Source: Bacillus sp. FJAT-29790 (GTDB lineage: Bacteria; Bacillota; Bacilli; Bacillales; Cytobacillaceae). From it: a DNA stretch of 64,000 nucleotides. This document shows, one piece after another, positions 1 through 64,000 of this stretch. The position numbers and the translations under genes are program-made. Under the pieces are notes generated by a model. That model was not told where the DNA came from and ran no database searches. It worked only from the letters and a program-made list of their open reading frames with translations. How positions within the stretch are numbered: the stretch's first letter is position 1; every line of letters starts with the position of its first letter. The stretch is taken from the NCBI RefSeq assembly GCF_019039215.1, contig NZ_JAHNZZ010000001.1, forward strand, positions 2,106,341 through 2,170,340, in the 5' to 3' direction.

Positions 1-604
1 CTGAAACATTTTCACACGCTAATTGTTTTTCGATTGGAACAGAGATCGCATACTTGTTATTTTCACACATAAAGATAACAGGAAGTTTATGAACCCCTGC
101 AAAGTTGGCACCTTCGTGGAAATCACCTTGGTTGGAAGATCCTTCACCAAACGTAACGAATGTAACTAAGTCTTTTCCTTCCATTCTGCCTGCAAGTGCG
201 ACACCAACGGCATGTGGAACTTGTGTGGTAACAGGAGATGAACCCGTTACAATCCGATTTTTCTTTTGACCGAAGTGACCAGGCATTTGGCGTCCACCAG
301 AGTTTGGATCATCGGCTTTTGCAAATGCAGAAAGCATTAACTCTTTTGCAGTCATCCCAAATGTCATAACAACTCCCATATCACGATAGTATGGAAGAAT
401 ATAATCTTTCTCGCGATCTAAAGCGAATGCAGCACCAACCTGTGCAGCCTCTTGACCTTGACATGAAATAACAAACGGAATTTTACCAGCACGGTTTAAA
501 AGCCACATGCGTTCGTCAACGCGGCGCGCTAAAAGCATGGTTTCGTACATTTCCAATACTTTTTCATCGCTTAAACCTAAATCTTTATGACGATTTTTAA
601 CCAT
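1..604 (-). CDS. bkdAA: 2-oxoisovalerate dehydrogenase E1 alpha subunit, C-terminus outside the window
   Basis: Thiamine-diphosphate-dependent E1 alpha subunit of the branched-chain 2-oxoacid dehydrogenase, which decarboxylates the keto acids of Leu, Ile and Val to give acyl-CoA primers for branched fatty acids. I translated it from the ATG at 604; only the first 201 residues are inside the window (the family is about 330). GEGSSNQGDFHEG at residues 153-165 is the TPP/Mg motif, and the MPGHFG and GSSPV motifs of E1 alpha lie before it. A good ribosome binding site (AGGAGG on the minus strand) precedes the ATG. It lies 77 bp after lpdV as the last visible gene of the bkd operon. Confidence 0.93.
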   Translation of the reverse strand, partial: MVKNRHKDLGLSDEKVLEMYETMLLARRVDERMWLLNRAGKIPFVISCQGQEAAQVGAAFALDREKDYILPYYRDMGVVMTFGMTAKELMLSAFAKADDPNSGGRQMPGHFGQKKNRIVTGSSPVTTQVPHAVGVALAGRMEGKDLVTFVTFGEGSSNQGDFHEGANFAGVHKLPVIFMCENNKYAISVPIEKQLACENVS

Positions 605-681
605 TTTGTAACCTCCTAAAAAAAATATGTAAGGAGAGCTGACAAGCTCTCAAAAGTTTTTTATCCTAGTTCAGTTTCACT

Positions 682-2100
682 TTATCCGTGAATCGCTTTA
701 CCATCAACAGCTAATGCTGCTTCGCCAATTGCTTCCGATAATGTAGGGTGTGGATGAATCGTATTTGCGATTTCCCAAGGTGTTGCATCTAGAACGCGAG
801 CAAGGCCAGCTTCGGAAATCATATCTGTTACATGCGGACCAATCATATGAACGCCGAGAATATCATTCGTGTCCTCATCTGCAATTATTTTCACAAAGCC
901 ATCAGATTCACCGAAAACAAGGGCTTTTCCAATCGCACGGAAAGAAAACTTACCTGTTTTCACTTTAAACCCTTTTTCTTTTGCTTCATCCTCCGTATAC
1001 CCTACACTTGCAACTTCAGGTGCACTGTAAATACATTTTGAAACAAGGCTATAATCGATTGCTGCCGGATTTTCCCCTGCAATATGTTCAACAGCGACAA
1101 TACCTTCATGTGAAGCTACGTGTGCAAGCTGAAGTCCGCCAATCACATCACCAATTGCGTAGATATGAGACTCCTTCGTTTGGAAAAATTCATTTGTTTG
1201 AATAAAGCCTTTTTCTACTTGAATATCCGTATTCTCAAGGCCAATTCCTTCAGTATTTGCTTGGCGGCCTACAGAAACAAGAAGCTTTTCAGCTTTAAAT
1301 TCTTTCTGCTCACCTTTTACTTCTGCAGAAATGGTAACCCCTTCTCCTTTTTGAAGCGTTTCCGGAAGTACCTTCGCACTCGTAACGATTTTCACGCCTT
1401 TTTTCTTCATTAGGCGCTGCATTTCCTTAGATACTTCTTTATCTTCTGTAGGAATAATTCGGTCAGCATATTCAATCACAGTTACTTCTGCACCGAAGTC
1501 AGAAAGCATAGAAGCCCACTCGATTCCAATGACTCCTCCGCCAACAATGATAATCGAATTCGGAACTTCTTCCATTGCTAATGCCTCATCCGAAGTCATC
1601 ACTTGATCGCCAATTTCTAGGCCGGGTAATGTTCGTGGACGTGATCCTGTTGCAACAATAACGTTTTTCGGAATAAGCATTGCATTTTCTTCGCCATTGT
1701 TCATTTCCACTGAAATCGTCCCAGGCATTGGGGAGAAAATCGATGGACCTAAAATGCGGCCAAGCCCTTCAAATACATCAATTTTACCTTGCTTCATTAA
1801 ATGCTGAACACCTTTATGAAGCTGGTCAATAATTTTATTTTTTCTGTCTTGAACTTTTCCAAAGTTGACCGTTACGTCACTTGTCATAATCCCAAAATCT
1901 TCACTGCGTTTTGTCGTAGCATAAACTTCGGCACTTCTGAGCAGTGCTTTACTTGGTATACAACCGTTATGTAAGCATGTCCCGCCAAGCTTACCTTTTT
2001 CCACTAAAGCTGTTTTCAAGCCCAGTTGTGAAGCACGGATAGCTGCAACATATCCGCCAGTGCCGCCACCAAGGATGACTAAATCGTATTCTTCTGCCAC
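682..2100 (-). CDS. lpdV: dihydrolipoyl dehydrogenase (E3) of the branched-chain keto acid complex
   Basis: Flavoprotein that reoxidises the dihydrolipoyl group of the E2 subunit with NAD+. The 472-residue protein has the N-terminal FAD dinucleotide motif GGGTGG (11-16), the redox disulfide in GGTCLHNGCIPSK (Cys42 and Cys47), a second NAD-binding GGGVIGIEW motif near 187, and the C-terminal HPHPTLSE motif carrying the catalytic His-Glu pair. The length is normal. Its place between buk and bkdAA assigns it to the bkd complex (LpdV) rather than to pyruvate dehydrogenase (PdhD); that choice rests on context. Confidence 0.93.
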   Translation of the reverse strand: MAEEYDLVILGGGTGGYVAAIRASQLGLKTALVEKGKLGGTCLHNGCIPSKALLRSAEVYATTKRSEDFGIMTSDVTVNFGKVQDRKNKIIDQLHKGVQHLMKQGKIDVFEGLGRILGPSIFSPMPGTISVEMNNGEENAMLIPKNVIVATGSRPRTLPGLEIGDQVMTSDEALAMEEVPNSIIIVGGGVIGIEWASMLSDFGAEVTVIEYADRIIPTEDKEVSKEMQRLMKKKGVKIVTSAKVLPETLQKGEGVTISAEVKGEQKEFKAEKLLVSVGRQANTEGIGLENTDIQVEKGFIQTNEFFQTKESHIYAIGDVIGGLQLAHVASHEGIVAVEHIAGENPAAIDYSLVSKCIYSAPEVASVGYTEDEAKEKGFKVKTGKFSFRAIGKALVFGESDGFVKIIADEDTNDILGVHMIGPHVTDMISEAGLARVLDATPWEIANTIHPHPTLSEAIGEAALAVDGKAIHG

Positions 2101-2116
2101 TTTTATTTCCTCCTAA

Positions 2117-3232
2117 TCAATGAACTGCTGTTTGTTTCGTTGCAGTTCCAGGATATTCCTTTTCGGTTTCTTCTCCGCATAATACCCGAAGCGCACCTTC
2201 TGCTAAAGCTTGTAATTCATTTTCGCCAGGTTGAACAATGACATCAGCAATCCAATTAATGCGGTCACTGATTTCTTTGACGAATTCTTTCCCGTATGCA
2301 AGTCCGCCAGTTATAACGATGGCATCAACTTTACCTGCAAGAACCGCACTTGCGGAACCAATTTCTTTAGCTACTTGATATGCCATTGCCGAATAGACAA
2401 GTTCTGCTTCTTTATCGCCGTTCTCAATCATTTTCTCAACTTTTACAGCATCATTCGTTCCTAAATAACCGACAAGCCCGCCCTGACCGACAAGCTTCTT
2501 CATAATTTCTTCACGATAATAGCTGCCGGAATAACATAAAGAAACTAGATCACCTACTGGAACAGTACCTGCGCGTTCAGGACTAAAAGGGCCGTCCCCA
2601 TGCAAACCATTATTAACGTCTACAACTCTGCCTTTATGATGAGCACCGACAGTGATTCCACCGCCCATATGGGTAATAATTAAGTTTAGCTCTTCATACT
2701 TTTTCCCTAATTCCTTTGCAACTCTTCGCGCTACAGCTTTTTGATTTAAGGCATGGAAGATGCTTTTTCTTTCAATCAAGGAAAAGCCAGAAACACGTGC
2801 AATTGGGTCTAACTCGTCAACTACGACTGGGTCAACGATAAAAGATGGAATATTTAATGCGGTTGCTATTTCATATGCTAAAATACCGCCAAGATTAGAC
2901 GCATGCTGCCCTGCAAAGCCTTCACGTAGATCTTTAAGCATAGTATCGTTCACAGCATATGTTCCGCCTTCAATCGGTCTTAACAATCCGCCACGTCCGC
3001 AAACAGCACTCAATTTAGAAATATTAATGCCTTCCTTATCCAATGTTTCAAGGATGACATTTTTACGAAATTCATACTGCTCTATAATGTTTTCAAATGA
3101 ATTAATGACATCTGCATCATGGCGTAATGTTTTTTCAAAAATAGATATTTCATTATCGAAAACTCCAATTTTCGTTGAAGTAGAACCTGGGTTGATGACG
3201 AGAATCCGATGGTTTTGTTCTTGCACTGTCAA
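2117..3232 (-). CDS. buk: butyrate kinase
   Basis: Acetokinase-family enzyme that makes ATP from (branched) butyryl-phosphate and ADP, completing the Ptb-Buk route that recovers energy from acyl-CoA. The 371-residue protein starts with the phosphate-binding signature NPGSTSTK near residue 14 and contains the [39 protein letters not shown] acetokinase core (short motifs GGGITVG and GDGPFSP are plain). It follows bcd after a 120-bp gap that holds a long hairpin, and lies 17 bp before lpdV. AGGTTTG-type ribosome site upstream of the ATG. Cytosolic. Confidence 0.93.
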
Positions 3233-3242
3233 ACCTCCATTA

Positions 3243-3317
3243 AAAAGCGGTTCTGCCCATCGGAATGCAAGGATTTCTCGGTTGCAGTATCCGATAGGCT
3301 GCGATTTTACCGCTTTA
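3243..3317 (-). other. long imperfect hairpin between bcd and buk
   Basis: On the minus strand AAAGCGGT pairs with ACCGCTTT, and inside it GCC-ATCGGA pairs with TCCGAT-GGC and TTGC with GCAA, giving an interrupted stem of about 75 nt followed by only a short T run. It could be a leaky terminator or an mRNA processing site that sets buk expression apart from bcd. Function is inferred. Confidence 0.5.
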
Positions 3318-3352
3318 TTTTTTCTAAGTGAGTTAAGAACTTTCCTCTTTCC

Positions 3353-4450
3353 TTATTTACGACGGCTTAAAATGTGATGGCCGTTTTGTAAAAACTGGCT
3401 GCGGGAATTTTTCATTCTTTCAATACGCTCTTCGGCTAAACGATCTGCTGCTTTATATGTTGGAATCCCATCACGTTTTGAGATTTCAATTACTTTTTCA
3501 ATATTATTGTAAAGTCCTTCAACTTTTTTCATTGCACGCTCTGCATTATATCCATAAAGCTCGTCAGCAACGTTGATAACTCCACCAGCATTGATTACAT
3601 AGTCTGGAGCATAAACGATGCCCATTTCATGAATAATATCACCATGACGTTCTTCTTTTAATTGATTATTAGCAGAACCAGCAATTACTTTCGCTTTGAA
3701 TAGAGGAATTGTTTCATCGTTAATTGTTGCGCCTAGTGCACATGGTGCATAAATATCACAATCAACTCCGTAAATTTCATTTGGCTCAACTGCTTTTGCA
3801 CCAAAGTCGTTAACCGCACGTTGAACTGCTTCTTTGTTAATATCAGTAACGATTAATTTGGCACCTTCTTCATGTAAATGTTTACATAAGTTGTATGCTA
3901 CGTTACCAACACCTTGGACTGCTACTACTTTACCTTCTAATGAATCAGTGCCAAATGCTTCTTTCGCAGCTGCTTTCATCCCTACATAACAACCGTAAGC
4001 TGTTACCGGAGATGGGTTTCCTGAAGAACCGAATGCAGGAGAAATCCCTGTAACATAGTCAGTTTCTTCGTGGATTAGATCCATGTCAGCAACTGTAGTA
4101 CCTACGTCTTCAGCTGTGATGTAACGTCCGTTTAAACCTTGGATATAACGACCGAACGCGCGGAACATCTCTTCGTTTTTATCTTTGCGAGGATCACCGA
4201 TAATAACGGTTTTCCCTCCACCTAGATTTAGACCAGCTGCAGCATTTTTGTAAGTCATCCCTTTTGCAAGGCGTAATGCATCCTCAATTGCTTCTTCTTC
4301 AGAAGCATATGTCCACATACGAGTACCGCCTAATGCAGGTCCTAATGTCGTATCGTGAATAGCAATAATTGCTTTTAAACCTGATTGTTTATCCTGACAA
4401 AATACTACCTGCTCGTAATCATACTTTTCTAGATATTTGAAAATTTCCAT
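3353..4450 (-). CDS. bcd: leucine dehydrogenase
   Basis: NAD+-dependent oxidative deamination of Leu, Val and Ile to branched keto acids, the first step of the pathway encoded here. I chose the ATG at 4450 (365 aa, protein beginning [10 protein letters not shown]), which has an AGGAGG site upstream and gives the usual family length; a longer frame reaching 4519 overlaps ptb and adds a non-homologous 23-residue leader. The catalytic lysine motif GGGKTVI follows [14 protein letters not shown] near residue 80, and a Rossmann motif GVGNVAYNL lies near 180. Part of ptb-bcd-buk-lpdV-bkdAA. Confidence 0.95.
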
Positions 4451-4497
4451 TTTATAATTCCTCCTCGAGTTTGTGTGTTTTATTCTATTTGGCTTTG

Positions 4498-5406
4498 TTA
4501 AACAATAGATGCAGAGCAAATGGCCAATGCCAATGAATAAAGCTTACTTTCAGCCGAATCGGCTCTAGATGTTAACACAATTGGTGCTTTTGCGCCGGCA
4601 ATGACTGCACCGACTTTCGCATTTGCAAAATAAATTAATGATTTATAAAGGACATTCCCTACTTCAATTGTAGGAACTAATAAAATATCTGCACGTCCTG
4701 CGACTTCGCTCTTTATTCCCTTATGTTCTGCAGCAATGGAAGATACTGCATTATCTAAAGCAAGAGGTCCGTCAACGATACAATCTGTCAATTGTCCGCG
4801 CTTATTCATCATAGATAAAGCGGCGGCATCTAGGGTTGCCTGCATCGCAGGGTTTACCACTTCAACGGCAGCAATCGGAGCGATCAACGGCATATCAATC
4901 CCGATGCTTTTTGCAATTCCGACAGCATTTTTCGCAATTTGCGCCTTCTGCTCTAAATCTGGCGCAATATTCATGGCTGCATCTGTAATAATAGTAAACC
5001 GGTTAAAGCCCGGCACTTCGAAGACAGCAACATGGGATAGTACATTTCCAGCACGTAATCCATATTCTTTATTTAATACAGCTTTCAATATGGTTGCGGT
5101 CGGAACATTTCCCTTCATTAAAACATTCGCTTCATTTAATTTAACAGCTTTAACAGCATGTTCTGCTGATGCAGCTTTTGAAGGCGCGTGAATGATTTTA
5201 AGATTTTTGTTTGTCGCGAGATCACCATGGTGTTCTTCTATTATTTGAAGAATTTGTTCCTTATCTCCAAACAACAAGAATTTAGCCAAGTTGCGTTTGA
5301 GTGCTTCAGCAACGGCTTCAATCACCTCATGATCTTCTGCAGCTGCAACCGCTACAGTTTTTTCTTCAAATTGGGTTGCTCTCTTAATAAGCGAATCCAA
5401 CTCCAT
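4498..5406 (-). CDS. ptb: phosphate butyryltransferase
   Basis: Converts (iso)butyryl-CoA and phosphate to butyryl-phosphate, feeding Buk. The 302-residue protein belongs to the phosphate acetyl/butyryltransferase family, with the typical [15 protein letters not shown] and [15 protein letters not shown] segments and a [10 protein letters not shown] motif. It is the first gene of the bkd operon, read from the sigma-54 promoter at 5631-5647, so its leader is about 210 nt and includes a dispersed repeat module (5431-5530). The sequence GGCTTTGTTAA just after the stop codon resembles the terminal repeat of family B. Confidence 0.93.
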
Positions 5407-5430
5407 AATCTCAACCCCTTTACAAGAAAA

Positions 5431-5530
5431 GCGTGGTCGACTATGAATGCCACGTCCTCGAAAAAGAAAAACACTTTTTCTTCGTGCGATGATTACGCTA
5501 CCGAAGCTTTCCTTTTCCTATGGCAACGTC
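5431..5530. repeat. family B internal module (copy B3) in the ptb leader
   Basis: About 90 bp (GGTCGAC...GCCACGTCCTCGAAAAAG...CTTTTTCTTCGTGC...GAAGCTTTCCTT) that is clearly the same sequence as the reverse complement of 12065-12165. The CGAAAAAG / CTTTTTCTTCG part forms a hairpin. The outer arms seen in copy B1 are missing here. It sits in the transcribed leader between the sigma-54 promoter and ptb. Confidence 0.75.
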
Positions 5531-5630
5531 GACACTAGTACATCCTGTACGTCAAAGCTGACAGTTGTCTAACTTCAAAAACGCTATTTTCATTATTAAT
5601 AAAAATATTGCTGCACTCTCTTTCAATATA

Positions 5631-5647
5631 TGCAAGAAGCGTGCCAA
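5631..5647 (-). promoter_or_regulatory. sigma-54 (SigL) promoter of the bkd operon
   Basis: Minus strand reads TTGGCAC-N5-TTGCA, an essentially perfect -24/-12 sigma-54 element, with transcription expected to start near 5619. It lies between bkdR and ptb, as expected for an operon switched on by SigL and the enhancer-binding protein BkdR. Confidence 0.92.
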
Positions 5648-5672
5648 GTTAAATTATATTGAAAACGCTTTA

Positions 5673-5695
5673 TTTTTCATACTAAGTATGAAAAA
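5673..5695. promoter_or_regulatory. perfect palindrome upstream of the sigma-54 promoter, candidate BkdR enhancer site
   Basis: TTTTTCATACT-A-AGTATGAAAAA: two 11-bp arms with a 1-bp spacer, centred 45 bp upstream of the -24 element and 19 bp past the bkdR stop codon. The position and symmetry suit an upstream activating sequence. It could also serve as a weak terminator for bkdR, since it ends in an A/T run. Binding by BkdR is inferred. Confidence 0.55.
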
Positions 5696-5713
5696 ATCTG
5701 CACAGGATGAAAA

Positions 5714-7783
5714 TTATTGCATGCCATAATTCGCAATTCCGTGTTTTTCAAGTTTGTAATATAGGTTTCTGACAGATAAACCGAGTGATTTTGCAGTCAG
5801 TGTTTTATTCCCTCCCATTTGTTGCAGGGTTTGCAAAATCATTTTCTCTTCATATTTGTCGACTAATTGAGCCAATGTTTTTGGGGGGATGGCAACAGAA
5901 AGTTTGGTTTCATCTTGGCCTATCGTTTCTTTTTTGCTTAATTCAGGGACATGATGTTCATCAATATCGATATCATTATAGTTCATGAAAATGATCGCCC
6001 TGCCAAGGATATTATCAAGTTCCCTTACATTACCTGGCCAATCATAGTCCATTAGCTTGTCAATTGCTGCTTCTGTTACACCCTCTACATTACGTCCATA
6101 TTCAAGATTGATTTTTTGGATCAGCCTGCCGCAAAGCAAAGGAATATCTTCTTTTCTTTTTCTAAGCGAAGGGATGTGAATTGGCATACGATTTAATCTA
6201 TAATACAAGTCTTCCCTAAATGTGCCTGCCGCAATTCCTTTTTCCAAGTTAACATTTGTTGCTGCAATCACCCTTACATTGATCTGAATGGGCTTTGTCC
6301 CACCTACTCGGGTGATTTCTTTTTCTTGCAGAACTCTGAGTAGTTTCGCCTGTGTACCCGCGGTCAATTCGCCGATTTCATCCAAGAAAATACTTCCATT
6401 GTTCGCTTCTTCGAATAGCCCTCTTTTCCCGCCCCGCTTTGCTCCTGAAAAAGCGCCCTCCTCGTAGCCAAAAAGTTCACTTTCCAATAAGGATTCGGAT
6501 AAAGCAGCACAGTTCACACGGATGAATTTGTTGTATTTTCTATCGCTGGCATTATGTATGGCATGGGCAAATAGCTCTTTCCCTGTTCCAGATTCTCCCC
6601 TAAGCAGGACGGTTGCGGGCGTTTTTGCTCCAAGCCGTGCTTGCTCGATGGCAATTTTCATTTCCTCAGAATCACCTATAATATCTTCAAATGAATATTT
6701 AGCTTCAAGCGTTCGAATGATTTGCCGTGCCCTATTCAACTCTCTGTTTAAGTTTTGGATCTCAGAAACATCATGAATAACGCCGACACTCCCCTTTAAT
6801 ATTCCATCGACTATTACAGGAGCAACGTTGACAACAACTTCTTTTTTCTTCGGTCCTACCCGCATAGGAACTCCTCTAACAGCTCTTCGCGTTTGCAGAA
6901 CCTTCATATGTACACTCTCACCTTCAGAAATATCGGCGGTCGCAGGTTTCCCGATAATCTGTTCCTCGGATAGCTCAGTAATCCGCGAGTAAGCAGGATT
7001 AATTAATAACCCTCTCCCATTCTCATCAACTACGGAAATGGCTTCATCACTTGATTGGATAATTGCTTGAAGCATTGTTTGGATTTCTTTTAAATTTGTT
7101 ATCTCTTCGGCAAGTTTCATCACTTCCGTACTATCTTTAAAAACAGAAATTGCACCAATAAGCTCGTTATCCTCGCCTACCATCGGAATTCTAGTTGTTA
7201 TTATTTTCAAACCATTATTTAATAGTAGCTCTTGGTTTGCTTCAACCCTTCTTGTCTCCAATACTCTCGGCAATTGACTGCCGGAAATAACTTCGTAAAT
7301 ATGCCGGCCAATTGCTTGTTCTCGCCTAGTTCCCGTCATTTTTTCGGCACTCCGATTAAATAGAATGACTTTGGAGTCTTTATTAATAACAATCATCCCA
7401 TCACCGGTCGAATTAAAAATAAGGTCATGTTTATAGGTTTCATTTTGAATCCCAGTAATCAAATCCTCTTTTTCCTCAATTAGCCCAGCGATTAAAAAGG
7501 CTACGCTTCCAGGAATTAATACCGCGTTTTTTCCCATCGCGTCACGAAGTTCAAAAAAAACATCTTTGTCACCAGTGACTTCCACAATAATATCGATATC
7601 TTGTTTAATAAGCTGTCGCCAGTCTGTACCTGTTAGAATGCCTTCCTCTTTTGCCATTAATAGGCCAGGGGCTTCCGGGTTACGATCAACAACAGCTATA
7701 ACTTCTAGCATGGCTGTTTCTTTCATTATCTTTAAGATCGCTGTACCGCCCTTACCAGCTCCAACGATCATTACTGTCTGCAT
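5714..7783 (-). CDS. bkdR: sigma-54-dependent transcriptional activator of the bkd operon
   Basis: Enhancer-binding protein of 689 residues. Visible domains in order: an N-terminal Rossmann-like region with GAGKGG at 7-12; two PAS domains (about 115-225 and 235-345); a sigma-54 AAA+ domain with Walker A GESGTGKE near 398 and Walker B-type FLDEIGEL; and a C-terminal Fis-type helix-turn-helix ending [15 protein letters not shown]. The sigma-54 contact loop reads GAFSGA rather than the usual GAFTGA. Its stop codon is just upstream of the sigma-54 promoter of ptb, the classical arrangement for BkdR. The PAS or Rossmann domains probably sense a branched-chain metabolite; the ligand is not visible in the sequence. 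Confidence 0.92.
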
Positions 7784-7800
7784 TTATTTACCTCCTCTCT

Positions 7801-7998
7801 ATAATCAAATTCGCTTGGCGTATTTACGCCTAGATTTTTATCGAGCTTGCTCGATAAATTCCTTTAAAAAATCTGAGGCATCCGCCGGAGGCTTAACTTT
7901 ATTCAGCTAGGGTTTGAACCCCCACTGAATTGGATACCTATTTGCATTCATCTCGCCACTTATAAAAATGGGAGACTTCTGCTGAATAAAGTTGAAGG
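7801..7998. repeat. family C interspersed repeat, copy C1
   Basis: First of four copies of a roughly 190-bp repeat (others at 15381, 23104 and 56041), all in the same orientation. It holds a GGCG...CGCC hairpin, a perfect ATCGAGC-TT-GCTCGAT hairpin enclosed by AGATTTTT/AAAAATCT, and then a segment bounded by inverted 13-bp arms AACTTTATTCAGC (about 7895-7907) and GCTGAATAAAGTT (7981-7993). This copy fills the gap upstream of bkdR; the rest of 7784-8200 shows no gene. Confidence 0.85.
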
Positions 7999-8200
7999 TT
8001 ATTTCATGAAAAAGATCTTATTTTTGCAAGATATTTCATATAACCATATTTTAAACATAAATTGCAGCGCTTGACAAATTTCTGTATTGATTTAATATTT
8101 TTAATAAAGGAATGGATACAGAGCAATCGATATATCCCTTTAAGGAAATGGGTGCATGGTACGCCATTTGAGACATGATTACGGAAATGAAAGGATCGCC

Positions 8201-8434
8201 ATGATTAGAATTTTTGCGTTAATTATTCTATTAATACCGGGTTTTCTTGCTGCCTACGGAATTAAATTAATGAGAGATATGGTTTTTGGTATTTTACAAA
8301 CACCCTTTTCTTATTTATGGCTGCAGTTTGTTGCTGGTCTTCTATTGTTTATTATTGGGCTCGGGTTTGTAGCAGGCTTTGTTCTTTATCGTGATCGAAA
8401 AAGAAATAAAGTACAGGCCCGCTTTAAAAAATAG
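8201..8434 (+). CDS. yqzF: small DUF2627 membrane protein (YqzF family)
   Basis: A 77-residue hydrophobic protein of unknown function. I prefer the ATG at 8201 (protein beginning MIRIFALIILLIPGF) because it has AAAGGA six bases upstream and matches the family N-terminus; an in-frame ATG at 8156 lacks a convincing site. Two membrane segments (about 3-20 and 40-63) are followed by the basic tail YRDRKRNKVQARFKK. Located upstream of bkdR in the divergent direction, as in B. subtilis. The role cannot be read from the sequence. Confidence 0.82.
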   Translation: MIRIFALIILLIPGFLAAYGIKLMRDMVFGILQTPFSYLWLQFVAGLLLFIIGLGFVAGFVLYRDRKRNKVQARFKK

Positions 8435-8515
8435 GCTATGTTAAAGCTCATTGTTGAAATATTGCTATTTTGCTGTTGATTAGAGCGGAGATCAACAGGA
8501 AAGTTTAACAAAGTC
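8434..8515. repeat. degenerate short relic related to repeat family A
   Basis: About 82 bp starting GGCTATGTTAAA at the last base of the yqzF stop codon and ending TTTAACAAAGTC, so the ends form an imperfect inverted repeat. The core GTTGATTAGAGCGGAGATCAAC closely matches the reverse complement of the core in copy A3 (40401-40523). Flanks are A-rich and only roughly duplicated. Confidence 0.5.
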
Positions 8516-8521
8516 AAAAAT

Positions 8522-8556
8522 AAAAAGTCATGGAGGTCGCTCCATGACTTTTTTTC
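8522..8556. terminator. bidirectional terminator between yqzF and the GDPD gene
   Basis: AAAAAGTCATGGAG-GTCG-CTCCATGACTTTTTTT, a strong stem with T runs on both strands, placed between convergent genes. Confidence 0.9.
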
Positions 8557-8559
8557 TCC

Positions 8560-9288
8560 TTATTCATATTGCTTCCTGACTCTCAATGCTTTTACTGGAT
8601 CGTCTGTAATAATCGCGCTGCATCCTGCTGCAAATAATCGGTGCATATCTTGTTCCTTATTTACTGTATACGGCCTTACCGAAATACCATAATCCAAAGA
8701 TAACTGGATGAACTTATTAGAAGCGACTTTATATTTGGGATGCATCCCTTTTGCTCCGATCGATCGGGCATACACCCATGGCATATAAAGGTTTTCAGAA
8801 AATAAAGGAGCTGTTTCAATCTCTGGGGCCATTCGATAACAATTGACGATGCTATTGTGGTTAAATGAAGATAGAATAACCCTGCTTGTCATGTCATAGG
8901 AACGTACAAGGCTGATCACTTTTTCCTCCATCCCAGCGTAAGGAAAAACGCCATTTTTTAATTCAATATTGCAGATCAATTGATTCGTTTTCATCCACTC
9001 CATAATTTCAATTAAAGAAGGAATCGGCTCTTTTTTCATCATCGTTTTTTTTTGAAAACCGGCATCTAGCTTTCTGATCTCATTAAAGGTAAAATCTTTA
9101 ACAAAGCCCTTTCCGTTCGTTGTCCGGTCTACTTTCTCATCATGAATGACAACGACCTCGCCATCCTTTGTCAGCTGAACATCAAGCTCTATCCCATCGG
9201 CGCCTGACATTTCGGCTTCTTTAAATGCTTTCATCGTATTTTCGGGATATATGGCAGAATATCCCCTATGCGCAAAAATTAATGTCAT
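8560..9288 (-). CDS. yqiK: glycerophosphodiester phosphodiesterase
   Basis: Cytosolic enzyme of the GDPD family (no signal peptide seen) that hydrolyses glycerophosphodiesters to glycerol-3-phosphate and an alcohol. The 242-residue TIM-barrel protein has the full family signature at its N-terminus: HRG at 7-9, the PENT motif, GADGIELDVQLTKDG with the metal-binding Glu and Asp, and VIHDEKVDRTTNG. A CNIELK motif near residue 110 gives another metal ligand. Convergent with yqzF. The symbol is from synteny with B. subtilis; the enzyme class is firm, the natural substrate is not. Confidence 0.88.
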   Translation of the reverse strand: MTLIFAHRGYSAIYPENTMKAFKEAEMSGADGIELDVQLTKDGEVVVIHDEKVDRTTNGKGFVKDFTFNEIRKLDAGFQKKTMMKKEPIPSLIEIMEWMKTNQLICNIELKNGVFPYAGMEEKVISLVRSYDMTSRVILSSFNHNSIVNCYRMAPEIETAPLFSENLYMPWVYARSIGAKGMHPKYKVASNKFIQLSLDYGISVRPYTVNKEQDMHRLFAAGCSAIITDDPVKALRVRKQYE

Positions 9289-9325
9289 AAAACCGCTCCC
9301 TTATATTGAATTGGAGGACTGAAAG

Positions 9326-9475
9326 ATGAAACCTTTACAAATCTCGCCAGAAACAGCGATCATGCTTGCAGAAAAGTTAAAGCTTCCACTTGAACAAATT
9401 ATGCATATGCCTCAGCATATTCTAATTCAGAAAATGATGGATCTTGAAAAAGATCAACAATCGACAAAGAAATAA
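9326..9475 (+). CDS. small YycC-like protein
   Basis: A 49-residue protein beginning MKPLQISPETAIMLAEKL and ending in a charged tail. It resembles the short YycC family of Bacillus (unknown function), which has the same RPLQISPETA start and MHMPQHIL motif. The ATG is preceded by TTGGAGGACTGAAAG, a strong ribosome site. It stands alone between the divergent GDPD gene and a strong terminator at 9494. Too short for many gene callers. Family placement is from memory of the motif. Confidence 0.8.
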   Translation: MKPLQISPETAIMLAEKLKLPLEQIMHMPQHILIQKMMDLEKDQQSTKK

Positions 9476-9493
9476 TGATTCTGAACAAATTGG

Positions 9494-9526
9494 AAAGACC
9501 TCCACTGTTTTTGGGAGGTCTTTTTT
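9494..9526. terminator. terminator after the yycC-like gene
   Basis: AAAGACCTCC-ACTGTTTTT-GGGAGGTCTTTTTT, a strong hairpin with a T run, between convergent transcription units. Confidence 0.9.
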
Positions 9527-9593
9527 AATAAAAATTATATGTCCTAATATTAAAAACAGACCGCTAAAGTACGATCTCACTTCCTTTTCACAT

Positions 9594-10609
9594 TTATTGA
9601 TTCTTGTCTTTTGTAAGTTGCTCTTTATTTTTCGTTCCTGGCGGCTGCTCAAGCCAAGCATTATTAATCATTATATAAGCTCCATCTTTAGCAAATTGTG
9701 CGATTTCCAGCGATAATCTTTCATAATTCAAAACAAGGTCCGTCCTTTGACTTGCAGCTGCTGCTGTTGCATAGTTCCCCATCCCTGCAGCACTTAATAA
9801 AGATAGTTGAAACATAGCTATTTTATCTGAAAAAGTTGGAGTAGTTGAATCAGTAATCGCAATATCTGGCGGAACAGGTGGGTGTATTTTATTATTGAGA
9901 AGTGTTTCTCCAAATATTCGAACGTGTTTCGACGATATTTCACTTCCTCTAAACATCCATTTTTGAATATTTTCTCTCGGCGATGTTTGAGAAAAACTAA
10001 GTGCAAGCTTTTCACCCATAATATTCGTTTGAATATTCATATATAGGTGTGATATTTCAACTGCATTTAATGGCCGCTGTTTGCTAAATAAAGAAAATCC
10101 ACTCAAGTATTTTTTACTGTCTACAAAATCTGTTTCTGTTGGATAAGGAATATACGGAGACCTTATAAATAAACCTTTTGAAAGGGAGATATCTGTACTT
10201 CTATCGTATAAATCGGACTTATTTGAAGACTTTCCTTGAATAATGTTCTTATATCCTTTCTCGCACTCATGGCAATAAATCCACTGTATGCTAGTAATCC
10301 GACCTTTGCCATATGGTTAATGTATGTAAGCATAAACATATCGGTATATAACCGTGGCGCGTCTAAATTAACATCTTCACTTGAGAATCCCGTGGGTAAT
10401 GGCAATTGTTCCTTCTCAAATAACAAGGTTAATTTTCCTAAATGTGAAGCAGAGATGTCATATGCAAACTGAATAATGCCTTGAATTTCTTCATCTTCGA
10501 CAATTCTCAGAAAATATCCTAAAAAACAACTAGCCATACTATTGTTCATGTAACTAGTCCAAATACAAGCTATCTCAGATGAAGTCAGATCTGTACGCTT
10601 TTCTGTCAA
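9594..10609 (-). pseudogene. DUF3231 family protein gene broken by a frameshift
   Basis: Two adjoining frames together encode a complete DUF3231 protein (about 335 aa, two ferritin-like repeats, typical of Bacillus spore formers, function unknown). The first half runs from a TTG start at 10609, with GGAGGG eight bases upstream, to a stop at 10163; it contains DAPRLYTDMFMLTYINHM. The second half continues in another frame (LYDRSTDISLSKGLFIRSPY..., then RPLNAVEISHLYMNIQTN) to 9594. The homologous reading switches near 10222-10225, where restoring one A to a short A run would rejoin the frames. It may be a real pseudogene, a sequencing error or a recoded gene. Confidence 0.8.
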
Positions 10610-10769
10610 TGTATTCCCTCCATAGTAGATATATGTCCTCATTATCCTTTACGAACATTAGGATTTTATTACATCGCTCGGTAATAAAATCTTAATCAAG
10701 GACAAAAAAGGAGGAATTGAGAATATTTTCGTTCTTTGCCTGAAGTAAATATAGGAAATTTAAACAAAA

Positions 10770-10803
10770 ATAAAAGACCAACGAATTCACCTTCATCGGT
10801 CAT
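10770..10803 (-). terminator. spo0A terminator
   Basis: On the minus strand GACCGATGAA-GGTG-AATTCGTTGGTC is followed by TTTTATTTTTG. It lies about 80 bp after the spo0A stop codon. Confidence 0.7.
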
Positions 10804-10884
10804 TGAAGTTTTAAGTTATCAATCATTCTATATAAGACTTAAATCGTTTGCTTAAAATTAACTTAAAATGTTTTTATCAACTTT

Positions 10885-11673
10885 CTAAGAAGCCTTATGT
10901 TCCAAGCGAAGTTTATCAGCAACCATCGCGATAAATTCGGAATTCGTCGGTTTGGCTTTCGACATGCTGACGGTATATCCAAACAAAGATGAAATGGAAT
11001 CGATATTGCCACGGCTCCATGCGACTTCGATCGCATGCCGGATTGCTCGTTCTACGCGGCTTGCTGTCGTATTGAATTTTTTAGCAATATCCGGGTATAG
11101 CACTTTTGTAATGGACCCAAGGAGTTCGATATCGTTGTATACCATCGAAATAGCCTCACGAAGATACATATACCCCTTTATATGTGCAGGCACACCGATT
11201 TCGTGAATGATACTCGTAATGCTTGCGTCGAGATTTTTTGGTTTGGATTCTACTTGAGTCCGGAAGGTGGAAGTAGATTTTCTAATAACTGGATTTGATT
11301 TTCCACTTACTTGACGGATGTGGTTTGCAAGATTTTCCATATCAAACGGTTTTAGAATAAAATAGGATGCGCCTAAATCGACTGCTTTCTTCGTCACATC
11401 CTCCTGTCCAAAGGCTGTTAGCATAATAACATTCGGAAGATGGGGTTTGTTTATGCCACGCAGCTTTTCAAGCACAGCAAGCCCATCTAAATGAGGCATA
11501 ATTATATCTAAAACGAGAACATCAGGATCTTCTTGTTCCAGAATATTCAGGCACTCCTGTCCATTGTGGGCTACGCCTACTACCTCCATGTCATCCTGGG
11601 AAGAGATATATTCATCTAAAAGCCCAACAAGCTCCCTGTTGTCATCTACAACACAAACTTTGATTTTCTTCAC
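10885..11673 (-). CDS. spo0A: sporulation master response regulator Spo0A
   Basis: End point of the phosphorelay; when phosphorylated it represses abrB-type genes and activates early sporulation genes. The 262-residue protein has an N-terminal receiver domain (1-125) with the acidic pocket DD near 10-11, the phospho-acceptor Asp in [13 protein letters not shown] (about residue 56) and the switch Lys in ILKPFD, then a linker and the Spo0A C-terminal domain with the DNA-recognition helix [18 protein letters not shown]. Upstream lie three 0A-box-like sequences and a sigma-H-like promoter, in line with autoregulation. It follows spoIVB as in B. subtilis. Confidence 0.97.
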
Positions 11674-11736
11674 GTATACTTTCCTCCTCGATCCATATGT
11701 TTCTAATTATCATCTATTATTTATTCTAATTGAGAA

Positions 11737-11762
11737 ATTCGACAATGCAACAGAAATCCCTT
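11737..11762 (-). promoter_or_regulatory. candidate sigma-H promoter of spo0A with overlapping 0A box
   Basis: Minus strand AAGGGATT-N14-GAAT resembles a sigma-H -35/-10. A perfect 0A box (TGTCGAA, minus strand, 11738-11744) overlaps the -10. It is about 65-90 bp upstream of the spo0A start. Assignment is by motif only. Confidence 0.6.
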
Positions 11763-11826
11763 TAGTTTTTTTAAATTTTTCTCAAATTCACAGGAAAATC
11801 ATTGGTTTTCTCTTATTTTCTTTCCT

Positions 11827-11876
11827 ATTCGACTATTTTCGCTAAATGTCATAATTCGGGTATTAAATTTGTCGAA
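11827..11876. promoter_or_regulatory. distal 0A boxes upstream of spo0A
   Basis: A perfect 0A box TGTCGAA on the plus strand at 11870-11876 and a 6/7 match (AGTCGAA, minus strand) at 11827-11833. Several 0A boxes upstream of spo0A are known in B. subtilis, where Spo0A~P switches between promoters. Confidence 0.65.
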
Positions 11877-11997
11877 TAATCTTTATGCTTCCATCATAAC
11901 ACAAAACGATGAAAGCGTCTTTTGTACATTTTTCTATCATTTATGCTAAGGTTTCTCCATTTTATGCGGAATCTTTCCGAAACTCTTTTATTTTCTT

Positions 11998-12209
11998 GGC
12001 GATATTAAACAATATTGTTGTTATAACCAACGGGTTCGATTTACCTTCCGAGAGACGGGTTTTGCATTTGCCATAGACAAGGAAAGCTTCGGCAGCATTA
12101 ACATAGCACGAAGAAAAAGTGAATTTCTTTTTCGAGGACGTGGCATTTTTGTCGACCAGGCAAAATCGGCCCGCTAATATCTTTATCAACATTGTTAATT
12201 AACAAAGCC
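11998..12209. mobile_element. family B MITE-like element, copy B1
   Basis: A 212-bp element with imperfect inverted ends of about 45 bp (left GGCGATATTAAACAATATTG; right, on the other strand, GGCTTTGTTAATTAACAATG, both running into CGGG..CGATTT). It is flanked by near-identical 8-bp sequences, ATTTTCTT (11990-11997) and ATTTTCAT (12210-12217), which look like a target duplication. The middle carries the hairpin module shared with 5431-5530. It encodes no credible protein. Confidence 0.7.
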
Positions 12210-12220
12210 ATTTTCATAAA

Positions 12221-12257
12221 GAAAAGGACGGATAGAAAATACCCGTCTTTTCCTTTT
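12221..12257 (-). terminator. spoIVB terminator
   Basis: Minus strand GACGGGTA-TTTTC-TATCCGTC followed by CTTTTC, just after the spoIVB stop codon. Confidence 0.75.
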
Positions 12258-12264
12258 GCTTGTA

Positions 12265-13554
12265 TTAAGATGCTTTTTCCGCCTGTTTTTCATATATATC
12301 AATTCCTGCTTCATGAAGCATCCATTCGATGTGAACGCCATAACCTGAAGTTGGATCATTTACAAACACATGGGTGACAGCTCCAACAACTTTATCATTT
12401 TGAATGATCGGGCTGCCGCTCATTCCCTGAACAATCCCACCTGTTTTAGCCAAAAGCTTTGGATCAGTTACTTTAATGACCATGCCCTTCGTAGCAGGGA
12501 ATTTTTGTGGGATCGTACTCACAATTTCGATATCAAAAAGATTTACTTCATCATCTTCAACAACTGTTAAAATTTGCGCTGGACCTTCTTTTACTTGATG
12601 AGATAAAGCGATTGCCATCGGTTTATCGAAGATTCCATTTTTAATTTTCTGATTCAGTTCTCCAAAAATTCCGAATGGACTATTTCTAACAATATTACCT
12701 ATCACTTCCTTATCCTCCGAAAAACGTGCCAGCTTCTCACCCGGATTTCCATTACTTCCTTTTTCGATCGAAGTAACTGTTGAGCGAACAATTTGTCCAT
12801 CCCCGACGACAATCGGTTTCTTTGTATCCATATCTGAAATGACATGACCTAATGCTCCGTACTTTCTGGATTCGGGATGATAAAAAGTCATTGTTCCGAT
12901 TCCCGCTGCAGAATCGCGGATGTATAATCCGAGTTTATAGGAGCCCTCTCCTTTCTCCTTAAGCGGAGTTAATTCTGTTGTAATTTTATCGTTTTCTCGA
13001 TTTACTACAATATGAAGGGGATTGCCTGATTTTCCAGCATCCTGTACAAATGGGGCTACGTCTGCCATTTTTTCGATTGTTTTTCCGTTTATTGCTGTAA
13101 TAATATCGCCAATCCTGATTCCCGCTAGTTCACCTGGCGATGATTTCCCATCAACTGTATTCACTTGATGGTGACCAACGACAAGCACACCGATCGTATT
13201 GAGCTTCACGCCAATCGATTGACCTCCTGGAATGACTTTAAAATCCTTTAATACGTTAACATCGACTTTTTTAATCGGAAAACCTGCATAGTCTAGAAGC
13301 ATTTCGTTTTCCCCTCGTTCTTTTGCTTGAAGGAAAACCGAATGAGAATCCTGTTTAAGAGCAATACTGGAATTATCTGAAGACAACCCTGCTGATACCA
13401 TTTCTGCCTTTGCCAGCTCTAACTGTTGGCCTTCAAAAAGGGTAATTGTTGCGGGCATATGCACATACTCTTGAAAGGGTTTTGAGAAACCAATTGCAAT
13501 TAATGAAACAAGGAGAATTCCACCAATTATTTTTCTTACTGCATCTATTGTCAA
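12265..13554 (-). CDS. spoIVB: SpoIVB serine peptidase
   Basis: Forespore-made, secreted protease that cleaves SpoIVFA in the intermembrane space and so triggers pro-sigma-K processing. The 429-residue protein has an N-terminal membrane anchor (about 8-27), a PDZ domain (about 115-200) with the [14 protein letters not shown] motif, and an S55 peptidase domain with the catalytic His in [12 protein letters not shown] and the nucleophile Ser in [12 protein letters not shown] near the C-terminus. The length is normal. It is placed between recN and spo0A as in B. subtilis. A sigma-G promoter is expected but I could not identify a convincing one. Confidence 0.96.
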
Positions 13555-13650
13555 AATATTTCACTCTCCTCGCTTCTAATCCATCAACGTCAAATGGCTA
13601 CATCTTTAATTTTGCCTGTAAAGCACGCATTTATAACTGGTATGACGATA

Positions 13651-13680
13651 AAAAAAGCTATCCTTCTTTGGATAGCTTTT
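13651..13680 (-). terminator. recN terminator
   Basis: Minus strand AAAGCTATCC-AAAGAA-GGATAGCTTTTTTT begins at the recN stop codon. Confidence 0.88.
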
Positions 13681-15368
13681 CAATGTATCTTTATTTTGTT
13701 TGCGAGTTGAAGTAGTTCCTTAGCGTGTTCCTTTGTTAAATCTGTAATTTCAACGCCTGAAATCATCCGACCTATTTCTTTGACTTTTTCAGTTTCATTT
13801 AATGATTTGACGGTCGTTTTCGTTCGGCCGTCTTTAATATTTTTTGCGATGTATAGGTGAGTGTCGGCCATTGCTGCAACCTGCGGCAAGTGAGAAATAC
13901 ATAACACCTGGGAGTTTACTGCTACAAAATGAATTCGTTCAGCGATTGCTTGAGCAACTCTACCACTGACACCCGTATCTACTTCATCAAAAATGATGGA
14001 AGTAATCCCTTGATGTTTAGAGAAAATACTCTTTAATGCCAGCATTATTCTGGAAAGCTCTCCGCCTGAAGCAATTTTCGAAAGTGGTTTTAATGGTTCG
14101 CCCGGATTTGTGGAAATATAAAATTCTGCCCGATCAATGCCATTTTTCATAAAATTCTCAGAATCCGTTTCAAATTTAACCTCAAATACAGTCTTCTCCA
14201 TATAAAGCTCTTTTAATTCTTTATGTAATAACTTTGTAAAATTTTGTGCGGATTTTTTGCGTAAATTACTTAGTTCTTCGGCTTCAATTAGGAGGTCTTT
14301 CCTTAGGGAGGCAGCTTCCTTTTCCAAGTGATCAATATGTGTCTCCTTATTTTGAAGGGTTTCGATCTCTTCTTCGATTTTCGAAGCGTATTCAAGGATT
14401 TCTACAACCGTCTTCCCGTATTTCCGCTTTAATTGGTGGATTTCATTCAGTCTGTCTTCGATCACTGTCAGTCTTCCAGGATCATACTCAAGAAAATCCA
14501 TCTCGTTTCTTATTGTCCGGGCCGCGTCTTCGAGTTGATAAAAGCTATTTGAAATGGACTCTGCCAACTCTTTATAGGAAGGATCCAATTCAGCAGCATC
14601 TTGAATATGCCCCATCACAAGACCGATCCAATCGAGCCCTTTTTGCTCTCCTTGAAGGCCGGAATACCCTAACTGTATCGAATCATAAATACGCTCAAAA
14701 TTACTTAATTTTCGCTTCTCTTCAAAAAGTTCTTCATCTTCATTTATTTTTAAATTTGCTGTTTGGATTTCATCCAGTTGAAATTGGATTAAATCTAATC
14801 TATGAGCCATTTGCTGATCATTTTCAGTTAAGTTTTTCAAATGTTTAAGAGTTTGTTCATACGACTGATAAACTTCCTGATATTCAAATAAAGCAGAAGA
14901 AATTTCCCCTCCACCATATTGATCAAGAAGAGATATATGCATTGTCTCATCCATTAGTTCTTGATGCTCATGCTGTCCGTGAATATCTATCAGTGTACTT
15001 CCGATTTCCCTTAACGTAGAGTTCGTTACAAGCTTGCCATTTACTCTGCAAACGCTTTTTCCAGTTTTGGAAATATCTCTCCTCAGCACAACCATTCCGT
15101 CTTCGATATCAATGCCAATTTCACTGGCTTTTTTATAGCATGGATGATCTGGATCTTCCAGTTGGAATAGACCTTCAATTTCCGCCTTTTCCTCTCCATG
15201 CCGGACAAATTCGGAAGAACCTCTGCCGCCTACAAGTAAGTGGATCGCATCAATAATGATCGATTTTCCAGCACCTGTTTCCCCGCTTAAAACCGTTAAG
15301 CCGTTTTCGAAAGAAACAGACAGGCTTTCTATAATAGCAAAATTCTTAATCGATATTTCACCTAACAC
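13680..15368 (-). CDS. recN: DNA repair protein RecN
   Basis: SMC-like ATPase recruited early to double-strand breaks. The 562-residue protein has the N-terminal Walker A motif GETGAGKS at about 30-37, long central coiled-coil stretches (about 150-370), an ABC signature ASGGELSRIMLALKS near 435, and Walker B IIFDEVDTGVSG. Normal length. The family C repeat C2 fills the gap to argR. A real terminator directly follows the stop codon, so spoIVB needs its own promoter. Confidence 0.96.
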   Translation of the reverse strand: MLGEISIKNFAIIESLSVSFENGLTVLSGETGAGKSIIIDAIHLLVGGRGSSEFVRHGEEKAEIEGLFQLEDPDHPCYKKASEIGIDIEDGMVVLRRDISKTGKSVCRVNGKLVTNSTLREIGSTLIDIHGQHEHQELMDETMHISLLDQYGGGEISSALFEYQEVYQSYEQTLKHLKNLTENDQQMAHRLDLIQFQLDEIQTANLKINEDEELFEEKRKLSNFERIYDSIQLGYSGLQGEQKGLDWIGLVMGHIQDAAELDPSYKELAESISNSFYQLEDAARTIRNEMDFLEYDPGRLTVIEDRLNEIHQLKRKYGKTVVEILEYASKIEEEIETLQNKETHIDHLEKEAASLRKDLLIEAEELSNLRKKSAQNFTKLLHKELKELYMEKTVFEVKFETDSENFMKNGIDRAEFYISTNPGEPLKPLSKIASGGELSRIMLALKSIFSKHQGITSIIFDEVDTGVSGRVAQAIAERIHFVAVNSQVLCISHLPQVAAMADTHLYIAKNIKDGRTKTTVKSLNETEKVKEIGRMISGVEITDLTKEHAKELLQLANKIKIH

Positions 15369-15380
15369 TGTAAATCACCT

Positions 15381-15576
15381 CTAAATCAAATTCCCCTTGG
15401 CGTATTTGTGCACAGATTTTTACCTTAGCTTGCTTGATAAATTCCTTTAAAAAATCTAAAGGCTCGCCGTAGGCTTAACTTTATTTAGCCGGAGTTGAAC
15501 CCCCGCTTGATTGGATACCTATTTGCAGTCATCTCGCTACTTATACCGTTTAGAGACTTCTGCAGAATAAAGTTAA
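15381..15576. repeat. family C interspersed repeat, copy C2
   Basis: Copy of the roughly 190-bp family C repeat between recN and argR. It fills nearly the whole gap, and its right end (GAATAAAGTTAAAG) contains the argR stop codon. The ATCGAGC hairpin is decayed here while the segment from CTTAACTTTATT to GAATAAAGTTAAAG is kept. Confidence 0.82.
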
Positions 15577-16022
15577 AGCATATCAAGAAAACGGTTTGAA
15601 ATCGTTTCTGTATCTTCAGGTGTTTTACAAATGATTAAGCAAGTATCATCCCCGCATATCGTCCCAAGGATTTCTTCCCAGTCCAAATGATCAATGAGTA
15701 CTCCAATTGCATTTCCATTCCCAGGAAGCGTTTTTAACACTAGAAGGTGGCCTGCAGAATTAACTCCGACAAATGCATCCATTAAATTTCTTCTTAATTT
15801 TTGTAATGGATTAAAGCGATGGTCTGCGGGAAGACTATATTTATATCTGCCGTCCATTAAAGGAACTTTAACAAGATGCAGCTCTTTAATGTCTCGTGAA
15901 ACGGTTGCCTGTGTGACATTTACACCCGCGTTTTTTAATTCATCGACAAGATCATCTTGCGTTTCAATATCATTATTTGTAATAATCTCACGAATTTTAA
16001 TATGCCGTTGACCTTTATTCAT
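15573..16022 (-). CDS. argR: arginine repressor / activator ArgR (AhrC)
   Basis: Hexameric arginine-responsive regulator that represses arginine synthesis and activates catabolism. The 149-residue protein has an N-terminal winged helix with the recognition motif [17 protein letters not shown] (about 37-53) and a C-terminal arginine-binding oligomerisation domain with [13 protein letters not shown]. Length equals B. subtilis AhrC. Its stop codon lies within the end of the C2 repeat, so the repeat may have replaced the original 3' end. RBS AGGTGATTAA precedes the ATG. Confidence 0.95.
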
Positions 16023-16217
16023 TTAATCACCTCAGTTTGTAAAAGACGGAAATAAAGCTTATCTAAAAGATAAATTCCTGTTAATCCGCGAAAATAACCT
16101 ATTTATATGTTAGCTGATTTTCGCAATAATGTACAACTTTTCTCCCAAATCGAACTCCATATCAACTATTATTCGATGATCCTCGACAAAATTCCTTTCG
16201 ATTAAATAAAAGAAAAA

Positions 16218-16344
16218 AGAATTTAAATTGTTGACATAGCCACGGGTCGATTTACCTTTTAAGAGGCGGGTTTTGTATTCGCAAATAGGCTCTCTTTAGA
16301 CAAATCGGGCCCGCTAATACTTATTTATCAACATTTATAATGCC
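16218..16344. repeat. family B element, shortened copy B2
   Basis: Shares both arms of B1 (CGGGTCGATTTACC, CGGGTTTTG..ATT.GCAAAT and CGGGCCCGCTAATA..TTTATCAACATT) but lacks the roughly 90-bp central hairpin module. The left end is decayed and I see no target duplication. It lies between argR and tlyA; the rest of this 359-bp gap holds only the tlyA terminator. Confidence 0.65.
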
Positions 16345-16351
16345 ATATTAT

Positions 16352-16389
16352 AAAAAAACAATAAAAGGAATAAGCCGAAGCCTATTCCT
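16352..16389 (-). terminator. tlyA terminator
   Basis: Minus strand AGGAATAGGC-TTCG-GCTTATTCCT followed by TTTATTGTTTTTTT. The left arm overlaps the last codons and stop of tlyA. Confidence 0.88.
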
Positions 16390-17227
16390 CATCATTTGTT
16401 TGTTTCGTTTTTAGTTCTATATGGGCTTGTTTCACAACTTCAAATGGGGCAATCTTAAGTAGGTTTTCTCCGGTTTCCTTTTCGCCTGACCAAAATAGAT
16501 GCAATAAGAATTCAATATTGCCATCTCCGCCAGTAATCGGCGAAAACGAAAGATCCTTCGCATCGAATCCAAGGCTAAGTGAGAGGGCAATCATCGTTTG
16601 AACGACATTTTCATGCACCTTTGGATCTCGTACAATCCCTTTTTTTCCAACCTGGTCTCTTCCTGCCTCAAACTGTGGCTTCACGAGTGCAACAACATCA
16701 CTGCCAGAAACAAGCAATGTCTTTAATACAGGAAGAATTAGCTTTAATGAAATAAAGGAAACATCAATGGATGCAAGATTGGGCATGCCTGCTGAAAGGT
16801 CGGCAGGCGTAACATAGCGGAAATTCGTTCGTTCCATAACGACTACCCTTTCGTCCTGCCTCAATTTCCATGCGAGCTGATTATACCCAACGTCGAGGGC
16901 ATAAGACATTCTGGCCCCGTTCTGTAAGGCACAATCCGTGAAGCCGCCTGTTGAAGCGCCAATATCGAGCAGGATCTTATCAGCCACGTCCAAATCGAAC
17001 ACCTTTAAAGCCTTTTCTAGTTTAAGCCCACCCCGACTCACATAAGGCATGACCTTGCCTTTCACTCTAAGGGGAATATCACTGCTTACTTTCTCGCCTG
17101 GTTTATCTAGGCGATTCTCATTGCTGAAAACAAGACCTGCCATAATCGTACGTTTCGCTTTCTCCCTCGTCTCTGCTAGGCCTCTTTCCACTAATAATAC
17201 ATCTAATCGTTCTTTCTTAATTTTCAT
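16382..17227 (-). CDS. tlyA: TlyA family rRNA 2'-O-methyltransferase (YqxC)
   Basis: Putative SAM-dependent rRNA cytidine 2'-O-methyltransferase. The 281-residue protein begins with an S4 RNA-binding domain (RLDVLLVERGLAETREKAKRTI split at about 7-26) followed by an FtsJ-like domain with the SAM motif GASTGGFTDC near 90 and the acidic ALDVGYNQLAWKLR segment; a VKPQFEAG lysine motif is present. It overlaps the end of a dxs-led run with only 3 bp between them, suggesting co-translation. Haemolysin names for this family are historical. Confidence 0.9.
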   Translation of the reverse strand: MKIKKERLDVLLVERGLAETREKAKRTIMAGLVFSNENRLDKPGEKVSSDIPLRVKGKVMPYVSRGGLKLEKALKVFDLDVADKILLDIGASTGGFTDCALQNGARMSYALDVGYNQLAWKLRQDERVVVMERTNFRYVTPADLSAGMPNLASIDVSFISLKLILPVLKTLLVSGSDVVALVKPQFEAGRDQVGKKGIVRDPKVHENVVQTMIALSLSLGFDAKDLSFSPITGGDGNIEFLLHLFWSGEKETGENLLKIAPFEVVKQAHIELKTKQTNDEE

Positions 17228-17230
17228 GCT

Positions 17231-19123
17231 TTATGCCCTTTTTTGTTTTTTTCTTGCCAAGATATTGATTCTGTCGACAACTGCTCCGGCAGTCATTCCA
17301 ATTTCCTTTAAAAGCTCATCGACGCTTCCATGTTCAATAAATTGGTCAGGAATGCCCATCCGATCGATTTCAATATGATGATAACTATTTTCATGAGCAA
17401 ATTCTAGAACTCCACTTCCAAAACCACCCTGAAGTACCGCTTCTTCAATCGTTAAAATTGGAATATCTTCGTTAAATAACTCTATGAGCATTTTTTTATC
17501 CATTGGCTTAATGAATCTTGCATTAATTACCTTGATGGAATATCCCTGTTTTTCTAAAATATTTGCCGCTTCCATTGCCATTGGAATCGTCGTTCCAAAT
17601 GTTAAAATGGCTGCATCCCTTCCCGGTTTGAGAACCTCCCAAGTACCGATTGGAATGGATCTCAATTTCTCGTCCATCGGAACACCGATTCCGTTCCCGC
17701 GTGGAAAACGCATGGCGATTGGCCCATCATCATATTTTACCGCAGTATAGACCATGTTTTGCCCTTCATTTTCATCTTTCGGCATCATCAATACAAGATT
17801 AGGTACATGCCTTAAGAAAGCGATATCGAACACACCCTGATGTGTTTCCCCATCAGCGCCTACTAAGCCGGCACGATCGATCCCGATAAAGACATTCAAA
17901 TTTTGGCGGCAAATATCATGAACAACTTGATCATACGCACGCTGGAGAAACGTAGAATAAATAGCTAGGAAAGGCTTCATATTCTGCGTAGCAAGTCCCG
18001 CAGCCATTGTAGCAGCATGCTGTTCAGCAATTCCTACATCATACATCCGTTCAGGAAATTCACTTGCAAAGCCTTCAAGCTTTGAACCAACCGGCATAGC
18101 CGGGGTAATAGCGACAATCCTTTCGTCTTCTCTAGCAAGCCTACGAACCGTCTCACTAACTAGCTTACTCCAAGCTGGGGGAGTATGAACCGGTTTGACA
18201 AAATCGCCTGTATCAATTTTATATGGGCCAGTACCGTGCCATGTGCCTGTTGTATCACTTTCAGCCGGCTGATAGCCCTTCCCTTTTTTCGTAATAACAT
18301 GAAGAAGAACAGGGCCTTCCGTTTTCTTTGCATAGCTGAGATTTTCAAATAAATCTTCATAGTTATGACCATCTACAGGACCTAAATACGTAAAGCCCAT
18401 TTCCTCAAAAAACATGCCGGAAACAAAAAGATATTTCAGGCTGTCCTTTAATCTTTCAGCCGTAGAAGCAAGCTTTCCGCCTACTGCAGGGATTTTTTTC
18501 AAAAGAACCTCGAGTTCATCCTTAACCCATTGGTATTTTCCGGCTGTTCGAAGTCTTCCAAGCACATTGTGTAGAGCCCCTACATTCGGAGCAATTGACA
18601 TTTCATTATCATTTAAGATCACAATCATATTCTTTTTTTCATGGCCGATATGATTTAATGCCTCTAAAGCCATGCCGCCTGTTAACGCTCCGTCACCAAT
18701 AACTGGAATGACATATGAATTCTCTTTCTTCAAGTCCCTGGCAATTGCCATCCCCATTGCTGCTGATAAAGAAGTCGAGCTATGCCCCGTTTCCCAGACG
18801 TCATGTTCGCTTTCAATCATTTTTGGGAAACCGCAAAGCCCTTTATATTGCCGCAATGTATCAAATTGATTTGCACGTCCGGTTAAAACTTTGTGTACAT
18901 ACGATTGGTGACCAACATCCCAAATGATTTTGTCTTTTGGACTATCGAAGCATTTATGCAATGCAATGGTTAGTTCTACGACACCTAAATTAGGACCGAT
19001 ATGACCACCCGTACCAGATAAATTTTCAATCAAGAATTGACGAATATCCTGACTTAAAGCTTCCAGTTCTTTATTCGAAAGCCCTTTTAAGAATGAAGGG
19101 TCTTTAATTTCCATTAGATCCAT
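17231..19123 (-). CDS. dxs: 1-deoxy-D-xylulose-5-phosphate synthase
   Basis: First enzyme of the MEP isoprenoid pathway, condensing pyruvate and glyceraldehyde-3-phosphate with TPP. I prefer the ATG at 19123 ([12 protein letters not shown], 630 aa), which matches family N-termini; an in-frame GTG at 19135 is possible, and neither has a strong ribosome site. Motifs: [12 protein letters not shown] near 70, TPP-binding [15 protein letters not shown] with downstream [12 protein letters not shown], and [15 protein letters not shown] in the pyrimidine domain. It follows ispA by about 120 bp and precedes tlyA by 3 bp. Confidence 0.95.
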
Positions 19124-19245
19124 TCGGCGGATCACTCACTTTCATTTTTTCTTCCGTTGTTTAGCTATTATTATAACAGTAAGAAATATTTCCTCAAGAA
19201 AAAGGAAGCAATTCCCTAATTAAGGGAATTTATTTGTTCCAAAAT

Positions 19246-20139
19246 TTAATGATCTCTCGAAGCAATCAGATTTGTGATTTCCTCGAGCAAATGTGTATTT
19301 AACCCTGTTTCCTTAAGTTTCGCGTTTGCCAGTTCAATATGTTGGACCAAGGCCCGCTTAGCACCATCCAAAGTCAAAATGGATGGATAGGTGCCTTTTT
19401 TATTCGTTTCGTCACTTCCAACAGGCTTGCCAAGTACATCCTCTGTTCCCTCTAAATCGAGAATATCATCGCGGATCTGAAAGGCAAGCCCGAGATGGTA
19501 AGCAAACTTAGAAAAAGTATGGATTTTTTCCACATCAGATCCGGCTAAGATTGCTCCAGAAATAATGCTGCATTCAAGCAGCTTGCCTGTTTTATGAACA
19601 TGAATATACTCTAAATCACTTAATGTTAATTCTTTCTCTTCCCCGCTTATATCAGCAACCTGTCCGCCTACCATTCCTTCAGCTCCGGCAGCTTTCGCCA
19701 ATTGGTTGATAAGCGCCAGCTTTGTTTCAGCACTAGCAAACTCGCTTGAGGTTTCCCCTATTAATTGAAAGCTATACGTTAATAATGCATCACCCGCCAA
19801 GATGGCAAAAGCATCTCCAAACACCTTATGATTAGTCGGCTTTCCTCTTCGTAAATCATCATTATCCATACTCGGCAGATCATCATGAATTAATGAATAT
19901 GTATGGACCATTTCAATGGCAGCAGCGGTTGTTAAGCCCTTCCTAGGATCTTGACCAAAGGAAGCTAAAGTGGCGAATAGAAGCAAAGGCCGAATCCGCT
20001 TTCCTCCAGCCTCCAAAGAATAAAGCATTGATTCTTTCACAACCTGCGGAGCATTCAACTTGTTTATACTTTCCCTCATTTTATTTTCTAGTAAAGCCTT
20101 GTGAGTACTAGCAAATGATTCCAATGATTTCTGCAGCAA
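19246..20139 (-). CDS. ispA: farnesyl (polyprenyl) diphosphate synthase
   Basis: Trans-prenyltransferase making farnesyl-PP from IPP and DMAPP for undecaprenyl phosphate and menaquinone. The 297-residue protein has the first aspartate-rich motif in LIHDDLPSMDNDDLRRG near residue 85, a KTGKLLECS segment, and the second aspartate motif FQIRDDILDLEG near 220. Its start follows the xseB stop by 2 bp, so translation is probably coupled. The 122-bp gap to dxs carries no recognised structure. Confidence 0.94.
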   Translation of the reverse strand: MLQKSLESFASTHKALLENKMRESINKLNAPQVVKESMLYSLEAGGKRIRPLLLFATLASFGQDPRKGLTTAAAIEMVHTYSLIHDDLPSMDNDDLRRGKPTNHKVFGDAFAILAGDALLTYSFQLIGETSSEFASAETKLALINQLAKAAGAEGMVGGQVADISGEEKELTLSDLEYIHVHKTGKLLECSIISGAILAGSDVEKIHTFSKFAYHLGLAFQIRDDILDLEGTEDVLGKPVGSDETNKKGTYPSILTLDGAKRALVQHIELANAKLKETGLNTHLLEEITNLIASRDH

Positions 20140-20141
20140 AA

Positions 20142-20375
20142 TTACTCCTCCTCGGAAATATCGAAATTTTCTTTCCGCCCATCTTCTGTTAAAATCTGTG
20201 TAAGCTGGGATTCGACATTTTTCAGCTTGTCATGACAAAGCTTGGAAAGCTCCATTCCCTGCTTATAAATATTAATGGCTTCTTCAAGGGGGACGTCCCC
20301 TTCTTCCAGTTTTTCGACAATTACTTCTAGTTGCTCCATAGCCTCTTCAAAGGTAATCAATCTTTCTGAAGACAT
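20142..20375 (-). CDS. xseB: exodeoxyribonuclease VII small subunit
   Basis: Small helical subunit that binds XseA to form exonuclease VII. The 77-residue product from the ATG at 20375 ([17 protein letters not shown]) has AGGAGTG upstream; an in-frame extension to 20408 would overlap xseA without homology. The core [19 protein letters not shown] and the YKQGMEL segment are typical. xseA ends 5 bp before it and ispA begins 2 bp after it. Confidence 0.93.
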
Positions 20376-20380
20376 ATTTA

Positions 20381-21721
20381 TCACTCCTCTATATTCATCA
20401 CCCGGCAAGTAAATGTCCCATCTGATACCTTTACTTGGACTTGGTCATTTGGATTAATTTGTTTGACCGTTTTGATTAATGTATCTTGATCGGAATAAAC
20501 AAGGCTGTAACCTCTGTCCATAATCTTTAATGGGCTTAAAGCCTCCAAAGTGGTAATCATATGTGAAAAATCCTTTTCTTTCGCTGTCAAAATTTTTCCG
20601 ATGGCCCGATTCAGCCGTTTTTTTGATTTTTCCTGCTGCTCTTTGGCGTTCTGGATTAATTCATTCGGGTGACTTCGATGCAATCGTTTTTGCAGATTTC
20701 CCGATTGATCCAACTTAAGCTCAAAAAGCTTTCTCGCTCCCTTTTCAAGCTGTTCAGTCCACTTATCTACCTGTTCTAGCTTTTGCTCATATAATTTCTG
20801 CGGATAGCGGAAGGCATATGATTTTTGGATTCTTTTAAGCCTTTCATTCTGCAATGATAATTTTTCCTTTAACGATCTAATTAGCCGGGACTGCCTGTCC
20901 AAAATTCTTTCTGTTAAATCTTCGACATGTGGAACAGCCATTTCTGCAGCTCCTGTAGGCGTCGGGGCCCTTAAATCGGCTACAAAATCGGCAATCGTAA
21001 AATCAGTTTCATGTCCGACGGCAGCAATAATTGGAATTTGCGAGTTAAAGATTGATCTTGCCACTGACTCTTCATTAAATGCCCAAAGTTCTTCTATCGA
21101 TCCGCCGCCGCGCCCAATGATTAATACATCGGCTTCTTTTCGGGTATTAGCCGTGTCAATTGCCTTGATAATTGAAGGGGCAGCCTGTCCGCCCTGTACA
21201 ACTGCGGGGAAAATAAGGATATTAGCAACGGGATAGCGTCTTTTAATTGTTGTCAGTATATCCCTAACAGCCGCACCCGTCGGTGAAGTGATAATGCCGA
21301 CTGTTTTCGGAAACTTCGGGATCGGCTGTTTATGTTGCCGGGAAAACAATCCTTCTTTTTCAAGTTTTACCTTCAACTGTTCATATGCTAAAAATAAATC
21401 CCCGATTCCGTCCGGCTGCATTTCCTTTATGTATATTTGATATTGCCCGCTCGGTTCATAAACAGAAAGGTCGCCTTTGATCAGGATTTGCATTCCGTTT
21501 TCAGGAGAAAACTTTATGGACCGGCTATAACTCGAAAACATTACAGCAAGAATGCGCGCTTTTTCATCCTTTAATGTAAAATACATATGGCCGCTGGAAT
21601 GCTGTTTAAAATTCGATATTTCTCCCTTTACCAATACATTCTGAAGGTGTGGATCCACATCAAACTTTCTTTTTATGTATTTCGTGAGAGCATTGACCGT
21701 TAAATAGCGCTGTTCCTTCAT
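20381..21721 (-). CDS. xseA: exodeoxyribonuclease VII large subunit
   Basis: Catalytic subunit of ExoVII, which degrades single-stranded DNA to oligonucleotides. I set the ATG at 21721 ([17 protein letters not shown], 446 aa), which has AAAGGAG upstream. An N-terminal OB fold (about 5-100) is followed by the catalytic ExoVII domain with [31 protein letters not shown] and [25 protein letters not shown] motifs, then a coiled-coil C-terminus. Repeat A1 lies directly upstream, so the promoter of xseA-xseB-ispA-dxs may lie within or beyond that element. Confidence 0.95.
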
Positions 21722-21786
21722 AATCGTCTCCTTTATAGCGGGCATTTTTTCCGAATATGTGCATAATTCCGTGTTTATTTTTGTAA

Positions 21787-22073
21787 GGCTGTTTTAGCAT
21801 ATATTGTTGTTTTGCTTACAAAGTTTGCCCGTTGATTTCCGCTGCGGGCACTTGCTTTCCGCGGGGAGGAACGGAAGCCTCCTCGGCGTAACCGCCTGCG
21901 GGGTCTCCCGCTTCCCTCTATTCCCGCAGGATACTGAATTTACATCCTTGAATCTGCGCACGCACAAAGGAAATGCGATAGCATTTTCGAGGATTCAAGC
22001 ACCCTCCGCTCCAATCAACTCAGATTGTTATATAAAATCACAGTAAAAAACAACAAAGTTTACGAAAACAGCC
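21787..22073. mobile_element. family A MITE-like element, copy A1 (longest)
   Basis: A 287-bp non-coding element with ends GGCTGTTTTAGC... and ...GTTTACGAAAACAGCC forming an imperfect inverted repeat of about 23 bp. Inside, GCCCG...CGGGC and GAGG..CCTC hairpins are visible. The sequence recurs at 24501, 40401 and 62289 in the same orientation. No clear target duplication remains at this copy. Confidence 0.8.
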
Positions 22074-22076
22074 CTG

Positions 22077-22102
22077 TGAAAAGAGGCCTTTCACGGCCTC
22101 CC
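22077..22102 (-). terminator. folD terminator
   Basis: Minus strand GAGGCC-GTGAAA-GGCCTCTTTTC. It lies about 115 bp after the folD stop and directly abuts the end of element A1. Confidence 0.75.
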
Positions 22103-22218
22103 AAACAAAACTGCCCTTCCATTATCAATTTAGTTCCTCCATCCGTCACGTCTAAAACGGTTCAGGAAATCAGAATCACTAAAAGCATAATTAAAAGGGC
22201 AGAATTATGTAAGATTAA

Positions 22219-23085
22219 TTATTGCATTGCAAGGTTTTTCTGAATCGATTTCGCTGCTTTTAATGTATTAAACATGAGCATTGCGATGGTCATCGGACCA
22301 ACACCGCCTGGAACAGGGGTAATGAAACTCGCTACTTCTTTAACCCCATCGAAGTCCACGTCGCCGCAAAGCTTACCTTCACTATTCCGATTGATTCCGA
22401 CATCGATTACGATGGCACCTTCTTTAATATGATCCTTTGTAATCACATTGATCTTCCCGACAGCAGCAACTACGATATCTGCCTGTCTAGTAAATTCTTT
22501 CAAATCCGGTGTACGGGAGTGACAATAAGTAACCGTTGCATTCTTATTTAGAAATAACTGTCCTACAGGCTTTCCAACGATATTGCTTCGTCCGACTACA
22601 ACCACATGTTTACCCGTGAGATCTACATTGATAAAATCTAGCATCTCCATGACTCCATATGGTGTGCAAGGTAAATAAGTATCTTGGCCTGTCATCATGC
22701 GTCCAATATTGACCGGATGAAAACCATCTACATCTTTTTCAGGTGAAATCGTCTCGATCACTTTTACTTCATTAATATGGTTTGGTAATGGCATCTGAAC
22801 AAGGATCCCATGAATTTCCGGATTATTGTTTAATTCAATTACTTGGTCTAGAAGTTCTTGTTCACTAGTCGTTTCAGGAAGTTTAATTAATACGGAATGC
22901 ATTCCAAGATCTTTACAAGTTTTTTCTTTACTGCCTACATATGTTTGAGAAGCTGGATCGTTTCCTACTAATATAACGGCTAAGCCAGGAAGGATCCCTT
23001 CATTTTTAAGTTTTTCGACTTCTTTAGCAATTAGCGCCTTTTTTTGTCTTGCAATCTCTTTTCCGTCAATTAATTGTGCGGTCAT
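22219..23085 (-). CDS. folD: bifunctional methylenetetrahydrofolate dehydrogenase / cyclohydrolase
   Basis: NADP-dependent interconversion of 5,10-methylene-THF and 10-formyl-THF. I chose the ATG at 23085 ([15 protein letters not shown], 288 aa), with AGGAGGAGT upstream; the open frame continues into repeat C3 up to 23256, but that extension is repeat sequence. Motifs: the catalytic Lys in [10 protein letters not shown], the nucleotide-binding [14 protein letters not shown], and PGGVGPMT near the C-terminus. Confidence 0.96.
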
Positions 23086-23103
23086 GTTGACTCCTCCTAA
23101 TTC

Positions 23104-23304
23104 ATAATCAAATTCGCCTTGGCGTATTTGTGCCCAGATTTTTATCGAGCTTTGCTCGATAAATTCCTTCAAAAAATCTGAGGCATCCGCCGGAGGCTTA
23201 ACTTTATTCGGCCGGGGTTTGAACCCCCTACTGAATGGATACCTATTTACATTCATCTCGCCACTTATATCGTTTAGAGACTACGGCTGAATAAAGTTGA
23301 AGGG
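23104..23304. repeat. family C interspersed repeat, copy C3
   Basis: Complete copy of the family C repeat between nusB and folD, with the ATCGAGC..GCTCGAT hairpin, the GGCG..CGCC hairpin and the CTTAACTTTATTC / GAATAAAGTTGAAG inverted arms. It begins about 20 bp upstream of the folD start and separates its ribosome site from nusB. Confidence 0.85.
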
Positions 23305-23323
23305 AACCGTTCGTTAACAATCT

Positions 23324-23713
23324 TCACACTTCTTGTTTGATCTTTGAAAGAACCCCGTTTATAAATTTACTCGATTGATCATCCCCATACAATTTTGCAA
23401 TTTCTATTGCCTCATCGATAACGACATTAGCAGGCACATCCTCACTGCAAAATCGGAGTTCATAAACGGCTAATCTTAGAAGATTTCTATCTACGGTTGC
23501 CAATCTCTCTATTGTCCATTTTTCAAGGTGCTTCTTAATTGATTCATCGATACTGTTTTGGTTTTCTACTGCACCGCTCACAAGCTTAGTTAAATAATTA
23601 TTATTCGGAGCACCTTCCAAAACATGTTCAATTGCTGAGTCAATTTCTACTTGGCTCACATCAATTTGAAATAAAGCTTGTAATGCTTTCTCTCTTGCTA
23701 TTCTTCTTTTCAT
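23324..23713 (-). CDS. nusB: transcription antitermination factor NusB
   Basis: All-helical protein that binds boxA RNA with NusE (S10) and supports rRNA antitermination. From the ATG at 23713 (MKRRIAREKALQALFQID) it has 129 residues with AAGGAG upstream; the longer frame from 23758 has no support. Typical features are the basic N-terminus, the IERLATVDRNLLRLAVYEL segment and VVIDEAIEIAKLYGDDQSSKFINGVL. A Fur-family-like 7-1-7 sequence lies about 135 bp upstream. Confidence 0.95.
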   Translation of the reverse strand: MKRRIAREKALQALFQIDVSQVEIDSAIEHVLEGAPNNNYLTKLVSGAVENQNSIDESIKKHLEKWTIERLATVDRNLLRLAVYELRFCSEDVPANVVIDEAIEIAKLYGDDQSSKFINGVLSKIKQEV

Positions 23714-23846
23714 TCTATTCTTAACTCCTTCTACAGGGAAGATTTCAGGTATAAGCAATAAGGCTAAATCCTTCGCGCAAACTTTAAATCATTAGCAATC
23801 CATCAAGCCTTTGAAAAAAGAGTGCTGCCTGAAATATCGCAAACAA

Positions 23847-23861
23847 TTATAATTATTATCA
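23847..23861. promoter_or_regulatory. Fur/PerR-like 7-1-7 inverted repeat upstream of nusB
   Basis: TTATAAT-T-ATTATCA matches the Fur and PerR core consensuses at 13 of 14 defined positions each. Such AT-rich 15-mers can arise by chance; the remaining part of the 350-bp gap 23714-24063 shows no gene, only the yqhY terminator at its far end. Confidence 0.35.
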
Positions 23862-24015
23862 TTTATGCCATTTCTAAGTTCAAAAATACATAATAAATAA
23901 TAACATAAGTATTCCGTATTCGCACCGAATCCCATGAAAATTTCCCGCGTTAAGACAAATATCGACTTTCATCTACAACTTTAGCAGATAATGATGCAAA
24001 TGAAAACGATTTCCA

Positions 24016-24050
24016 TAAAAAAGAGGATGACCCTTTGAATGAGTCATCCG
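24016..24050 (-). terminator. yqhY terminator
   Basis: Minus strand GGATGACT-CATTCAAAG-GGTCATCC followed by TCTTTTTTATG, 13 bp after the yqhY stop codon. Confidence 0.88.
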
Positions 24051-24063
24051 CGCTAATGTGTAT

Positions 24064-24474
24064 TTACATTTCTTGTTCGTATTCAATTTCATGCTTTTGA
24101 TTTTCGAACATGATTCCTACGACGTGAATATTTACTTCCTGAGCATCAAGAGCAGTCATATTCAATAATGCCTGACGGATATTATCCTGAATTTTTTGTG
24201 CAACGCTAGGAATGGATACCCCAAACGTCATAATGCAATAAACGTCCACTTTAATGCCTTCTTCAGAAAGCTCGACTTTTACGCCTTTACCGTGATTTTT
24301 CTTTCCTAGCCGCTCAACAACACCTGAAGCAAAATTCCCGCGCATTTGCGCAACTCCTTCAACCTCTGATGCCGCAATACCGGCAATAACCTCAATGACT
24401 TCGGGAGCAATCTCAACTTTACCGAGGCCAGTGTTTTCATGATTCATTTCAAGAATGTTATTTTCGCCCATCAT
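24064..24474 (-). CDS. yqhY: Asp23/Gls24 family protein YqhY
   Basis: 136-residue Asp23/Gls24 (DUF322) protein. In B. subtilis YqhY is linked to control of acetyl-CoA carboxylase and its gene follows accBC, the same order as here. GKVEIAPEVIEVIAGIAASEVEGVA near the N-terminus and IPSVAQKIQDNIRQALLNMTALDAQEVNIHV near the C-terminus define the family. Two adjoining ATG codons (24474 and 24471) share the site GGAGGTGTA. Element A2 is inserted just upstream, so it now separates yqhY from accC. Confidence 0.9.
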   Translation of the reverse strand: MMGENNILEMNHENTGLGKVEIAPEVIEVIAGIAASEVEGVAQMRGNFASGVVERLGKKNHGKGVKVELSEEGIKVDVYCIMTFGVSIPSVAQKIQDNIRQALLNMTALDAQEVNIHVVGIMFENQKHEIEYEQEM

Positions 24475-24500
24475 TACACCTCCGTTTTATTTATTTCTAA

Positions 24501-24753
24501 GGCTGTTTTCATATATTGTTGTTTTTAGACTACAAAGTTTGCCCGTTGATTTCCGCTGCGGGCACTTACTTTCAGCGGGGAGGGACTGGAGCCTCCTCTA
24601 TTTCCCGCAGGATCTGAATTTACATCCTTGAATCTGCCCACGCACGAAGGAAATGCGATAGCATTTTCGAGGAGTCAAGTGCCCTCAGTTCCAATCAACT
24701 CAGATAGTTATATAAAATCACAGTAAAAGACAACAAAGTTTACGAAAATAGCC
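24501..24753. mobile_element. family A MITE-like element, copy A2
   Basis: 253 bp with ends GGCTGTTTTCATATATTG and (other strand) GGCTATTTTCGTAAACTTTG, flanked by a perfect 8-bp direct repeat ATTTCTAA at 24493-24500 and 24754-24761. It separates yqhY from accC. Compared with A1 it lacks a roughly 30-bp GC-rich segment after the CCTCCT motif. Confidence 0.88.
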
Positions 24754-24800
24754 ATTTCTAAAGTAAGTTTACAGTTTAGCACTAGACATCATATGCTTTC

Positions 24801-26147
24801 TCACATCACATCGTACAATTCAAGAAACTTCGTGTTAAATTGCCCCTCCACGAACTTTTCATGGCTAAGAAGCTTCAAATGAAACGGAATCGTCGTATGA
24901 ACGCCCTCGATAACAAATTCACTTAGCGCTCTTTTCATCCTAGAAATTGCCTCTTCTCTAGTACTCCCATGTGTGATGACTTTCGCAATCATGGAATCAT
25001 AATAGGGTGGAATTGTATAACCTGGATAGGCGGCAGAATCGACACGAACACCAAAACCACCAGGCGGAAGGTACATCGTAATTTTGCCCGCAGATGGCAT
25101 AAAATTCTTTTCAGGATTTTCGGCATTGATTCGGCATTCGATTGACCAGCCTGTAAATGTTAAATCAGCTTGAGTGAAACTTAACTTTTCACCGGATGCG
25201 ATATTAATCATTTCTTTGATTAAATCGATCCCTGTCACCATTTCAGTAACTGGATGCTCAACCTGTATCCTTGTATTCATTTCCATGAAATAAAACTCTC
25301 GGTTACGATAATCATAGATAAATTCGATCGTGCCAGCACATGTATAACCAGCCGCTTTAGCCGCTTTTACAGCAGCCATTCCCATTTCGTTACGAGTTTC
25401 CCCGTCTATAGCAGGTGAAGGTGTTTCTTCAAGAAGCTTTTGAAGTCGCCTTTGAACTGAACAATCCCTCTCGCCAAGGTGAACAACGTTACCAAAGTTA
25501 TCTGCCATCACTTGGATTTCAACATGACGGAAATCTTCAATAAATTTTTCAATATAAACGCCAGAGTTTCCAAAAGCTGTTAATGCTTCCTGCTGGGTAA
25601 TATTAATTCCGTTCACAAGTTCCTGCTCATTCCGCGCTACTCGGATTCCTTTTCCACCGCCTCCAGCTGTAGCTTTAATGATTACTGGATAATCAATTCT
25701 GTTAGCAAGTTCAATGGCTTCATCAATATCCTTGATAATTCCGGTAGATCCCGGCACAATCGGGACACCTGCTTCCTTCATCGTTTCTCGGGCGATATCC
25801 TTTGTCCCCATCTTCGTGATTGCTTCCGGAGAAGGGCCGACAAAAATAATATTACATTCCCTGCAGAGCTCGGAAAAGTCTGCGTTCTCAGCTAAAAAGC
25901 CGTAGCCGGGATGGATCGCATCACAATCAGTAAGCTTTGCGACGCTAATAATATTCGTAAAATTCAAATAACTATCTTTCGATGCTTTCGGACCGATACA
26001 ATATGCCTCATCGGCAAGTTGAACATGAAGAGATTCTCTATCAGCCTCAGAGTATACGGCTACAGATTCAATCCCCATTTCTCGGCAAGCACGAATGATG
26101 CGAACAGCGATTTCTCCTCTGTTTGCAATTAACAGTTTTTTTATCAT
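24801..26147 (-). CDS. accC: acetyl-CoA carboxylase biotin carboxylase subunit
   Basis: ATP-dependent carboxylation of the biotin on AccB, the first half-reaction of malonyl-CoA formation. The 448-residue ATP-grasp protein has [19 protein letters not shown] at the N-terminus, the glycine-rich loop [13 protein letters not shown] near 160, [14 protein letters not shown], and the catalytic [14 protein letters not shown] near 288. Normal length. It follows accB by 14 bp. Cytosolic. Confidence 0.96.
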
Positions 26148-26161
26148 CCTGTTACCGCTCC

Positions 26162-26665
26162 TTATTCAGGCTTTACTAAAAATAATGGCTGGCCGTATTC
26201 TACTAATTGTCCGTCTTTTACTAAAACTTCAACAACTTCCCCATTAATTTCAGCTTCGATTTCATTAAACAGCTTCATCGCTTCTACTATGCAAACGATT
26301 GAATCCTTTGATACTTTCGAACCCGCTTTCACATACGGATCCGAATCCGGTGTTGATGATTGATAGAAAGTTCCCACCATCGGAGATGTAATCTTATGTA
26401 GATTTAATGTATCCGCCTCGATTTCTTTTACAGGCACTTGAACGACAGGTTCGATGATTGTTTCCTGTTTGATCGCTGCGGGCTGAACTGCTCCTGGTGC
26501 TTTAACTTCCGCGGCTAATGGCTCGGCAGGCTGTGAAACTACGACTGTTTCTGCTGTCTTCTTTTTCATTTTAATTTTCGAACCTTCATGCTCATAAACA
26601 AACTCATCAATATTAGACTGATCAACTAGCTTGATCAATTCACGAATTTCTTGTACTTTTAACAT
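26162..26665 (-). CDS. accB: acetyl-CoA carboxylase biotin carboxyl carrier protein
   Basis: Carrier whose biotinylated lysine shuttles CO2 between AccC and the carboxyltransferase. From the ATG at 26665 ([17 protein letters not shown]) it has 167 residues with GAGGGGTG upstream. An N-terminal helical region is followed by an Ala/Pro/Val-rich linker (about 40-90) and the biotinyl domain with EAMKLFNEI, Lys131 being the modified residue. The upstream gap to spoIIIAH (345 bp) contains the spoIIIA terminator and a TCCTAAT/ATTAGGA inverted repeat (26780-26808) of unknown role. Confidence 0.95.
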
Positions 26666-26923
26666 CTTGGCACCCCTCGGTTTCAATGCGCTAATTCCTT
26701 GCTACTGTATTACAGCAAAATCAAGCGAAATTAGCACAGCGAATAATTTAAGACTAGATACGAATATCATACGATAAGATCCTAATGAAATTCAATATTT
26801 GATTAGGACTATGAAAAATATTCTACTTTATTTTAACATAGTTAGCCATCATCTGTTGTGCTACTATTTTATTTCTGTAGCTAATGCGCATGATTCTATT
26901 GAGCATTTAATTCGATTACAGCA

Positions 26924-26957
26924 AAAATAGCGGGGAGCATTTGCCCCGCTATTTTTA
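26924..26957. terminator. terminator of the spoIIIA operon
   Basis: AAAAATAGCGGGG-AGCATTTG-CCCCGCTATTTTT, a strong symmetric hairpin about 55 bp after the spoIIIAH stop codon. Confidence 0.9.
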
Positions 26958-27010
26958 GTTTCGTTCCATGTTCCACTCTTATTTCTATACTTCAGTCGCT
27001 TCCACTTTTC

Positions 27011-27562
27011 TTACTTCCCGATTTGAAATTCTACGACAACTGCTTGCAGATTTCCTATTTCATTATTGACTTCACGGATAATATTGTTCGCCGCTGATCG
27101 GGATTGTTTCTCAGCTTTTACCGTAATGCGGACGTCCTTTCCATCTGCACGGACAAGGACATCTTCATAATCCATCGCCCTAATTAGTGTTTCAAGCATT
27201 TCTTCTTTTTGAGCAATTTCGTTCAGCTGATCAATTTGATCTTTTGCTTTACTCCGCTCTTCCGCAGGAAGATCTGTTTGCCCCATCGTAACTGTTAAAT
27301 CTTCTTTCATTTTGCTGCGCTCATCATTCAGCTGAAGACGCAATGCCTCAAACATTTCATCACTGGCAGTATTTGTAGTAATCGCACTTCCTTCACCTGT
27401 TTCTGTTGTTCCTGCTTCTTTATCAGTCTCTTTATTTTCCTTTTCCTCCATTGCTGCTAAGTCATTTCCTTTTTGTTCTGGTGAGGTAATATAGTAAACT
27501 GATAATACTACGACTAAACTTAACATTGTTAATAACCAAACGGTTTGTTTTTTCAATAACAT
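27011..27562 (-). CDS. spoIIIAH: stage III sporulation protein SpoIIIAH
   Basis: Mother-cell membrane protein that pairs with forespore SpoIIQ across the intermembrane space to form the feeding-tube channel. The 183-residue protein has one N-terminal membrane segment (about 8-25), an acidic low-complexity linker rich in E, T and K (about 30-65), and a C-terminal YscJ/FliF-like ring-forming domain ending in VVVEFQIGK. Its ATG directly follows the spoIIIAG stop. Last gene of the operon. Confidence 0.95.
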   Translation of the reverse strand: MLLKKQTVWLLTMLSLVVVLSVYYITSPEQKGNDLAAMEEKENKETDKEAGTTETGEGSAITTNTASDEMFEALRLQLNDERSKMKEDLTVTMGQTDLPAEERSKAKDQIDQLNEIAQKEEMLETLIRAMDYEDVLVRADGKDVRITVKAEKQSRSAANNIIREVNNEIGNLQAVVVEFQIGK

Positions 27563-28231
27563 CTATGAATCCCCCTTAGTTTTTTTAGGCATGACAGCTA
27601 CTCTATGGCTTGGGACATCTAGCGCCCTTGTGACAGCTTCTATGATCCATTTTTTCACTTGAATATTATCGGCACCTTTTGCAACAACTAGGACACCTCT
27701 AATTTCCGGCTTCTTTGTTTCTACTATAATAGGAACCTCTTTTTCCCCACTCCTGATAATGACGAGCTGCTCTTCCTTAGATTGGTCCTCTACTTTTCTT
27801 TTGCCGCCTTCACGATCGATTTCATCTGTTGTCTGCGTTTTATTTGTTCGATTCTTCTCTAATACTTGTTTCTCAGTTGCATCGACATTTACGACGACCG
27901 TCACATCTTCCACACCGACAATGGCATCAAGTGCATCTTTTAATTGTGCTTCATATGCCCTTTCATAACTAGCAATCACGTCATTTCCCTCTTTTTGTTT
28001 CTGGCCAAAAGTAGGCACTTCATCATCCTTCGCCACTGCCTGATTATTAAAAACCGGCAAATCATTTTTAGACGATTCATCTTTAAAGAGCATATTACTT
28101 ATGAGCATAATCACTGCCCCAAATAGAAGAACAAGAAGTAAATATTGATATTTTCCTTGCTTTTTATCAGGCTGCTCCTCTTTCGAAAGCCATTTTTTCA
28201 ACCATGTGAAAGGCCCTTTTTCTTTATCCAT
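27563..28231 (-). CDS. spoIIIAG: stage III sporulation protein SpoIIIAG
   Basis: Ring-forming component of the SpoIIIA-SpoIIQ channel. The 222-residue protein has a basic N-terminus (LKKWLSKEEQPDKKQGK), a membrane segment at about 28-46, and a C-terminal ring-building motif domain with DALDAIVGVEDVTVVVNVDATE and IRGVLVVAKGADN. Overlaps spoIIIAF by 8 bp. Charged insertions between the ring-building elements are typical of the family. Confidence 0.95.
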   Translation of the reverse strand: MDKEKGPFTWLKKWLSKEEQPDKKQGKYQYLLLVLLFGAVIMLISNMLFKDESSKNDLPVFNNQAVAKDDEVPTFGQKQKEGNDVIASYERAYEAQLKDALDAIVGVEDVTVVVNVDATEKQVLEKNRTNKTQTTDEIDREGGKRKVEDQSKEEQLVIIRSGEKEVPIIVETKKPEIRGVLVVAKGADNIQVKKWIIEAVTRALDVPSHRVAVMPKKTKGDS

Positions 28232-28853
28232 CTTTTTTCATGTTCCTCCCTTCTACCAGAACTTCGATTGTTTTTTCATTTACATTCCACTTTTGAGCGA
28301 GCAGAGAAGCTACTTTTTCTGTCGCGTTGTTTGGTCTGTTCGAAGGAAGAGACTCCTGGGTACTTATTTCTACTTTTTTGACCACTTCAACAGCATCAGC
28401 TTCTACGTCTTTATACTTTAATTGAACCATTACCTTCTTTAGGTTATCCGGAAAGGCATGCTCGTCATATTCGTCTACTGCAAGTTTAATGTTTGTAATT
28501 TCCAATCCGTACTGTTCCATCAACTCCTCTTCTGCATCCGTTTTTAACTGGACAGCCATCTGTTCTAAAATATATGCATGTTGAGAGGCTTGTATTTCTT
28601 TTTTCTTCATTTCTATTAAATTTTCCATCTTTTTTTCTTCAGAAGCTTCGAAAACAGGAACGGAGGCAAGTGCTTCTTCAAAATCATGAGAGATCAGTTT
28701 CAACACTGGCGTCAAGATAACCGCTATTAGCAAAAGTCCAGTTACCATTTTTGTGTATTTTTGGAAGTTTGAGTTAGGCAGTAGCATATCGATGACGGTA
28801 GCCAGCAGAATAAATAAAATGATATTCGTGATCCATTCCTTGATAAATTCCAT
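28224..28853 (-). CDS. spoIIIAF: stage III sporulation protein SpoIIIAF
   Basis: 209-residue membrane protein of the mother-cell channel complex. Two N-terminal membrane segments (about 7-23 and 37-53) precede a cytosolic or intermembrane ring-like domain ending in KVASLLAQKWNVNEKTIEVLVEG. It starts 11 bp after spoIIIAE and overlaps spoIIIAG by 8 bp, indicating translational coupling. Confidence 0.94.
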   Translation of the reverse strand: MEFIKEWITNIILFILLATVIDMLLPNSNFQKYTKMVTGLLLIAVILTPVLKLISHDFEEALASVPVFEASEEKKMENLIEMKKKEIQASQHAYILEQMAVQLKTDAEEELMEQYGLEITNIKLAVDEYDEHAFPDNLKKVMVQLKYKDVEADAVEVVKKVEISTQESLPSNRPNNATEKVASLLAQKWNVNEKTIEVLVEGRNMKKDG

Positions 28854-28864
28854 CTAAGCCCCTC

Positions 28865-30067
28865 CTACCTGACCATCATTGTCAAATTTCCTGCTGCGAT
28901 AATGACTGTAATACTTAAGAAAAACATTAACGATACGATGGCTAAAGCAGCAAATACATAGATGACACTTTTGCTGATAATGTCGAGGCAGGAGATAATT
29001 GGACCTCCACCTAGAGGCTGCAATATGGCTGCAGCAAATTTATATATGAACGCAATCATCAATATTTTGATTGCAGGGAAAGCAGCGATGATCAGTAAGA
29101 TGGCTACCCCAGCTAAACCTACAGTGTTTTTTAATAGGACAGAGGCACTGATTACTGTATCTGTTGCATCCGTAAACATTCTGCCAATGACCGGAATAAA
29201 ATTCCCAGTTATGAATTTCGCTGTCCGGATTGTAATTCCGTCCGTTACCGCTGCAGAAGCTCCTTGGACTGAAATGACTCCTAGAAATATGGTTAAGAAC
29301 ATACCGAGAAGTCCAATGCTCCAATTTTTCAGCAAATTAGCAAGTTGTGTCACTTTGTAATTCTCCGACATGGTACTGACAATGCTCAACAAGGCTGACA
29401 GAAACAATAATGGCAGAATGACATATTGAATCAACATTCCGCTCATGTTCATCAGAAAGAGGATGACGGGATGAAAGAACGCAGCCGATACAAGCCCTCC
29501 AGATGAAGCGATAAGAGCAAGTAACAACGGAATCAGCGCCAGAATAAATGAAATCATCGTATCGATTGCTTCTTGTGTATAGCTGATTGCAACATGGAAG
29601 CTATTAAGTGCGATGATGATTAAGACCATGAACACGATCGCATAAGCCGCTTTGCTCACCGTGCTTTTTTCAAAGGAGTTCTGAAGCGACTGCAGAAACA
29701 TACTGAAAACGGTAAGGAGAATTAATGAGCCCAGCAGCTTACCATTAACGATAAATTCGTGAAAAACGAACTTCGTGACACCCGAAACCCATTCCTTGAA
29801 AGAGAATTTTTTATCTCCTTTAATGAATTCATAAAGGCTGCCTTTTTGGCTTTCCGGTAAAAAACCGCTATATTTGGTGCTTATTTCTTCCCAAAAGCTT
29901 TTCAATTCATCGATATTGAGAGAATCAAGCTGCGAATCAAGAATTGCTTGCGGGTTAATTGCTTCATTTCCTTCATTCGTATGTGGAGAGGCTTGTACAT
30001 CTTGAGCTAATAAAAAAAAGAGTAGCAAATTTAGAAATAGGATTTTCTGCAGCCGTTGCTTCATCAT
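28865..30067 (-). CDS. spoIIIAE: stage III sporulation protein SpoIIIAE
   Basis: Polytopic membrane protein, 400 residues, proposed to act as a transporter-like core of the SpoIIIA channel. An N-terminal signal-like segment (LFLNLLLFFLLAQDVQA, about 11-27) is followed by a soluble stretch and about seven membrane helices from residue 110 on. GGPIISCLDIISKS near the C-terminus is conserved in the family. Two consecutive ATG codons (30067 and 30064) follow AGGTGTG. Confidence 0.95.
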   Translation of the reverse strand: MMKQRLQKILFLNLLLFFLLAQDVQASPHTNEGNEAINPQAILDSQLDSLNIDELKSFWEEISTKYSGFLPESQKGSLYEFIKGDKKFSFKEWVSGVTKFVFHEFIVNGKLLGSLILLTVFSMFLQSLQNSFEKSTVSKAAYAIVFMVLIIIALNSFHVAISYTQEAIDTMISFILALIPLLLALIASSGGLVSAAFFHPVILFLMNMSGMLIQYVILPLLFLSALLSIVSTMSENYKVTQLANLLKNWSIGLLGMFLTIFLGVISVQGASAAVTDGITIRTAKFITGNFIPVIGRMFTDATDTVISASVLLKNTVGLAGVAILLIIAAFPAIKILMIAFIYKFAAAILQPLGGGPIISCLDIISKSVIYVFAALAIVSLMFFLSITVIIAAGNLTMMVR

Positions 30068-30147
30068 TACACACCTCGTTTTAAAAAAGGCTGTATACGT
30101 TCACCATCATATTGATATTTCACAAATATAGCAGGAACCAACCTGCG

Positions 30148-30537
30148 TTAACTTGGGATCATTTGAATAATAGTTTCGATCATAACGGTAAGGATCGGGA
30201 TGGCCATGGCGAGGATTAAGATTTTCCCTCCTAATTCAATTTTGGACGCGATCGCTCCTTGGCCAGCATCCTTTGTGATTTGAGCTGCAAATTCAGCAAT
30301 ATAGGCAATTCCGATAATTTTTAAGATCGTTTCGATATAAATCATGTTTACTTTTGCATTAACAGCGATTTTTTCGATCATATGGATAATCGAATAAATT
30401 TGGTCGACTAAGAAAAGGAAAATAGCACAACCGACAAATACTATCAGCAAAAAGGCAAAATTCGGCTTCTGTTCCTTCACGATTAAGGCAAGGAACGTAG
30501 CAACGAGCGCAACTCCAACTATTTGAATAATTTCAAT
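30148..30537 (-). CDS. spoIIIAD: stage III sporulation protein SpoIIIAD, apparent ATT start
   Basis: Small membrane protein of the SpoIIIA complex. The frame has no ATG, GTG or TTG that keeps the conserved N-terminus: the first ordinary start, GTG at 30480, would cut off the segment EIIQIVGVALVATFLALI that aligns with the known SpoIIIAD N-terminus. Translation from ATT at 30537-30535 restores it and gives 129 residues, close to the usual size. An AGGGAGG site stands 8 bases upstream of the ATT, right after the spoIIIAC stop. Three or four hydrophobic segments are present, with GIAYIAEFAAQITKDAGQGAIASKIE (two short stretches) as the conserved core. Confidence 0.85.
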   Translation of the reverse strand: MEIIQIVGVALVATFLALIVKEQKPNFAFLLIVFVGCAIFLFLVDQIYSIIHMIEKIAVNAKVNMIYIETILKIIGIAYIAEFAAQITKDAGQGAIASKIELGGKILILAMAIPILTVMIETIIQMIPS

Positions 30538-30551
30538 GGGGGAGCCCTCCC

Positions 30552-30758
30552 TTACCCTTGAAATAAGAACACGGATTTAATTTTTTGAAAGAGGTCGTCG
30601 ACGATCGATGCAACCATAAATAGGATGTAAATAAAACCGAATAGTGTCACCCACTGGGCATATTCTTTTTTTCCGACTTGGTCAAGGATCGTATGCAAAA
30701 AGGCAACAACAATTCCAACGCCGGCAATTTTAAAAATAATATCTACCTCTAAGCCCAT
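30552..30758 (-). CDS. spoIIIAC: stage III sporulation protein SpoIIIAC
   Basis: 68-residue protein with two membrane helices (about 7-25 and 36-55), a component of the mother-cell SpoIIIA complex. Starts MGLEVDIIFKIAGVGIVV with AGGAGGG-type site upstream. SpoIIIAD begins immediately after it, and SpoIIIAC and AD are related to each other in sequence (IIFKIAGVGIV compared with EIIQIVGVALV). Confidence 0.94.
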   Translation of the reverse strand: MGLEVDIIFKIAGVGIVVAFLHTILDQVGKKEYAQWVTLFGFIYILFMVASIVDDLFQKIKSVFLFQG

Positions 30759-30806
30759 AAACTTCCCTCCTAAAAATCTGACCCGCCCTGTTCATCTCTT
30801 GCTTTT

Positions 30807-31322
30807 CTACATTAATAAAATAACTAGTAATAGCCCTGATAAAAATCCCAGGCTCTTTACCATCTTTTCGTATTTGGCCTGCTTTTCATAGGCGTCTGCT
30901 TCTTCTCGTTCTAAATGGGAGAGTGTCAGCATGATTTGCTTTTGCTGCGATAGACGATCATGCCGGCCTAATGTTTCCCCGAACTGCTTCATGATTTCAA
31001 ATTCGCCTTGTTTAAAAGCAGTAAATTTCCATATTTCCTTTAAACTTTGTTCCCAGGCGTCTTTAACTGTTGTTTCCGATTTTGTCAGTTTTTTCGCAAA
31101 AGCTTCAAAAAACCGCGATAATGGCTTCGACAATTGAGCCGCGAGCCTTCTCGCCGCTTCATGCAGTGGAGTATGGCCATACATAATTTCCGCCTCTAAT
31201 GACTGAAGGGCCGATTTTAGCTGCCTCAACTGACGGGGCCGTTCATTCAGATGCCTTGATGCTTCAAATCCCGTCCAGGTGGTGGCAATAATAATGAAAA
31301 TGGCACCGATTAATTTCATCAT
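30807..31322 (-). CDS. spoIIIAB: stage III sporulation protein SpoIIIAB
   Basis: 171-residue protein with hydrophobic helices at both ends (about 3-16 and 155-170) and a helical cytosolic domain between, resembling the type II secretion GspF fold. Its ATG directly follows the spoIIIAA stop codon (31323), suggesting coupled translation. Contains the family segments LRQLKSALQSLEAEIMYGHTP near residue 35 (shown here as two short motifs, LRQLKSALQ and LEAEIMYG). Confidence 0.94.
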   Translation of the reverse strand: MMKLIGAIFIIIATTWTGFEASRHLNERPRQLRQLKSALQSLEAEIMYGHTPLHEAARRLAAQLSKPLSRFFEAFAKKLTKSETTVKDAWEQSLKEIWKFTAFKQGEFEIMKQFGETLGRHDRLSQQKQIMLTLSHLEREEADAYEKQAKYEKMVKSLGFLSGLLLVILLM

Positions 31323-32246
31323 TCATGTCACTCTCACTTCATATCGAATCTCTTTTCCGTTGCGATCCTTTATACTCGCCACACTGCCTGGGCCATTTTT
31401 TCGATTCAATTCAATAAAGCGCTGGAATATCCCCATCTCTAGGACAGGCTTTATGGTCGGCCGTTTGCTGATTTCCTCTAATGAGCTTCCATGCGTCGTC
31501 ATGATCAGTTTAATTCCTGCATTTACTGCCTCCATAATCGCATCGGCATCTTCTTTTCTGCCGATTTCATCGACGATCAGCACATCTGGACTCATGGAGC
31601 GAATCATCATCATCATGCCCTCCACTTTCGGACAGGCATCTAAAACATCAACCCGCGGACCAAAAGTCATTTGTGGAATCCCATTTACACTGCCGGCAAT
31701 TTCTGAACGCTCATCGATAATTCCCACTTTATAAGCTTGAAAACGTGCATTTATGTCACCACTTGAAATGATCCTTGCAATATCACGTAGAAGCGTCGTT
31801 TTCCCCGTTTGCGGTGGACCGATAATCATTGTATGAAGCCAGCCGCCATTAAAAAGATGGGGTACGAGCTGATCAGCTATCCCAATCTGTTCCCTGGCAA
31901 TCCGAATATTGAAAGAGGAAATGTCTCTAATTGCTTTAACTGCGCCACCCTCGAGGATGACTTTTCCAGCTAAACCGACTCGATGGCCGCCTTCGATTGT
32001 GATATATCCCCGCCGCAATTCCTCCTCAAGGGTATAAATAGAAAAATGGCTAATCTTGTTCAACAAATGAACCGCATCCTCTTGTCTTACGATATAAGAT
32101 AAAAAGCGCGGGATTCCCTTGATTGTCAATTCAAGCGGTCTATTAATCCGAACCCGTATTTCTTCTAATTCAAATAATGCTTGAGGAGGGATGTTCATCA
32201 ATTTTTCGGCAATCTTTTTTGGCAAAAAGGCTAGAATTGTTTCCAG
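31323..32246 (-). CDS. spoIIIAA: stage III sporulation protein SpoIIIAA (ATPase), apparent CTG start
   Basis: Secretion-type ATPase of the SpoIIIA channel, related to type II/IV secretion ATPases. Walker A GPPQTGKTTLL lies near residue 146 and Walker B VLIVDEIGRKED near 215. The first conventional start is a TTG at 32225, which has no ribosome site. A CTG at 32246-32244 lies 7 bases after a perfect AAAGGAGG, and from there the protein (beginning METILAFLPKKIAEKL if Met initiates) has 307 residues, the length I recall for B. subtilis SpoIIIAA. A sigma-E promoter is 64 bp upstream. Confidence 0.88.
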   Translation of the reverse strand: METILAFLPKKIAEKLMNIPPQALFELEEIRVRINRPLELTIKGIPRFLSYIVRQEDAVHLLNKISHFSIYTLEEELRRGYITIEGGHRVGLAGKVILEGGAVKAIRDISSFNIRIAREQIGIADQLVPHLFNGGWLHTMIIGPPQTGKTTLLRDIARIISSGDINARFQAYKVGIIDERSEIAGSVNGIPQMTFGPRVDVLDACPKVEGMMMMIRSMSPDVLIVDEIGRKEDADAIMEAVNAGIKLIMTTHGSSLEEISKRPTIKPVLEMGIFQRFIELNRKNGPGSVASIKDRNGKEIRYEVRVT

Positions 32247-32309
32247 AGCTATTCCTCCTTTTAGAGTGAACTATTTTATTTTTAATTGGACTAGCTTCTC
32301 ACTACTTAA

Positions 32310-32338
32310 AATGTATGCCCACATTAATACAATATGAC
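32310..32338 (-). promoter_or_regulatory. sigma-E promoter of the spoIIIA operon
   Basis: Minus strand GTCATATT (32331-32338) -N13- CATACATT (32310-32317) matches the sigma-E -35 and -10 consensus with normal spacing. Mother-cell sigma-E control of spoIIIA is established in B. subtilis. Confidence 0.85.
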
Positions 32339-32448
32339 TTTGAATTTTGAGTAGTTTTTTCATTCGGCCACCCGCTTTAATGATTATTAATCGCGAAGAA
32401 TACTAAAGATAATTTGGTAAGATAATCTTAGGCAGGAGTGAGAAAAAG

Positions 32449-33879
32449 ATGAATAATCGTTTTTACAGCATGTTAATCACTATATTCATTGCCGGAGCTA
32501 GTATCTCAAGTTTTAACATTTCAGAGGTTGCAGCAAGCCAAATGCAGTTTTCTCGTTTGAAGGCCATTACAAATACAGTAAAAGAGGAAGTACGTGCCCG
32601 TCCAAAAAACGTTATTCTTATGATTGGCGATGGAATGGGAGTCGGACAAATAGAAGTAGCAAGGCAAATGGAATATGGAAAAGATGGGAGGCTTTTTCTG
32701 GAATCTCTTCCAAACGTAGCTTTAATCCATACGTATTCAGCTAATAACGCTGTGACCGATTCTGCTGCTGGCGGAACAGCCCTTGCAATTGGCAAAAAAA
32801 CCAAAAATGAAATGATTGGCGTAACAGCCGAAGGAGCAGAGTCTGAGAGTATTTTAGATTTATTTAAAAAAGACGGCAAGAAGACAGGTGTCATATCAAC
32901 CAACATGGTTACGGATGCAACCCCAGCCGCCTTCACAGCCAGTGTTTCGAACAGATGGACCGGACAGGAAGAAATCGCCCGCCAGCAGCTAAAAAATAAT
33001 GTGGACGTTCTGTTAGGTGGAGGTGCAGACTTTTTCGGTCCAAAAAAACAAAATGGGAAAGATTTGACGAAGGAAGCCATAAAGAATGGATATACTTACG
33101 TCACGAATCGGAATGAACTCCTAAGTGCTACGGGTGCTAAGCTGCTCGGCTTATTTCATCCTTCATATATGAGCTACAAGTTGGATCGTAAATTAATTAA
33201 AAGCAATGAACCTAGCCTAAAAGAAATGACTGAAAAAGCGATCGAATTTTTATCAAAAGATAACAAAGGATTTTTCGTCATGGTAGAAGGAGCACGCATT
33301 GACCATGCTTCACATGCAGCAGATATAACAAGTGTCTGGAAGGAAGTAATTGAATTTGATCACGCTGTTAACTATGCCGTCGATTGGGCAAAAAAAGATG
33401 GGAACACGCTCGTAGTCGTAGTTGCTGACCATGAAACGATGGGATTATCTGCAACAGAGCCATTAAATATTGAAGGCCTCAAAAAGGTAAAAGCGACGCC
33501 TGAATTTATGGTGGGCCAGTTTGTTCGTAATAAAGATGGAGGATATGATCCATACAGCATTAAAAGCACATTGAAAAAATATGCAAATATTGACCTGACG
33601 GAACGGGAGATAAAACAATTTAGTAAAAGAATTAAAAGCACAGAAGGAAAAGTTTATCCCCAATATCTCGCTGCCTGGGAATTAGGAAGCCTCATTGCTG
33701 AGCGCAATCATGCTGGAGTAGTCAATCGTAAAGTCCGATCAATCAGTTCCACTGGAGGCCATACAGCCAATCTGATTCCATTGTTTGCATTTGGAAAAGG
33801 AGCGGAGATCTTTGATGGGGTACTTGATAATACCGATGTTCCTAAGAGGATTGCCATATTGATGGGATATGAGTTTTAA
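32449..33879 (+). CDS. alkaline phosphatase
   Basis: Exported phosphomonoesterase of the PhoA family. The 476-residue protein starts with a signal-like segment (about 5-30, FYSMLITIFIAGASISS), then the metal-binding MIGDGMG near 59, the phosphoserine nucleophile in TDSAAGGTALAIGKKT near 105, EGARIDHASHAAD, VADHETMG, and the final zinc-binding STGGHTA. GGAGTGAG ribosome site at 32435. It runs divergently from spoIIIAA. I found no clear Pho-box repeats (TTAACA-like) in the 200-bp gap, so PhoP control is uncertain here. Similar to B. subtilis PhoA/PhoB but not assignable to either. Confidence 0.9.
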   Translation: MNNRFYSMLITIFIAGASISSFNISEVAASQMQFSRLKAITNTVKEEVRARPKNVILMIGDGMGVGQIEVARQMEYGKDGRLFLESLPNVALIHTYSANNAVTDSAAGGTALAIGKKTKNEMIGVTAEGAESESILDLFKKDGKKTGVISTNMVTDATPAAFTASVSNRWTGQEEIARQQLKNNVDVLLGGGADFFGPKKQNGKDLTKEAIKNGYTYVTNRNELLSATGAKLLGLFHPSYMSYKLDRKLIKSNEPSLKEMTEKAIEFLSKDNKGFFVMVEGARIDHASHAADITSVWKEVIEFDHAVNYAVDWAKKDGNTLVVVVADHETMGLSATEPLNIEGLKKVKATPEFMVGQFVRNKDGGYDPYSIKSTLKKYANIDLTEREIKQFSKRIKSTEGKVYPQYLAAWELGSLIAERNHAGVVNRKVRSISSTGGHTANLIPLFAFGKGAEIFDGVLDNTDVPKRIAILMGYEF

Positions 33880-34007
33880 CAAATTTCCGTTTCCTTGAAA
33901 ATAAATTTCTGCAGGGGCGTTTCTCAAAAACCTAAAAAAGCGAATGTTGCTATTCCTTCAATCGTACATTTTAAAGAAACCTTTTGATGGAAAGCGGGGA
34001 GAGAAAT

Positions 34008-34694
34008 TTGTATCATCATCAATCTTCATATCGTTCAATTCCAAAATCTAAAATTAGTAGCATAGACAAGCCCAACGTAATAAGAGTTACTGGTGAGGGA
34101 AAGGTAGCTGTACAGCCAAATAAAGCGGAAGTAACCTTAGGGGTTTCCACAGAGGATAAACAATTAATGAAGGCTCAGGAAGACAATGCCACGAAGATAT
34201 CGAAAATCAAAAAGACACTTAATCATCTTGGTATACCTGATGAGCAAATTCGAACAGTCAATTATTCGATTTCTCCACAATATGATTATGTTGAAGGGAA
34301 GCAAGTTTTTAGGGGCTATAAAGTTGAACACTTGCTCCTTCTAACGATTGATCAAATTGAACACACAGGCTTCGTCATTGACACTGCTGTCAGCAATGGG
34401 GCGAATATCGTTTCTATGATTAAGTTTGCGATAGCAGACCGAAACCAATATGAGCAGCATGCATTATCTTTAGCCGTGATTAACGCATATCAAAAGGCAG
34501 AAACAATTGCTGGCACTATAAGAGTGCAATTAACAAAAGCACCTATATTAATAACTGAAAATATTCGGCAACAAGGGGAGCCTATCCCCTTTCAGACCAC
34601 CGCATTTGTTAAAAGCGAGGCCACGACTCCGATCCAGCCTGGAACAATGGAGATTATTAGCCACATTACAGCCGAATTTGTCTATCATTATTAA
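34008..34694 (+). CDS. SIMPL-domain (DUF541) protein
   Basis: Protein of 228 residues if it begins at the TTG at 34008, which has GGGGAGAG just upstream; an upstream in-frame TTG-ATG (33984-33989) is possible but less well supported. The bulk is one SIMPL domain (about 28-228): VIRVTGEGKVAVQPNKAEVTLGV-type start (key motif GEGKVAVQPNKA), YSISPQYDY, and a FxGYxVxH-like segment. No signal peptide is evident, unlike many exported family members. Function is not established. It follows the phosphatase by about 130 bp and converges on the 6S-like RNA. Confidence 0.82.
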   Translation: MYHHQSSYRSIPKSKISSIDKPNVIRVTGEGKVAVQPNKAEVTLGVSTEDKQLMKAQEDNATKISKIKKTLNHLGIPDEQIRTVNYSISPQYDYVEGKQVFRGYKVEHLLLLTIDQIEHTGFVIDTAVSNGANIVSMIKFAIADRNQYEQHALSLAVINAYQKAETIAGTIRVQLTKAPILITENIRQQGEPIPFQTTAFVKSEATTPIQPGTMEIISHITAEFVYHY

Positions 34695-34740
34695 CTATTT
34701 ATGAGAAAAAAACACCTTGTAAAAATTCATCACGCGCATA

Positions 34741-34968
34741 ATAAAAAGCAATAACCGAATGGTCATTGCTTTAATAACAAGTTTATAAGAGCCGCCTTTG
34801 CCGCCGATTTTTATGGAGTTTCAAACCTGCTCCTCCAGGTGGGTGTCCGCAATTGCCTTCTCAACGTCCTCTCTTCTAGGAGGCATGTTGTTCTAGCAAT
34901 GGTTTTGAACTCCCTAATACTAAATAAAGGTTGAAACTTCATATACAAGCGAACAACGCAGCTTCTGT
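34741..34968 (-). ncRNA. ssrS: 6S-like RNA
   Basis: A structured RNA of about 225 nt on the minus strand, after efp. GGAGTTCAAAACC pairs with GGTTTGAAACTCC, ATTGC with GCAAT and CAAC with GTTG within the arm, AAGTTT with AAACTT at the base, and ACCTG..CAGGT forms a small side hairpin. GAGAAGGCAATTGCGGACAC, CACCU and CGGCGGCA occur in the same order as in E. coli 6S RNA (GAGAAGCC..CUGCGACGACAC, CACCUUG, GCGGCGGCA). A promoter (TTGTGA-N17-TAAGAT, 34975-35003) precedes it and a terminator ends it. 6S RNA binds sigma-A polymerase in stationary phase. Ends are approximate. Confidence 0.75.
34742..34772. terminator. terminator of the 6S-like RNA
   Basis: Minus strand AAAGCAATGACC-ATTC-GGTTATTGCTTTTTAT; near-symmetric, so it may also end the SIMPL transcript on the plus strand. 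Confidence 0.85.
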
Positions 34969-34974
34969 ATAACT

Positions 34975-35003
34975 ATCTTACCGAAAATCGTACATTTTCA
35001 CAA
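34975..35003 (-). promoter_or_regulatory. sigma-A-like promoter of the 6S-like RNA
   Basis: Minus strand TTGTGA (34998-35003), 17-bp spacer, TAAGAT (34975-34980); start expected near 34968. It lies in the gap after efp, which argues that the RNA is its own transcription unit. Confidence 0.6.
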
Positions 35004-35045
35004 GAGGAAATCCATGGCATCCTTTAGAAATGCACTGATTTTTAT

Positions 35046-35603
35046 TTAAGCACGTGAAACATATGATCCTTCTTCTGTATTAATAATTAATTTGTCACCT
35101 TGGTTAATGAAGAAAGGAACTTGAACGATGAGGCCTGTTTCAAGTGTAGCTGGCTTAGAGCCGCCAGAAGCTGTATCACCTTTAATACCAGGCTCCGTTT
35201 CAGTCACTTCTAATTCGACTGATTTAGGAAGCTCAACTCCTAGAGTTTCACTTTGATACATCATAATATGAACTTCCATATTTTCCTTTAAGTACTTTAA
35301 CTCATACTCAATGGCTGTTGCTGGCAGTTCAATTTGCTCATAAGATTCAGTATCCATGAATACATGCTGATCTCCACTTGCATATAGATATTGCATTTTG
35401 CGGTTATCTATTTGCGCTTTTCCTACTTTTTCACCGGCACGGAATGTCTTTTCCTGGATCGCACCATTACGAAGATTACGAAGTTTCGAGCGTACGAACG
35501 CAGCTCCTTTTCCTGGCTTAACATGCTGGAAATCCAGAACGCGCCAAATCCCGTTGTCTACCTCTACAGTTAATCCAGTTTTAAAATCATTTACAGAAAT
35601 CAT
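35046..35603 (-). CDS. efp: translation elongation factor P
   Basis: Relieves ribosome stalling at polyproline stretches. The 185-residue protein starts [18 protein letters not shown] and has the loop [15 protein letters not shown], whose Lys (about residue 32) is the site modified in Bacillus relatives. Three beta-barrel domains are expected, ending [15 protein letters not shown] (here [12 protein letters not shown]). 27 bp separate it from the upstream peptidase gene, as in the B. subtilis yqhT-efp pair. Confidence 0.97.
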
Positions 35604-35630
35604 GTAAAATCCTCCTAAAAATTAAAGAAA

Positions 35631-36692
35631 TTAAAGAATGATCAGTTCCTTCGTTGAATGTGTCAATGATTCATTATGATCTTTTGTTATTAACGTATCA
35701 TCTTCAATCCGAACTCCGCCAAGTCCCGGTATGTAAATGCCAGGTTCTACTGTTACCACCATGCCAGGCTCAAGAATAATCTCGGATTTAACGGAGAGGG
35801 CTGGGCCTTCATGGACCTCCAAACCTATGCCATGACCAGTCGAATGTCCGAAGTATTCTCCATAACCCTTTTCGGTAATATAATCACGTGTTAACGCATC
35901 TGCTTCTTTCCCGCTCATTCCAGGCTTAATGCCTTCCATACATCGTAATTGTGCTTGCAAAACGACATCATAGATTTCTTTCAGCTTATCCTCAGGTTCT
36001 CCAATGGCGATCGTTCGGGTGATATCTGAAACATACCCTTTGTAATAAGCACCGAAATCCAGTGTGACAAAATCACCTTTTTCAATTACTTTATCACTTG
36101 CCACCCCATGCGGAAGGGCCCCCCGGCAGCCAGATGCTACGATAATATCAAAAGACGATGAAGCAGCGCCTGCTTTTCTCATAAAGAACTCTAATTCATT
36201 CGAAACGTCAAGCTCTGTTAATCCTGGACGAATGAAATCAAGAATATATTTAAATGCAGCATCCGCAATGTCCGCTGCTTCCTTTAATATCTTAATCTCT
36301 GCTTCAGTCTTAATCAAGCGTAACTTTTCAAGCTCGCCAGAAACAGGCACTAATTTTGATCCAACAGCTTTTTCATAAGCTTTATAAGCAGAGAAAGTTA
36401 AATGGTCCTGTTCAAAGCCAAGCTTTTTGATGCCAAGCTTTTTTGCCTGTACAGCCACTTCCTCTGGGATTACTCCCGCATGCTTGACGATTTCATAGCC
36501 CACACACTGTGTAGATGCTTGTTCAACATAGCGAAAATCGGTAATAAACTGTGCTTTTTCCCCACTAATAAGCACAACGCCTGCAGAGCCAGTAAAATTC
36601 GTCATATAACGGCGATTAAATGAACTCGTTATTAAAATTCCGTCAATATTTAGCTTTTCAAAGCTTGCGCGAAGCTTTTGCAATTTCTCCAA
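35631..36692 (-). CDS. yqhT: Xaa-Pro aminopeptidase-like M24 peptidase
   Basis: Metallopeptidase of family M24B, 353 residues, removing N-terminal residues ahead of proline. An N-terminal creatinase-like domain (1-125) is followed by the pita-bread fold with the metal ligands in DFGAYYKGYVSDITRT (two Asp), HSTGHGIGLEVHEGP (His), VEPGIYIPG (Glu) and GVRIEDD (Glu). Paired with efp, which acts on proline-rich nascent chains; this association is common in Firmicutes. In B. subtilis aroQ (yqhS) lies next upstream, but it is absent here. Confidence 0.92.
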   Translation of the reverse strand: MEKLQKLRASFEKLNIDGILITSSFNRRYMTNFTGSAGVVLISGEKAQFITDFRYVEQASTQCVGYEIVKHAGVIPEEVAVQAKKLGIKKLGFEQDHLTFSAYKAYEKAVGSKLVPVSGELEKLRLIKTEAEIKILKEAADIADAAFKYILDFIRPGLTELDVSNELEFFMRKAGAASSSFDIIVASGCRGALPHGVASDKVIEKGDFVTLDFGAYYKGYVSDITRTIAIGEPEDKLKEIYDVVLQAQLRCMEGIKPGMSGKEADALTRDYITEKGYGEYFGHSTGHGIGLEVHEGPALSVKSEIILEPGMVVTVEPGIYIPGLGGVRIEDDTLITKDHNESLTHSTKELIIL

Positions 36693-36910
36693 ATTATTCT
36701 CTCCCCTTCGTTATCACTGTTCTGCAAGAAATAAATAATAGTCCTTTTTAGTGAAAAAGAATTTTAACAAGAACATTCTATCACAAAATAATTCATTTCC
36801 ACTACCGAAAAAAGTGAAACGATTTCCAGCGGGTTAATATATGGCCTACAGTATTTTCCAAGTCGGGAGGCTGCCACAAGCAGCTCGCTTCTCCGTTTAT
36901 CCCAGGCAAA

Positions 36911-37423
36911 TCAATTCGGGGCTTTGCTCTCTCTTTTCTCTTTATATTTTATTTCGCTTTCTTCAAATGAAATGGAATATCCTATAAATATACCATATAA
37001 AATGTAAAAACATAGCGAAGTAATAATGGTGTTTCTCGCTAAATCTTTAACAGGACCTATTCCAGGGAAAATGGGATTTAAGACGAAAAAGACGAGCATA
37101 AAAAGGGCAATGCCATAGCCCATACCAACGAAAATACTTGGAAATCTTCGCAATGTAGCATAATAAATAAGCGATACCCCTATAGAAACCACTCCGATCA
37201 TGAGAATCGAAAGGACTGTCCCAAGCCAGCCTTTTTTCCAGGCCCCGATCATCCACGGGTCCAAAATTACATTGGGATGAATTTCAGTTAGATTAAGAAT
37301 ATACGCCAAATAAGCGATTCCACTCCAGAAGATTCCCCCAATTAATCCAGTTAAGATTACTAATGTTAAAAAAGACATCGGTATTTCTCTTAAATTTTGT
37401 CCATCCTGTTTTTGTTCTGCCAT
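36911..37423 (-). CDS. yqhR: YqhR family membrane protein
   Basis: 170-residue integral membrane protein of unknown function. I prefer the ATG at 37423 (MAEQKQDGQNLREIPMSF) with GGAGGTGTAAAA directly upstream, rather than the frame start at 37459. Four membrane segments are visible (about 20-38, 55-75, 85-105, 125-145), with WSGIAYLAYILNLTEIHPN and DPWMIGAWKKGWLG between them. It is divergent from yqhQ, as in B. subtilis. The gap 36693-36910 holds no gene. Confidence 0.85.
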   Translation of the reverse strand: MAEQKQDGQNLREIPMSFLTLVILTGLIGGIFWSGIAYLAYILNLTEIHPNVILDPWMIGAWKKGWLGTVLSILMIGVVSIGVSLIYYATLRRFPSIFVGMGYGIALFMLVFFVLNPIFPGIGPVKDLARNTIITSLCFYILYGIFIGYSISFEESEIKYKEKRESKAPN

Positions 37424-37732
37424 TTTTACACCTCCATTTATTATTATGTCCACTTGCATTTATTCCCTTGCATGATAATAAAATTAGTATTCAAATACTA
37501 TTTAAGAAAAGCGCTGAGCACTTAGAAAGAAAAAAATCTCCTTCCTAGAGGTTTTTTAGTATTTTTAGTAGAATAAAGATAGGTATGTACAGCTTTGATG
37601 GATTTGTGCTTCGAATGAAGTGTAACCTGCCCTGAACTTCTATTGGTATATTGTTTTCTTCATAGCTAATTCTTAGTATCAACGTCATAATCAGCTGTTA
37701 AATCCGAGTTCATATTAGGTTGGTGTTAAGAT

Positions 37733-38677
37733 ATGTCTAAAGTACAAAAGCCCACTTATGGGGGCCAGGCGGTCGTAGAAGGCGTCATGTTTGGCGGCAA
37801 GTATCATTATGTAACGGCTATTCGCCGAAAAGACGATTCAATTGAATATTTCGAGGTTCCGCGCAAGTCAAATCCCTCCTTTCAGTTTCTAAAAAAGATA
37901 CCGTTTATTCGAGGGATTATTGCGATTATCGAAGCCAGTGCAAATGGCTCTAAACATTTAAATTTTTCAACAGAAAGATTTGATTTGGATCCTAGTGAGG
38001 ATCATCAGTTAAAAGAAGAGGAAGGTTCAAAATTAACGATGTGGCTCGGGGTGGCTGCAATCGGAGTCTTATCCTTTCTTTTTGGAAAGTTTATTTTCAC
38101 ACTCGTTCCCGTTTTTTTAGCAGCATTAACAAAGCCCATTTTTTCCAGTGATTTGTCACAGGTTTTAATCGAAGGTTTGTTCAAATTGTTGTTACTGCTT
38201 TGTTACATTTACTTTGTATCTCTCACCCCAATCATTAAAAGGGTGTTTCAATACCATGGAGCGGAGCATAAAGTAATTAATGCGTTCGAAAATGGCAAAG
38301 AACTTACCGTAGAAAATGTGCAAGCTCAATCACGGCTTCACTACCGCTGCGGGAGCAGTTTCATTTTATTTACTGTTATCGTTGGTGTCTTTGTTTACTT
38401 GCTTGTCCCAACAGAACCATTATATGTCCGGGTTCTAAATCGGCTTGCTCTCATTCCCGTTGTTCTAGGAATTTCATTTGAGGTTTTACAGCTTACAAAT
38501 AAAGTAAGAAATATCCCTGTTTTAAAATATTTAGGGGTTCCGGGTTTATGGCTTCAGCTTCTGACAACGAAGGAACCAAAAAATGACCAAGTAGAAGTCG
38601 CTATTCTTTCGTTCAAAGAACTACTAAAGAAGGAAAAAGAAACAGCTGACCTCATTAAAACAGAGGAAATTGTTTAA
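37733..38677 (+). CDS. yqhQ: YqhQ family DUF1385 membrane protein
   Basis: 314-residue protein with the DUF1385 core: YGGQAVVEGVMFGGKYHYV at the N-terminus, FQYHGAEHKVINAFENG in the middle (a conserved His/Glu site) and HYRCGSSFILF. Four or five membrane segments follow residue 100. Its function is not established, although the conserved charged loop suggests an enzyme or transporter component. Starts at ATG 37733; the site GGTTGGTG upstream is weak. Upstream partner of yqhP. Confidence 0.88.
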   Translation: MSKVQKPTYGGQAVVEGVMFGGKYHYVTAIRRKDDSIEYFEVPRKSNPSFQFLKKIPFIRGIIAIIEASANGSKHLNFSTERFDLDPSEDHQLKEEEGSKLTMWLGVAAIGVLSFLFGKFIFTLVPVFLAALTKPIFSSDLSQVLIEGLFKLLLLLCYIYFVSLTPIIKRVFQYHGAEHKVINAFENGKELTVENVQAQSRLHYRCGSSFILFTVIVGVFVYLLVPTEPLYVRVLNRLALIPVVLGISFEVLQLTNKVRNIPVLKYLGVPGLWLQLLTTKEPKNDQVEVAILSFKELLKKEKETADLIKTEEIV

Positions 38678-38773
38678 AGTGAAACTTTCATCAGTGGATG
38701 TCTTTTCCACTGATGGTTAGTTGAAGCCCACAGGATGTGGCGTTCTTAGTCCGTGATTCCATTTCGGGCAGTT

Positions 38774-38854
38774 ACGGGCAGTTATTCCCCACTTTTCTCT
38801 CTTCATTTTCTCTAAATTATGAAATTTGGGGATTACTGCCCGTTAATCTGCGAT
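38774..38854. repeat. long inverted repeat between yqhQ and yqhP, shared with 56664
   Basis: CGGGCAGTTATTCCCCA pairs with TGGGGATTACTGCCCG across a loop of about 38 bases. The right arm plus flank (38833-38854) matches the reverse of 56664-56685 at 21 of 22 bases, so this is a copy of a dispersed hairpin repeat. No T run follows it. Confidence 0.65.
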
Positions 38855-38920
38855 AATTTTGTTGTACTAAGTTTAAAAGCTTGATTAAATGCTCATCATG
38901 CTCATAGGGAGGTGGCTTTC

Positions 38921-39295
38921 TTGAAAAATCGGATTTCACTATTCATCATTTCCGGACTCATCCTTCTTGCTGTCCTGGGAATAACCGCCAGTATGATTTC
39001 AGATCCTGCCGGTTTTTTGCGTAGAATAGCTGTCATTTTATTAGTTGGTGCTGTAGTTTTTTACATCGCTCGGCGTTTTTATAAAGCTAGCCCTGGTAAA
39101 CAGGAGCACCGGGCATTTATTCGAGCAGCAAAAAAATCAAAAAAGCGATTTCATAAAGAAACAGGAACGGGCAATAACCGTAAATCAAACAGCGGTTCCT
39201 TGTCATCCCTTAAAAAAGTGAAAAAAAAATCATCTACACATTTGACCGTAATAGAAGGCAAAAAAGGCAAAAAGAAAGATCGGGCTTTATTTTAG
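38921..39295 (+). CDS. yqhP: YqhP (SA1362 family) membrane protein
   Basis: Small protein of about 124 residues with two membrane helices (about 4-23 and 30-50) and a very basic tail (KKSKKRFHKETGTG, KKVKKKSS, KGKKKD). I favour the TTG at 38921 because AGGGAGG lies nine bases upstream and MKNRISLFIISG matches the family start; a GTG three codons earlier is possible. Unknown function. Follows yqhQ as in B. subtilis. Confidence 0.78.
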   Translation: MKNRISLFIISGLILLAVLGITASMISDPAGFLRRIAVILLVGAVVFYIARRFYKASPGKQEHRAFIRAAKKSKKRFHKETGTGNNRKSNSGSLSSLKKVKKKSSTHLTVIEGKKGKKKDRALF

Positions 39296-39315
39296 GAGGC
39301 TCGATCTTACTTTTT
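39276..39315 (+). terminator. possible yqhP terminator
   Basis: AAAGATCGGGCT...AGGCTCGATCTT followed by ACTTTTTGC; the left arm overlaps the last codons of yqhP. Confidence 0.55.
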
Positions 39316-39362
39316 GCAATTAGAGCTGTTTTTTGATGAACAGATTACATATGAAATAAACA

Positions 39363-40247
39363 TTAATATCTCCATTGAGAAAAGAATTCCTTTGCACATT
39401 TGCTCCCAAAATCAAATAGGGCTTGCTTTTTATTCTTTGTTAATTGGAATTCTGTCAATAGAACGCCCTCTGTCGGAATAAAAATAATGTTTTTGACATG
39501 CTTTTTAGAAATATACCTTGCATCATGGGAATCTTTCATTGTCTCAAACAGGGCCTCAAACATTTGAATCGCATTGCGGATTTTATTTGTGGGGCGTTCA
39601 TTCATATTATGACTAAGCTTTACCCCTAATACGGGTCTAACTTGGACGACATTATCTGTATCGAATAACCACATTGGAAAATTACTAAGCACACCCCCGT
39701 CTACGATTAAGTTTGTATTTTTATCCGTTTGAAGCTTAACAGGCTCGAAAAAATAAGGAAGGCTGCAACTCATTCTAATTGCTTTGGCAATTGGGAAAGA
39801 ACCTGGGTCTATCTGATAATGTACTAAGTCATCCGGCAATACGATAAGCCGGCCATTTGTTAAGTCTGATGCAACAACACGCAAAGACTGGTATGGAAGG
39901 TCAGAAAAAGTCCTTATCCCCTTTGCCAGTAGCTTCTCTTCAATCCATTTTTCCAGTGCATCTCCCTTGTATAAACCAAGTCGCCAGTATAGCAGAATCC
40001 ATTTTGTAACAGAAAAAGGGATAAAGGAATATCGCGCATCAAGAAACTTTTCCAAATTAAGTTCATCGATTAATTGATAAATTTCTTCACTTGTATATTG
40101 AGCGGCAATTAGCGCTGCGACAATGGCTCCCGCACTTGTACCAGCTACCCTCTTGAAGCGAAAACCTTTTTCCTCTATCCCTGCATAAGCCCCAACAAGA
40201 GCAAATCCTTTAATTCCTCCTCCTGAAAAAACACCGTCTATATACAT
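39363..40247 (-). CDS. yqhO: patatin-like phospholipase (YqhO family)
   Basis: Predicted lipid acyl hydrolase of 294 residues from the ATG at 40247 (MYIDGVFSGGGIKGF), which has AGGAGTGG upstream; the frame extends to 40307 without homology. The patatin catalytic dyad is complete: the oxyanion loop GGGIKG near 9, the nucleophile Ser in GTSAGA near 40 and the Asp in DGGVLSNFP near 190. Substrate unknown. In B. subtilis mntR separates this gene from lipM; here nrdJ and the opuA cluster lie in that interval. Confidence 0.87.
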   Translation of the reverse strand: MYIDGVFSGGGIKGFALVGAYAGIEEKGFRFKRVAGTSAGAIVAALIAAQYTSEEIYQLIDELNLEKFLDARYSFIPFSVTKWILLYWRLGLYKGDALEKWIEEKLLAKGIRTFSDLPYQSLRVVASDLTNGRLIVLPDDLVHYQIDPGSFPIAKAIRMSCSLPYFFEPVKLQTDKNTNLIVDGGVLSNFPMWLFDTDNVVQVRPVLGVKLSHNMNERPTNKIRNAIQMFEALFETMKDSHDARYISKKHVKNIIFIPTEGVLLTEFQLTKNKKQALFDFGSKCAKEFFSQWRY

Positions 40248-40347
40248 GTAAGCCACTCCTATCGATGTACTTACTTGATCGCTTGATACATCTTTAATCA
40301 GGGACATGGAAAAATAGTACGGTAGACAAGGAGATTTTTTTAATAAA

Positions 40348-40387
40348 CCAAAAAAGAAGATGGACGAAAATCCCCATCTTCTTTTTG
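40348..40387 (-). terminator. nrdJ terminator
   Basis: Minus strand AAAAAGAAGATGGG-GATTTTCG-TCCATCTTCTTTTTTGG, on the minus strand downstream of nrdJ but separated from its stop codon by element A3. Confidence 0.82.
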
Positions 40388-40400
40388 GTTATTATTTAAA

Positions 40401-40523
40401 GGCTCTTTTCACATATAATGTGTTTTTAGCCTTCAAAGTTTGCCCGTTGATCTCCGCTCCAATCAACTCAGATATTTATATAAAATTAAACTAAAAAAAG
40501 CAACAAAGTTTACGAAAATAGCC
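40401..40523. mobile_element. family A MITE-like element, internally deleted copy A3
   Basis: 123 bp with the same ends as A1 and A2 (GGCTCTTTTCAC... and ...TTTACGAAAATAGCC), flanked by TATTTAAA (40393-40400) and TTTTTAAA (40524-40531), a 7/8 match. The whole GC-rich centre is gone, with the join at the short repeat TCCGCT that flanks the missing part in longer copies. It sits 8 bp beyond the nrdJ stop codon. Confidence 0.82.
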
Positions 40524-40531
40524 TTTTTAAA

Positions 40532-43093
40532 TTACAATCCGCATTTTAATTGGGCATTACAATTCGTACATGTATTGCAGCCGCCAATTTCTTCTACGTT
40601 TCCTTTGCGGCAAACCGGACAAGTATTTCCAACTTCTGAGCCAATCGTCACACTTGTTGAACGAAGGTCGCTAATTGTATCGACAAGGACCACATGCTGC
40701 TTTGTTTTTTCCTTTTTGGCAAAGCTAGTATCATCAAAGCTGTTTTCTTCCGCTTTCAAGGTTAGTACTTGTGAATCACGAGAGCCATCAACATAGACAG
40801 TTCCGCCTTTTGCCCCGCCGCGGTATAGGCGTTCATACACCTTTTCCACTTGTTCAACACTGTATCCTTTAGGCGCATTAACCGTTTTACTGATCGAACT
40901 GTCGATCCAGCGCTGAATGATACATTGAACATCTGCATGCGCTTCAGGTGCTAAATCCATCGCAGCAATAAACCATTCTGGAAGGTTATTCGGATCCGCT
41001 TCCGGATTCTTATCCAAGTACTCTTGAACAATATCCGCCTTTACTTCAATAAACTTCCCAAGACGGCCGCTTCTGAAGTAAGAGAACGAGAAGTAAGGTT
41101 CAAGTCCAGTACTTACCCCGACCATTGTCCCTGTGGACCCAGTTGGAGCCACGGTCAGAAGATGAGAATTACGAATACCATTGTTTAGAATTTGCTCTCG
41201 TACATCTTTAGGCATTTTTTGCATGAAGCCTGTTTCTGTAAATGCTTTTCGAAGACGGTTTGTTTCTTCTGCTGTTTCCCCTGTTAAGAATGGGAAGCTT
41301 CCTTTTTCTTTAGCCAGTTCTACAGACGTACGATAAGCTGTCGTTGCGATTGTTTCGAATACTTTATCAACAAGGATATTTCCTTTTTCAGATCCGTACT
41401 CTGTTTCACAGTAGATTAGTAAGTCGTGAAGACCCATAACACCTAAGCCAACACGGCGTTCACCAAGTGCCTGTGTTTTATTGTCTTCAAGGAAGTATGG
41501 AGTTGCATCAATTACGTTGTCCTGCATGCGGACTCCGACTTCCACCGTACGTTCTAATTTTTCAAAATCAACCGTTTTGTTTTCCTTATCGGCCATTTCT
41601 GCCAAGTTAACAGCTGCTAAATTGCAAACAGAATATGGTGCGAGAGGTTGCTCGCCACATGGATTTGTTGCAACGACTTTTTGTCCATAGCTTTTAGCAT
41701 TGGTCATGTCGTTGGCATTATCGATAAAGAAAATACCTGGTTCAGCTGAGTATGTTGCACAAATATTGATTAGGTTCCAAAGCTCTTTCGCTTTGATTCT
41801 TCGGTAAACCCGCACTTTATGGCCAAGTTTCTCCCATTCACGTACGTCTCCTACTTTATGCCATTCTTTATTGTAGATGTGCATTTCCTCTTGTTCGTAG
41901 CCTTCAACATCTGGAAAGCGAAGCTCATATTCAGCGTCTTTCTCAACAGCATCCATGAATTCTTTTGTTAGGCATACTGAAATGTTGGCACCTGTAAGGA
42001 ATTCAGAATTGTGAACAGAATACGTGCCCCCTGTTTCCAACTTCTCCTCTGCATCGCGAATAATGTTCTCACTAAAACCGCCAAAACCAGGAATATGCTT
42101 GTAATTAATGATCCCCTGGTACATGGCTTCTTCCTGAATAGTAAAAGGAGTAAATTTTAATTTTTCTTTTGCGTATTTCTTTATCGTTTCATCATTTGTC
42201 GTTTCAAGCAGGAATCGTAATATTCTAGGATTTTGCATTTTAGAAATGATGAATTCAATAATGTCAGGGTGCCAATCCGCTAACATGATCATCTGGGCGC
42301 CTCTGCGCGAACCACCCTGCTCAACAAGATGTGTCAGCTTCGCAATATCATCAAGCCATGATACGGAGCCGGATGATTTTCCGTTTACCCCTCTGGCCAA
42401 TGTGTTTCTCGGCCTTAATGTAGAACCGTTTGTACCGACCCCGCCGCCGCGGCTCATAATTTCCATGACTTGCTTGCGGTGTTCAGAAATGCCTTCCCGG
42501 GAATCTTGGACAAAAGGCATGACGTAGCAATTAAAGTATGTTACATCAGTCCCCGCTCCTGCACCATAGAGAACACGGCCAGCTGGGATAAAGTTTAAAT
42601 TCGCTAGTTCATTGTAAAACTTCTCAAACCATTCTTTCCTTTTCTCCTCCGTTGTTTCAACAGATGCAAGACCAGTTGCATTACGCTTAGCAATTTGTTC
42701 ATAAAAAAGCTCCAGCGGCTTTTCGATCACGTCAAGCGATTTGGTAATGATCCCAGTGCGTGCTTCTTCAGGGTCATCAAGCACACCTCTGTAATCCTCT
42801 TCCACTAACACTTTTGCTGATTTATTTTCCCAATCAATTTCTACAATGTAGCCAAGACCGCGGGCAGGGAACTTTGGGTCTTCTTTTATGGTGAGTACGA
42901 CGAAGTCTCCATTGGATAACGTAATCTTCTCAGTGTCTTTGAATGTATACCTATCCAGCATGACTAAGCGGGAAACGCCTTTGTGGGTCATATTCATATC
43001 AGGGGTGATAGGATGTACTTGCGGAAATAGACTGATGTCCTTATTCAGGCGCTCAATATCCAAACTCATTTTTTGTCCTAGTGCAACAGACAT
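40532..43093 (-). CDS. nrdJ: adenosylcobalamin-dependent (class II) ribonucleotide reductase
   Basis: Reduces ribonucleotides to deoxyribonucleotides using a B12-derived radical, without oxygen. The 853-residue protein contains the active-site motif NPCGEQPLAPYSVCNL near 480, GGGVGTNGSTLRPRN near 215, APTGSTGTMVGVSTGLEP near 660 and a C-terminal cysteine-rich tail (CPVCRKGN, CNTCTNC, CGL). GAAGGAG precedes the ATG. Two NrdR boxes 31 bp apart lie upstream, so it should be repressed by NrdR. B. subtilis lacks a class II enzyme here. Confidence 0.94.
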   Translation of the reverse strand: MSVALGQKMSLDIERLNKDISLFPQVHPITPDMNMTHKGVSRLVMLDRYTFKDTEKITLSNGDFVVLTIKEDPKFPARGLGYIVEIDWENKSAKVLVEEDYRGVLDDPEEARTGIITKSLDVIEKPLELFYEQIAKRNATGLASVETTEEKRKEWFEKFYNELANLNFIPAGRVLYGAGAGTDVTYFNCYVMPFVQDSREGISEHRKQVMEIMSRGGGVGTNGSTLRPRNTLARGVNGKSSGSVSWLDDIAKLTHLVEQGGSRRGAQMIMLADWHPDIIEFIISKMQNPRILRFLLETTNDETIKKYAKEKLKFTPFTIQEEAMYQGIINYKHIPGFGGFSENIIRDAEEKLETGGTYSVHNSEFLTGANISVCLTKEFMDAVEKDAEYELRFPDVEGYEQEEMHIYNKEWHKVGDVREWEKLGHKVRVYRRIKAKELWNLINICATYSAEPGIFFIDNANDMTNAKSYGQKVVATNPCGEQPLAPYSVCNLAAVNLAEMADKENKTVDFEKLERTVEVGVRMQDNVIDATPYFLEDNKTQALGERRVGLGVMGLHDLLIYCETEYGSEKGNILVDKVFETIATTAYRTSVELAKEKGSFPFLTGETAEETNRLRKAFTETGFMQKMPKDVREQILNNGIRNSHLLTVAPTGSTGTMVGVSTGLEPYFSFSYFRSGRLGKFIEVKADIVQEYLDKNPEADPNNLPEWFIAAMDLAPEAHADVQCIIQRWIDSSISKTVNAPKGYSVEQVEKVYERLYRGGAKGGTVYVDGSRDSQVLTLKAEENSFDDTSFAKKEKTKQHVVLVDTISDLRSTSVTIGSEVGNTCPVCRKGNVEEIGGCNTCTNCNAQLKCGL

Positions 43094-43194
43094 TATGACA
43101 ACTCCTTCAAAATATTATTCAGTTGTTCTAATAAAATAGTAGTTTTAGGTAATTCTAGTTGTAGAAATAAATTTACCATATCAAAACACCTAAA

Positions 43195-43241
43195 TCAACA
43201 TATAGTATCTAAAATATTTTCGACACCACTATATATTGTGT
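43195..43241. promoter_or_regulatory. pair of NrdR boxes upstream of nrdJ
   Basis: CCACTATATATTGTGT (43226-43241) matches the NrdR consensus ACACWATATATWGTGT at 15 of 16 positions. A weaker partner, TCAACATATAGTATCT (43195-43210), has its centre exactly 31 bp away, the three-turn spacing of known NrdR box pairs. Confidence 0.85.
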
Positions 43242-43379
43242 TTAGTTCATGAACACTTTATTTTGTCAAAAATAAAATCAACTAGAATCGGGAGAGAAAA
43301 AGAGAGATTCATAGATTTATGACATATTTAGATAAATTTCAATATATTTCGCGGCTTGCACTTTTGTTAAAGACAAAAC

Positions 43380-43410
43380 AAAAGCACGGGAATTCACCAG
43401 TGCTTTTTGT
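43380..43410 (-). terminator. terminator of the GbsR-type regulator gene
   Basis: Minus strand AAAAAGCACTGG-TGAATT-CCCGTGCTTTTGTTTTG, directly after the stop codon. Confidence 0.82.
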
Positions 43411-43412
43411 AA

Positions 43413-43967
43413 CTAGTCTTTATTCTTAGGAATGAACTCAAAAATTTTGCCTGACTCAAAGCTGTCCACTAAGCGATTTAGCCATTCATAATAGGTAAGT
43501 GCTGACTTTAATTTCTCAATATCAAGCATCGCTGCCGTTCGGATCTCTTCCTCGGTTTCTTCAGAACTCACTAAACACTCAAGGTCTGCTATTGACTTTG
43601 TCATAGCAGACATATTCATCGAAACACCTGATCGCCACTTTATAGTAAAAAAGTCAGAAAAGGTTTGATACCAATCTTCTTCAGCTTGATACAAATCCTT
43701 CCTCATTCCCTTTTTCCAAACCTTCTCCACCATCTTAAGCTCCAGTAAGCTGCGAACTGAGGTGCTCATACTTGTTTTGCTCATCCCGAGCTCTTCCTTC
43801 ATTTCATCCAGCGTCATCGGGTGATCTTGGAAATATAACATTCCATACAAACGTCCGATCGAATCAGTGACTCCATATAAATTCATATTTTGTGCAATTG
43901 CTTCGATCACTCGCTCTCGTGCATGGTGAAGCTGTTCTTTCCCATCCATGTTCACATTCACATCCAT
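43413..43967 (-). CDS. GbsR/OpcR-type MarR-family repressor
   Basis: 184-residue winged-helix protein of the GbsR family. The DNA-binding part is about residues 25-95 (DEMKEELGMSKTSMSTSVRSLLELKMVEKVWKKGMRKDLY, key recognition segment SKTSMSTSVRSLLE), followed by a helical C-terminal domain. Relatives in B. subtilis (GbsR, OpcR) control choline conversion and choline/betaine uptake genes. It is divergent from opuAA with a 289-bp gap carrying an inverted repeat, so it probably controls the transporter. Exact member is not decidable. Confidence 0.87.
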   Translation of the reverse strand: MDVNVNMDGKEQLHHARERVIEAIAQNMNLYGVTDSIGRLYGMLYFQDHPMTLDEMKEELGMSKTSMSTSVRSLLELKMVEKVWKKGMRKDLYQAEEDWYQTFSDFFTIKWRSGVSMNMSAMTKSIADLECLVSSEETEEEIRTAAMLDIEKLKSALTYYEWLNRLVDSFESGKIFEFIPKNKD

Positions 43968-44122
43968 AAATGTAAATTTTGCGATTTCTTTCTGAATTTT
44001 CCTTAGGGATAACTAGAAAATGCAATAATCATTTATTAGACTAACATGTTTTTTTTGAATGTAAAGGGGGATTCATTGAAGCATATGGGAGGAAAATAGA
44101 GGAAATGTAAGAATAACGCACG

Positions 44123-44147
44123 TACAGTATGTTCAGTTTTTACTGTA
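44123..44147. promoter_or_regulatory. inverted repeat in the gbsR-opuA divergent region, candidate operator
   Basis: TACAGTA-N11-TACTGTA, arms 18 bp centre to centre, overlapping a second imperfect repeat GTTCA..TGAAC. A possible promoter (TTTGCT..TATACAAT, near 44190-44215) lies downstream. Binding by the adjacent GbsR-type protein is inferred from position only. Confidence 0.4.
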
Positions 44148-44256
44148 TGAACTTTACGGCTGAATATGACGATTTAACAGCTTTGCTCTCTTTTTCTAGA
44201 ACTTATACAATTAGAAGGTCCTTTTTGTGCGGCAATTTAAGAACGAGGTGATTGAT

Positions 44257-45513
44257 TTGAGTGAACAAATTTTTAAAATCAGTGTCAAAAACGTGACAAA
44301 AATTTTTGGAAGGAATTCCAAAAAAGCATTACAACTTTTAAATGAAGGAAATCCCAAGGACGATATTCTAAAAAAGACAGGTTCAACTGTAGGAATTAAT
44401 CAAGCAACATTTGATGTCAGTGCAGGAGAAATTTTTGTCATTATGGGGCTATCAGGAAGCGGTAAATCTACATTAGTTCGCACATTAAACCGGCTAATCG
44501 ATCCGACGATCGGCGAAGTTTGGATTGACGGAAAAGAGATTACAAAAATGAAAAAAGATGAGTTAAGAGAGGTTCGGCGCAAAAAAATCAGCATGGTGTT
44601 TCAGAAATTCGCCTTACTTCCCCATCGAACTGTGCTCGAAAATGCCGAGTATGGCTTGGAAATTCAAGGTAAAGAAAAGGATGTACGGAAGCACAAGGCC
44701 TTGAATGCCTTGAAGTTAGTTGGACTTGAAGGGTATGAAAACCAGCTTCCGGAACAGCTGAGCGGCGGCATGCAGCAGCGCGTCGGGTTAGCAAGAGCAC
44801 TCGCGAATGATCCGGATATTTTATTGATGGATGAAGCATTCAGTGCATTAGACCCATTAATCCGGAAAGATATGCAGGATGAATTACTCGAGCTTCAATC
44901 AAAAATGGAAAAAACAATCATCTTTATCACTCATGATTTAGATGAAGCACTTCGAATTGGTGACCGGATTGCGTTAATGAAGGATGGCGAGATCGTCCAA
45001 ATCGGATCACCGGAAGAAATATTAATGCACCCATCCAACAACTATGTTGAAAGATTTGTAGAGGATGTCGATTTATCTAAAGTATTAACGGCCAGTCATG
45101 TGATGAAAAGAGCGGAGACGGTACAAATTGATAAAGGCCCACGGGTTGCTTTACAAATGATGAAGAAGCTTGGGATTTCAAGCATTTACGCAGTGGATAG
45201 AAAGAAAAAACTGCTTGGAGTTATCCATGCTGCGGATGCGAAAACCGCTGCTGAGAACGGACAGTCATTACAAGTTACCCTTGATCCGAACGTTCAAAAG
45301 GTTGCCGGGGAGACTTTGTTAACCGACTTGTTTGATAAAGTATCTACCGCCATCGTTCCCGTAGCCGTTGTTGATAAGGATGATCGCATTCATGGGATTC
45401 TTGTAAGAGGAGCAGTTATTGGCGCTCTTGCGGGGAATAATGCGGCTATAAATGATTTGGAAAAGGCAAAAAAAGAAGCGGCTGCTGATCAGTCCATAAA
45501 GGGGGAAATTTAA
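44257..45513 (+). CDS. opuAA: glycine betaine ABC transporter ATP-binding protein
   Basis: ATPase of the osmoprotectant importer OpuA. I use the TTG at 44257 (MSEQIFKISVKNV, 418 aa), with GAGGTG upstream; this length equals B. subtilis OpuAA, while the frame start at 44227 adds ten unsupported residues. Walker A GLSGSGKST near 60, signature LSGGMQQRVGLARA near 165, Walker B ILLMDEAFSALDP near 190 and a C-terminal CBS pair (about 285-405) that in homologues senses ionic strength. First gene of opuA(AA-AB-AC). Confidence 0.94.
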   Translation: MSEQIFKISVKNVTKIFGRNSKKALQLLNEGNPKDDILKKTGSTVGINQATFDVSAGEIFVIMGLSGSGKSTLVRTLNRLIDPTIGEVWIDGKEITKMKKDELREVRRKKISMVFQKFALLPHRTVLENAEYGLEIQGKEKDVRKHKALNALKLVGLEGYENQLPEQLSGGMQQRVGLARALANDPDILLMDEAFSALDPLIRKDMQDELLELQSKMEKTIIFITHDLDEALRIGDRIALMKDGEIVQIGSPEEILMHPSNNYVERFVEDVDLSKVLTASHVMKRAETVQIDKGPRVALQMMKKLGISSIYAVDRKKKLLGVIHAADAKTAAENGQSLQVTLDPNVQKVAGETLLTDLFDKVSTAIVPVAVVDKDDRIHGILVRGAVIGALAGNNAAINDLEKAKKEAAADQSIKGEI

Positions 45514-45514
45514 T

Positions 45515-46363
45515 ATGGAAGGCTTATTGCCAAAATTACCGATTTCCGTTTGGGTTGACCGTTTTGTTGAGTGGCTGACAATCACTTTTGAAGCCGCTTT
45601 TGACGGGATATCAGAGGGGCTTGAAAGGATTGTAGAAGGATTGGTAACCGGACTCGGATTTATTCCTTTCTATATTTTTATCATTCTATTAGGTTTATTA
45701 GCTTGGAAGGTAGCCTCTAAGGGAATTGCACTATTTTCGGTTATCGGTTTATTTTTTATCGAAAATTTAGGTTACTGGGATCCGATGCTCGAAACCCTTG
45801 CTCTAGTCTTGTCTGCTGTATTCATATCTGTGGTACTAGGTGTCCCCGTTGGTATTTGGGCTTCTCAAAATAGGAAAGTAAAACGAGTTGTTATCCCAAT
45901 TTTGGATTTTATGCAAACAATGCCTGCATTTGTCTATTTAATCCCTGCCATCTTCTTCTTTAGTATTGGAGTTGTACCCGGTGTGGTCGCATCTGTTATT
46001 TTTTCGATGCCCCCTACCATCAGGATGACTATATTAGGCATTCAGCAAGTTCCCGCGGATATTATTGAAGCAACTGAAGCATTTGGCTCTACAATGAGCC
46101 AGCGTTTGCTGAAGGTACAGCTGCCGCTTGCAACGCCGACCATCATGGCAGGTATTAATCAAAGCATCATGCTCGCATTATCCATGGTCGTCATTGCTTC
46201 CATGGTAGGAGCTCCTGGTCTTGGAGCAGATGTCTACCGTGCTGTTACACAAATTCAAATTGGAAAAGGGTTTGAGGCTGGTCTTGCGATCGTGGTCATC
46301 GCGATCATCCTTGACCGGATTACCCAAAATATCGGAATTAAAAAACAAGGGGGAAATATGTAA
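45515..46363 (+). CDS. opuAB: glycine betaine ABC transporter permease
   Basis: 282-residue membrane subunit of OpuA. Begins ME GLLPKLPISVWVDRFVEWL, with six or so membrane helices from residue 45 on and the permease coupling loop EATEAFGSTMSQRLLKVQLPLA (EAA-type) near 190. Starts one base after the opuAA stop and overlaps opuAC by one base, so the three subunits are translationally coupled. Confidence 0.95.
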   Translation: MEGLLPKLPISVWVDRFVEWLTITFEAAFDGISEGLERIVEGLVTGLGFIPFYIFIILLGLLAWKVASKGIALFSVIGLFFIENLGYWDPMLETLALVLSAVFISVVLGVPVGIWASQNRKVKRVVIPILDFMQTMPAFVYLIPAIFFFSIGVVPGVVASVIFSMPPTIRMTILGIQQVPADIIEATEAFGSTMSQRLLKVQLPLATPTIMAGINQSIMLALSMVVIASMVGAPGLGADVYRAVTQIQIGKGFEAGLAIVVIAIILDRITQNIGIKKQGGNM

Positions 46364-47262
46364 TGAAGAAAAAATGGATGTCTGCAATAATCGTCCCTGT
46401 CCTTGCATTAGGACTTGCTGCATGTAGTTCTAACGAGGCCAATAGCAACGAAAACAAGGCTGTAAAAGGAACAATTGGGGAAAAGCTTAATCACAAGATC
46501 ATCGGCATTGATCCCGGTGCGGGGTTAATGAAAGCAACAGCCTCTGCGATTGAAGAATATGAGCTTGATAAATGGACTTTAGTAGAAGGTTCAGGAGCTG
46601 CAATGACTGCTGTATTAAAAAAAGCTTATGACAAACAGGAACCGATCATTGTGACAGGCTGGACTCCTCACTGGATGTTTTCAAAATATGATTTGAAATA
46701 TTTAGATGATCCTAAAGGGGTTTACGGTGAAGGAGAGAATATCCATTCAATCGCACGTATTGGACTGGCCGAAGATCATCCTTCCGCATATAAAGTACTT
46801 GATCAATTCCACTGGTCCGCAACGGATATGGAGGAGATTATGGTCAAGGTAATGGATGGGGAAGATCCAAAAGAAGCTGCAAAAGCTTGGGTAGAAGCGA
46901 ATGCTGAAAAAGTCGCTGAATGGACAAATGGCGCTGAGAAGGTAAATGGCGATAAAATTACGATTGGCTATGTTGCATGGGATAGTGAAATTGCCAGTAC
47001 AAATGTGGTGGCGCAAGTGTTAACTGATCTTGGATATAAAGTAACCCTTCGCCAAATTGAAGCAGGTCCAATGTGGACAGGTGTTTCTGATGGAAGTCTG
47101 GACGCACATGTTGCCGGATGGCTGCCAATAACCCATGCGGACTACTATGAGAAATTCGAAGGCAAATTTGAAGATCTAGGTGCTAATTTAGAAGGTACAA
47201 GAATTGGATTGGTAGTTCCAGCTTATATGGATATTGATTCGATTGAGGATCTTAAAAAATAA
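46363..47262 (+). CDS. opuAC: glycine betaine-binding lipoprotein
   Basis: 299-residue extracytoplasmic binding protein of OpuA. A lipoprotein signal with lipobox LGLAAC places the acylated Cys at about residue 21. The mature OpuAC-type domain has tryptophans of the betaine cage (GWTPHWMF near 105, HFHWSATD-like QFHWSATD, and GPMWTGVSDGSLDAHVAGWLP). Initiation ATG overlaps the opuAB stop (TAATG). A strong terminator shared with the convergent lipM follows. Confidence 0.95.
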   Translation: MKKKWMSAIIVPVLALGLAACSSNEANSNENKAVKGTIGEKLNHKIIGIDPGAGLMKATASAIEEYELDKWTLVEGSGAAMTAVLKKAYDKQEPIIVTGWTPHWMFSKYDLKYLDDPKGVYGEGENIHSIARIGLAEDHPSAYKVLDQFHWSATDMEEIMVKVMDGEDPKEAAKAWVEANAEKVAEWTNGAEKVNGDKITIGYVAWDSEIASTNVVAQVLTDLGYKVTLRQIEAGPMWTGVSDGSLDAHVAGWLPITHADYYEKFEGKFEDLGANLEGTRIGLVVPAYMDIDSIEDLKK

Positions 47263-47266
47263 AAAA

Positions 47267-47307
47267 AACAGAAGGCAATGTCAATTAGGCATTGCTTTCC
47301 GTTTTTT
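47267..47307. terminator. terminator between opuAC and lipM
   Basis: AAAAACAGAAGGCAATG-TCAATTAGG-CATTGCTTTCCGTTTTTT, with T runs on both strands between convergent genes. Confidence 0.85.
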
Positions 47308-47339
47308 ACGTGCTTTTAAAAAAACGGCCTCAGCCGCTC

Positions 47340-48176
47340 CTATCTTTTATAATTCCACTCATCATTTTCATAGCGTTCTTTTGCTATTTTTTGTACGTAA
47401 GCCATTTCATCAGCCGTCAGCTCGTAAGGCTCCAATTCAATATTGAGACCATCAGCAAATCCTTTTTTAAAAGCTTTTTTCGCTTGTTCTAACGTAATTT
47501 TTTCTTTGCTTATTTCATTAATTGCTACAGCTTTGTTTTTAAAAGCCCTTTGCATCCGCTCTTTCACTCTATCATTCGGGTATTTAAATAAACTAAATAA
47601 CTTGTCCTCATCTAAATCAAGTAGGATTGAGCCATGCTGAAGGATGACTCCTTTTTGCCTTGTTTGTGCACTTCCAGCTACTTTCCGGCCTTCGACAACA
47701 AGTTCATACCAGCTAGGAGCATCAAAGCAAACGGCAGATCGCGGATTTTTAAGTGATTCTCTTTCCTCTGCTGTTTTTGGAACAGCAAAATAAGCATCCA
47801 TCCCTAAATAATGAAATCCTTTTAATATTCCTTCTGAGATCACCCTGTATGCTTCCGTAACAGTCTTTGGCATATCTGGATGTGCTTCAGGTACAATCAC
47901 GCTATATGTAAGCTCATGTTCATGTAGCACGCCCCTGCCGCCCGTCGGACGACGGACAAATCCGAGTTTATGCGCTTTCACTGCCTCCATATCGATTTCT
48001 TTCTCCAGCTGTTGAAAATAGCCGATCGAAAGGGTAGCAGGGTTCCAGCCGTAAAACCGGATCACAGGGGGCATTTTCCCCTCGCTATTCCAGTCAAGGA
48101 GCGCTTCGTCTAAAGCCATATTAAAAGATGGTGATCCCTCACCCGAATCAATGAAATACCATATTTCTTTTGTCAT
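47340..48176 (-). CDS. lipM: octanoyltransferase LipM
   Basis: Transfers octanoyl from acyl carrier protein to GcvH, the entry to lipoate synthesis, which serves the Bkd and glycine cleavage complexes encoded in this window. From the ATG at 48176 ([15 protein letters not shown]) it has 278 residues, the B. subtilis length, with AAAGAGG upstream; the frame continues into a tandem repeat up to 48308. Motifs: [18 protein letters not shown] near 75, catalytic Cys in [13 protein letters not shown] near 150 and the lysine in GRKVAGSAQ near 165. Confidence 0.95.
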
Positions 48177-48209
48177 AAAAAAACCTCTTTTACGAATGTT
48201 TATTTCAAA

Positions 48210-48312
48210 TTCAGTGTTTTTTAATAATATCAAGCACTTTTCGATATGTATCGAGCACTTTTTTAATTCTATCAAGCACTTTTCCGCATCTATCGAACAC
48301 TTTTTCAAGTAC
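48210..48312. repeat. tandem 21-bp repeats upstream of lipM
   Basis: Four contiguous 21-bp units of the form ATC(A/G)A(G/A)CACTTTT-N8 at 48229, 48250, 48271 and 48292, with a decayed fifth unit at 48210-48228. In the minus frame they would read as a seven-residue repeat (KCSID/EKCLI). They lie about 34 bp upstream of the lipM ribosome site, in the divergent lipM-yqhL gap, which shows nothing else. Confidence 0.85.
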
Positions 48313-48469
48313 CATATTCGTTATTTAGTCTATCAAATTATCGGTCAATAAACAAAGGAAGAAGATTTTTAAGCGGATTTTTATTAATTTAGCTGATTTC
48401 CTTTACTCATATCAGGAAAGGCCTATATAATATAGTTGGCTTAGCTTAGTTTGAAAGGAGAAAGACATA

Positions 48470-48853
48470 TTGGAAACACTTTATTTCCTGCTTATTATTT
48501 TAGGTGGAATCATTACTTACTCTGTTGTTACATGGCTGTATCAGCGGAGAATTGTCAAGACGCTGACTGAAGAGCAATTCCGTGAGGGCTACCGAAAAGC
48601 CCAATTAATTGATGTTCGTGAACCAAATGAGTTTGATGCCGGACATATTCTTGGCGCTCGGAACATTCCTATGTCCCAAATGAAAATGCGAATGAAAGAA
48701 CTTCGTCCAGACAAACCTGTTTATTTATATTGCCAGAGCGCAATGAGAAGCGGAAGAGCTGCCCAATTACTGCACCGCAAAGGCTATAAAGACCTTTCAC
48801 ATCTTCAAGGCGGGTTTAAAAAGTGGGGCGGCAAAATAAAAGCAAAAAGTTAA
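48470..48853 (+). CDS. yqhL: membrane-anchored rhodanese-like protein YqhL
   Basis: 127-residue protein with an N-terminal membrane helix (about 4-20) and a single rhodanese domain (about 32-125). The active-site loop is CQSAMRS with the persulfide-forming Cys near residue 86; QLIDVREPNEFDAGHILGA (family motif DVREPNEF) precedes it. It may donate or move sulfur; the acceptor is unknown. Start is a TTG with GAAAGGAG upstream. Divergent from lipM, followed by a strong terminator. Confidence 0.88.
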   Translation: METLYFLLIILGGIITYSVVTWLYQRRIVKTLTEEQFREGYRKAQLIDVREPNEFDAGHILGARNIPMSQMKMRMKELRPDKPVYLYCQSAMRSGRAAQLLHRKGYKDLSHLQGGFKKWGGKIKAKS

Positions 48854-48857
48854 TCGT

Positions 48858-48895
48858 AAAATCCTCTGCAATTTATATGCAGAGGATTTTTTTTA
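48858..48895 (+). terminator. yqhL terminator
   Basis: AAAATCCTCTGCA-ATTTATA-TGCAGAGGATTTTTTTT. Confidence 0.92.
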
Positions 48896-48929
48896 GATTT
48901 TAATGCGGACGATTCATACCCATACCCAT

Positions 48930-48963
48930 GAAAAAAAGACTGGCCCCCAAAGGAGCCAGTCTA
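48930..48963 (-). terminator. gcv operon terminator
   Basis: Minus strand TAGACTGGCTCC-TTTG-GGGGCCAGTCTTTTTTT, just after the gcvPB stop codon. Confidence 0.9.
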
Positions 48964-48969
48964 GTAAAT

Positions 48970-50430
48970 TTATTGTTTTTGATAACGCAGTACCGGTTTA
49001 CGGGCAGCCATTGTTTCATCCAGACGACCGATAACAGTTGTATGCGGCGCTTCCTGAACGATTTCTGGATTTTCTTCTGCTTCCTTAGCAATTTGTATCA
49101 TTACATCGATAAACCCATCCATTGTTTCTTTTGATTCTGTTTCAGTTGGTTCAATCATGATACATTCTTCCACATTTAATGGGAAGTAGATTGTTGGTGG
49201 ATGATATCCGAAGTCAAGGAGACGCTTAGCAATATCAAGCGTACGAACACCTAATTTCTTCTGACGCTTACCACTCAAAACAAACTCATGCTTACAGTGT
49301 CTATCAAATGGAAGATCATAGAATTCTTGCAGTCTTCTCATCATATAGTTTGCATTCAATACAGCATATTCAGTTACAGCTTTCAAGCCATCTGGACCCA
49401 TTGAACGAATATACGTGTAAGCACGGACATTGATACCGAAGTTTCCATAATAAGGCTTAACGCGTCCGATTGATTGCGGACGGTCATAATCAAGGACAAA
49501 CTCATCACCTTGTTTAACTAACACTGGCTTTGGAAGGAATGGAATTAAGTCTGCTTTCACTCCAACCGGACCTGAACCTGGTCCACCGCCGCCGTGAGGA
49601 CCTGTAAAGGTTTTGTGTAGATTAAGGTGAACTAAGTCAAAGCCCATATCTCCTGGGCGTGCCTTTGACATTACAGCATTAAGGTTCGCTCCATCATAAT
49701 AAAGCTTTCCGCCTGCCGCATGAACAATCTCAGCCATCTCAAGGATGTTTTCTTCAAACAATCCTAAAGTGTTTGGGTTCGTCAGCATTAGTGCTGCAGT
49801 ATCTTCGCCAACTACTCTTCTTAAATCGTCTAAGTCAACAAGACCTCTTTCATCTGATTTAACAGTGATCGTTTCAAATCCAGCACATGTTGCAGATGCA
49901 GGATTTGTTCCGTGAGCAGAGTCAGGTACGATTACTTTTGTACGCTTCATATCGCCATTTGCTTCATGGAAAGCACGGACCATCATCAACGCAGTCCATT
50001 CGCCATGTGCTCCAGCTGCAGGGTTAAGTGTTACTTGATCCATTCCCGTAATTTCAATTAAATGCTCCTGTAAGTCATACATAAGCTCTAATGCACCTTG
50101 AACAGAGCTCTCATCCTGTAATGGATGAAGATGTGCAAAACCAGGAATACGGGCAACATTTTCATTGATTTTCGGATTGTATTTCATTGTACAAGAACCA
50201 AGAGGATAGAAGCCAGAATCAACACCATGGTTTCTGTTAGAAAGAGCTGTATAATGACGCATAATATCAAGCTCTGAAACTTCTGGCAGCCCAAGCTCCT
50301 CTTCTCTAATATACCCTTCAGGGATCAGTTCATTTAAATCTGTTTCCGGAACATCCATTTCCGGGAGGCTATAACCGATGCGACCGGCTCTGCTTAGTTC
50401 GAAAATGAGTGCTTGATCATCCTTATGCAT
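48970..50430 (-). CDS. gcvPB: glycine dehydrogenase (decarboxylating) subunit 2
   Basis: PLP-bearing half of the P protein, which decarboxylates glycine and passes the aminomethyl group to lipoyl-GcvH. From the ATG at 50430 ([16 protein letters not shown]) it has 486 residues with GGGGGATT upstream. Its start overlaps the end of gcvPA, so the subunits are translationally coupled. The PLP lysine is in [16 protein letters not shown] near residue 270; [10 protein letters not shown] binds the cofactor. Last gene of gcvT-gcvPA-gcvPB under glycine riboswitch control. Confidence 0.95.
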
Positions 50431-51772
50431 GGTAATCCCCCATTTCATTAACAAATGTATCGATTTCTTCTTTTGTTCTTAATTCAGTTACAGCAACTAG
50501 CATATGGTTCTTCAGGTCTGAATAGTCCCTGCCTAAATCATAGCCGCCGATGATGCCTTTTTTAAGAAGCAGTTGATTCACTTCTTTGACAGGCTTATTT
50601 AATTTAACAACGAACTCATTGAAGGAAGGCCCTTCAAATACAATCTCAAAGCCCTTTTCTTTAAATTGCTTTTTCGCATAATGCGCTTTTTGGATATTTG
50701 CAACTGCCATTTCCTTAACACCTTTTTTACCAAGAGCTGTTATCGCAACTGATGCAGCAAGAGCATTAAGTGCTTGGTTCGAACAAATATTAGAAGTCGC
50801 TTTATCACGGCGGATATGTTGCTCACGTGCCTGCAAAGTTAATACAAAGCCACGACGGCCTTCATCATCGACTGTTTGTCCAACAAGACGCCCAGGAACT
50901 TTTCTCATCAATTTGTCAGTAACCGCAAAATAGCCACAGTGCGGGCCGCCAAATGCGGTCGGAATGCCAAATGGTTGTGCATCGCCTGCTACGATATCGG
51001 CACCAAATTTGCCTGGTGGTGTTAGGGCGCCTAGTGATAATGGATTGCTAGATACAACAAACAGTGATTTATGAGCATGAATAATCTCTTCGAGTTCCTT
51101 TAAAGGTTCAACCCGGCCAAAGAAGTTCGGATATTGAACAATAACAGCTGCAACATCATTGCTAACCATTTCTTTCAATGCATCGATATCCGTAACTCCG
51201 TCTTTTTGCGGAATTTCTACTACTTCAATGAATTGACCTTTACAATAAGATTTAACGACATCTTTTGATTCCGGATGCACTGCACTTGAAACCAAAACTT
51301 TTTTCCTGCGCGTATGCCCTGCACTCAATGTAGCAGCTTCCGCAAGAGCAGTTCCTCCGTCATACATGGATGAGTTTGCAACATCCATGCCCGTCAATTC
51401 ACAGATCATTGTCTGGAATTCAAAGATCGCCTGAAGCTCTCCTTGAGAGATTTCCGGCTGGTATGGTGTATAAGCTGTATAAAATTCAGAACGAGAAATT
51501 ACATGATCAACAATGATAGGCATATAATGATCATATACTCCTGCTCCTATGAATGAAGCGTTGCTCCTCAAATCCGCGTTTTTTTGTGCAAGCTGTGTAA
51601 GCTCTTTCATTAAAGCAGTTTCTGTAGCTGCGGGCTTGATATTATATTCGCCCTTAAATCTAACACGTTCAGGAATATCATTGAATAATTCTGCGACCGA
51701 GTTTACACCGATAGTCTCAAGCATTTCTTTCTTATCAGTCTCTGTCATCGGTAAATAACGATGTTTCATCAT
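50423..51772 (-). CDS. gcvPA: glycine dehydrogenase (decarboxylating) subunit 1
   Basis: Partner half of the split P protein of the glycine cleavage system, 449 residues. Segments [26 protein letters not shown] and [18 protein letters not shown] are typical of the family, and [21 protein letters not shown] lies near 270 (short motif GGPHCG). Starts at one of two adjoining ATG codons (51772 or 51769), 16 bp after gcvT. Confidence 0.95.
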
Positions 51773-51788
51773 TCATTCTCCCCTCCTA

Positions 51789-52892
51789 TTATTTTCCTCT
51801 TTTATAAAAAGGTGTAGCAGCCACAATTGCTTTGAGGCGCTTTCCGCGAATCTCAACTTCTACTTCAGTTCCAGGAACTGCGATGTCTGTTTTTAACAGG
51901 GCCATCCCGATATTTTTCTTCAATGTAGGTGATTGTGTTCCTGTCGTTACTTCACCAACCAGCTCTTCCCCTATGTAAACAGGGTAGCCATGACGTGGAA
52001 TTCCACGATCAATCATTTCAATTCCTGTTAATTTTCTTGTCAGTCCGTTCTCTTTTTGATTCACGAGAACATCTTTTCCAATGAAATCAGCTTCTTTATT
52101 CACCTTAACGGCAAACCCAATTCCAGCCTCGAGCGGAGAGATTTCCGGCGAAATTTCCTGGCCGTAAAGAACAAGACCTGCTTCGAATCGCAGCGTATCA
52201 CGAGCGCCTAATCCACATGGCAGAATCCCTTCTTCTTTACCAGCTTCAAGGATTTCAGTCCAAATGGCAACTACATCTTCTGCATCGCAATAAACTTCAA
52301 AGCCGTCTTCACCCGTATAGCCGGTTCTGGAAACTAATGCTTTTTTTCCATTCAGATCTACATCCTTCTGGAATTTAAAGAAACCAATATCTGCTAAATT
52401 TGTTTCATTTGCAAGTTTTTGAAGGATTTTCTCTGCTAATGGGCCTTGAATGGCAACTTGGGCCATACGCTCAGAAAGATTTGTAATTTCTACATTGCCT
52501 TCAAGATGGTCTTCAAGCCATTTGTAATCTTTTTCAATATTTGACGCATTTACAACAAGCAAATAATGATCATCTTCATATTTGTAGACAAGTAAATCAT
52601 CAACAACCCCGCCATTTTCATAACACATGGCTGTATATTGGGCAGCAGAGTCTTTTATTTTAGAGATGTCATTTGTCATCATTTTTTGAAGGTACGAAAG
52701 GCTGTCAGAACCCTTTACTTCAATTTCACCCATATGGGATACATCAAACAAACCAGCTTTAGTACGGACTGCTTCATGCTCTTCTTTGATGCTTGAAAAC
52801 TGAACTGGTAGATCCCAGCCTCCAAAGTCGATTGTCTTCGCACCATAATCTTTGTAAACATCAAATAATGGTGTACGTTTTAACTGTGACAT
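51789..52892 (-). CDS. gcvT: aminomethyltransferase (glycine cleavage T protein)
   Basis: Moves the aminomethyl carbon from GcvH to tetrahydrofolate, releasing ammonia; FolD encoded at 22219 can use the product 5,10-methylene-THF. The 367-residue protein has [14 protein letters not shown] near 45, the folate-site Asp in TNDISKI, and [14 protein letters not shown] near 190. First gene after the tandem glycine riboswitch; AAAGGGGGACAAGTG ribosome region at the ATG. Confidence 0.95.
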
Positions 52893-52990
52893 TCACTTGT
52901 CCCCCTTTTAAACTATTTGAAAGAGTTGATAATTCACCGAAAACCGGACACTTTCCTTTTGGGAAATTACCCCTAATTGAATAATATCCA

Positions 52991-53040
52991 CAAAAAAAGG
53001 ACAAAGTATCCCCTCTAAATATGAGAAGATCTCTGTCCTT
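52991..53040 (-). terminator. riboswitch-controlled terminator before gcvT
   Basis: Minus strand AAGGACAGAG...ACTTTGTCCTTTTTTT. The left arm overlaps the 3' end of aptamer 2 (GGACAGAG), so glycine binding should block the hairpin and allow read-through into gcvT. Confidence 0.85.
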
Positions 53041-53204
53041 GCACCTGAAAGTTTACCTGATCGGCTTTCCCCTTTGGTGGCTCCCGAAAAAAGAGCACTC
53101 TCCAGAGTTGCGTCATACAAGAGTTCTTTTGCCTGAGAGATTCACAATTTTCATTGTTTGCTCCTTCGGCGCTACTAATGTAGTCTCTCCTCTTGTAATC
53201 ATCC
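53031..53204 (-). promoter_or_regulatory. tandem glycine riboswitch
   Basis: Two glycine aptamers in series on the minus strand. Aptamer 1 (about 53204-53112): GGAGAG..GCGCCGAAGGAGCAA..ATCTCTCAGGCAAAAGAAC. Aptamer 2 (about 53114-53031): TGGAGAG..GCCACCAAAGGGGAAA..CTTTCAGGTGCAAGGACAGAG. It lies about 140 bp upstream of gcvT and is followed by a terminator, so it should be an ON switch for glycine degradation. Confidence 0.96.
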
Positions 53205-53447
53205 GCATTTATAAATTTTTCCAAGTTGGTTCATACTAAACGCAAATGGCATCCTTACAGGCACCAAATATGATGAAAGTATAAAAGCCTAATTATTTCC
53301 TTCATCCTAAACACAAATTGAAAATACTTAAAAATTATTTCGATAAACTAATTTAAAGTGGCAAATTTCAAAACTTTCAAAGCTAATATTATCCTACCAT
53401 TAGAATTGTATTTCGGCAATGGCTATATTTTTTTAGTTTTAAAGAAA

Positions 53448-53572
53448 TGCGGAAGCGCCTTGATCACCCCCGACAAGCACAAGACGAGCCTCTCGGAAAG
53501 GTGAGCTCTACCTTTCAGGATTGGCTTGTGACCTCGAGGGGGTAGGCGCTGGAGCTAGACAGTTAAAGGAGC
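53448..53572. repeat. family D interspersed repeat, copy D1
   Basis: About 125 bp from GCGGAAGCGCCTTGATCACC to GGCGCTGGAGCTAGACAG, with GCGCC/GGCGC near the ends and further pairing inside (CGACAAGCACAAGACGAG, GGATTGGCTTGTGACCTCG). A dispersed repeat of this type (CTGTCTAGCTCCAGCGCC) is widespread in Bacillus relatives, from memory. It ends next to the yqhH ribosome site AAAGGAG (53565-53571), so it must lie in or next to the yqhH leader. Confidence 0.8.
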
Positions 53573-53580
53573 TGTTTTAG

Positions 53581-55269
53581 ATGACGGTGCAAATTGATTT
53601 TGATTCCTCATGGCAAGAAGAATTTATTAAAAGAATCGAAAATGATGGTCCTTGGGGAAACTGGGAGCTTTATAAGTTAGCTGTAGAAGTGGAGAACAAT
53701 ACAATTATCCCCCAGTTTGAGGGGCTTCAGGCTCCGAAGCACCTGTCAGGATTGACTCCATTGCCGCACCAGCTTGAAGTAGCTAAGCAGGTCGTTGAAA
53801 ATATGAATGGAAAAGCGATCCTAGCAGATGAAGTCGGATTAGGGAAAACGATTGAGGCAGGATTAATATTAAAGGAATACATGATTAGGGGATTAGTAAA
53901 AAAAGTGCTAATACTAGTACCTGCCTCCCTCGTTACACAATGGGCGATCGAGCTGAATACGAAATTTTTCATTCCAGCGGTTACTCAGCGAAAGAGCTAT
54001 GTGTGGGAACAATGCGATGTCGTAGTATCATCGATCGATACAGCAAAACGAAATCCTCACAGGGATATTATTTATAATCAAAACTATGACCTAATCATTA
54101 TTGATGAAGCCCACAAGCTGAAAAACAATAAAACGAAAAACTATGAGTTCGTCCAAAACCTAAAAAAGAAATTCTGTTTATTACTGACTGCCACACCCAT
54201 ACAAAACCGGATCAGTGAAATCTTTAATTTGGTTTCCTTATTGAAGCCAGGGCATTTGGGAAATGAATCTGCCTTTTATGAAAAATACCATAAAGATTCA
54301 CGCTCGTTGAATGATAATGAACACCTCAAAGAACTTGTGAATAAAGTAATGATTCGAAACCGCAGAGCTGATACTGGAATTGAATGGACGAAGCGAAAGG
54401 TCGAGACGCTGCCAATTGAATTTTCCAAGGAAGAAAGAGAACTTTATGAAGCGGTCACGAATCTTCGTACTGAAGGGGACTGGGGAAACTCAAGTCCATT
54501 TTCTGTTATGACACTCCAGCGGGAAGCATGCAGCAGTCGGGAAGCGGTCTTTTTCACTTTAAAGAATATGCTTGAAAGGAAAGAGGAGCCGCGGGAGACT
54601 TTTCAACAACAGATTGAATATTTAATCTCCAAGGTGGAGGCAGTACAAAAAAATTCAAAAGCAGTAAAGGCGCTCGAATTAATTCAACAAATTAATGATA
54701 AGGTCATCATTTTCACCGAATATCGCGCCACCCAAATGTATTTGCAATGGTTTTTAAAACAGTACGGAATTACGTCTGTTCCATTTCGGGGCGGATTTAA
54801 AAGAGGAAAAAAAGACTGGATGAGAGAGCTTTTCCAAAAAAATATTCAAGTGCTTATTGCGACAGAAGCCGGTGGAGAAGGGATTAACCTCCAGTTTTGC
54901 AATCATATTATCAATTTTGATCTTCCTTGGAACCCGATGAGGCTCGAACAAAGAATTGGCCGTATTCACCGGCTAGGGCAGGAAAAAGATGTGATGATCT
55001 ATAATTTCGCAACAAAGGATACTGTCGAAGAACATATATTAAAGCTATTGTATGAGAAAATACATCTCTTCGAGAAAGTTATCGGAGATTTAGATGATAT
55101 TCTCACGAAGCTGGACTTTGGGAATTTTGACGACCATTTAATTGATATATTCGGAAGATCAGCTTCTGAGGGAGAAATGAGAATCAAAATGGAGAATTTA
55201 ACTTCGATGATTCATTTAGCTGAAGAAATAAGGGATGGTGAAATTAATGCAGCAACAGGAAATTCATAA
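53581..55269 (+). CDS. yqhH: SNF2-family DEAD/DEAH helicase YqhH
   Basis: 562-residue Swi2/Snf2-like ATPase. Helicase domain 1 has Walker A DEVGLGKTIEAGL near 84, DEAH box IIIDEAHKLKN near 175 and LTATPIQN; domain 2 has VIIFTEYRATQMYLQWF near 380 and the arginine finger motif RIGRIHRLGQ near 460. Resembles RapA/HepA but lacks their large accessory domains. Overlaps the start of yqhG, forming a two-gene unit known from B. subtilis. Substrate (DNA, RNA polymerase) unknown. Confidence 0.9.
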   Translation: MTVQIDFDSSWQEEFIKRIENDGPWGNWELYKLAVEVENNTIIPQFEGLQAPKHLSGLTPLPHQLEVAKQVVENMNGKAILADEVGLGKTIEAGLILKEYMIRGLVKKVLILVPASLVTQWAIELNTKFFIPAVTQRKSYVWEQCDVVVSSIDTAKRNPHRDIIYNQNYDLIIIDEAHKLKNNKTKNYEFVQNLKKKFCLLLTATPIQNRISEIFNLVSLLKPGHLGNESAFYEKYHKDSRSLNDNEHLKELVNKVMIRNRRADTGIEWTKRKVETLPIEFSKEERELYEAVTNLRTEGDWGNSSPFSVMTLQREACSSREAVFFTLKNMLERKEEPRETFQQQIEYLISKVEAVQKNSKAVKALELIQQINDKVIIFTEYRATQMYLQWFLKQYGITSVPFRGGFKRGKKDWMRELFQKNIQVLIATEAGGEGINLQFCNHIINFDLPWNPMRLEQRIGRIHRLGQEKDVMIYNFATKDTVEEHILKLLYEKIHLFEKVIGDLDDILTKLDFGNFDDHLIDIFGRSASEGEMRIKMENLTSMIHLAEEIRDGEINAATGNS

Positions 55270-56041
55270 ATTCCTTGAGCAGTATTTCCAAGCGAACTCT
55301 TGTAATGTGACGAAAAGCGGTCCTGGTTTCATGACTGTACAGTTAACAATTGAGCTTGATAAAGAGCTGATGAACCGGCCCTTTTACTGGCATTACCTGG
55401 AGAAAACAGGTGGCACACCTAATCCAATGCAGCTAACAATGATTACAAACCCACAACTTGTACCCGAAAATATCAAGGGTGAGACGATTCATTTTGGCTC
55501 GCCCCGCCTGCACCAAATTTTCGAGTCAACGAAAAATCTAGCAGGCTATATTCGCTTGTATGAAAAACACAAGCAAACACCAGGAGTTCAGATGCCATTA
55601 AGGCCATGGCTAGGAATAAATGTTCGCATATCTTATCAATGTGATCGCAAAAGAGATGTGTTTAAATCCATTGGTTTACAATTAATAAATGGACAAATGG
55701 TCGAAGGATTTCATAATAAACTGCTTGATTTAGAGCTTACACCAAAAATTCCGGATTATTCATTTACCTTGTCTCCCCTTATCATGCCAAAAAGCGGAAT
55801 CTCAAGGGTCGAGAAATTCTTAAAATCTGAAATTGACCTCGAAGATCACACATGGGCGGAGGAAGCAAAAAAACGTTGGCAAAAAGATCTGAATCTACTT
55901 GAGCATTTTTATGAGGAAACGGAAGAAAAAGACGAAAGCTATGAAATTGAGAAAATGGCTTTAAAAGAACAATACGAGCCAAAAATTACAATTTCTATTA
56001 TTAATGGCGGTTTATTCTATCTAACAGATTTGGCTGTTTAA
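55247..56041 (+). CDS. yqhG: YqhG family protein
   Basis: 264-residue protein of unknown function beginning MQQQEIHKFLEQYFQANSC, with the conserved segment RPFYWHYLEKTGGTPNPM near 45 and RPWLGINVRISYQCDRKRD near 125. I prefer the ATG at 55247 over the frame start at 55235. It overlaps yqhH by 23 bp. The family travels with YqhH, suggesting a joint role, but no motif reveals it. Repeat C4 begins directly at its stop codon. Confidence 0.86.
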   Translation: MQQQEIHKFLEQYFQANSCNVTKSGPGFMTVQLTIELDKELMNRPFYWHYLEKTGGTPNPMQLTMITNPQLVPENIKGETIHFGSPRLHQIFESTKNLAGYIRLYEKHKQTPGVQMPLRPWLGINVRISYQCDRKRDVFKSIGLQLINGQMVEGFHNKLLDLELTPKIPDYSFTLSPLIMPKSGISRVEKFLKSEIDLEDHTWAEEAKKRWQKDLNLLEHFYEETEEKDESYEIEKMALKEQYEPKITISIINGGLFYLTDLAV

Positions 56042-56230
56042 ATCAAATTCACCTTGGCGTATTTGCGCCCAAATTTTTACTTAGCTTGCTCGATAAATTC
56101 CTTTAAAAAATCGAAAGTCTCGCCGTAGCCTTAACTTTATTCAGCCGAGGTTTGAACTCCCACTGAATTGATACCTGTTGCATTCATCTCGCCACTTATA
56201 TCGTTAAGAGACTTCTGCTGAATAAAGTAA
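56041..56230. repeat. family C interspersed repeat, copy C4
   Basis: Starts within the yqhG stop codon (AATCAAATTCACCTTGGCG...) and ends GCTGAATAAAGT. Slightly decayed in the hairpin part. It lies where, in B. subtilis, the sinI-sinR-tasA-tapA region would begin. Confidence 0.82.
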
Positions 56231-56322
56231 AAAAAGGGTCAGACCCCACATCATCAATATTTTGTTGAATGGATACATACATATCCACAACAGATAGAGA
56301 GGTCAGACACTTCCTAAAGTGA

Positions 56323-56514
56323 TTAGCTTTTATTTTTTTTCCTCTTTTTTACGCTCTCGAACAAAACATAAGGGACAACCCCGAACCACTTAAACAAAAA
56401 GGGTTCTTTCGTATCCTTTTTCTCTAAGCGGTGCCTTTTCCGCTCATCTTTTGGCTGGTCAATATATTTAACGACTGTTTGAGTAATGTATTTCACATAA
56501 TCATTTGAATTCAT
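56323..56514 (-). CDS. yqzE: YqzE family protein
   Basis: 63-residue protein of unknown function starting MNSNDYVKYITQTVVKYID, with a basic middle (KDERKRHRLEKKDTKE), a hydrophobic stretch (about 40-55) and a KKRKKNKS tail, matching small YqzE proteins next to comGG in Bacillus. ATG at 56514 has GGGTGGTG upstream. Located downstream of comGG after a 335-bp gap containing a 9-bp hairpin (AACTGAATG/CATTCAGTT, about 56747-56783) and the repeat fragment at 56664. Confidence 0.8.
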   Translation of the reverse strand: MNSNDYVKYITQTVVKYIDQPKDERKRHRLEKKDTKEPFLFKWFGVVPYVLFESVKKRKKNKS

Positions 56515-56663
56515 GGTCACACCACCCTTAACTATTTACTATTTTCAAAAAAATACTTGTACTTAGAACTGTAATAATCACATGGAGATGTTTTGTCCGG
56601 CTTGTGCGGAGGGTCAAAGGTCGGACTTGAAGCAACCGACATTCACCGATTCCCTATATATAT

Positions 56664-56685
56664 ATCGCAGATTAACGGGTAGTAA
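56664..56685. repeat. fragment of the hairpin repeat seen at 38774
   Basis: ATCGCAGATTAACGGGTAGTAA matches the reverse of 38833-38854 at 21 of 22 bases, then diverges into AAGCCCTCA. The second arm of the hairpin is not present. Confidence 0.55.
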
Positions 56686-56849
56686 AGCCCTCACTTCAAG
56701 ACTTAGAGGAATCGATGAGGATAAGTAGCGGATGAAGAAAACCCCAACTGAATGAAGTTTCACTTTATGTGTCCATTCAGTTCAAGTATGCCCATGAATG
56801 GTGCTATTCAATCCTTTGCAGGAACAATTCAAAATTTATTCTACCTTCC

Positions 56850-57275
56850 TTATCCCCAGTCATTTTTTTCGTTCCATTTGATCACTTTTCCCGCATCTAT
56901 GTCATAGTAACCAAAACTTGTTAGTTCAAGGTCCCCTCCCATCTTTAAAGTAAACGTCACCTTAAACAGACTGTCTGTAAGTTTTAACGCGCTGTATTCA
57001 ACTTGTCCACCTGAAAAGGTGAAAACCCCCGAGAAGCTATCATCATAATCCCATTCGAATAACAGGACTTCTGTTTGTTTCATTGCGCTTAAAAAATAAT
57101 ATTCCTGTTTCATGATGATCTCTGATTCTTTGAAAAACCTCTTTTCCGCTAAGTATTGTTCAAGTTGAATGGTAAGCAACACAAAAGTGAGCAAGATTAA
57201 GCAAATTGTGAGTGGATACGTAAACCCTCTTTCATTACGGACCAAGTACCAAAAGCTCTGTTTATTACGGACCAT
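56850..57275 (-). CDS. comGG: competence minor pseudopilin ComGG
   Basis: 141-residue minor component of the DNA-uptake pseudopilus. I chose the ATG at 57275 (MVRNKQSFWYLVRNERGFTYPL), which has GGAGGAAGAGT just upstream and overlaps comGF by 11 bp. ERGFTYPLTICLILLTFVLL is the type IV pilin-like N-terminal helix (residues about 14-33). The C-terminal domain is poorly conserved, as usual for ComGG. Last comG gene. Confidence 0.88.
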   Translation of the reverse strand: MVRNKQSFWYLVRNERGFTYPLTICLILLTFVLLTIQLEQYLAEKRFFKESEIIMKQEYYFLSAMKQTEVLLFEWDYDDSFSGVFTFSGGQVEYSALKLTDSLFKVTFTLKMGGDLELTSFGYYDIDAGKVIKWNEKNDWG

Positions 57276-57744
57276 ACTCTTCCTCCAGCTCGATATAGGA
57301 GTATAAGGATGATGCATGTGATTGATTAAATAAATCTTTTACGGTTAGTTTTACTCCATTTTTTATCCGGAAAAATTGTAAAGAACCTACTTGCTGCAGA
57401 ACAATTTCATGTCCCTTGAAATCCACTCTTCTCCGGATATTTGTTCCGTATCTTTCATACAAGATTACCTGGCCATTTCTTCTCAATGCGATTCTCTCAT
57501 TTGATACATCCATTACCTCCGACCCACGCATTTCCTTTTTTAATTGATTCACAAAAACATGCCACTCCATTATTTGCGTTCTGGCATCGAACTGATCATT
57601 TTGAAAAAGGTATTTAAAGCTAAGGGGAAGAAACGAAACAATTAATAGAAAAATCGAAAATGCATACAGCATCTCTAACATCGTAAATCCGCTATTATTC
57701 GAAAACCTCACACTTTTTATATGCTTTTCGGAGAATATCTTCAT
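57265..57744 (-). CDS. comGF: competence minor pseudopilin ComGF
   Basis: 159-residue protein from the ATG at 57744 (MKIFSEKHIKSVRFSNNSG), with NNSGFTMLEMLYAFSIFLLI as prepilin signal and helix. GGAGG lies about 12 bases upstream, inside the end of comGE (50-bp overlap). The C-terminus carries the ComGF segment RRNGQVILYERYGTNIRRRV. The open frame reaching 57897 overlaps comGE too far to be the start. Confidence 0.9.
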   Translation of the reverse strand: MKIFSEKHIKSVRFSNNSGFTMLEMLYAFSIFLLIVSFLPLSFKYLFQNDQFDARTQIMEWHVFVNQLKKEMRGSEVMDVSNERIALRRNGQVILYERYGTNIRRRVDFKGHEIVLQQVGSLQFFRIKNGVKLTVKDLFNQSHASSLYSYIELEEEYGP

Positions 57745-58030
57745 ACTTAACGCAAACCTCCATAAGGGCGTACCCATCATGTGTTTCCTGAACGATTTCA
57801 TACACCGTTCGATCAATGATGAGCGATTTATTAACAGGTCTAGTCCCCTCCATCTTTGCTTCCTGCAAAATTTCATATAATGCTTGCGTACCTGCAAAAT
57901 CCCGGCGCAATTGAACCGATTGGTTAACTACATTGATGATCAACGGAAAAATGACACCCGCGATTATTAACCACGCGGATAAGCTTAATAGCACTTCTGC
58001 CAAGAAAAAACCATTATTCTTTCGCCACAT
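57695..58030 (-). CDS. comGE: competence minor pseudopilin ComGE
   Basis: 111-residue pseudopilin-like protein. NNGFFLAEVLLSLSAWLIIA near the N-terminus is a prepilin-type signal with G-F at the processing site and a conserved Glu at position +5. Overlaps comGD by 17 bp. The rest is short and weakly conserved, as in the family. Assignment rests on order within comG plus the signal. Confidence 0.88.
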   Translation of the reverse strand: MWRKNNGFFLAEVLLSLSAWLIIAGVIFPLIINVVNQSVQLRRDFAGTQALYEILQEAKMEGTRPVNKSLIIDRTVYEIVQETHDGYALMEVCVKYEDILRKAYKKCEVFE

Positions 58031-58457
58031 AAAATCTTCCCATTCCGATTAAAAATGTAAACCGGTACTTTTCCTTCCCAGCATTAATATAGAATGAACC
58101 AAATTGATTAACAGTCCCATTGGGCGTAAAATGGAAAAATATTTTCATTGATCCCTTCTCAACGGTAAACAGGTCAGGATATTCCCTCCTAATTATGCCA
58201 TCCCCGCTATCGAAATTTGTTCTTATATAATACATCTTCTTTTCTGGAACAATATTTACATTCACTTCTGATTGATGGGAAATGGCGTAGCTTTGAGCAA
58301 AATACAGATCTGACTTTAACTGTGTAAAAAACAGTTGTTTTTCAAGAAATAAAAACTGGGGTTTTATCAGAATACCTGAGATCGAGGCAATGATGAGGAA
58401 AACACTCAAGACAAACAGAGATTCCAATAATGTAAATCCGCCTTCTGAGCTTTTCAT
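58014..58457 (-). CDS. comGD: competence minor pseudopilin ComGD
   Basis: 147-residue GspH-like pseudopilin. EGGFTLLESLFVLSVFLIIA holds the ComC (prepilin peptidase) cleavage site G-F and Glu+5. Its ATG overlaps the comGC stop codon by one base. The C-terminal domain has the beta-rich pattern of GspH proteins (IVPEKKMYYIRTNF, FGSFYINAGKEKYRF). Confidence 0.9.
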   Translation of the reverse strand: MKSSEGGFTLLESLFVLSVFLIIASISGILIKPQFLFLEKQLFFTQLKSDLYFAQSYAISHQSEVNVNIVPEKKMYYIRTNFDSGDGIIRREYPDLFTVEKGSMKIFFHFTPNGTVNQFGSFYINAGKEKYRFTFLIGMGRFYVAKE

Positions 58458-58789
58458 TAAGATGTAGGTTCCTTTGCAGATGTAACTTTTCCTTCAGCTG
58501 AAATGGAAATTTTATCTCCATTAGGACAAGAAGTTTCATCCTCGTTAAGGTACTCTTCCCTAACTAGCTCATCCACATCTGCCGGCGGCTTTCTCTTGTC
58601 TATTTCATACGCCTGAGCCTGAGCTTGCACCATTTTCACAAAAGCCTCACAGCCCTTACTGTTTATTTTTGAATTATGCTTCGTAATATTCGGAATCGTG
58701 ATGATTAACAGTACAGAGATAACGAGCAATACGATCATCATCTCAATTAGCGTGAAGCCATTTTCACTTTTTAACAACTTTAATTTCAT
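58457..58789 (-). CDS. comGC: competence major pseudopilin ComGC
   Basis: 110-residue main subunit of the transformation pseudopilus. SENGFTLIEMMIVLLVISVL is a class prepilin signal, cleaved before Phe. Cys49 or thereabouts (SKGCEAFVKM) and a second Cys near 88 (ETSCPNGD) could form the disulfide known in ComGC. Starts 2 bp after the comGB stop. Confidence 0.95.
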   Translation of the reverse strand: MKLKLLKSENGFTLIEMMIVLLVISVLLIITIPNITKHNSKINSKGCEAFVKMVQAQAQAYEIDKRKPPADVDELVREEYLNEDETSCPNGDKISISAEGKVTSAKEPTS

Positions 58790-58791
58790 TT

Positions 58792-59823
58792 TTAAATCCC
58801 CTCCAGTAGATGAAACATTGGTAATAATACGGCTAAATACATCGAAACAATCAAAAAACCGATGAGCAAATACAAACAGGGCTGAATGGTTTTCAGCAAC
58901 TTTTCTGTCCTTTCTTCGAGAAGATTTAAGCAGTGCCTGCTGAAGAAGAATAACTCTTGATCGAGCTTTCCATTCTTCTGCCCATGTCTAATGATGTGCA
59001 AAAGCTCTGTTTCAAAAAATGGATAATTTAGCAATATATCCTCTAGCCTCTCCCCCTTTCGTAAGCTAATTTTCATTTCTTTGCCTAGCTCCTTATAAAG
59101 TGGCTGCTGATCATTTTTTTCAAACAAACTAAGCGCTTCATGGACGGACAAACCACTAGCCAATAAATAACTAATTTGGACAGAGAAATAATGAGTGTAG
59201 TACAGCTTAAAAAAATAGCCGATAATCGGAATTGAAACGAGTATTTTTTTTTGTTTGATTTGAGTGTAGTTTCGAAATTTCAAAAAATAGTAGCAAAGAA
59301 AAACGAAGAAGAATAGGCACGCACCTGTGATGAGGAACGGTAGGATGTCCCCGAAGAAATAGATGACTTTCGTGAAGAAATTCGGCTTCAGCTTCATTGA
59401 GAGAAATAAAGACGAGAATCTCGGCAATATCACATTCTCGACAAAGATAAACAATACGGCAGTAATAAAGATTAATAATAAGGGATATGCAAGTAATTTC
59501 TTAAGCTGTTCAAAGTCTTTGTCCCTTTTCAGCATCATCTCGCTTCCATCTTTGAAAGCACTCGCAAGCCCCCCATGCTGCTCCGCAAAATATACATAGC
59601 CAATCAAATTTGGATTGAATTTCAAATTTGCTAAAATCTGATAAAACGGATAACCTTCCCTTAAATCGGCGAGGGACTTTGCGACCTCCACTTTTTTATT
59701 TTCGGGAAGCTGGAATAGTAAAGATTCAAGGGCCTCCGATAGCGGATATCCCCGTGTTAGAAGTTCGCCTGTTCTTTTTAAAAAATGACTCTGTTCTTGG
59801 AGGCTCCATTTACACTTTTTCAT
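58792..59823 (-). CDS. comGB: competence type II secretion-like membrane protein ComGB
   Basis: 343-residue GspF/PilC-type inner-membrane platform protein for pseudopilus assembly. From the ATG at 59823 (MKKCKWSLQEQSHFLKRTG) it has two GspF domains (about 10-130 and 215-335) and three membrane helices (about 125, 180, 320). YYTHYFSVQISYLLASGLSV is typical of the second domain. Start overlaps the comGA end by 14 bp. Confidence 0.93.
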   Translation of the reverse strand: MKKCKWSLQEQSHFLKRTGELLTRGYPLSEALESLLFQLPENKKVEVAKSLADLREGYPFYQILANLKFNPNLIGYVYFAEQHGGLASAFKDGSEMMLKRDKDFEQLKKLLAYPLLLIFITAVLFIFVENVILPRFSSLFLSMKLKPNFFTKVIYFFGDILPFLITGACLFFFVFLCYYFLKFRNYTQIKQKKILVSIPIIGYFFKLYYTHYFSVQISYLLASGLSVHEALSLFEKNDQQPLYKELGKEMKISLRKGERLEDILLNYPFFETELLHIIRHGQKNGKLDQELFFFSRHCLNLLEERTEKLLKTIQPCLYLLIGFLIVSMYLAVLLPMFHLLEGI

Positions 59824-60880
59824 TATCAAGTACCCACCGGTCATACTCAGTTTCTTTAATATAGCCAAGTGCAATTCCCTTCTTAATGACTTCCTTTATT
59901 CTCGGATACATGATTGCTTCTTCTTCCCCTCTCGCCACTCTCAATGCTGCATTTAATGCCCTGCCATTCAATAGTTCAAAAATACTGGCCCTTTTCCACC
60001 TCCCATAACAATAACAAAAAGGTGAACATTCCCCTTGGCAATATGGACAGGTCAGTTCTACAAGCCTTTGCGCAGTTACAGCAACAAGCGTCTGTTCAAT
60101 TTCAACCCAGTTAACGCCGAATTCGTTCAATCTGTAGATCGCGCCTTTTGCATCACGCGTATGCATGGTCGATAAAACTAAATGGCCTGTAAGTGCGGCA
60201 CGTACGGCAATCTTTGCTGTTTCTGCATCCCTTATCTCTCCGACCATAATAATATCGGGATCATGCCTTAAAATCGCTTTTAGACCTGTTGAATAAGAAA
60301 CGCCTGCTTTTTCATTTACTTGAACTTGGAGTACCATGTCGTGTTCTTTTTCGATGGGATCTTCGAGTGTGATGACATTGCGGCTGAACATGTGGGAGGT
60401 TTCATTTAAAAGTGAATAAAGAGTTGTAGTTTTCCCCGATCCAGTAGGACCAGTAAAAATAATTAATCCATGGGCATGTTTTAATAAAGCAAGCATTTTT
60501 CGAGTCATGGCTGGAAATAAGGAAATTTGAAAGAAAGGAATTTGTTCCTGCTGAGGGAGGATTCTGATGACAAGGCTCTCATTATGACTGGAAGGAAGGG
60601 TTGAAAACCGAAGTCCAATCATCTGCCCATCAATCAAATGGGAGTATGCACCGCTTTGCGGCCGTCTTTTTTCTCCTATGTCCATTGAAGCAGTGAATTT
60701 AAAATGGGAAATGAGTCTATCACATTCTTCTTTTGGGAGGGAATGCCTTGGAAGTAATTTGTTCGCGAGGCGCAATTGAATGAGTGTGTCTCTTCTGCGG
60801 GGGACAATATGAATGTCTGAAGCATGGTTTCTAACTGCATCTTTGATAATTCGTTCGGCTAACTTTTCGATTGTGTTCAA
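59810..60880 (-). CDS. comGA: competence traffic ATPase ComGA
   Basis: 356-residue GspE/PilB-type ATPase that powers pseudopilus assembly for DNA uptake; also known to inhibit growth in competent B. subtilis cells. Walker A GPTGSGKTTTLYSLL near 138, Asp box ITLEDPIE, Walker B ILRHDPDIIMVGEIRD near 210 and the His box ALTGHLVLSTMHT. A Cys-rich insertion (CPYCQGECSPFCYC) may bind zinc. Start is a TTG with GGTGGTGTG upstream. First gene of the seven-gene comG operon. Confidence 0.94.
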   Translation of the reverse strand: MNTIEKLAERIIKDAVRNHASDIHIVPRRRDTLIQLRLANKLLPRHSLPKEECDRLISHFKFTASMDIGEKRRPQSGAYSHLIDGQMIGLRFSTLPSSHNESLVIRILPQQEQIPFFQISLFPAMTRKMLALLKHAHGLIIFTGPTGSGKTTTLYSLLNETSHMFSRNVITLEDPIEKEHDMVLQVQVNEKAGVSYSTGLKAILRHDPDIIMVGEIRDAETAKIAVRAALTGHLVLSTMHTRDAKGAIYRLNEFGVNWVEIEQTLVAVTAQRLVELTCPYCQGECSPFCYCYGRWKRASIFELLNGRALNAALRVARGEEEAIMYPRIKEVIKKGIALGYIKETEYDRWVLDNEKV

Positions 60881-60928
60881 CTGAACATCACACCACCTTT
60901 TATTGGAATATATTAATTATTCGACTTT

Positions 60929-60957
60929 ATTTTATAATCTCCTTCTTTTTTTGACAA
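60929..60957 (-). promoter_or_regulatory. candidate sigma-A promoter of comG
   Basis: Minus strand TTGTCA (60952-60957) -N17- TAAAAT (60929-60934), about 45 bp upstream of the comGA start. ComK control is expected from B. subtilis, but I found no perfect AAAA-N5-TTTT box; the upstream AAAATTGAATGCGAAAAATTTG stretch is only a weak candidate. Confidence 0.5.
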
Positions 60958-61038
60958 ATTTTTCGCATTCAATTTTCACAAAATAAATAGAGGCAGTTTT
61001 CCCCAGTTCCTTTAGTATTTGTGTCTATTGTCCCGAAA

Positions 61039-61054
61039 AAAATGTGAACATTTT
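61039..61054. promoter_or_regulatory. 16-bp palindrome in the comGA-61132 divergent region
   Basis: AAAATGT-GA-ACATTTT, 78 bp upstream of the regulator at 61132. A possible operator for that regulator or a site in comG control; unproven. Confidence 0.4.
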
Positions 61055-61131
61055 ATAAACTTATGGTGAATATAGTGTTAACCCACTACACCTGTACTAT
61101 AATGAAGTCATTATCCGGTCTGAGGTGAGCA

Positions 61132-61836
61132 TTGGTGGAACAAACATTAAAAATTACAAATGTTTTATCTGATCCAACACGCTATTATATTTATCAATTC
61201 ATCACGAAGATACATAAAGAAGTAACTGTACAGGAAATTGCCGAAAAGTTTAATATCCATCCAAACGTTGCAAGACTTCATCTATCGAAGCTTGAAGATG
61301 TAAGCATGCTTGTCTCTTCGACACAGAAAACAGGAAAAGGCGGCAGGCCAAGCAGGCTTTATCGCTTATCAGAAGACGTCATTCAGCTTCATTTCCCGTA
61401 TCGGGACTATCAGCTCCTTTCCAAGATTGCGATGCAGACAATGCTTTCTTTAGGTGAGGCAGGCAAGCAGGCATTATATGAAACAGGAAAGAAATTTGGT
61501 CAGGAATTAATCGAACAAGAACTAAACCGCTTTTCCCAAAATGATGAAACCCTTTCTTTCGATCAAAAATTAAATATCATTAAAACAGCAGCAACGATGT
61601 CCGGTTTTTACCCCGAATTCGAAGCAAATCAGGAAAAGACCAAAATTTACTTCCAAATTTTTAACTGCCCGTTCAAAGAAGTGGCACTAGATCATACTGA
61701 ATCTGTTTGTAACATGCACTTCGAATATCTAAAAGGAATGTTTGAAGCCGTTTTTAATTCGATCGAGTTAGAGGAAAAGGAGAACATGATCAGCGGCTGC
61801 GAATCTTGTTCTTATCAGGCTCTCGTCACAATTTAG
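61132..61836 (+). CDS. winged-helix regulator with a four-cysteine C-terminal domain
   Basis: 234-residue ArsR/DeoR-like regulator (COG2345 type). The N-terminal winged helix (about 8-80) contains EIAEKFNIHPNVARLHLSKLE and GRPSRLY. The C-terminal half ends with NCPFKEVA, VCNMHFEYL and GCESC, giving Cys179, Cys193, Cys223 and Cys226 (C-X13-C-X29-C-X2-C). Such cysteine sets hold an iron-sulfur cluster in SufR and NsrR-like proteins, so redox or Fe-S sensing is plausible. The TTG start at 61132 follows TGAGGTGA. Divergent from comGA, with no obvious operon partner. Confidence 0.85.
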   Translation: MVEQTLKITNVLSDPTRYYIYQFITKIHKEVTVQEIAEKFNIHPNVARLHLSKLEDVSMLVSSTQKTGKGGRPSRLYRLSEDVIQLHFPYRDYQLLSKIAMQTMLSLGEAGKQALYETGKKFGQELIEQELNRFSQNDETLSFDQKLNIIKTAATMSGFYPEFEANQEKTKIYFQIFNCPFKEVALDHTESVCNMHFEYLKGMFEAVFNSIELEEKENMISGCESCSYQALVTI

Positions 61837-61994
61837 CCATAAAGTGAAACTTACACGTACCAACAAGTTGCTCGTTCGTACAATTGGCGGGAATTTCGCT
61901 GTCCATTAATCAAATATAAAGAGTGTTTACTTTTAAGCTACATTTAACTTATAATATGTAATGATGTACTGTCATGGCAAAAGGAGGGATACAT

Positions 61995-62240
61995 ATGGAT
62001 CGTATGTACAGAGTGTTAGGATTTTGGACGGGAATTTTCGCTGTCATGTTCTATTTAGGCGATATGTATACCACGTCATTAATCTTCTTCGGCCAAACAG
62101 GATTTTTCCTGCTTTTAAGCTACTTAAAGCTTACCGAACGGATGTATATGTATGTTTTTGCAGCTTATTTAACCGTGTTTTTCGTAGGCTTTACCTACTG
62201 GTCAACATTTATGATGACTCCAGGGGCTGGCGGGCACTAA
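61995..62240 (+). CDS. yqgY: DUF2626 family membrane protein (YqgY)
   Basis: 81-residue protein with three hydrophobic segments (about 8-25, 30-46 and 52-72) starting MDRMYRVLGFWTGIFAVMF. ATG at 61995 has AAAGGAGG seven bases upstream. Matches small YqgY proteins of Bacillus; function unknown. A strong terminator ends the unit at 62255. Confidence 0.85.
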   Translation: MDRMYRVLGFWTGIFAVMFYLGDMYTTSLIFFGQTGFFLLLSYLKLTERMYMYVFAAYLTVFFVGFTYWSTFMMTPGAGGH

Positions 62241-62254
62241 TAAGCTACTTAATA

Positions 62255-62285
62255 AAAAAGCGATGGGACCCCATCGCTTTTTTAT
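62255..62285 (+). terminator. yqgY terminator
   Basis: AAAAAAGCGATGGG-ACC-CCATCGCTTTTTTA; its T tract runs straight into the target duplication of element A4. Confidence 0.92.
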
Positions 62286-62288
62286 TAT

Positions 62289-62516
62289 GGCTCTTTTCGC
62301 ATATATTGTTGTTTTTAGCCTTCAAAGTTTGCCCGTTGATTTCCGCTGCGGGCACTTGCTTCCGCGGGGAGGGACGGGAGCCTCCTCGGCGTTACCGCCT
62401 GTGGGATCTCCCGTTTCCCTCTATTTCCCGCAGGAGTCAAGTGCCCTCCGCTCCAATCAACTCAGATTGTTATATAAAATCATACTAAAAAAGCAACAAA
62501 GTTTACGAAAACAACC
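62289..62516. mobile_element. family A MITE-like element, copy A4
   Basis: 228 bp with ends GGCTCTTTTCGCATATATTG and ...GTTTACGAAAACAACC, flanked by a perfect 8-bp direct repeat TTTATTAT at 62281-62288 and 62517-62524. The right duplicate overlaps the stop codon of the neighbouring methyltransferase gene, so the insertion was at the exact 3' end of two convergent genes. It lacks the segment GAATTTACATCC...TTTTCGAGG found in A1 and A2. Confidence 0.88.
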
Positions 62517-62520
62517 TTTA

Positions 62521-63588
62521 TTATTTCTCCATCCCCTTTTTCTGCAGAATCACATGAAATGCAGAGCTCATCCCAGATGGCATGATCAGACTGCGAATCG
62601 CCCGGTTTCTTTTGCTTATTTCCGAAAATGGATTAGGATCATAATTCTCCTGTAAATCCTCTAAAATGCCAGTATGAAGTAAAAATTCATCTTGGCGCCA
62701 TTTTTTGATAAACTGTAATCCTTTTTCGTTACCTAGACGGATCAATGAATCGAAATGAACGTGACTTGTAATATCCATTTCTCCGGGATGCTCTAAGATA
62801 TTGTTGATTTGCTGATGTTTATAATACCCTCTTAAGCTTCCATCCCTTCTCCCTGGCTCTAGCCACTCTTTATTGGAGTAACCGTAATCGACAGTCAGCA
62901 CCAGTCCCCTTTCTAGCACTTTTGCAATTTCAGAGATCATATTCTCCATCTGCAATGGAATTTCGATTCTTTGGTTCTCTTCTAATGTCAATCCACTCGC
63001 TTCTAAAAATGACCGTATCCGATCATTCCCCAATGGTACCGTCGTTTCCGCCAGTTGATCACTTTTTATGGTTACCAAAACCTCCATTAAACGACCGTCA
63101 TGTTTTTCAATCACATGAACTGGAAAAGCATCGAACAGCTCATTTGAAAAAATTAAACCATGAAACGAGGATATTACCTCAAGACTTGCTATTTGCTTGA
63201 CTCTTTCATTAAAAATAATTTGTTCCTGCTGCAATTTCCGATGATACGGACTTTCTTCCAAAATATAATAATGGATTGGGTCTGTTGAAAGGGTATTCCA
63301 TTCTTCAATAAAGGCTTTAGCAAATCGCCCTGTCCCTGCCCCGATTTCACATATAGCCGAAGGAAGATCATATTCGCGAACTTGTTTATAAAACCAGTTC
63401 GCAAGCGACCGTCCGTAAATATCTGAAATATTGCTAGAAGTTATAAAATCCCCTTCTCGTCCAATTTTATTTTTTTCTTTCATGTAATATCCATATTGCG
63501 GATGATAAAGGGCCTGTTCAATATATTCCTCGTATGTAATCCTTTGCAGGGGTTTTTTCAATATATAATCTTTGAGATAATTAATCAT
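62521..63588 (-). CDS. MidA/NDUFAF7-type SAM-dependent methyltransferase
   Basis: 355-residue class I methyltransferase of the COG1565 family. Motifs: an N-terminal TYEEYIEQALYHPQYGYY, DFITSSNISDIYGRSLANW, the SAM motif CEIGAGTGRFAKAF near 80 and a conserved FSNELFDAFPVHV near 150. Mitochondrial relatives methylate a complex I arginine; the bacterial substrate is unknown. Its stop codon coincides with the target duplication of A4. Transcribed alone from near 63600. Confidence 0.88.
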   Translation of the reverse strand: MINYLKDYILKKPLQRITYEEYIEQALYHPQYGYYMKEKNKIGREGDFITSSNISDIYGRSLANWFYKQVREYDLPSAICEIGAGTGRFAKAFIEEWNTLSTDPIHYYILEESPYHRKLQQEQIIFNERVKQIASLEVISSFHGLIFSNELFDAFPVHVIEKHDGRLMEVLVTIKSDQLAETTVPLGNDRIRSFLEASGLTLEENQRIEIPLQMENMISEIAKVLERGLVLTVDYGYSNKEWLEPGRRDGSLRGYYKHQQINNILEHPGEMDITSHVHFDSLIRLGNEKGLQFIKKWRQDEFLLHTGILEDLQENYDPNPFSEISKRNRAIRSLIMPSGMSSAFHVILQKKGMEK

Positions 63589-63698
63589 AAATGCTCCTTT
63601 TGTTTGTTTTCATTATTGACACAGTGTTAACTTTATTATATTGTAATATTAGTAGCTTAACTATATCCCCTCCCATTATTTGAATAGAACATCCCCCA

Positions 63699-63732
63699 GA
63701 AAAGCCCTTCTCATATGAGAAGGGCTTTTCTA
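63699..63732. terminator. bidirectional terminator in the terminal gap
   Basis: AGAAAAGCCCTTCTCATATGAGAAGGGCTTTTCT, a nearly perfect 34-bp palindrome. Which gene it serves lies outside the window. Confidence 0.85.
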
Positions 63733-63767
63733 TTTACTAGAGGAACCGAATCTTTGAAGTTAGATAA

Positions 63768-63974
63768 CTGTCTAGCTCCACAAGGAACGCTACGGAAGCA
63801 TAAGCATCGCACGACTAAAAGCGATAGCTTTTAGGAGGAGCGCCCAGCGACTATTAGACTTCCCTCTCCTCCTTACGATAAGTCAACATCGAATCGCTTC
63901 GCTCTTCGTGTTTTCCTTTATCTCATCCGGAGCGGTCCAGTCCATACGTCGCTATCCGGGCGCTTCCGCTTTTC
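63768..63974. repeat. family D interspersed repeat, divergent copy D2
   Basis: Begins CTGTCTAGCTCCA and ends GGGCGCTTCCGCTTTT, matching the ends of D1 in the opposite orientation, but the middle (about 180 bp) is different and includes AAAAGCGATAGCTTTTAGG. It fills most of 63768-64000; no gene is seen after it. Confidence 0.65.
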
Positions 63975-64000
63975 TATTTAAAAACCATTTAAAAAGGGAT

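Follow-up and report, generated by a model that had tools for sequence, protein, structure and literature searches.

Family A copies in the window

The window analysed in this study is a 64,000-nucleotide stretch of the genome of Bacillus sp. FJAT-29790, and it carries four plus-strand copies of a short repeat that we term family A. Direct reading of the sequence finds all four at the places given in a preliminary description. Copy A1 (21787-22073, 287 bp) has a full hairpin core, A2 (24501-24753, 253 bp) lacks part of the hairpin tip, A3 (40401-40523, 123 bp) has its hairpin collapsed to GTTGATCTCCGCTCCAATCAAC, and A4 (62289-62516, 228 bp) represents a short-core form. The GC-rich core of A1 occupies 21829-22022 on the minus strand, corresponding to positions 43-236 of the copy. 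The GGCT...AGCC ends with imperfect inverted repeats ascribed earlier to the family hold generally, although the right end of A4 reads AACC instead of AGCC. Perfect 8-bp target duplications flank A2 (ATTTCTAA at 24493-24500 and 24754-24761) and A4 (TTTATTAT at 62281-62288 and 62517-62524), and the A3 flanks TATTTAAA and TTTTTAAA agree at 7/8 positions, as also described previously. The flanks of A1, TTTTGTAA and CTGTGAAA, agree at 5/8 positions.

Two long minus-strand ORFs flank each of the copies A1, A2 and A3. From their sequences, we take these neighbours to be xseA and folD for A1, an Asp23-type gene and accC for A2, and genes for a patatin and a ribonucleotide reductase for A3. The minus strand of the A1 core is co-directional with both adjoining genes. 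By eye, A3 and A4 are located directly behind terminator-like hairpins with T runs (40348-40400 and 62255-62290).

A motif within the left half, CAAAGTTTGCCCGTTGAT, has four matches in the window when up to three mismatches are permitted, all of them exact, versus 0.11 expected. Across the genome, the right-end motif occurs 279 times with up to two mismatches (reversed-pattern control, 10), a count that also takes in family B, whose ends are related to those of family A. The left core junction occurs 195 times with up to three mismatches (control, 0). BLAST searches of the same genome yielded 379 candidates, of which 40 were scored and all 40 matched. The copy number in this Bacillus-type genome is well over a hundred. 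Some of the copies used below (loci L031-L060) derive from a listing from which only plus-strand places were made into loci. An exact match to a 49-base stretch of family A was found, within a collection of named genomes, only in Cytobacillus depressus (L326, 6081-6129).

Evidence for transposition

To evaluate the preliminary claim that family A is a mobile MITE that generates 8-bp duplications, 104 distinct right ends were collected from stretches fetched from its own genome. For 85 of these a left end matching at 16 or more of 23 positions was found, and the other 19 were dropped. Left ends were chosen blind to the flanking sequences, except that the boundary of A2 was shifted two bases by hand to GGCT. 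Duplications matching at 7/8 positions or better flank 55 of the 85 copies, and perfect duplications flank 28, compared with 2.14% and 0.28%, respectively, of mismatched left/right pairs; the remaining 30 copies fall below 7/8. Flank identity is maximal at a length of 8 (0.81; n=73), and both shorter lengths (4-7) and longer ones (9-13) give 0.37-0.59. The duplications are 90% A+T, versus 66% in the flanks, and follow roughly the pattern T-W6-A.

Copies with well-matched ends are 95-292 bp long and cluster at ~290, 228 and 95-125 bp. They are short, carry imperfect terminal inverted repeats, and encode no transposase; three ORFs of at least 100 amino acids extend into A3 and A4, and Pfam matches none of them at E<=0.1, which agrees with the earlier description. 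Because duplications are so much more frequent at the copies than in mismatched pairs, we conclude that family A copies are MITEs, that is, real miniature mobile elements.

Empty sites, whose examination had been proposed in the preliminary description, were looked for at orthologous places. At the A2 place the orthologous gap measures 23-57 bp and the element is absent in 29/29 other species (loci were obtained for 29 of the 35 species with a match). At the A1 place, BLAST confirmed that the gap holds no A-type element in 29/29 genomes; related copies occur elsewhere in the neighbourhood of several of these genomes, and inside the gap only at locus L245. Both gaps are too diverged for a base-precise join, so these cases represent absence of the element and not base-precise empty alleles. 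The L245 element (genome G001, 1288-1469) is a different, sister MITE with an 8/8 duplication, TTTAAGAA. Its base-precise empty site is present in a relative (G002, L240), and this is the only base-precise filled/empty pair. Another dispersed repeat, which resembles GAAAAGCGCAAGCGCCTTG...GGAGCTAGACA and is without GGCT ends, was seen by eye in the xseA-/folD-like gap at loci L239, L243, L250, L252, L255, L261, L264 and L265.

Insertion sequences with matching ends

The left end of family A is GGCTNTTTTCGCATATATTGTTG and the right end, read inward, is GGCTGTTTTCGTAAA(C/G)TTTGTTG. Full-length insertion sequences with matching ends, the kind of element that the preliminary description suggested searching for, exist in relatives as IS1595-family elements, whereas no such helper is found in the genome that carries the window. 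The IS1595 domain PF12762 was found in 13/36 genomes of the genus, but at E<=0.001 it has no match in our genome (98.68% complete, 9 contigs). Likewise, the transposase of locus L099 has matches at E<=1e-20 in 80/193 genomes of the taxonomic family and none in this one. Assignment of these transposases to IS1595 is given by NF033547 (208 and 213 bits, cut-off 75) and by PF12762 scores above cut-off, and 2/6 plasmid relatives are annotated as 'IS1595 family transposase'. A Cytobacillus solani plasmid (L093) carries a full-length element whose ends match and whose transposase is broken, flanked on each side by TAAAATAA.

Motif-guided end finding at 20 PF12762 loci located ends in 12 and none in eight. 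Ends of the type found in the close IS1595 group, which match family A (group 1), are flanked by 8/8 duplications at L097 and L099 and by 7/8 duplications at L104 and L106. Another end type (group 2) has 8/8 duplications at L098, L100, L102, L105, L109, L110 and L111/L115, the last two being one element. A motif-free search was then applied to 30 loci matching the L099 transposase, in which GG...CC ends with duplications of at least 7/8 were ranked by inverted-repeat match. Among 23 close-clade loci (transposase 58-100% identical to that of L099), 11 have group-1 ends and 8/8 duplications, with L176 and L182 repeating L099 and L097, and 12 have no convincing ends. Among seven distant loci (42-46% identical), two have the other end type, and one of these, L200, repeats L098.

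MITE ends and the ends of these 11 insertion sequences agree at 17-21 of 22 positions. In all 11 cases the end that precedes the transposase start is closer to the left end of the MITE than to its right end (margin, 1-3 of 22 positions), and the opposite end is closer to the right end of the MITE in 8/11, with three ties. This asymmetry lends modest support, and the elements are related to each other. The 8-bp duplication is common to the MITE and the IS1595 elements.

Some full-length elements carry additional genes. A GNAT acetyltransferase gene is located inside the ends of L099 (985-2826), and small extra ORFs without a family match lie inside L097 (988-2670) and L109 (856-2498). Partial BLAST matches in relatives (query 1-98 or 141-253) were considered as candidate ends of full-length insertion sequences and rejected, because BLAST of 13 such stretches revealed that the two halves are near each other and are more MITE copies (one, L092, is cut by a contig end). 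Inspection by eye of two of the 13 revealed no transposase-like ORF.

A hairpin core shared with a second MITE family

The GC-rich core of family A reads GTTGATT ... AATCAAC. Strong folding is predicted for A1 in its entirety, with energies of -110.8 kcal/mol (z -6.4) for the minus strand and -98.3 kcal/mol (z -5.6) for the plus strand. Twenty stretches from the genus were selected for matching only in their inner part; 13 match at 80-86% identity over ~200 bp, two at 67% and 79%, and five in pieces. A 182-bp MITE with group-2 ends (GGCTCTGTTAAA...TGTTGAT), or its core, was found in 103/121 genomes of the taxonomic family and in 21/25 genera, although many of the listed matches comprise the core only. 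Thirty loci of this type-2 MITE were collected (one per genome), and both ends are present in 26. Duplications of at least 7/8 flank 20 of these 26 and perfect ones flank 14, compared with 1.5% in the control. Family B, in the same genome as the window, has group-1-like ends with the core reversed, and also occurs in core-less forms of 114 bp. Thus, three combinations of ends and orientation are found with one common core.

At one orthologous place with related flanks, L065 carries an A-type core and L070 a type-2-like core. This single case suggests recombination between the families. The orthologous copies L064 and L174 have both lost the hairpin tip, which disfavours strict selection on the tip.

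A repeated motif, TCCGCTCC, on both sides of the hairpin was considered as a possible 8-bp duplication made by insertion of the hairpin itself. This idea was rejected since the right-hand side had been anchored on a wrong motif in 26/30 rows. One pair in the loop there changes from C-G (19/30) to T-A (10/30), which fits an internal loop. In the cores of L169, L062 and L290, CTTGCTTTCC is seen as its near reverse complement GCAGCGAAC, as if flipped. Core-like matches are present on 15 plasmid records, and on one of these, a Priestia megaterium plasmid (L094, 1480-1700), the core follows a left end of type-2-like sequence, GGCTCTGTTAAA. Rfam has no match at E<=1 in 21700-24900 of the window and none over A1-A4 at the gathering score. 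Elsewhere in the window, Rfam places a 6S RNA (34785-34967) and a glycine riboswitch (53029-53206) on the minus strand at its gathering threshold.

Covariation and strand bias

Covariation was scored by counting a pair as covarying if two or more Watson-Crick types were each present in at least two sequences. The type-2 hairpins (n=30) yield 8/44 covarying pairs versus 0-2 for slid partners, and the short cores of family A yield 2/47 versus 0-1, with the structures being minimum-energy folds of the consensus, so that paired-cell counts lean towards the folds. RNAalifold gives a poor consensus for 39 aligned cores (covariation term -0.25, two-sided change in 1/29 pairs) and only -9.2 and -8.0 kcal/mol for 79 hairpins (79/81 aligned). 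At pairs with a Watson-Crick majority, again in minimum-energy consensus folds, G-U outnumbers A-C on the A-minus strand (28:15 and 35:21), compared with ratios of 12:27 and 18:43 when the plus strand is counted on the structure predicted for that strand. The excess on the A-minus strand holds for both sets and for structures derived from either strand, with counts uncorrected for kinship.

The direction of the elements relative to adjoining genes (ORFs of at least 100 amino acids) was assessed in tandem contexts. The minus strand of family A is co-directional with the genes in 35/37 contexts (28:1 for copies with a core and 7:1 for core-less copies), whereas family B is opposite in 6/7. The difference between 35:2 and 1:6 is significant (Fisher p=2.7e-5) with four unclassified contexts excluded (two '--', one '+-' and one '-+'). 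When expressed by core strand, the bias is 32:2 in this genome and 18:0 among type-2 loci of other genomes (27 contexts, 29 loci). A-type copies from genus searches give 4:2 (L061-L079) and 2:4 (L080-L092), or 6:6 together, and accC/folD loci give 2:0. Two samples therefore show a strong strand bias, and a third, which is small, shows none.

The bias persists in core-less copies, so something other than the hairpin may cause it. The bias may also be driven by replication alone. However, elements at 1.05/1.07 Mb and at 1.67/1.72 Mb of the same genome are oriented oppositely, and the genes of the first pair are as well, which favours local gene direction over replication.

Proposed origin of family A

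We consider it very probable that family A is a non-autonomous MITE with IS1595-type ends and an IS1595-type helper, whose core is common to a second MITE family. What was observed directly is that the copies were inserted with target duplications, that IS1595 elements have ends matching theirs, and that the core is common to the two families. Judging from the ends, family A was most probably moved in trans by transposases of the IS1595 family and not of the ISL3 family. One group of IS1595-family insertion sequences has ends like those of family A, and a transposase from such an element, given in trans, would act at GGCT/AGCC. The element would thereby insert into AT-rich DNA and make the 8-bp duplication. 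The hairpin module is also found in a second, widespread MITE with ends like those of another IS1595 group. It is inferred that the transposase acts in trans, that the helper was lost and that the core was transferred between end types; no helper was detected in the genome, and the case for its identity comes from ends seen in other species. Since no such transposase is detectable in the genome, the present copies are probably fossils or await a re-imported insertion sequence.

Two other accounts of the repeat are very hard to maintain. The copies could be ordinary dispersed repeats that spread through recombination or segmental duplication without transposition, and the different core types between the related flanks of L065 and L070 do look as if cores recombine. 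However, the sharp 8-bp duplications differ between sites, and with the filled/empty pair L245/L240 they refute this account for the spread itself, which leaves recombination as a process that may homogenise the cores. The preliminary description had instead proposed a link to ISL3. Elements of that family make 8-bp duplications and have GGCTCTTT-like ends, which also fits family A, and the one ISL3 locus with clear ends (L327, GGGTCTTCGGAATATATAGTGG) exhibits an 8/8 duplication. In contrast, the ISL3 transposase domain PF01610 was not found in our genome by a search that was positive in 4/14 control genomes. It occurs at nine loci in 8/36 genomes of the genus, and when 22-base stretches of these nine loci are compared with the family A ends, the best agreement is 14-16/22, never more than 16/22. 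Given that ends of the family A type are carried by IS1595 elements, an ISL3-derived MITE is scarcely credible, and the proposed link is abandoned.

A further hypothesis, compatible with an IS1595-type MITE, places the core first: a structured RNA or DNA, kept because of an effect on transcripts, that has come to lie between IS1595-type ends of different kinds. The same core does occur under two end types and, as families A and B show, in both directions with respect to group-1 ends, and the bias tracks the core strand. The covarying pairs of the type-2 hairpins, the G-U excess on the A-minus strand with its reversal on the plus strand, and the co-directionality of the core strand with tandem genes also argue for this hypothesis. 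Set against it are the bias of core-less A copies, the unbiased genus searches, the loss of the hairpin tip at L064 and L174, and the weak covariation of family A alone, for which RNAalifold support is almost nil. Moreover, pairing changes may stem from exchange between copies, and a leading-strand gene bias may explain part of the strand bias. On balance we regard this hypothesis as possible but rather unlikely. Its extended form is more speculative and in our judgement doubtful: a structured cargo module of the Bacillaceae, with the strand 5'-GTTGATTGGAGCGGA ... GGAGCGGAAATCAAC-3', would ride on MITEs with different IS1595-type ends, be exchanged by recombination, and be retained almost solely where this strand is co-transcribed with its neighbours. 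The module would then be a domesticated or self-protecting transcribed hairpin and not inert filler.

Relation to known elements

IS1595-family insertion sequences were reportedly set out by Siguier and colleagues in 2009. Family A is like the full-length relatives described above in its matching ends and 8-bp duplications, and unlike them in having no transposase of its own and none detected in its genome. It is like the ISL3 family in its 8-bp duplication, as at L327, and in the GGCT-like ends of that family, and unlike it in the points of transposase and ends already given.

A MITE with an IS1595-type helper is an already known kind of element. The archaeon Haloquadratum walsbyi has an IS1595-family MITE related to ISHwa6, which is listed as 165 bp long, present in seven copies, and bounded by 25-bp inverted and 8-bp direct repeats (PMC3852290). 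Both elements are short, and family A very probably belongs with the same family. Family A differs from the archaeal MITE by residing in a bacterium, by having hundreds of ends, and by its GC-rich core common to two end types. Correia and ERIC elements are MITEs that can occur in transcripts and be processed by RNase III or RNase E, according to a review (PMC10969869). Family A may resemble them as a MITE that could sit in transcripts. The word 'orientation' is absent from the main text of that review.

Family A is set apart by a core that recurs between different ends and is widespread in a taxonomic family, and by the strand bias. No title or abstract opening in the literature searched names the repeat, with subscription journals thinly covered, and it may well have been published. 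These findings assign a repeat that is very abundant in these genomes to a transposase family, reveal that the interior of a MITE can occur under different ends, and make strand bias relative to adjoining genes a testable property. They also advise caution to annotators and assemblers, as genes of housekeeping type surround the window copies, and N runs occur in a few of the copies in this genome. Such runs are located inside or at copies L117, L037, L154 and L022 and represent assembly gaps or masking.
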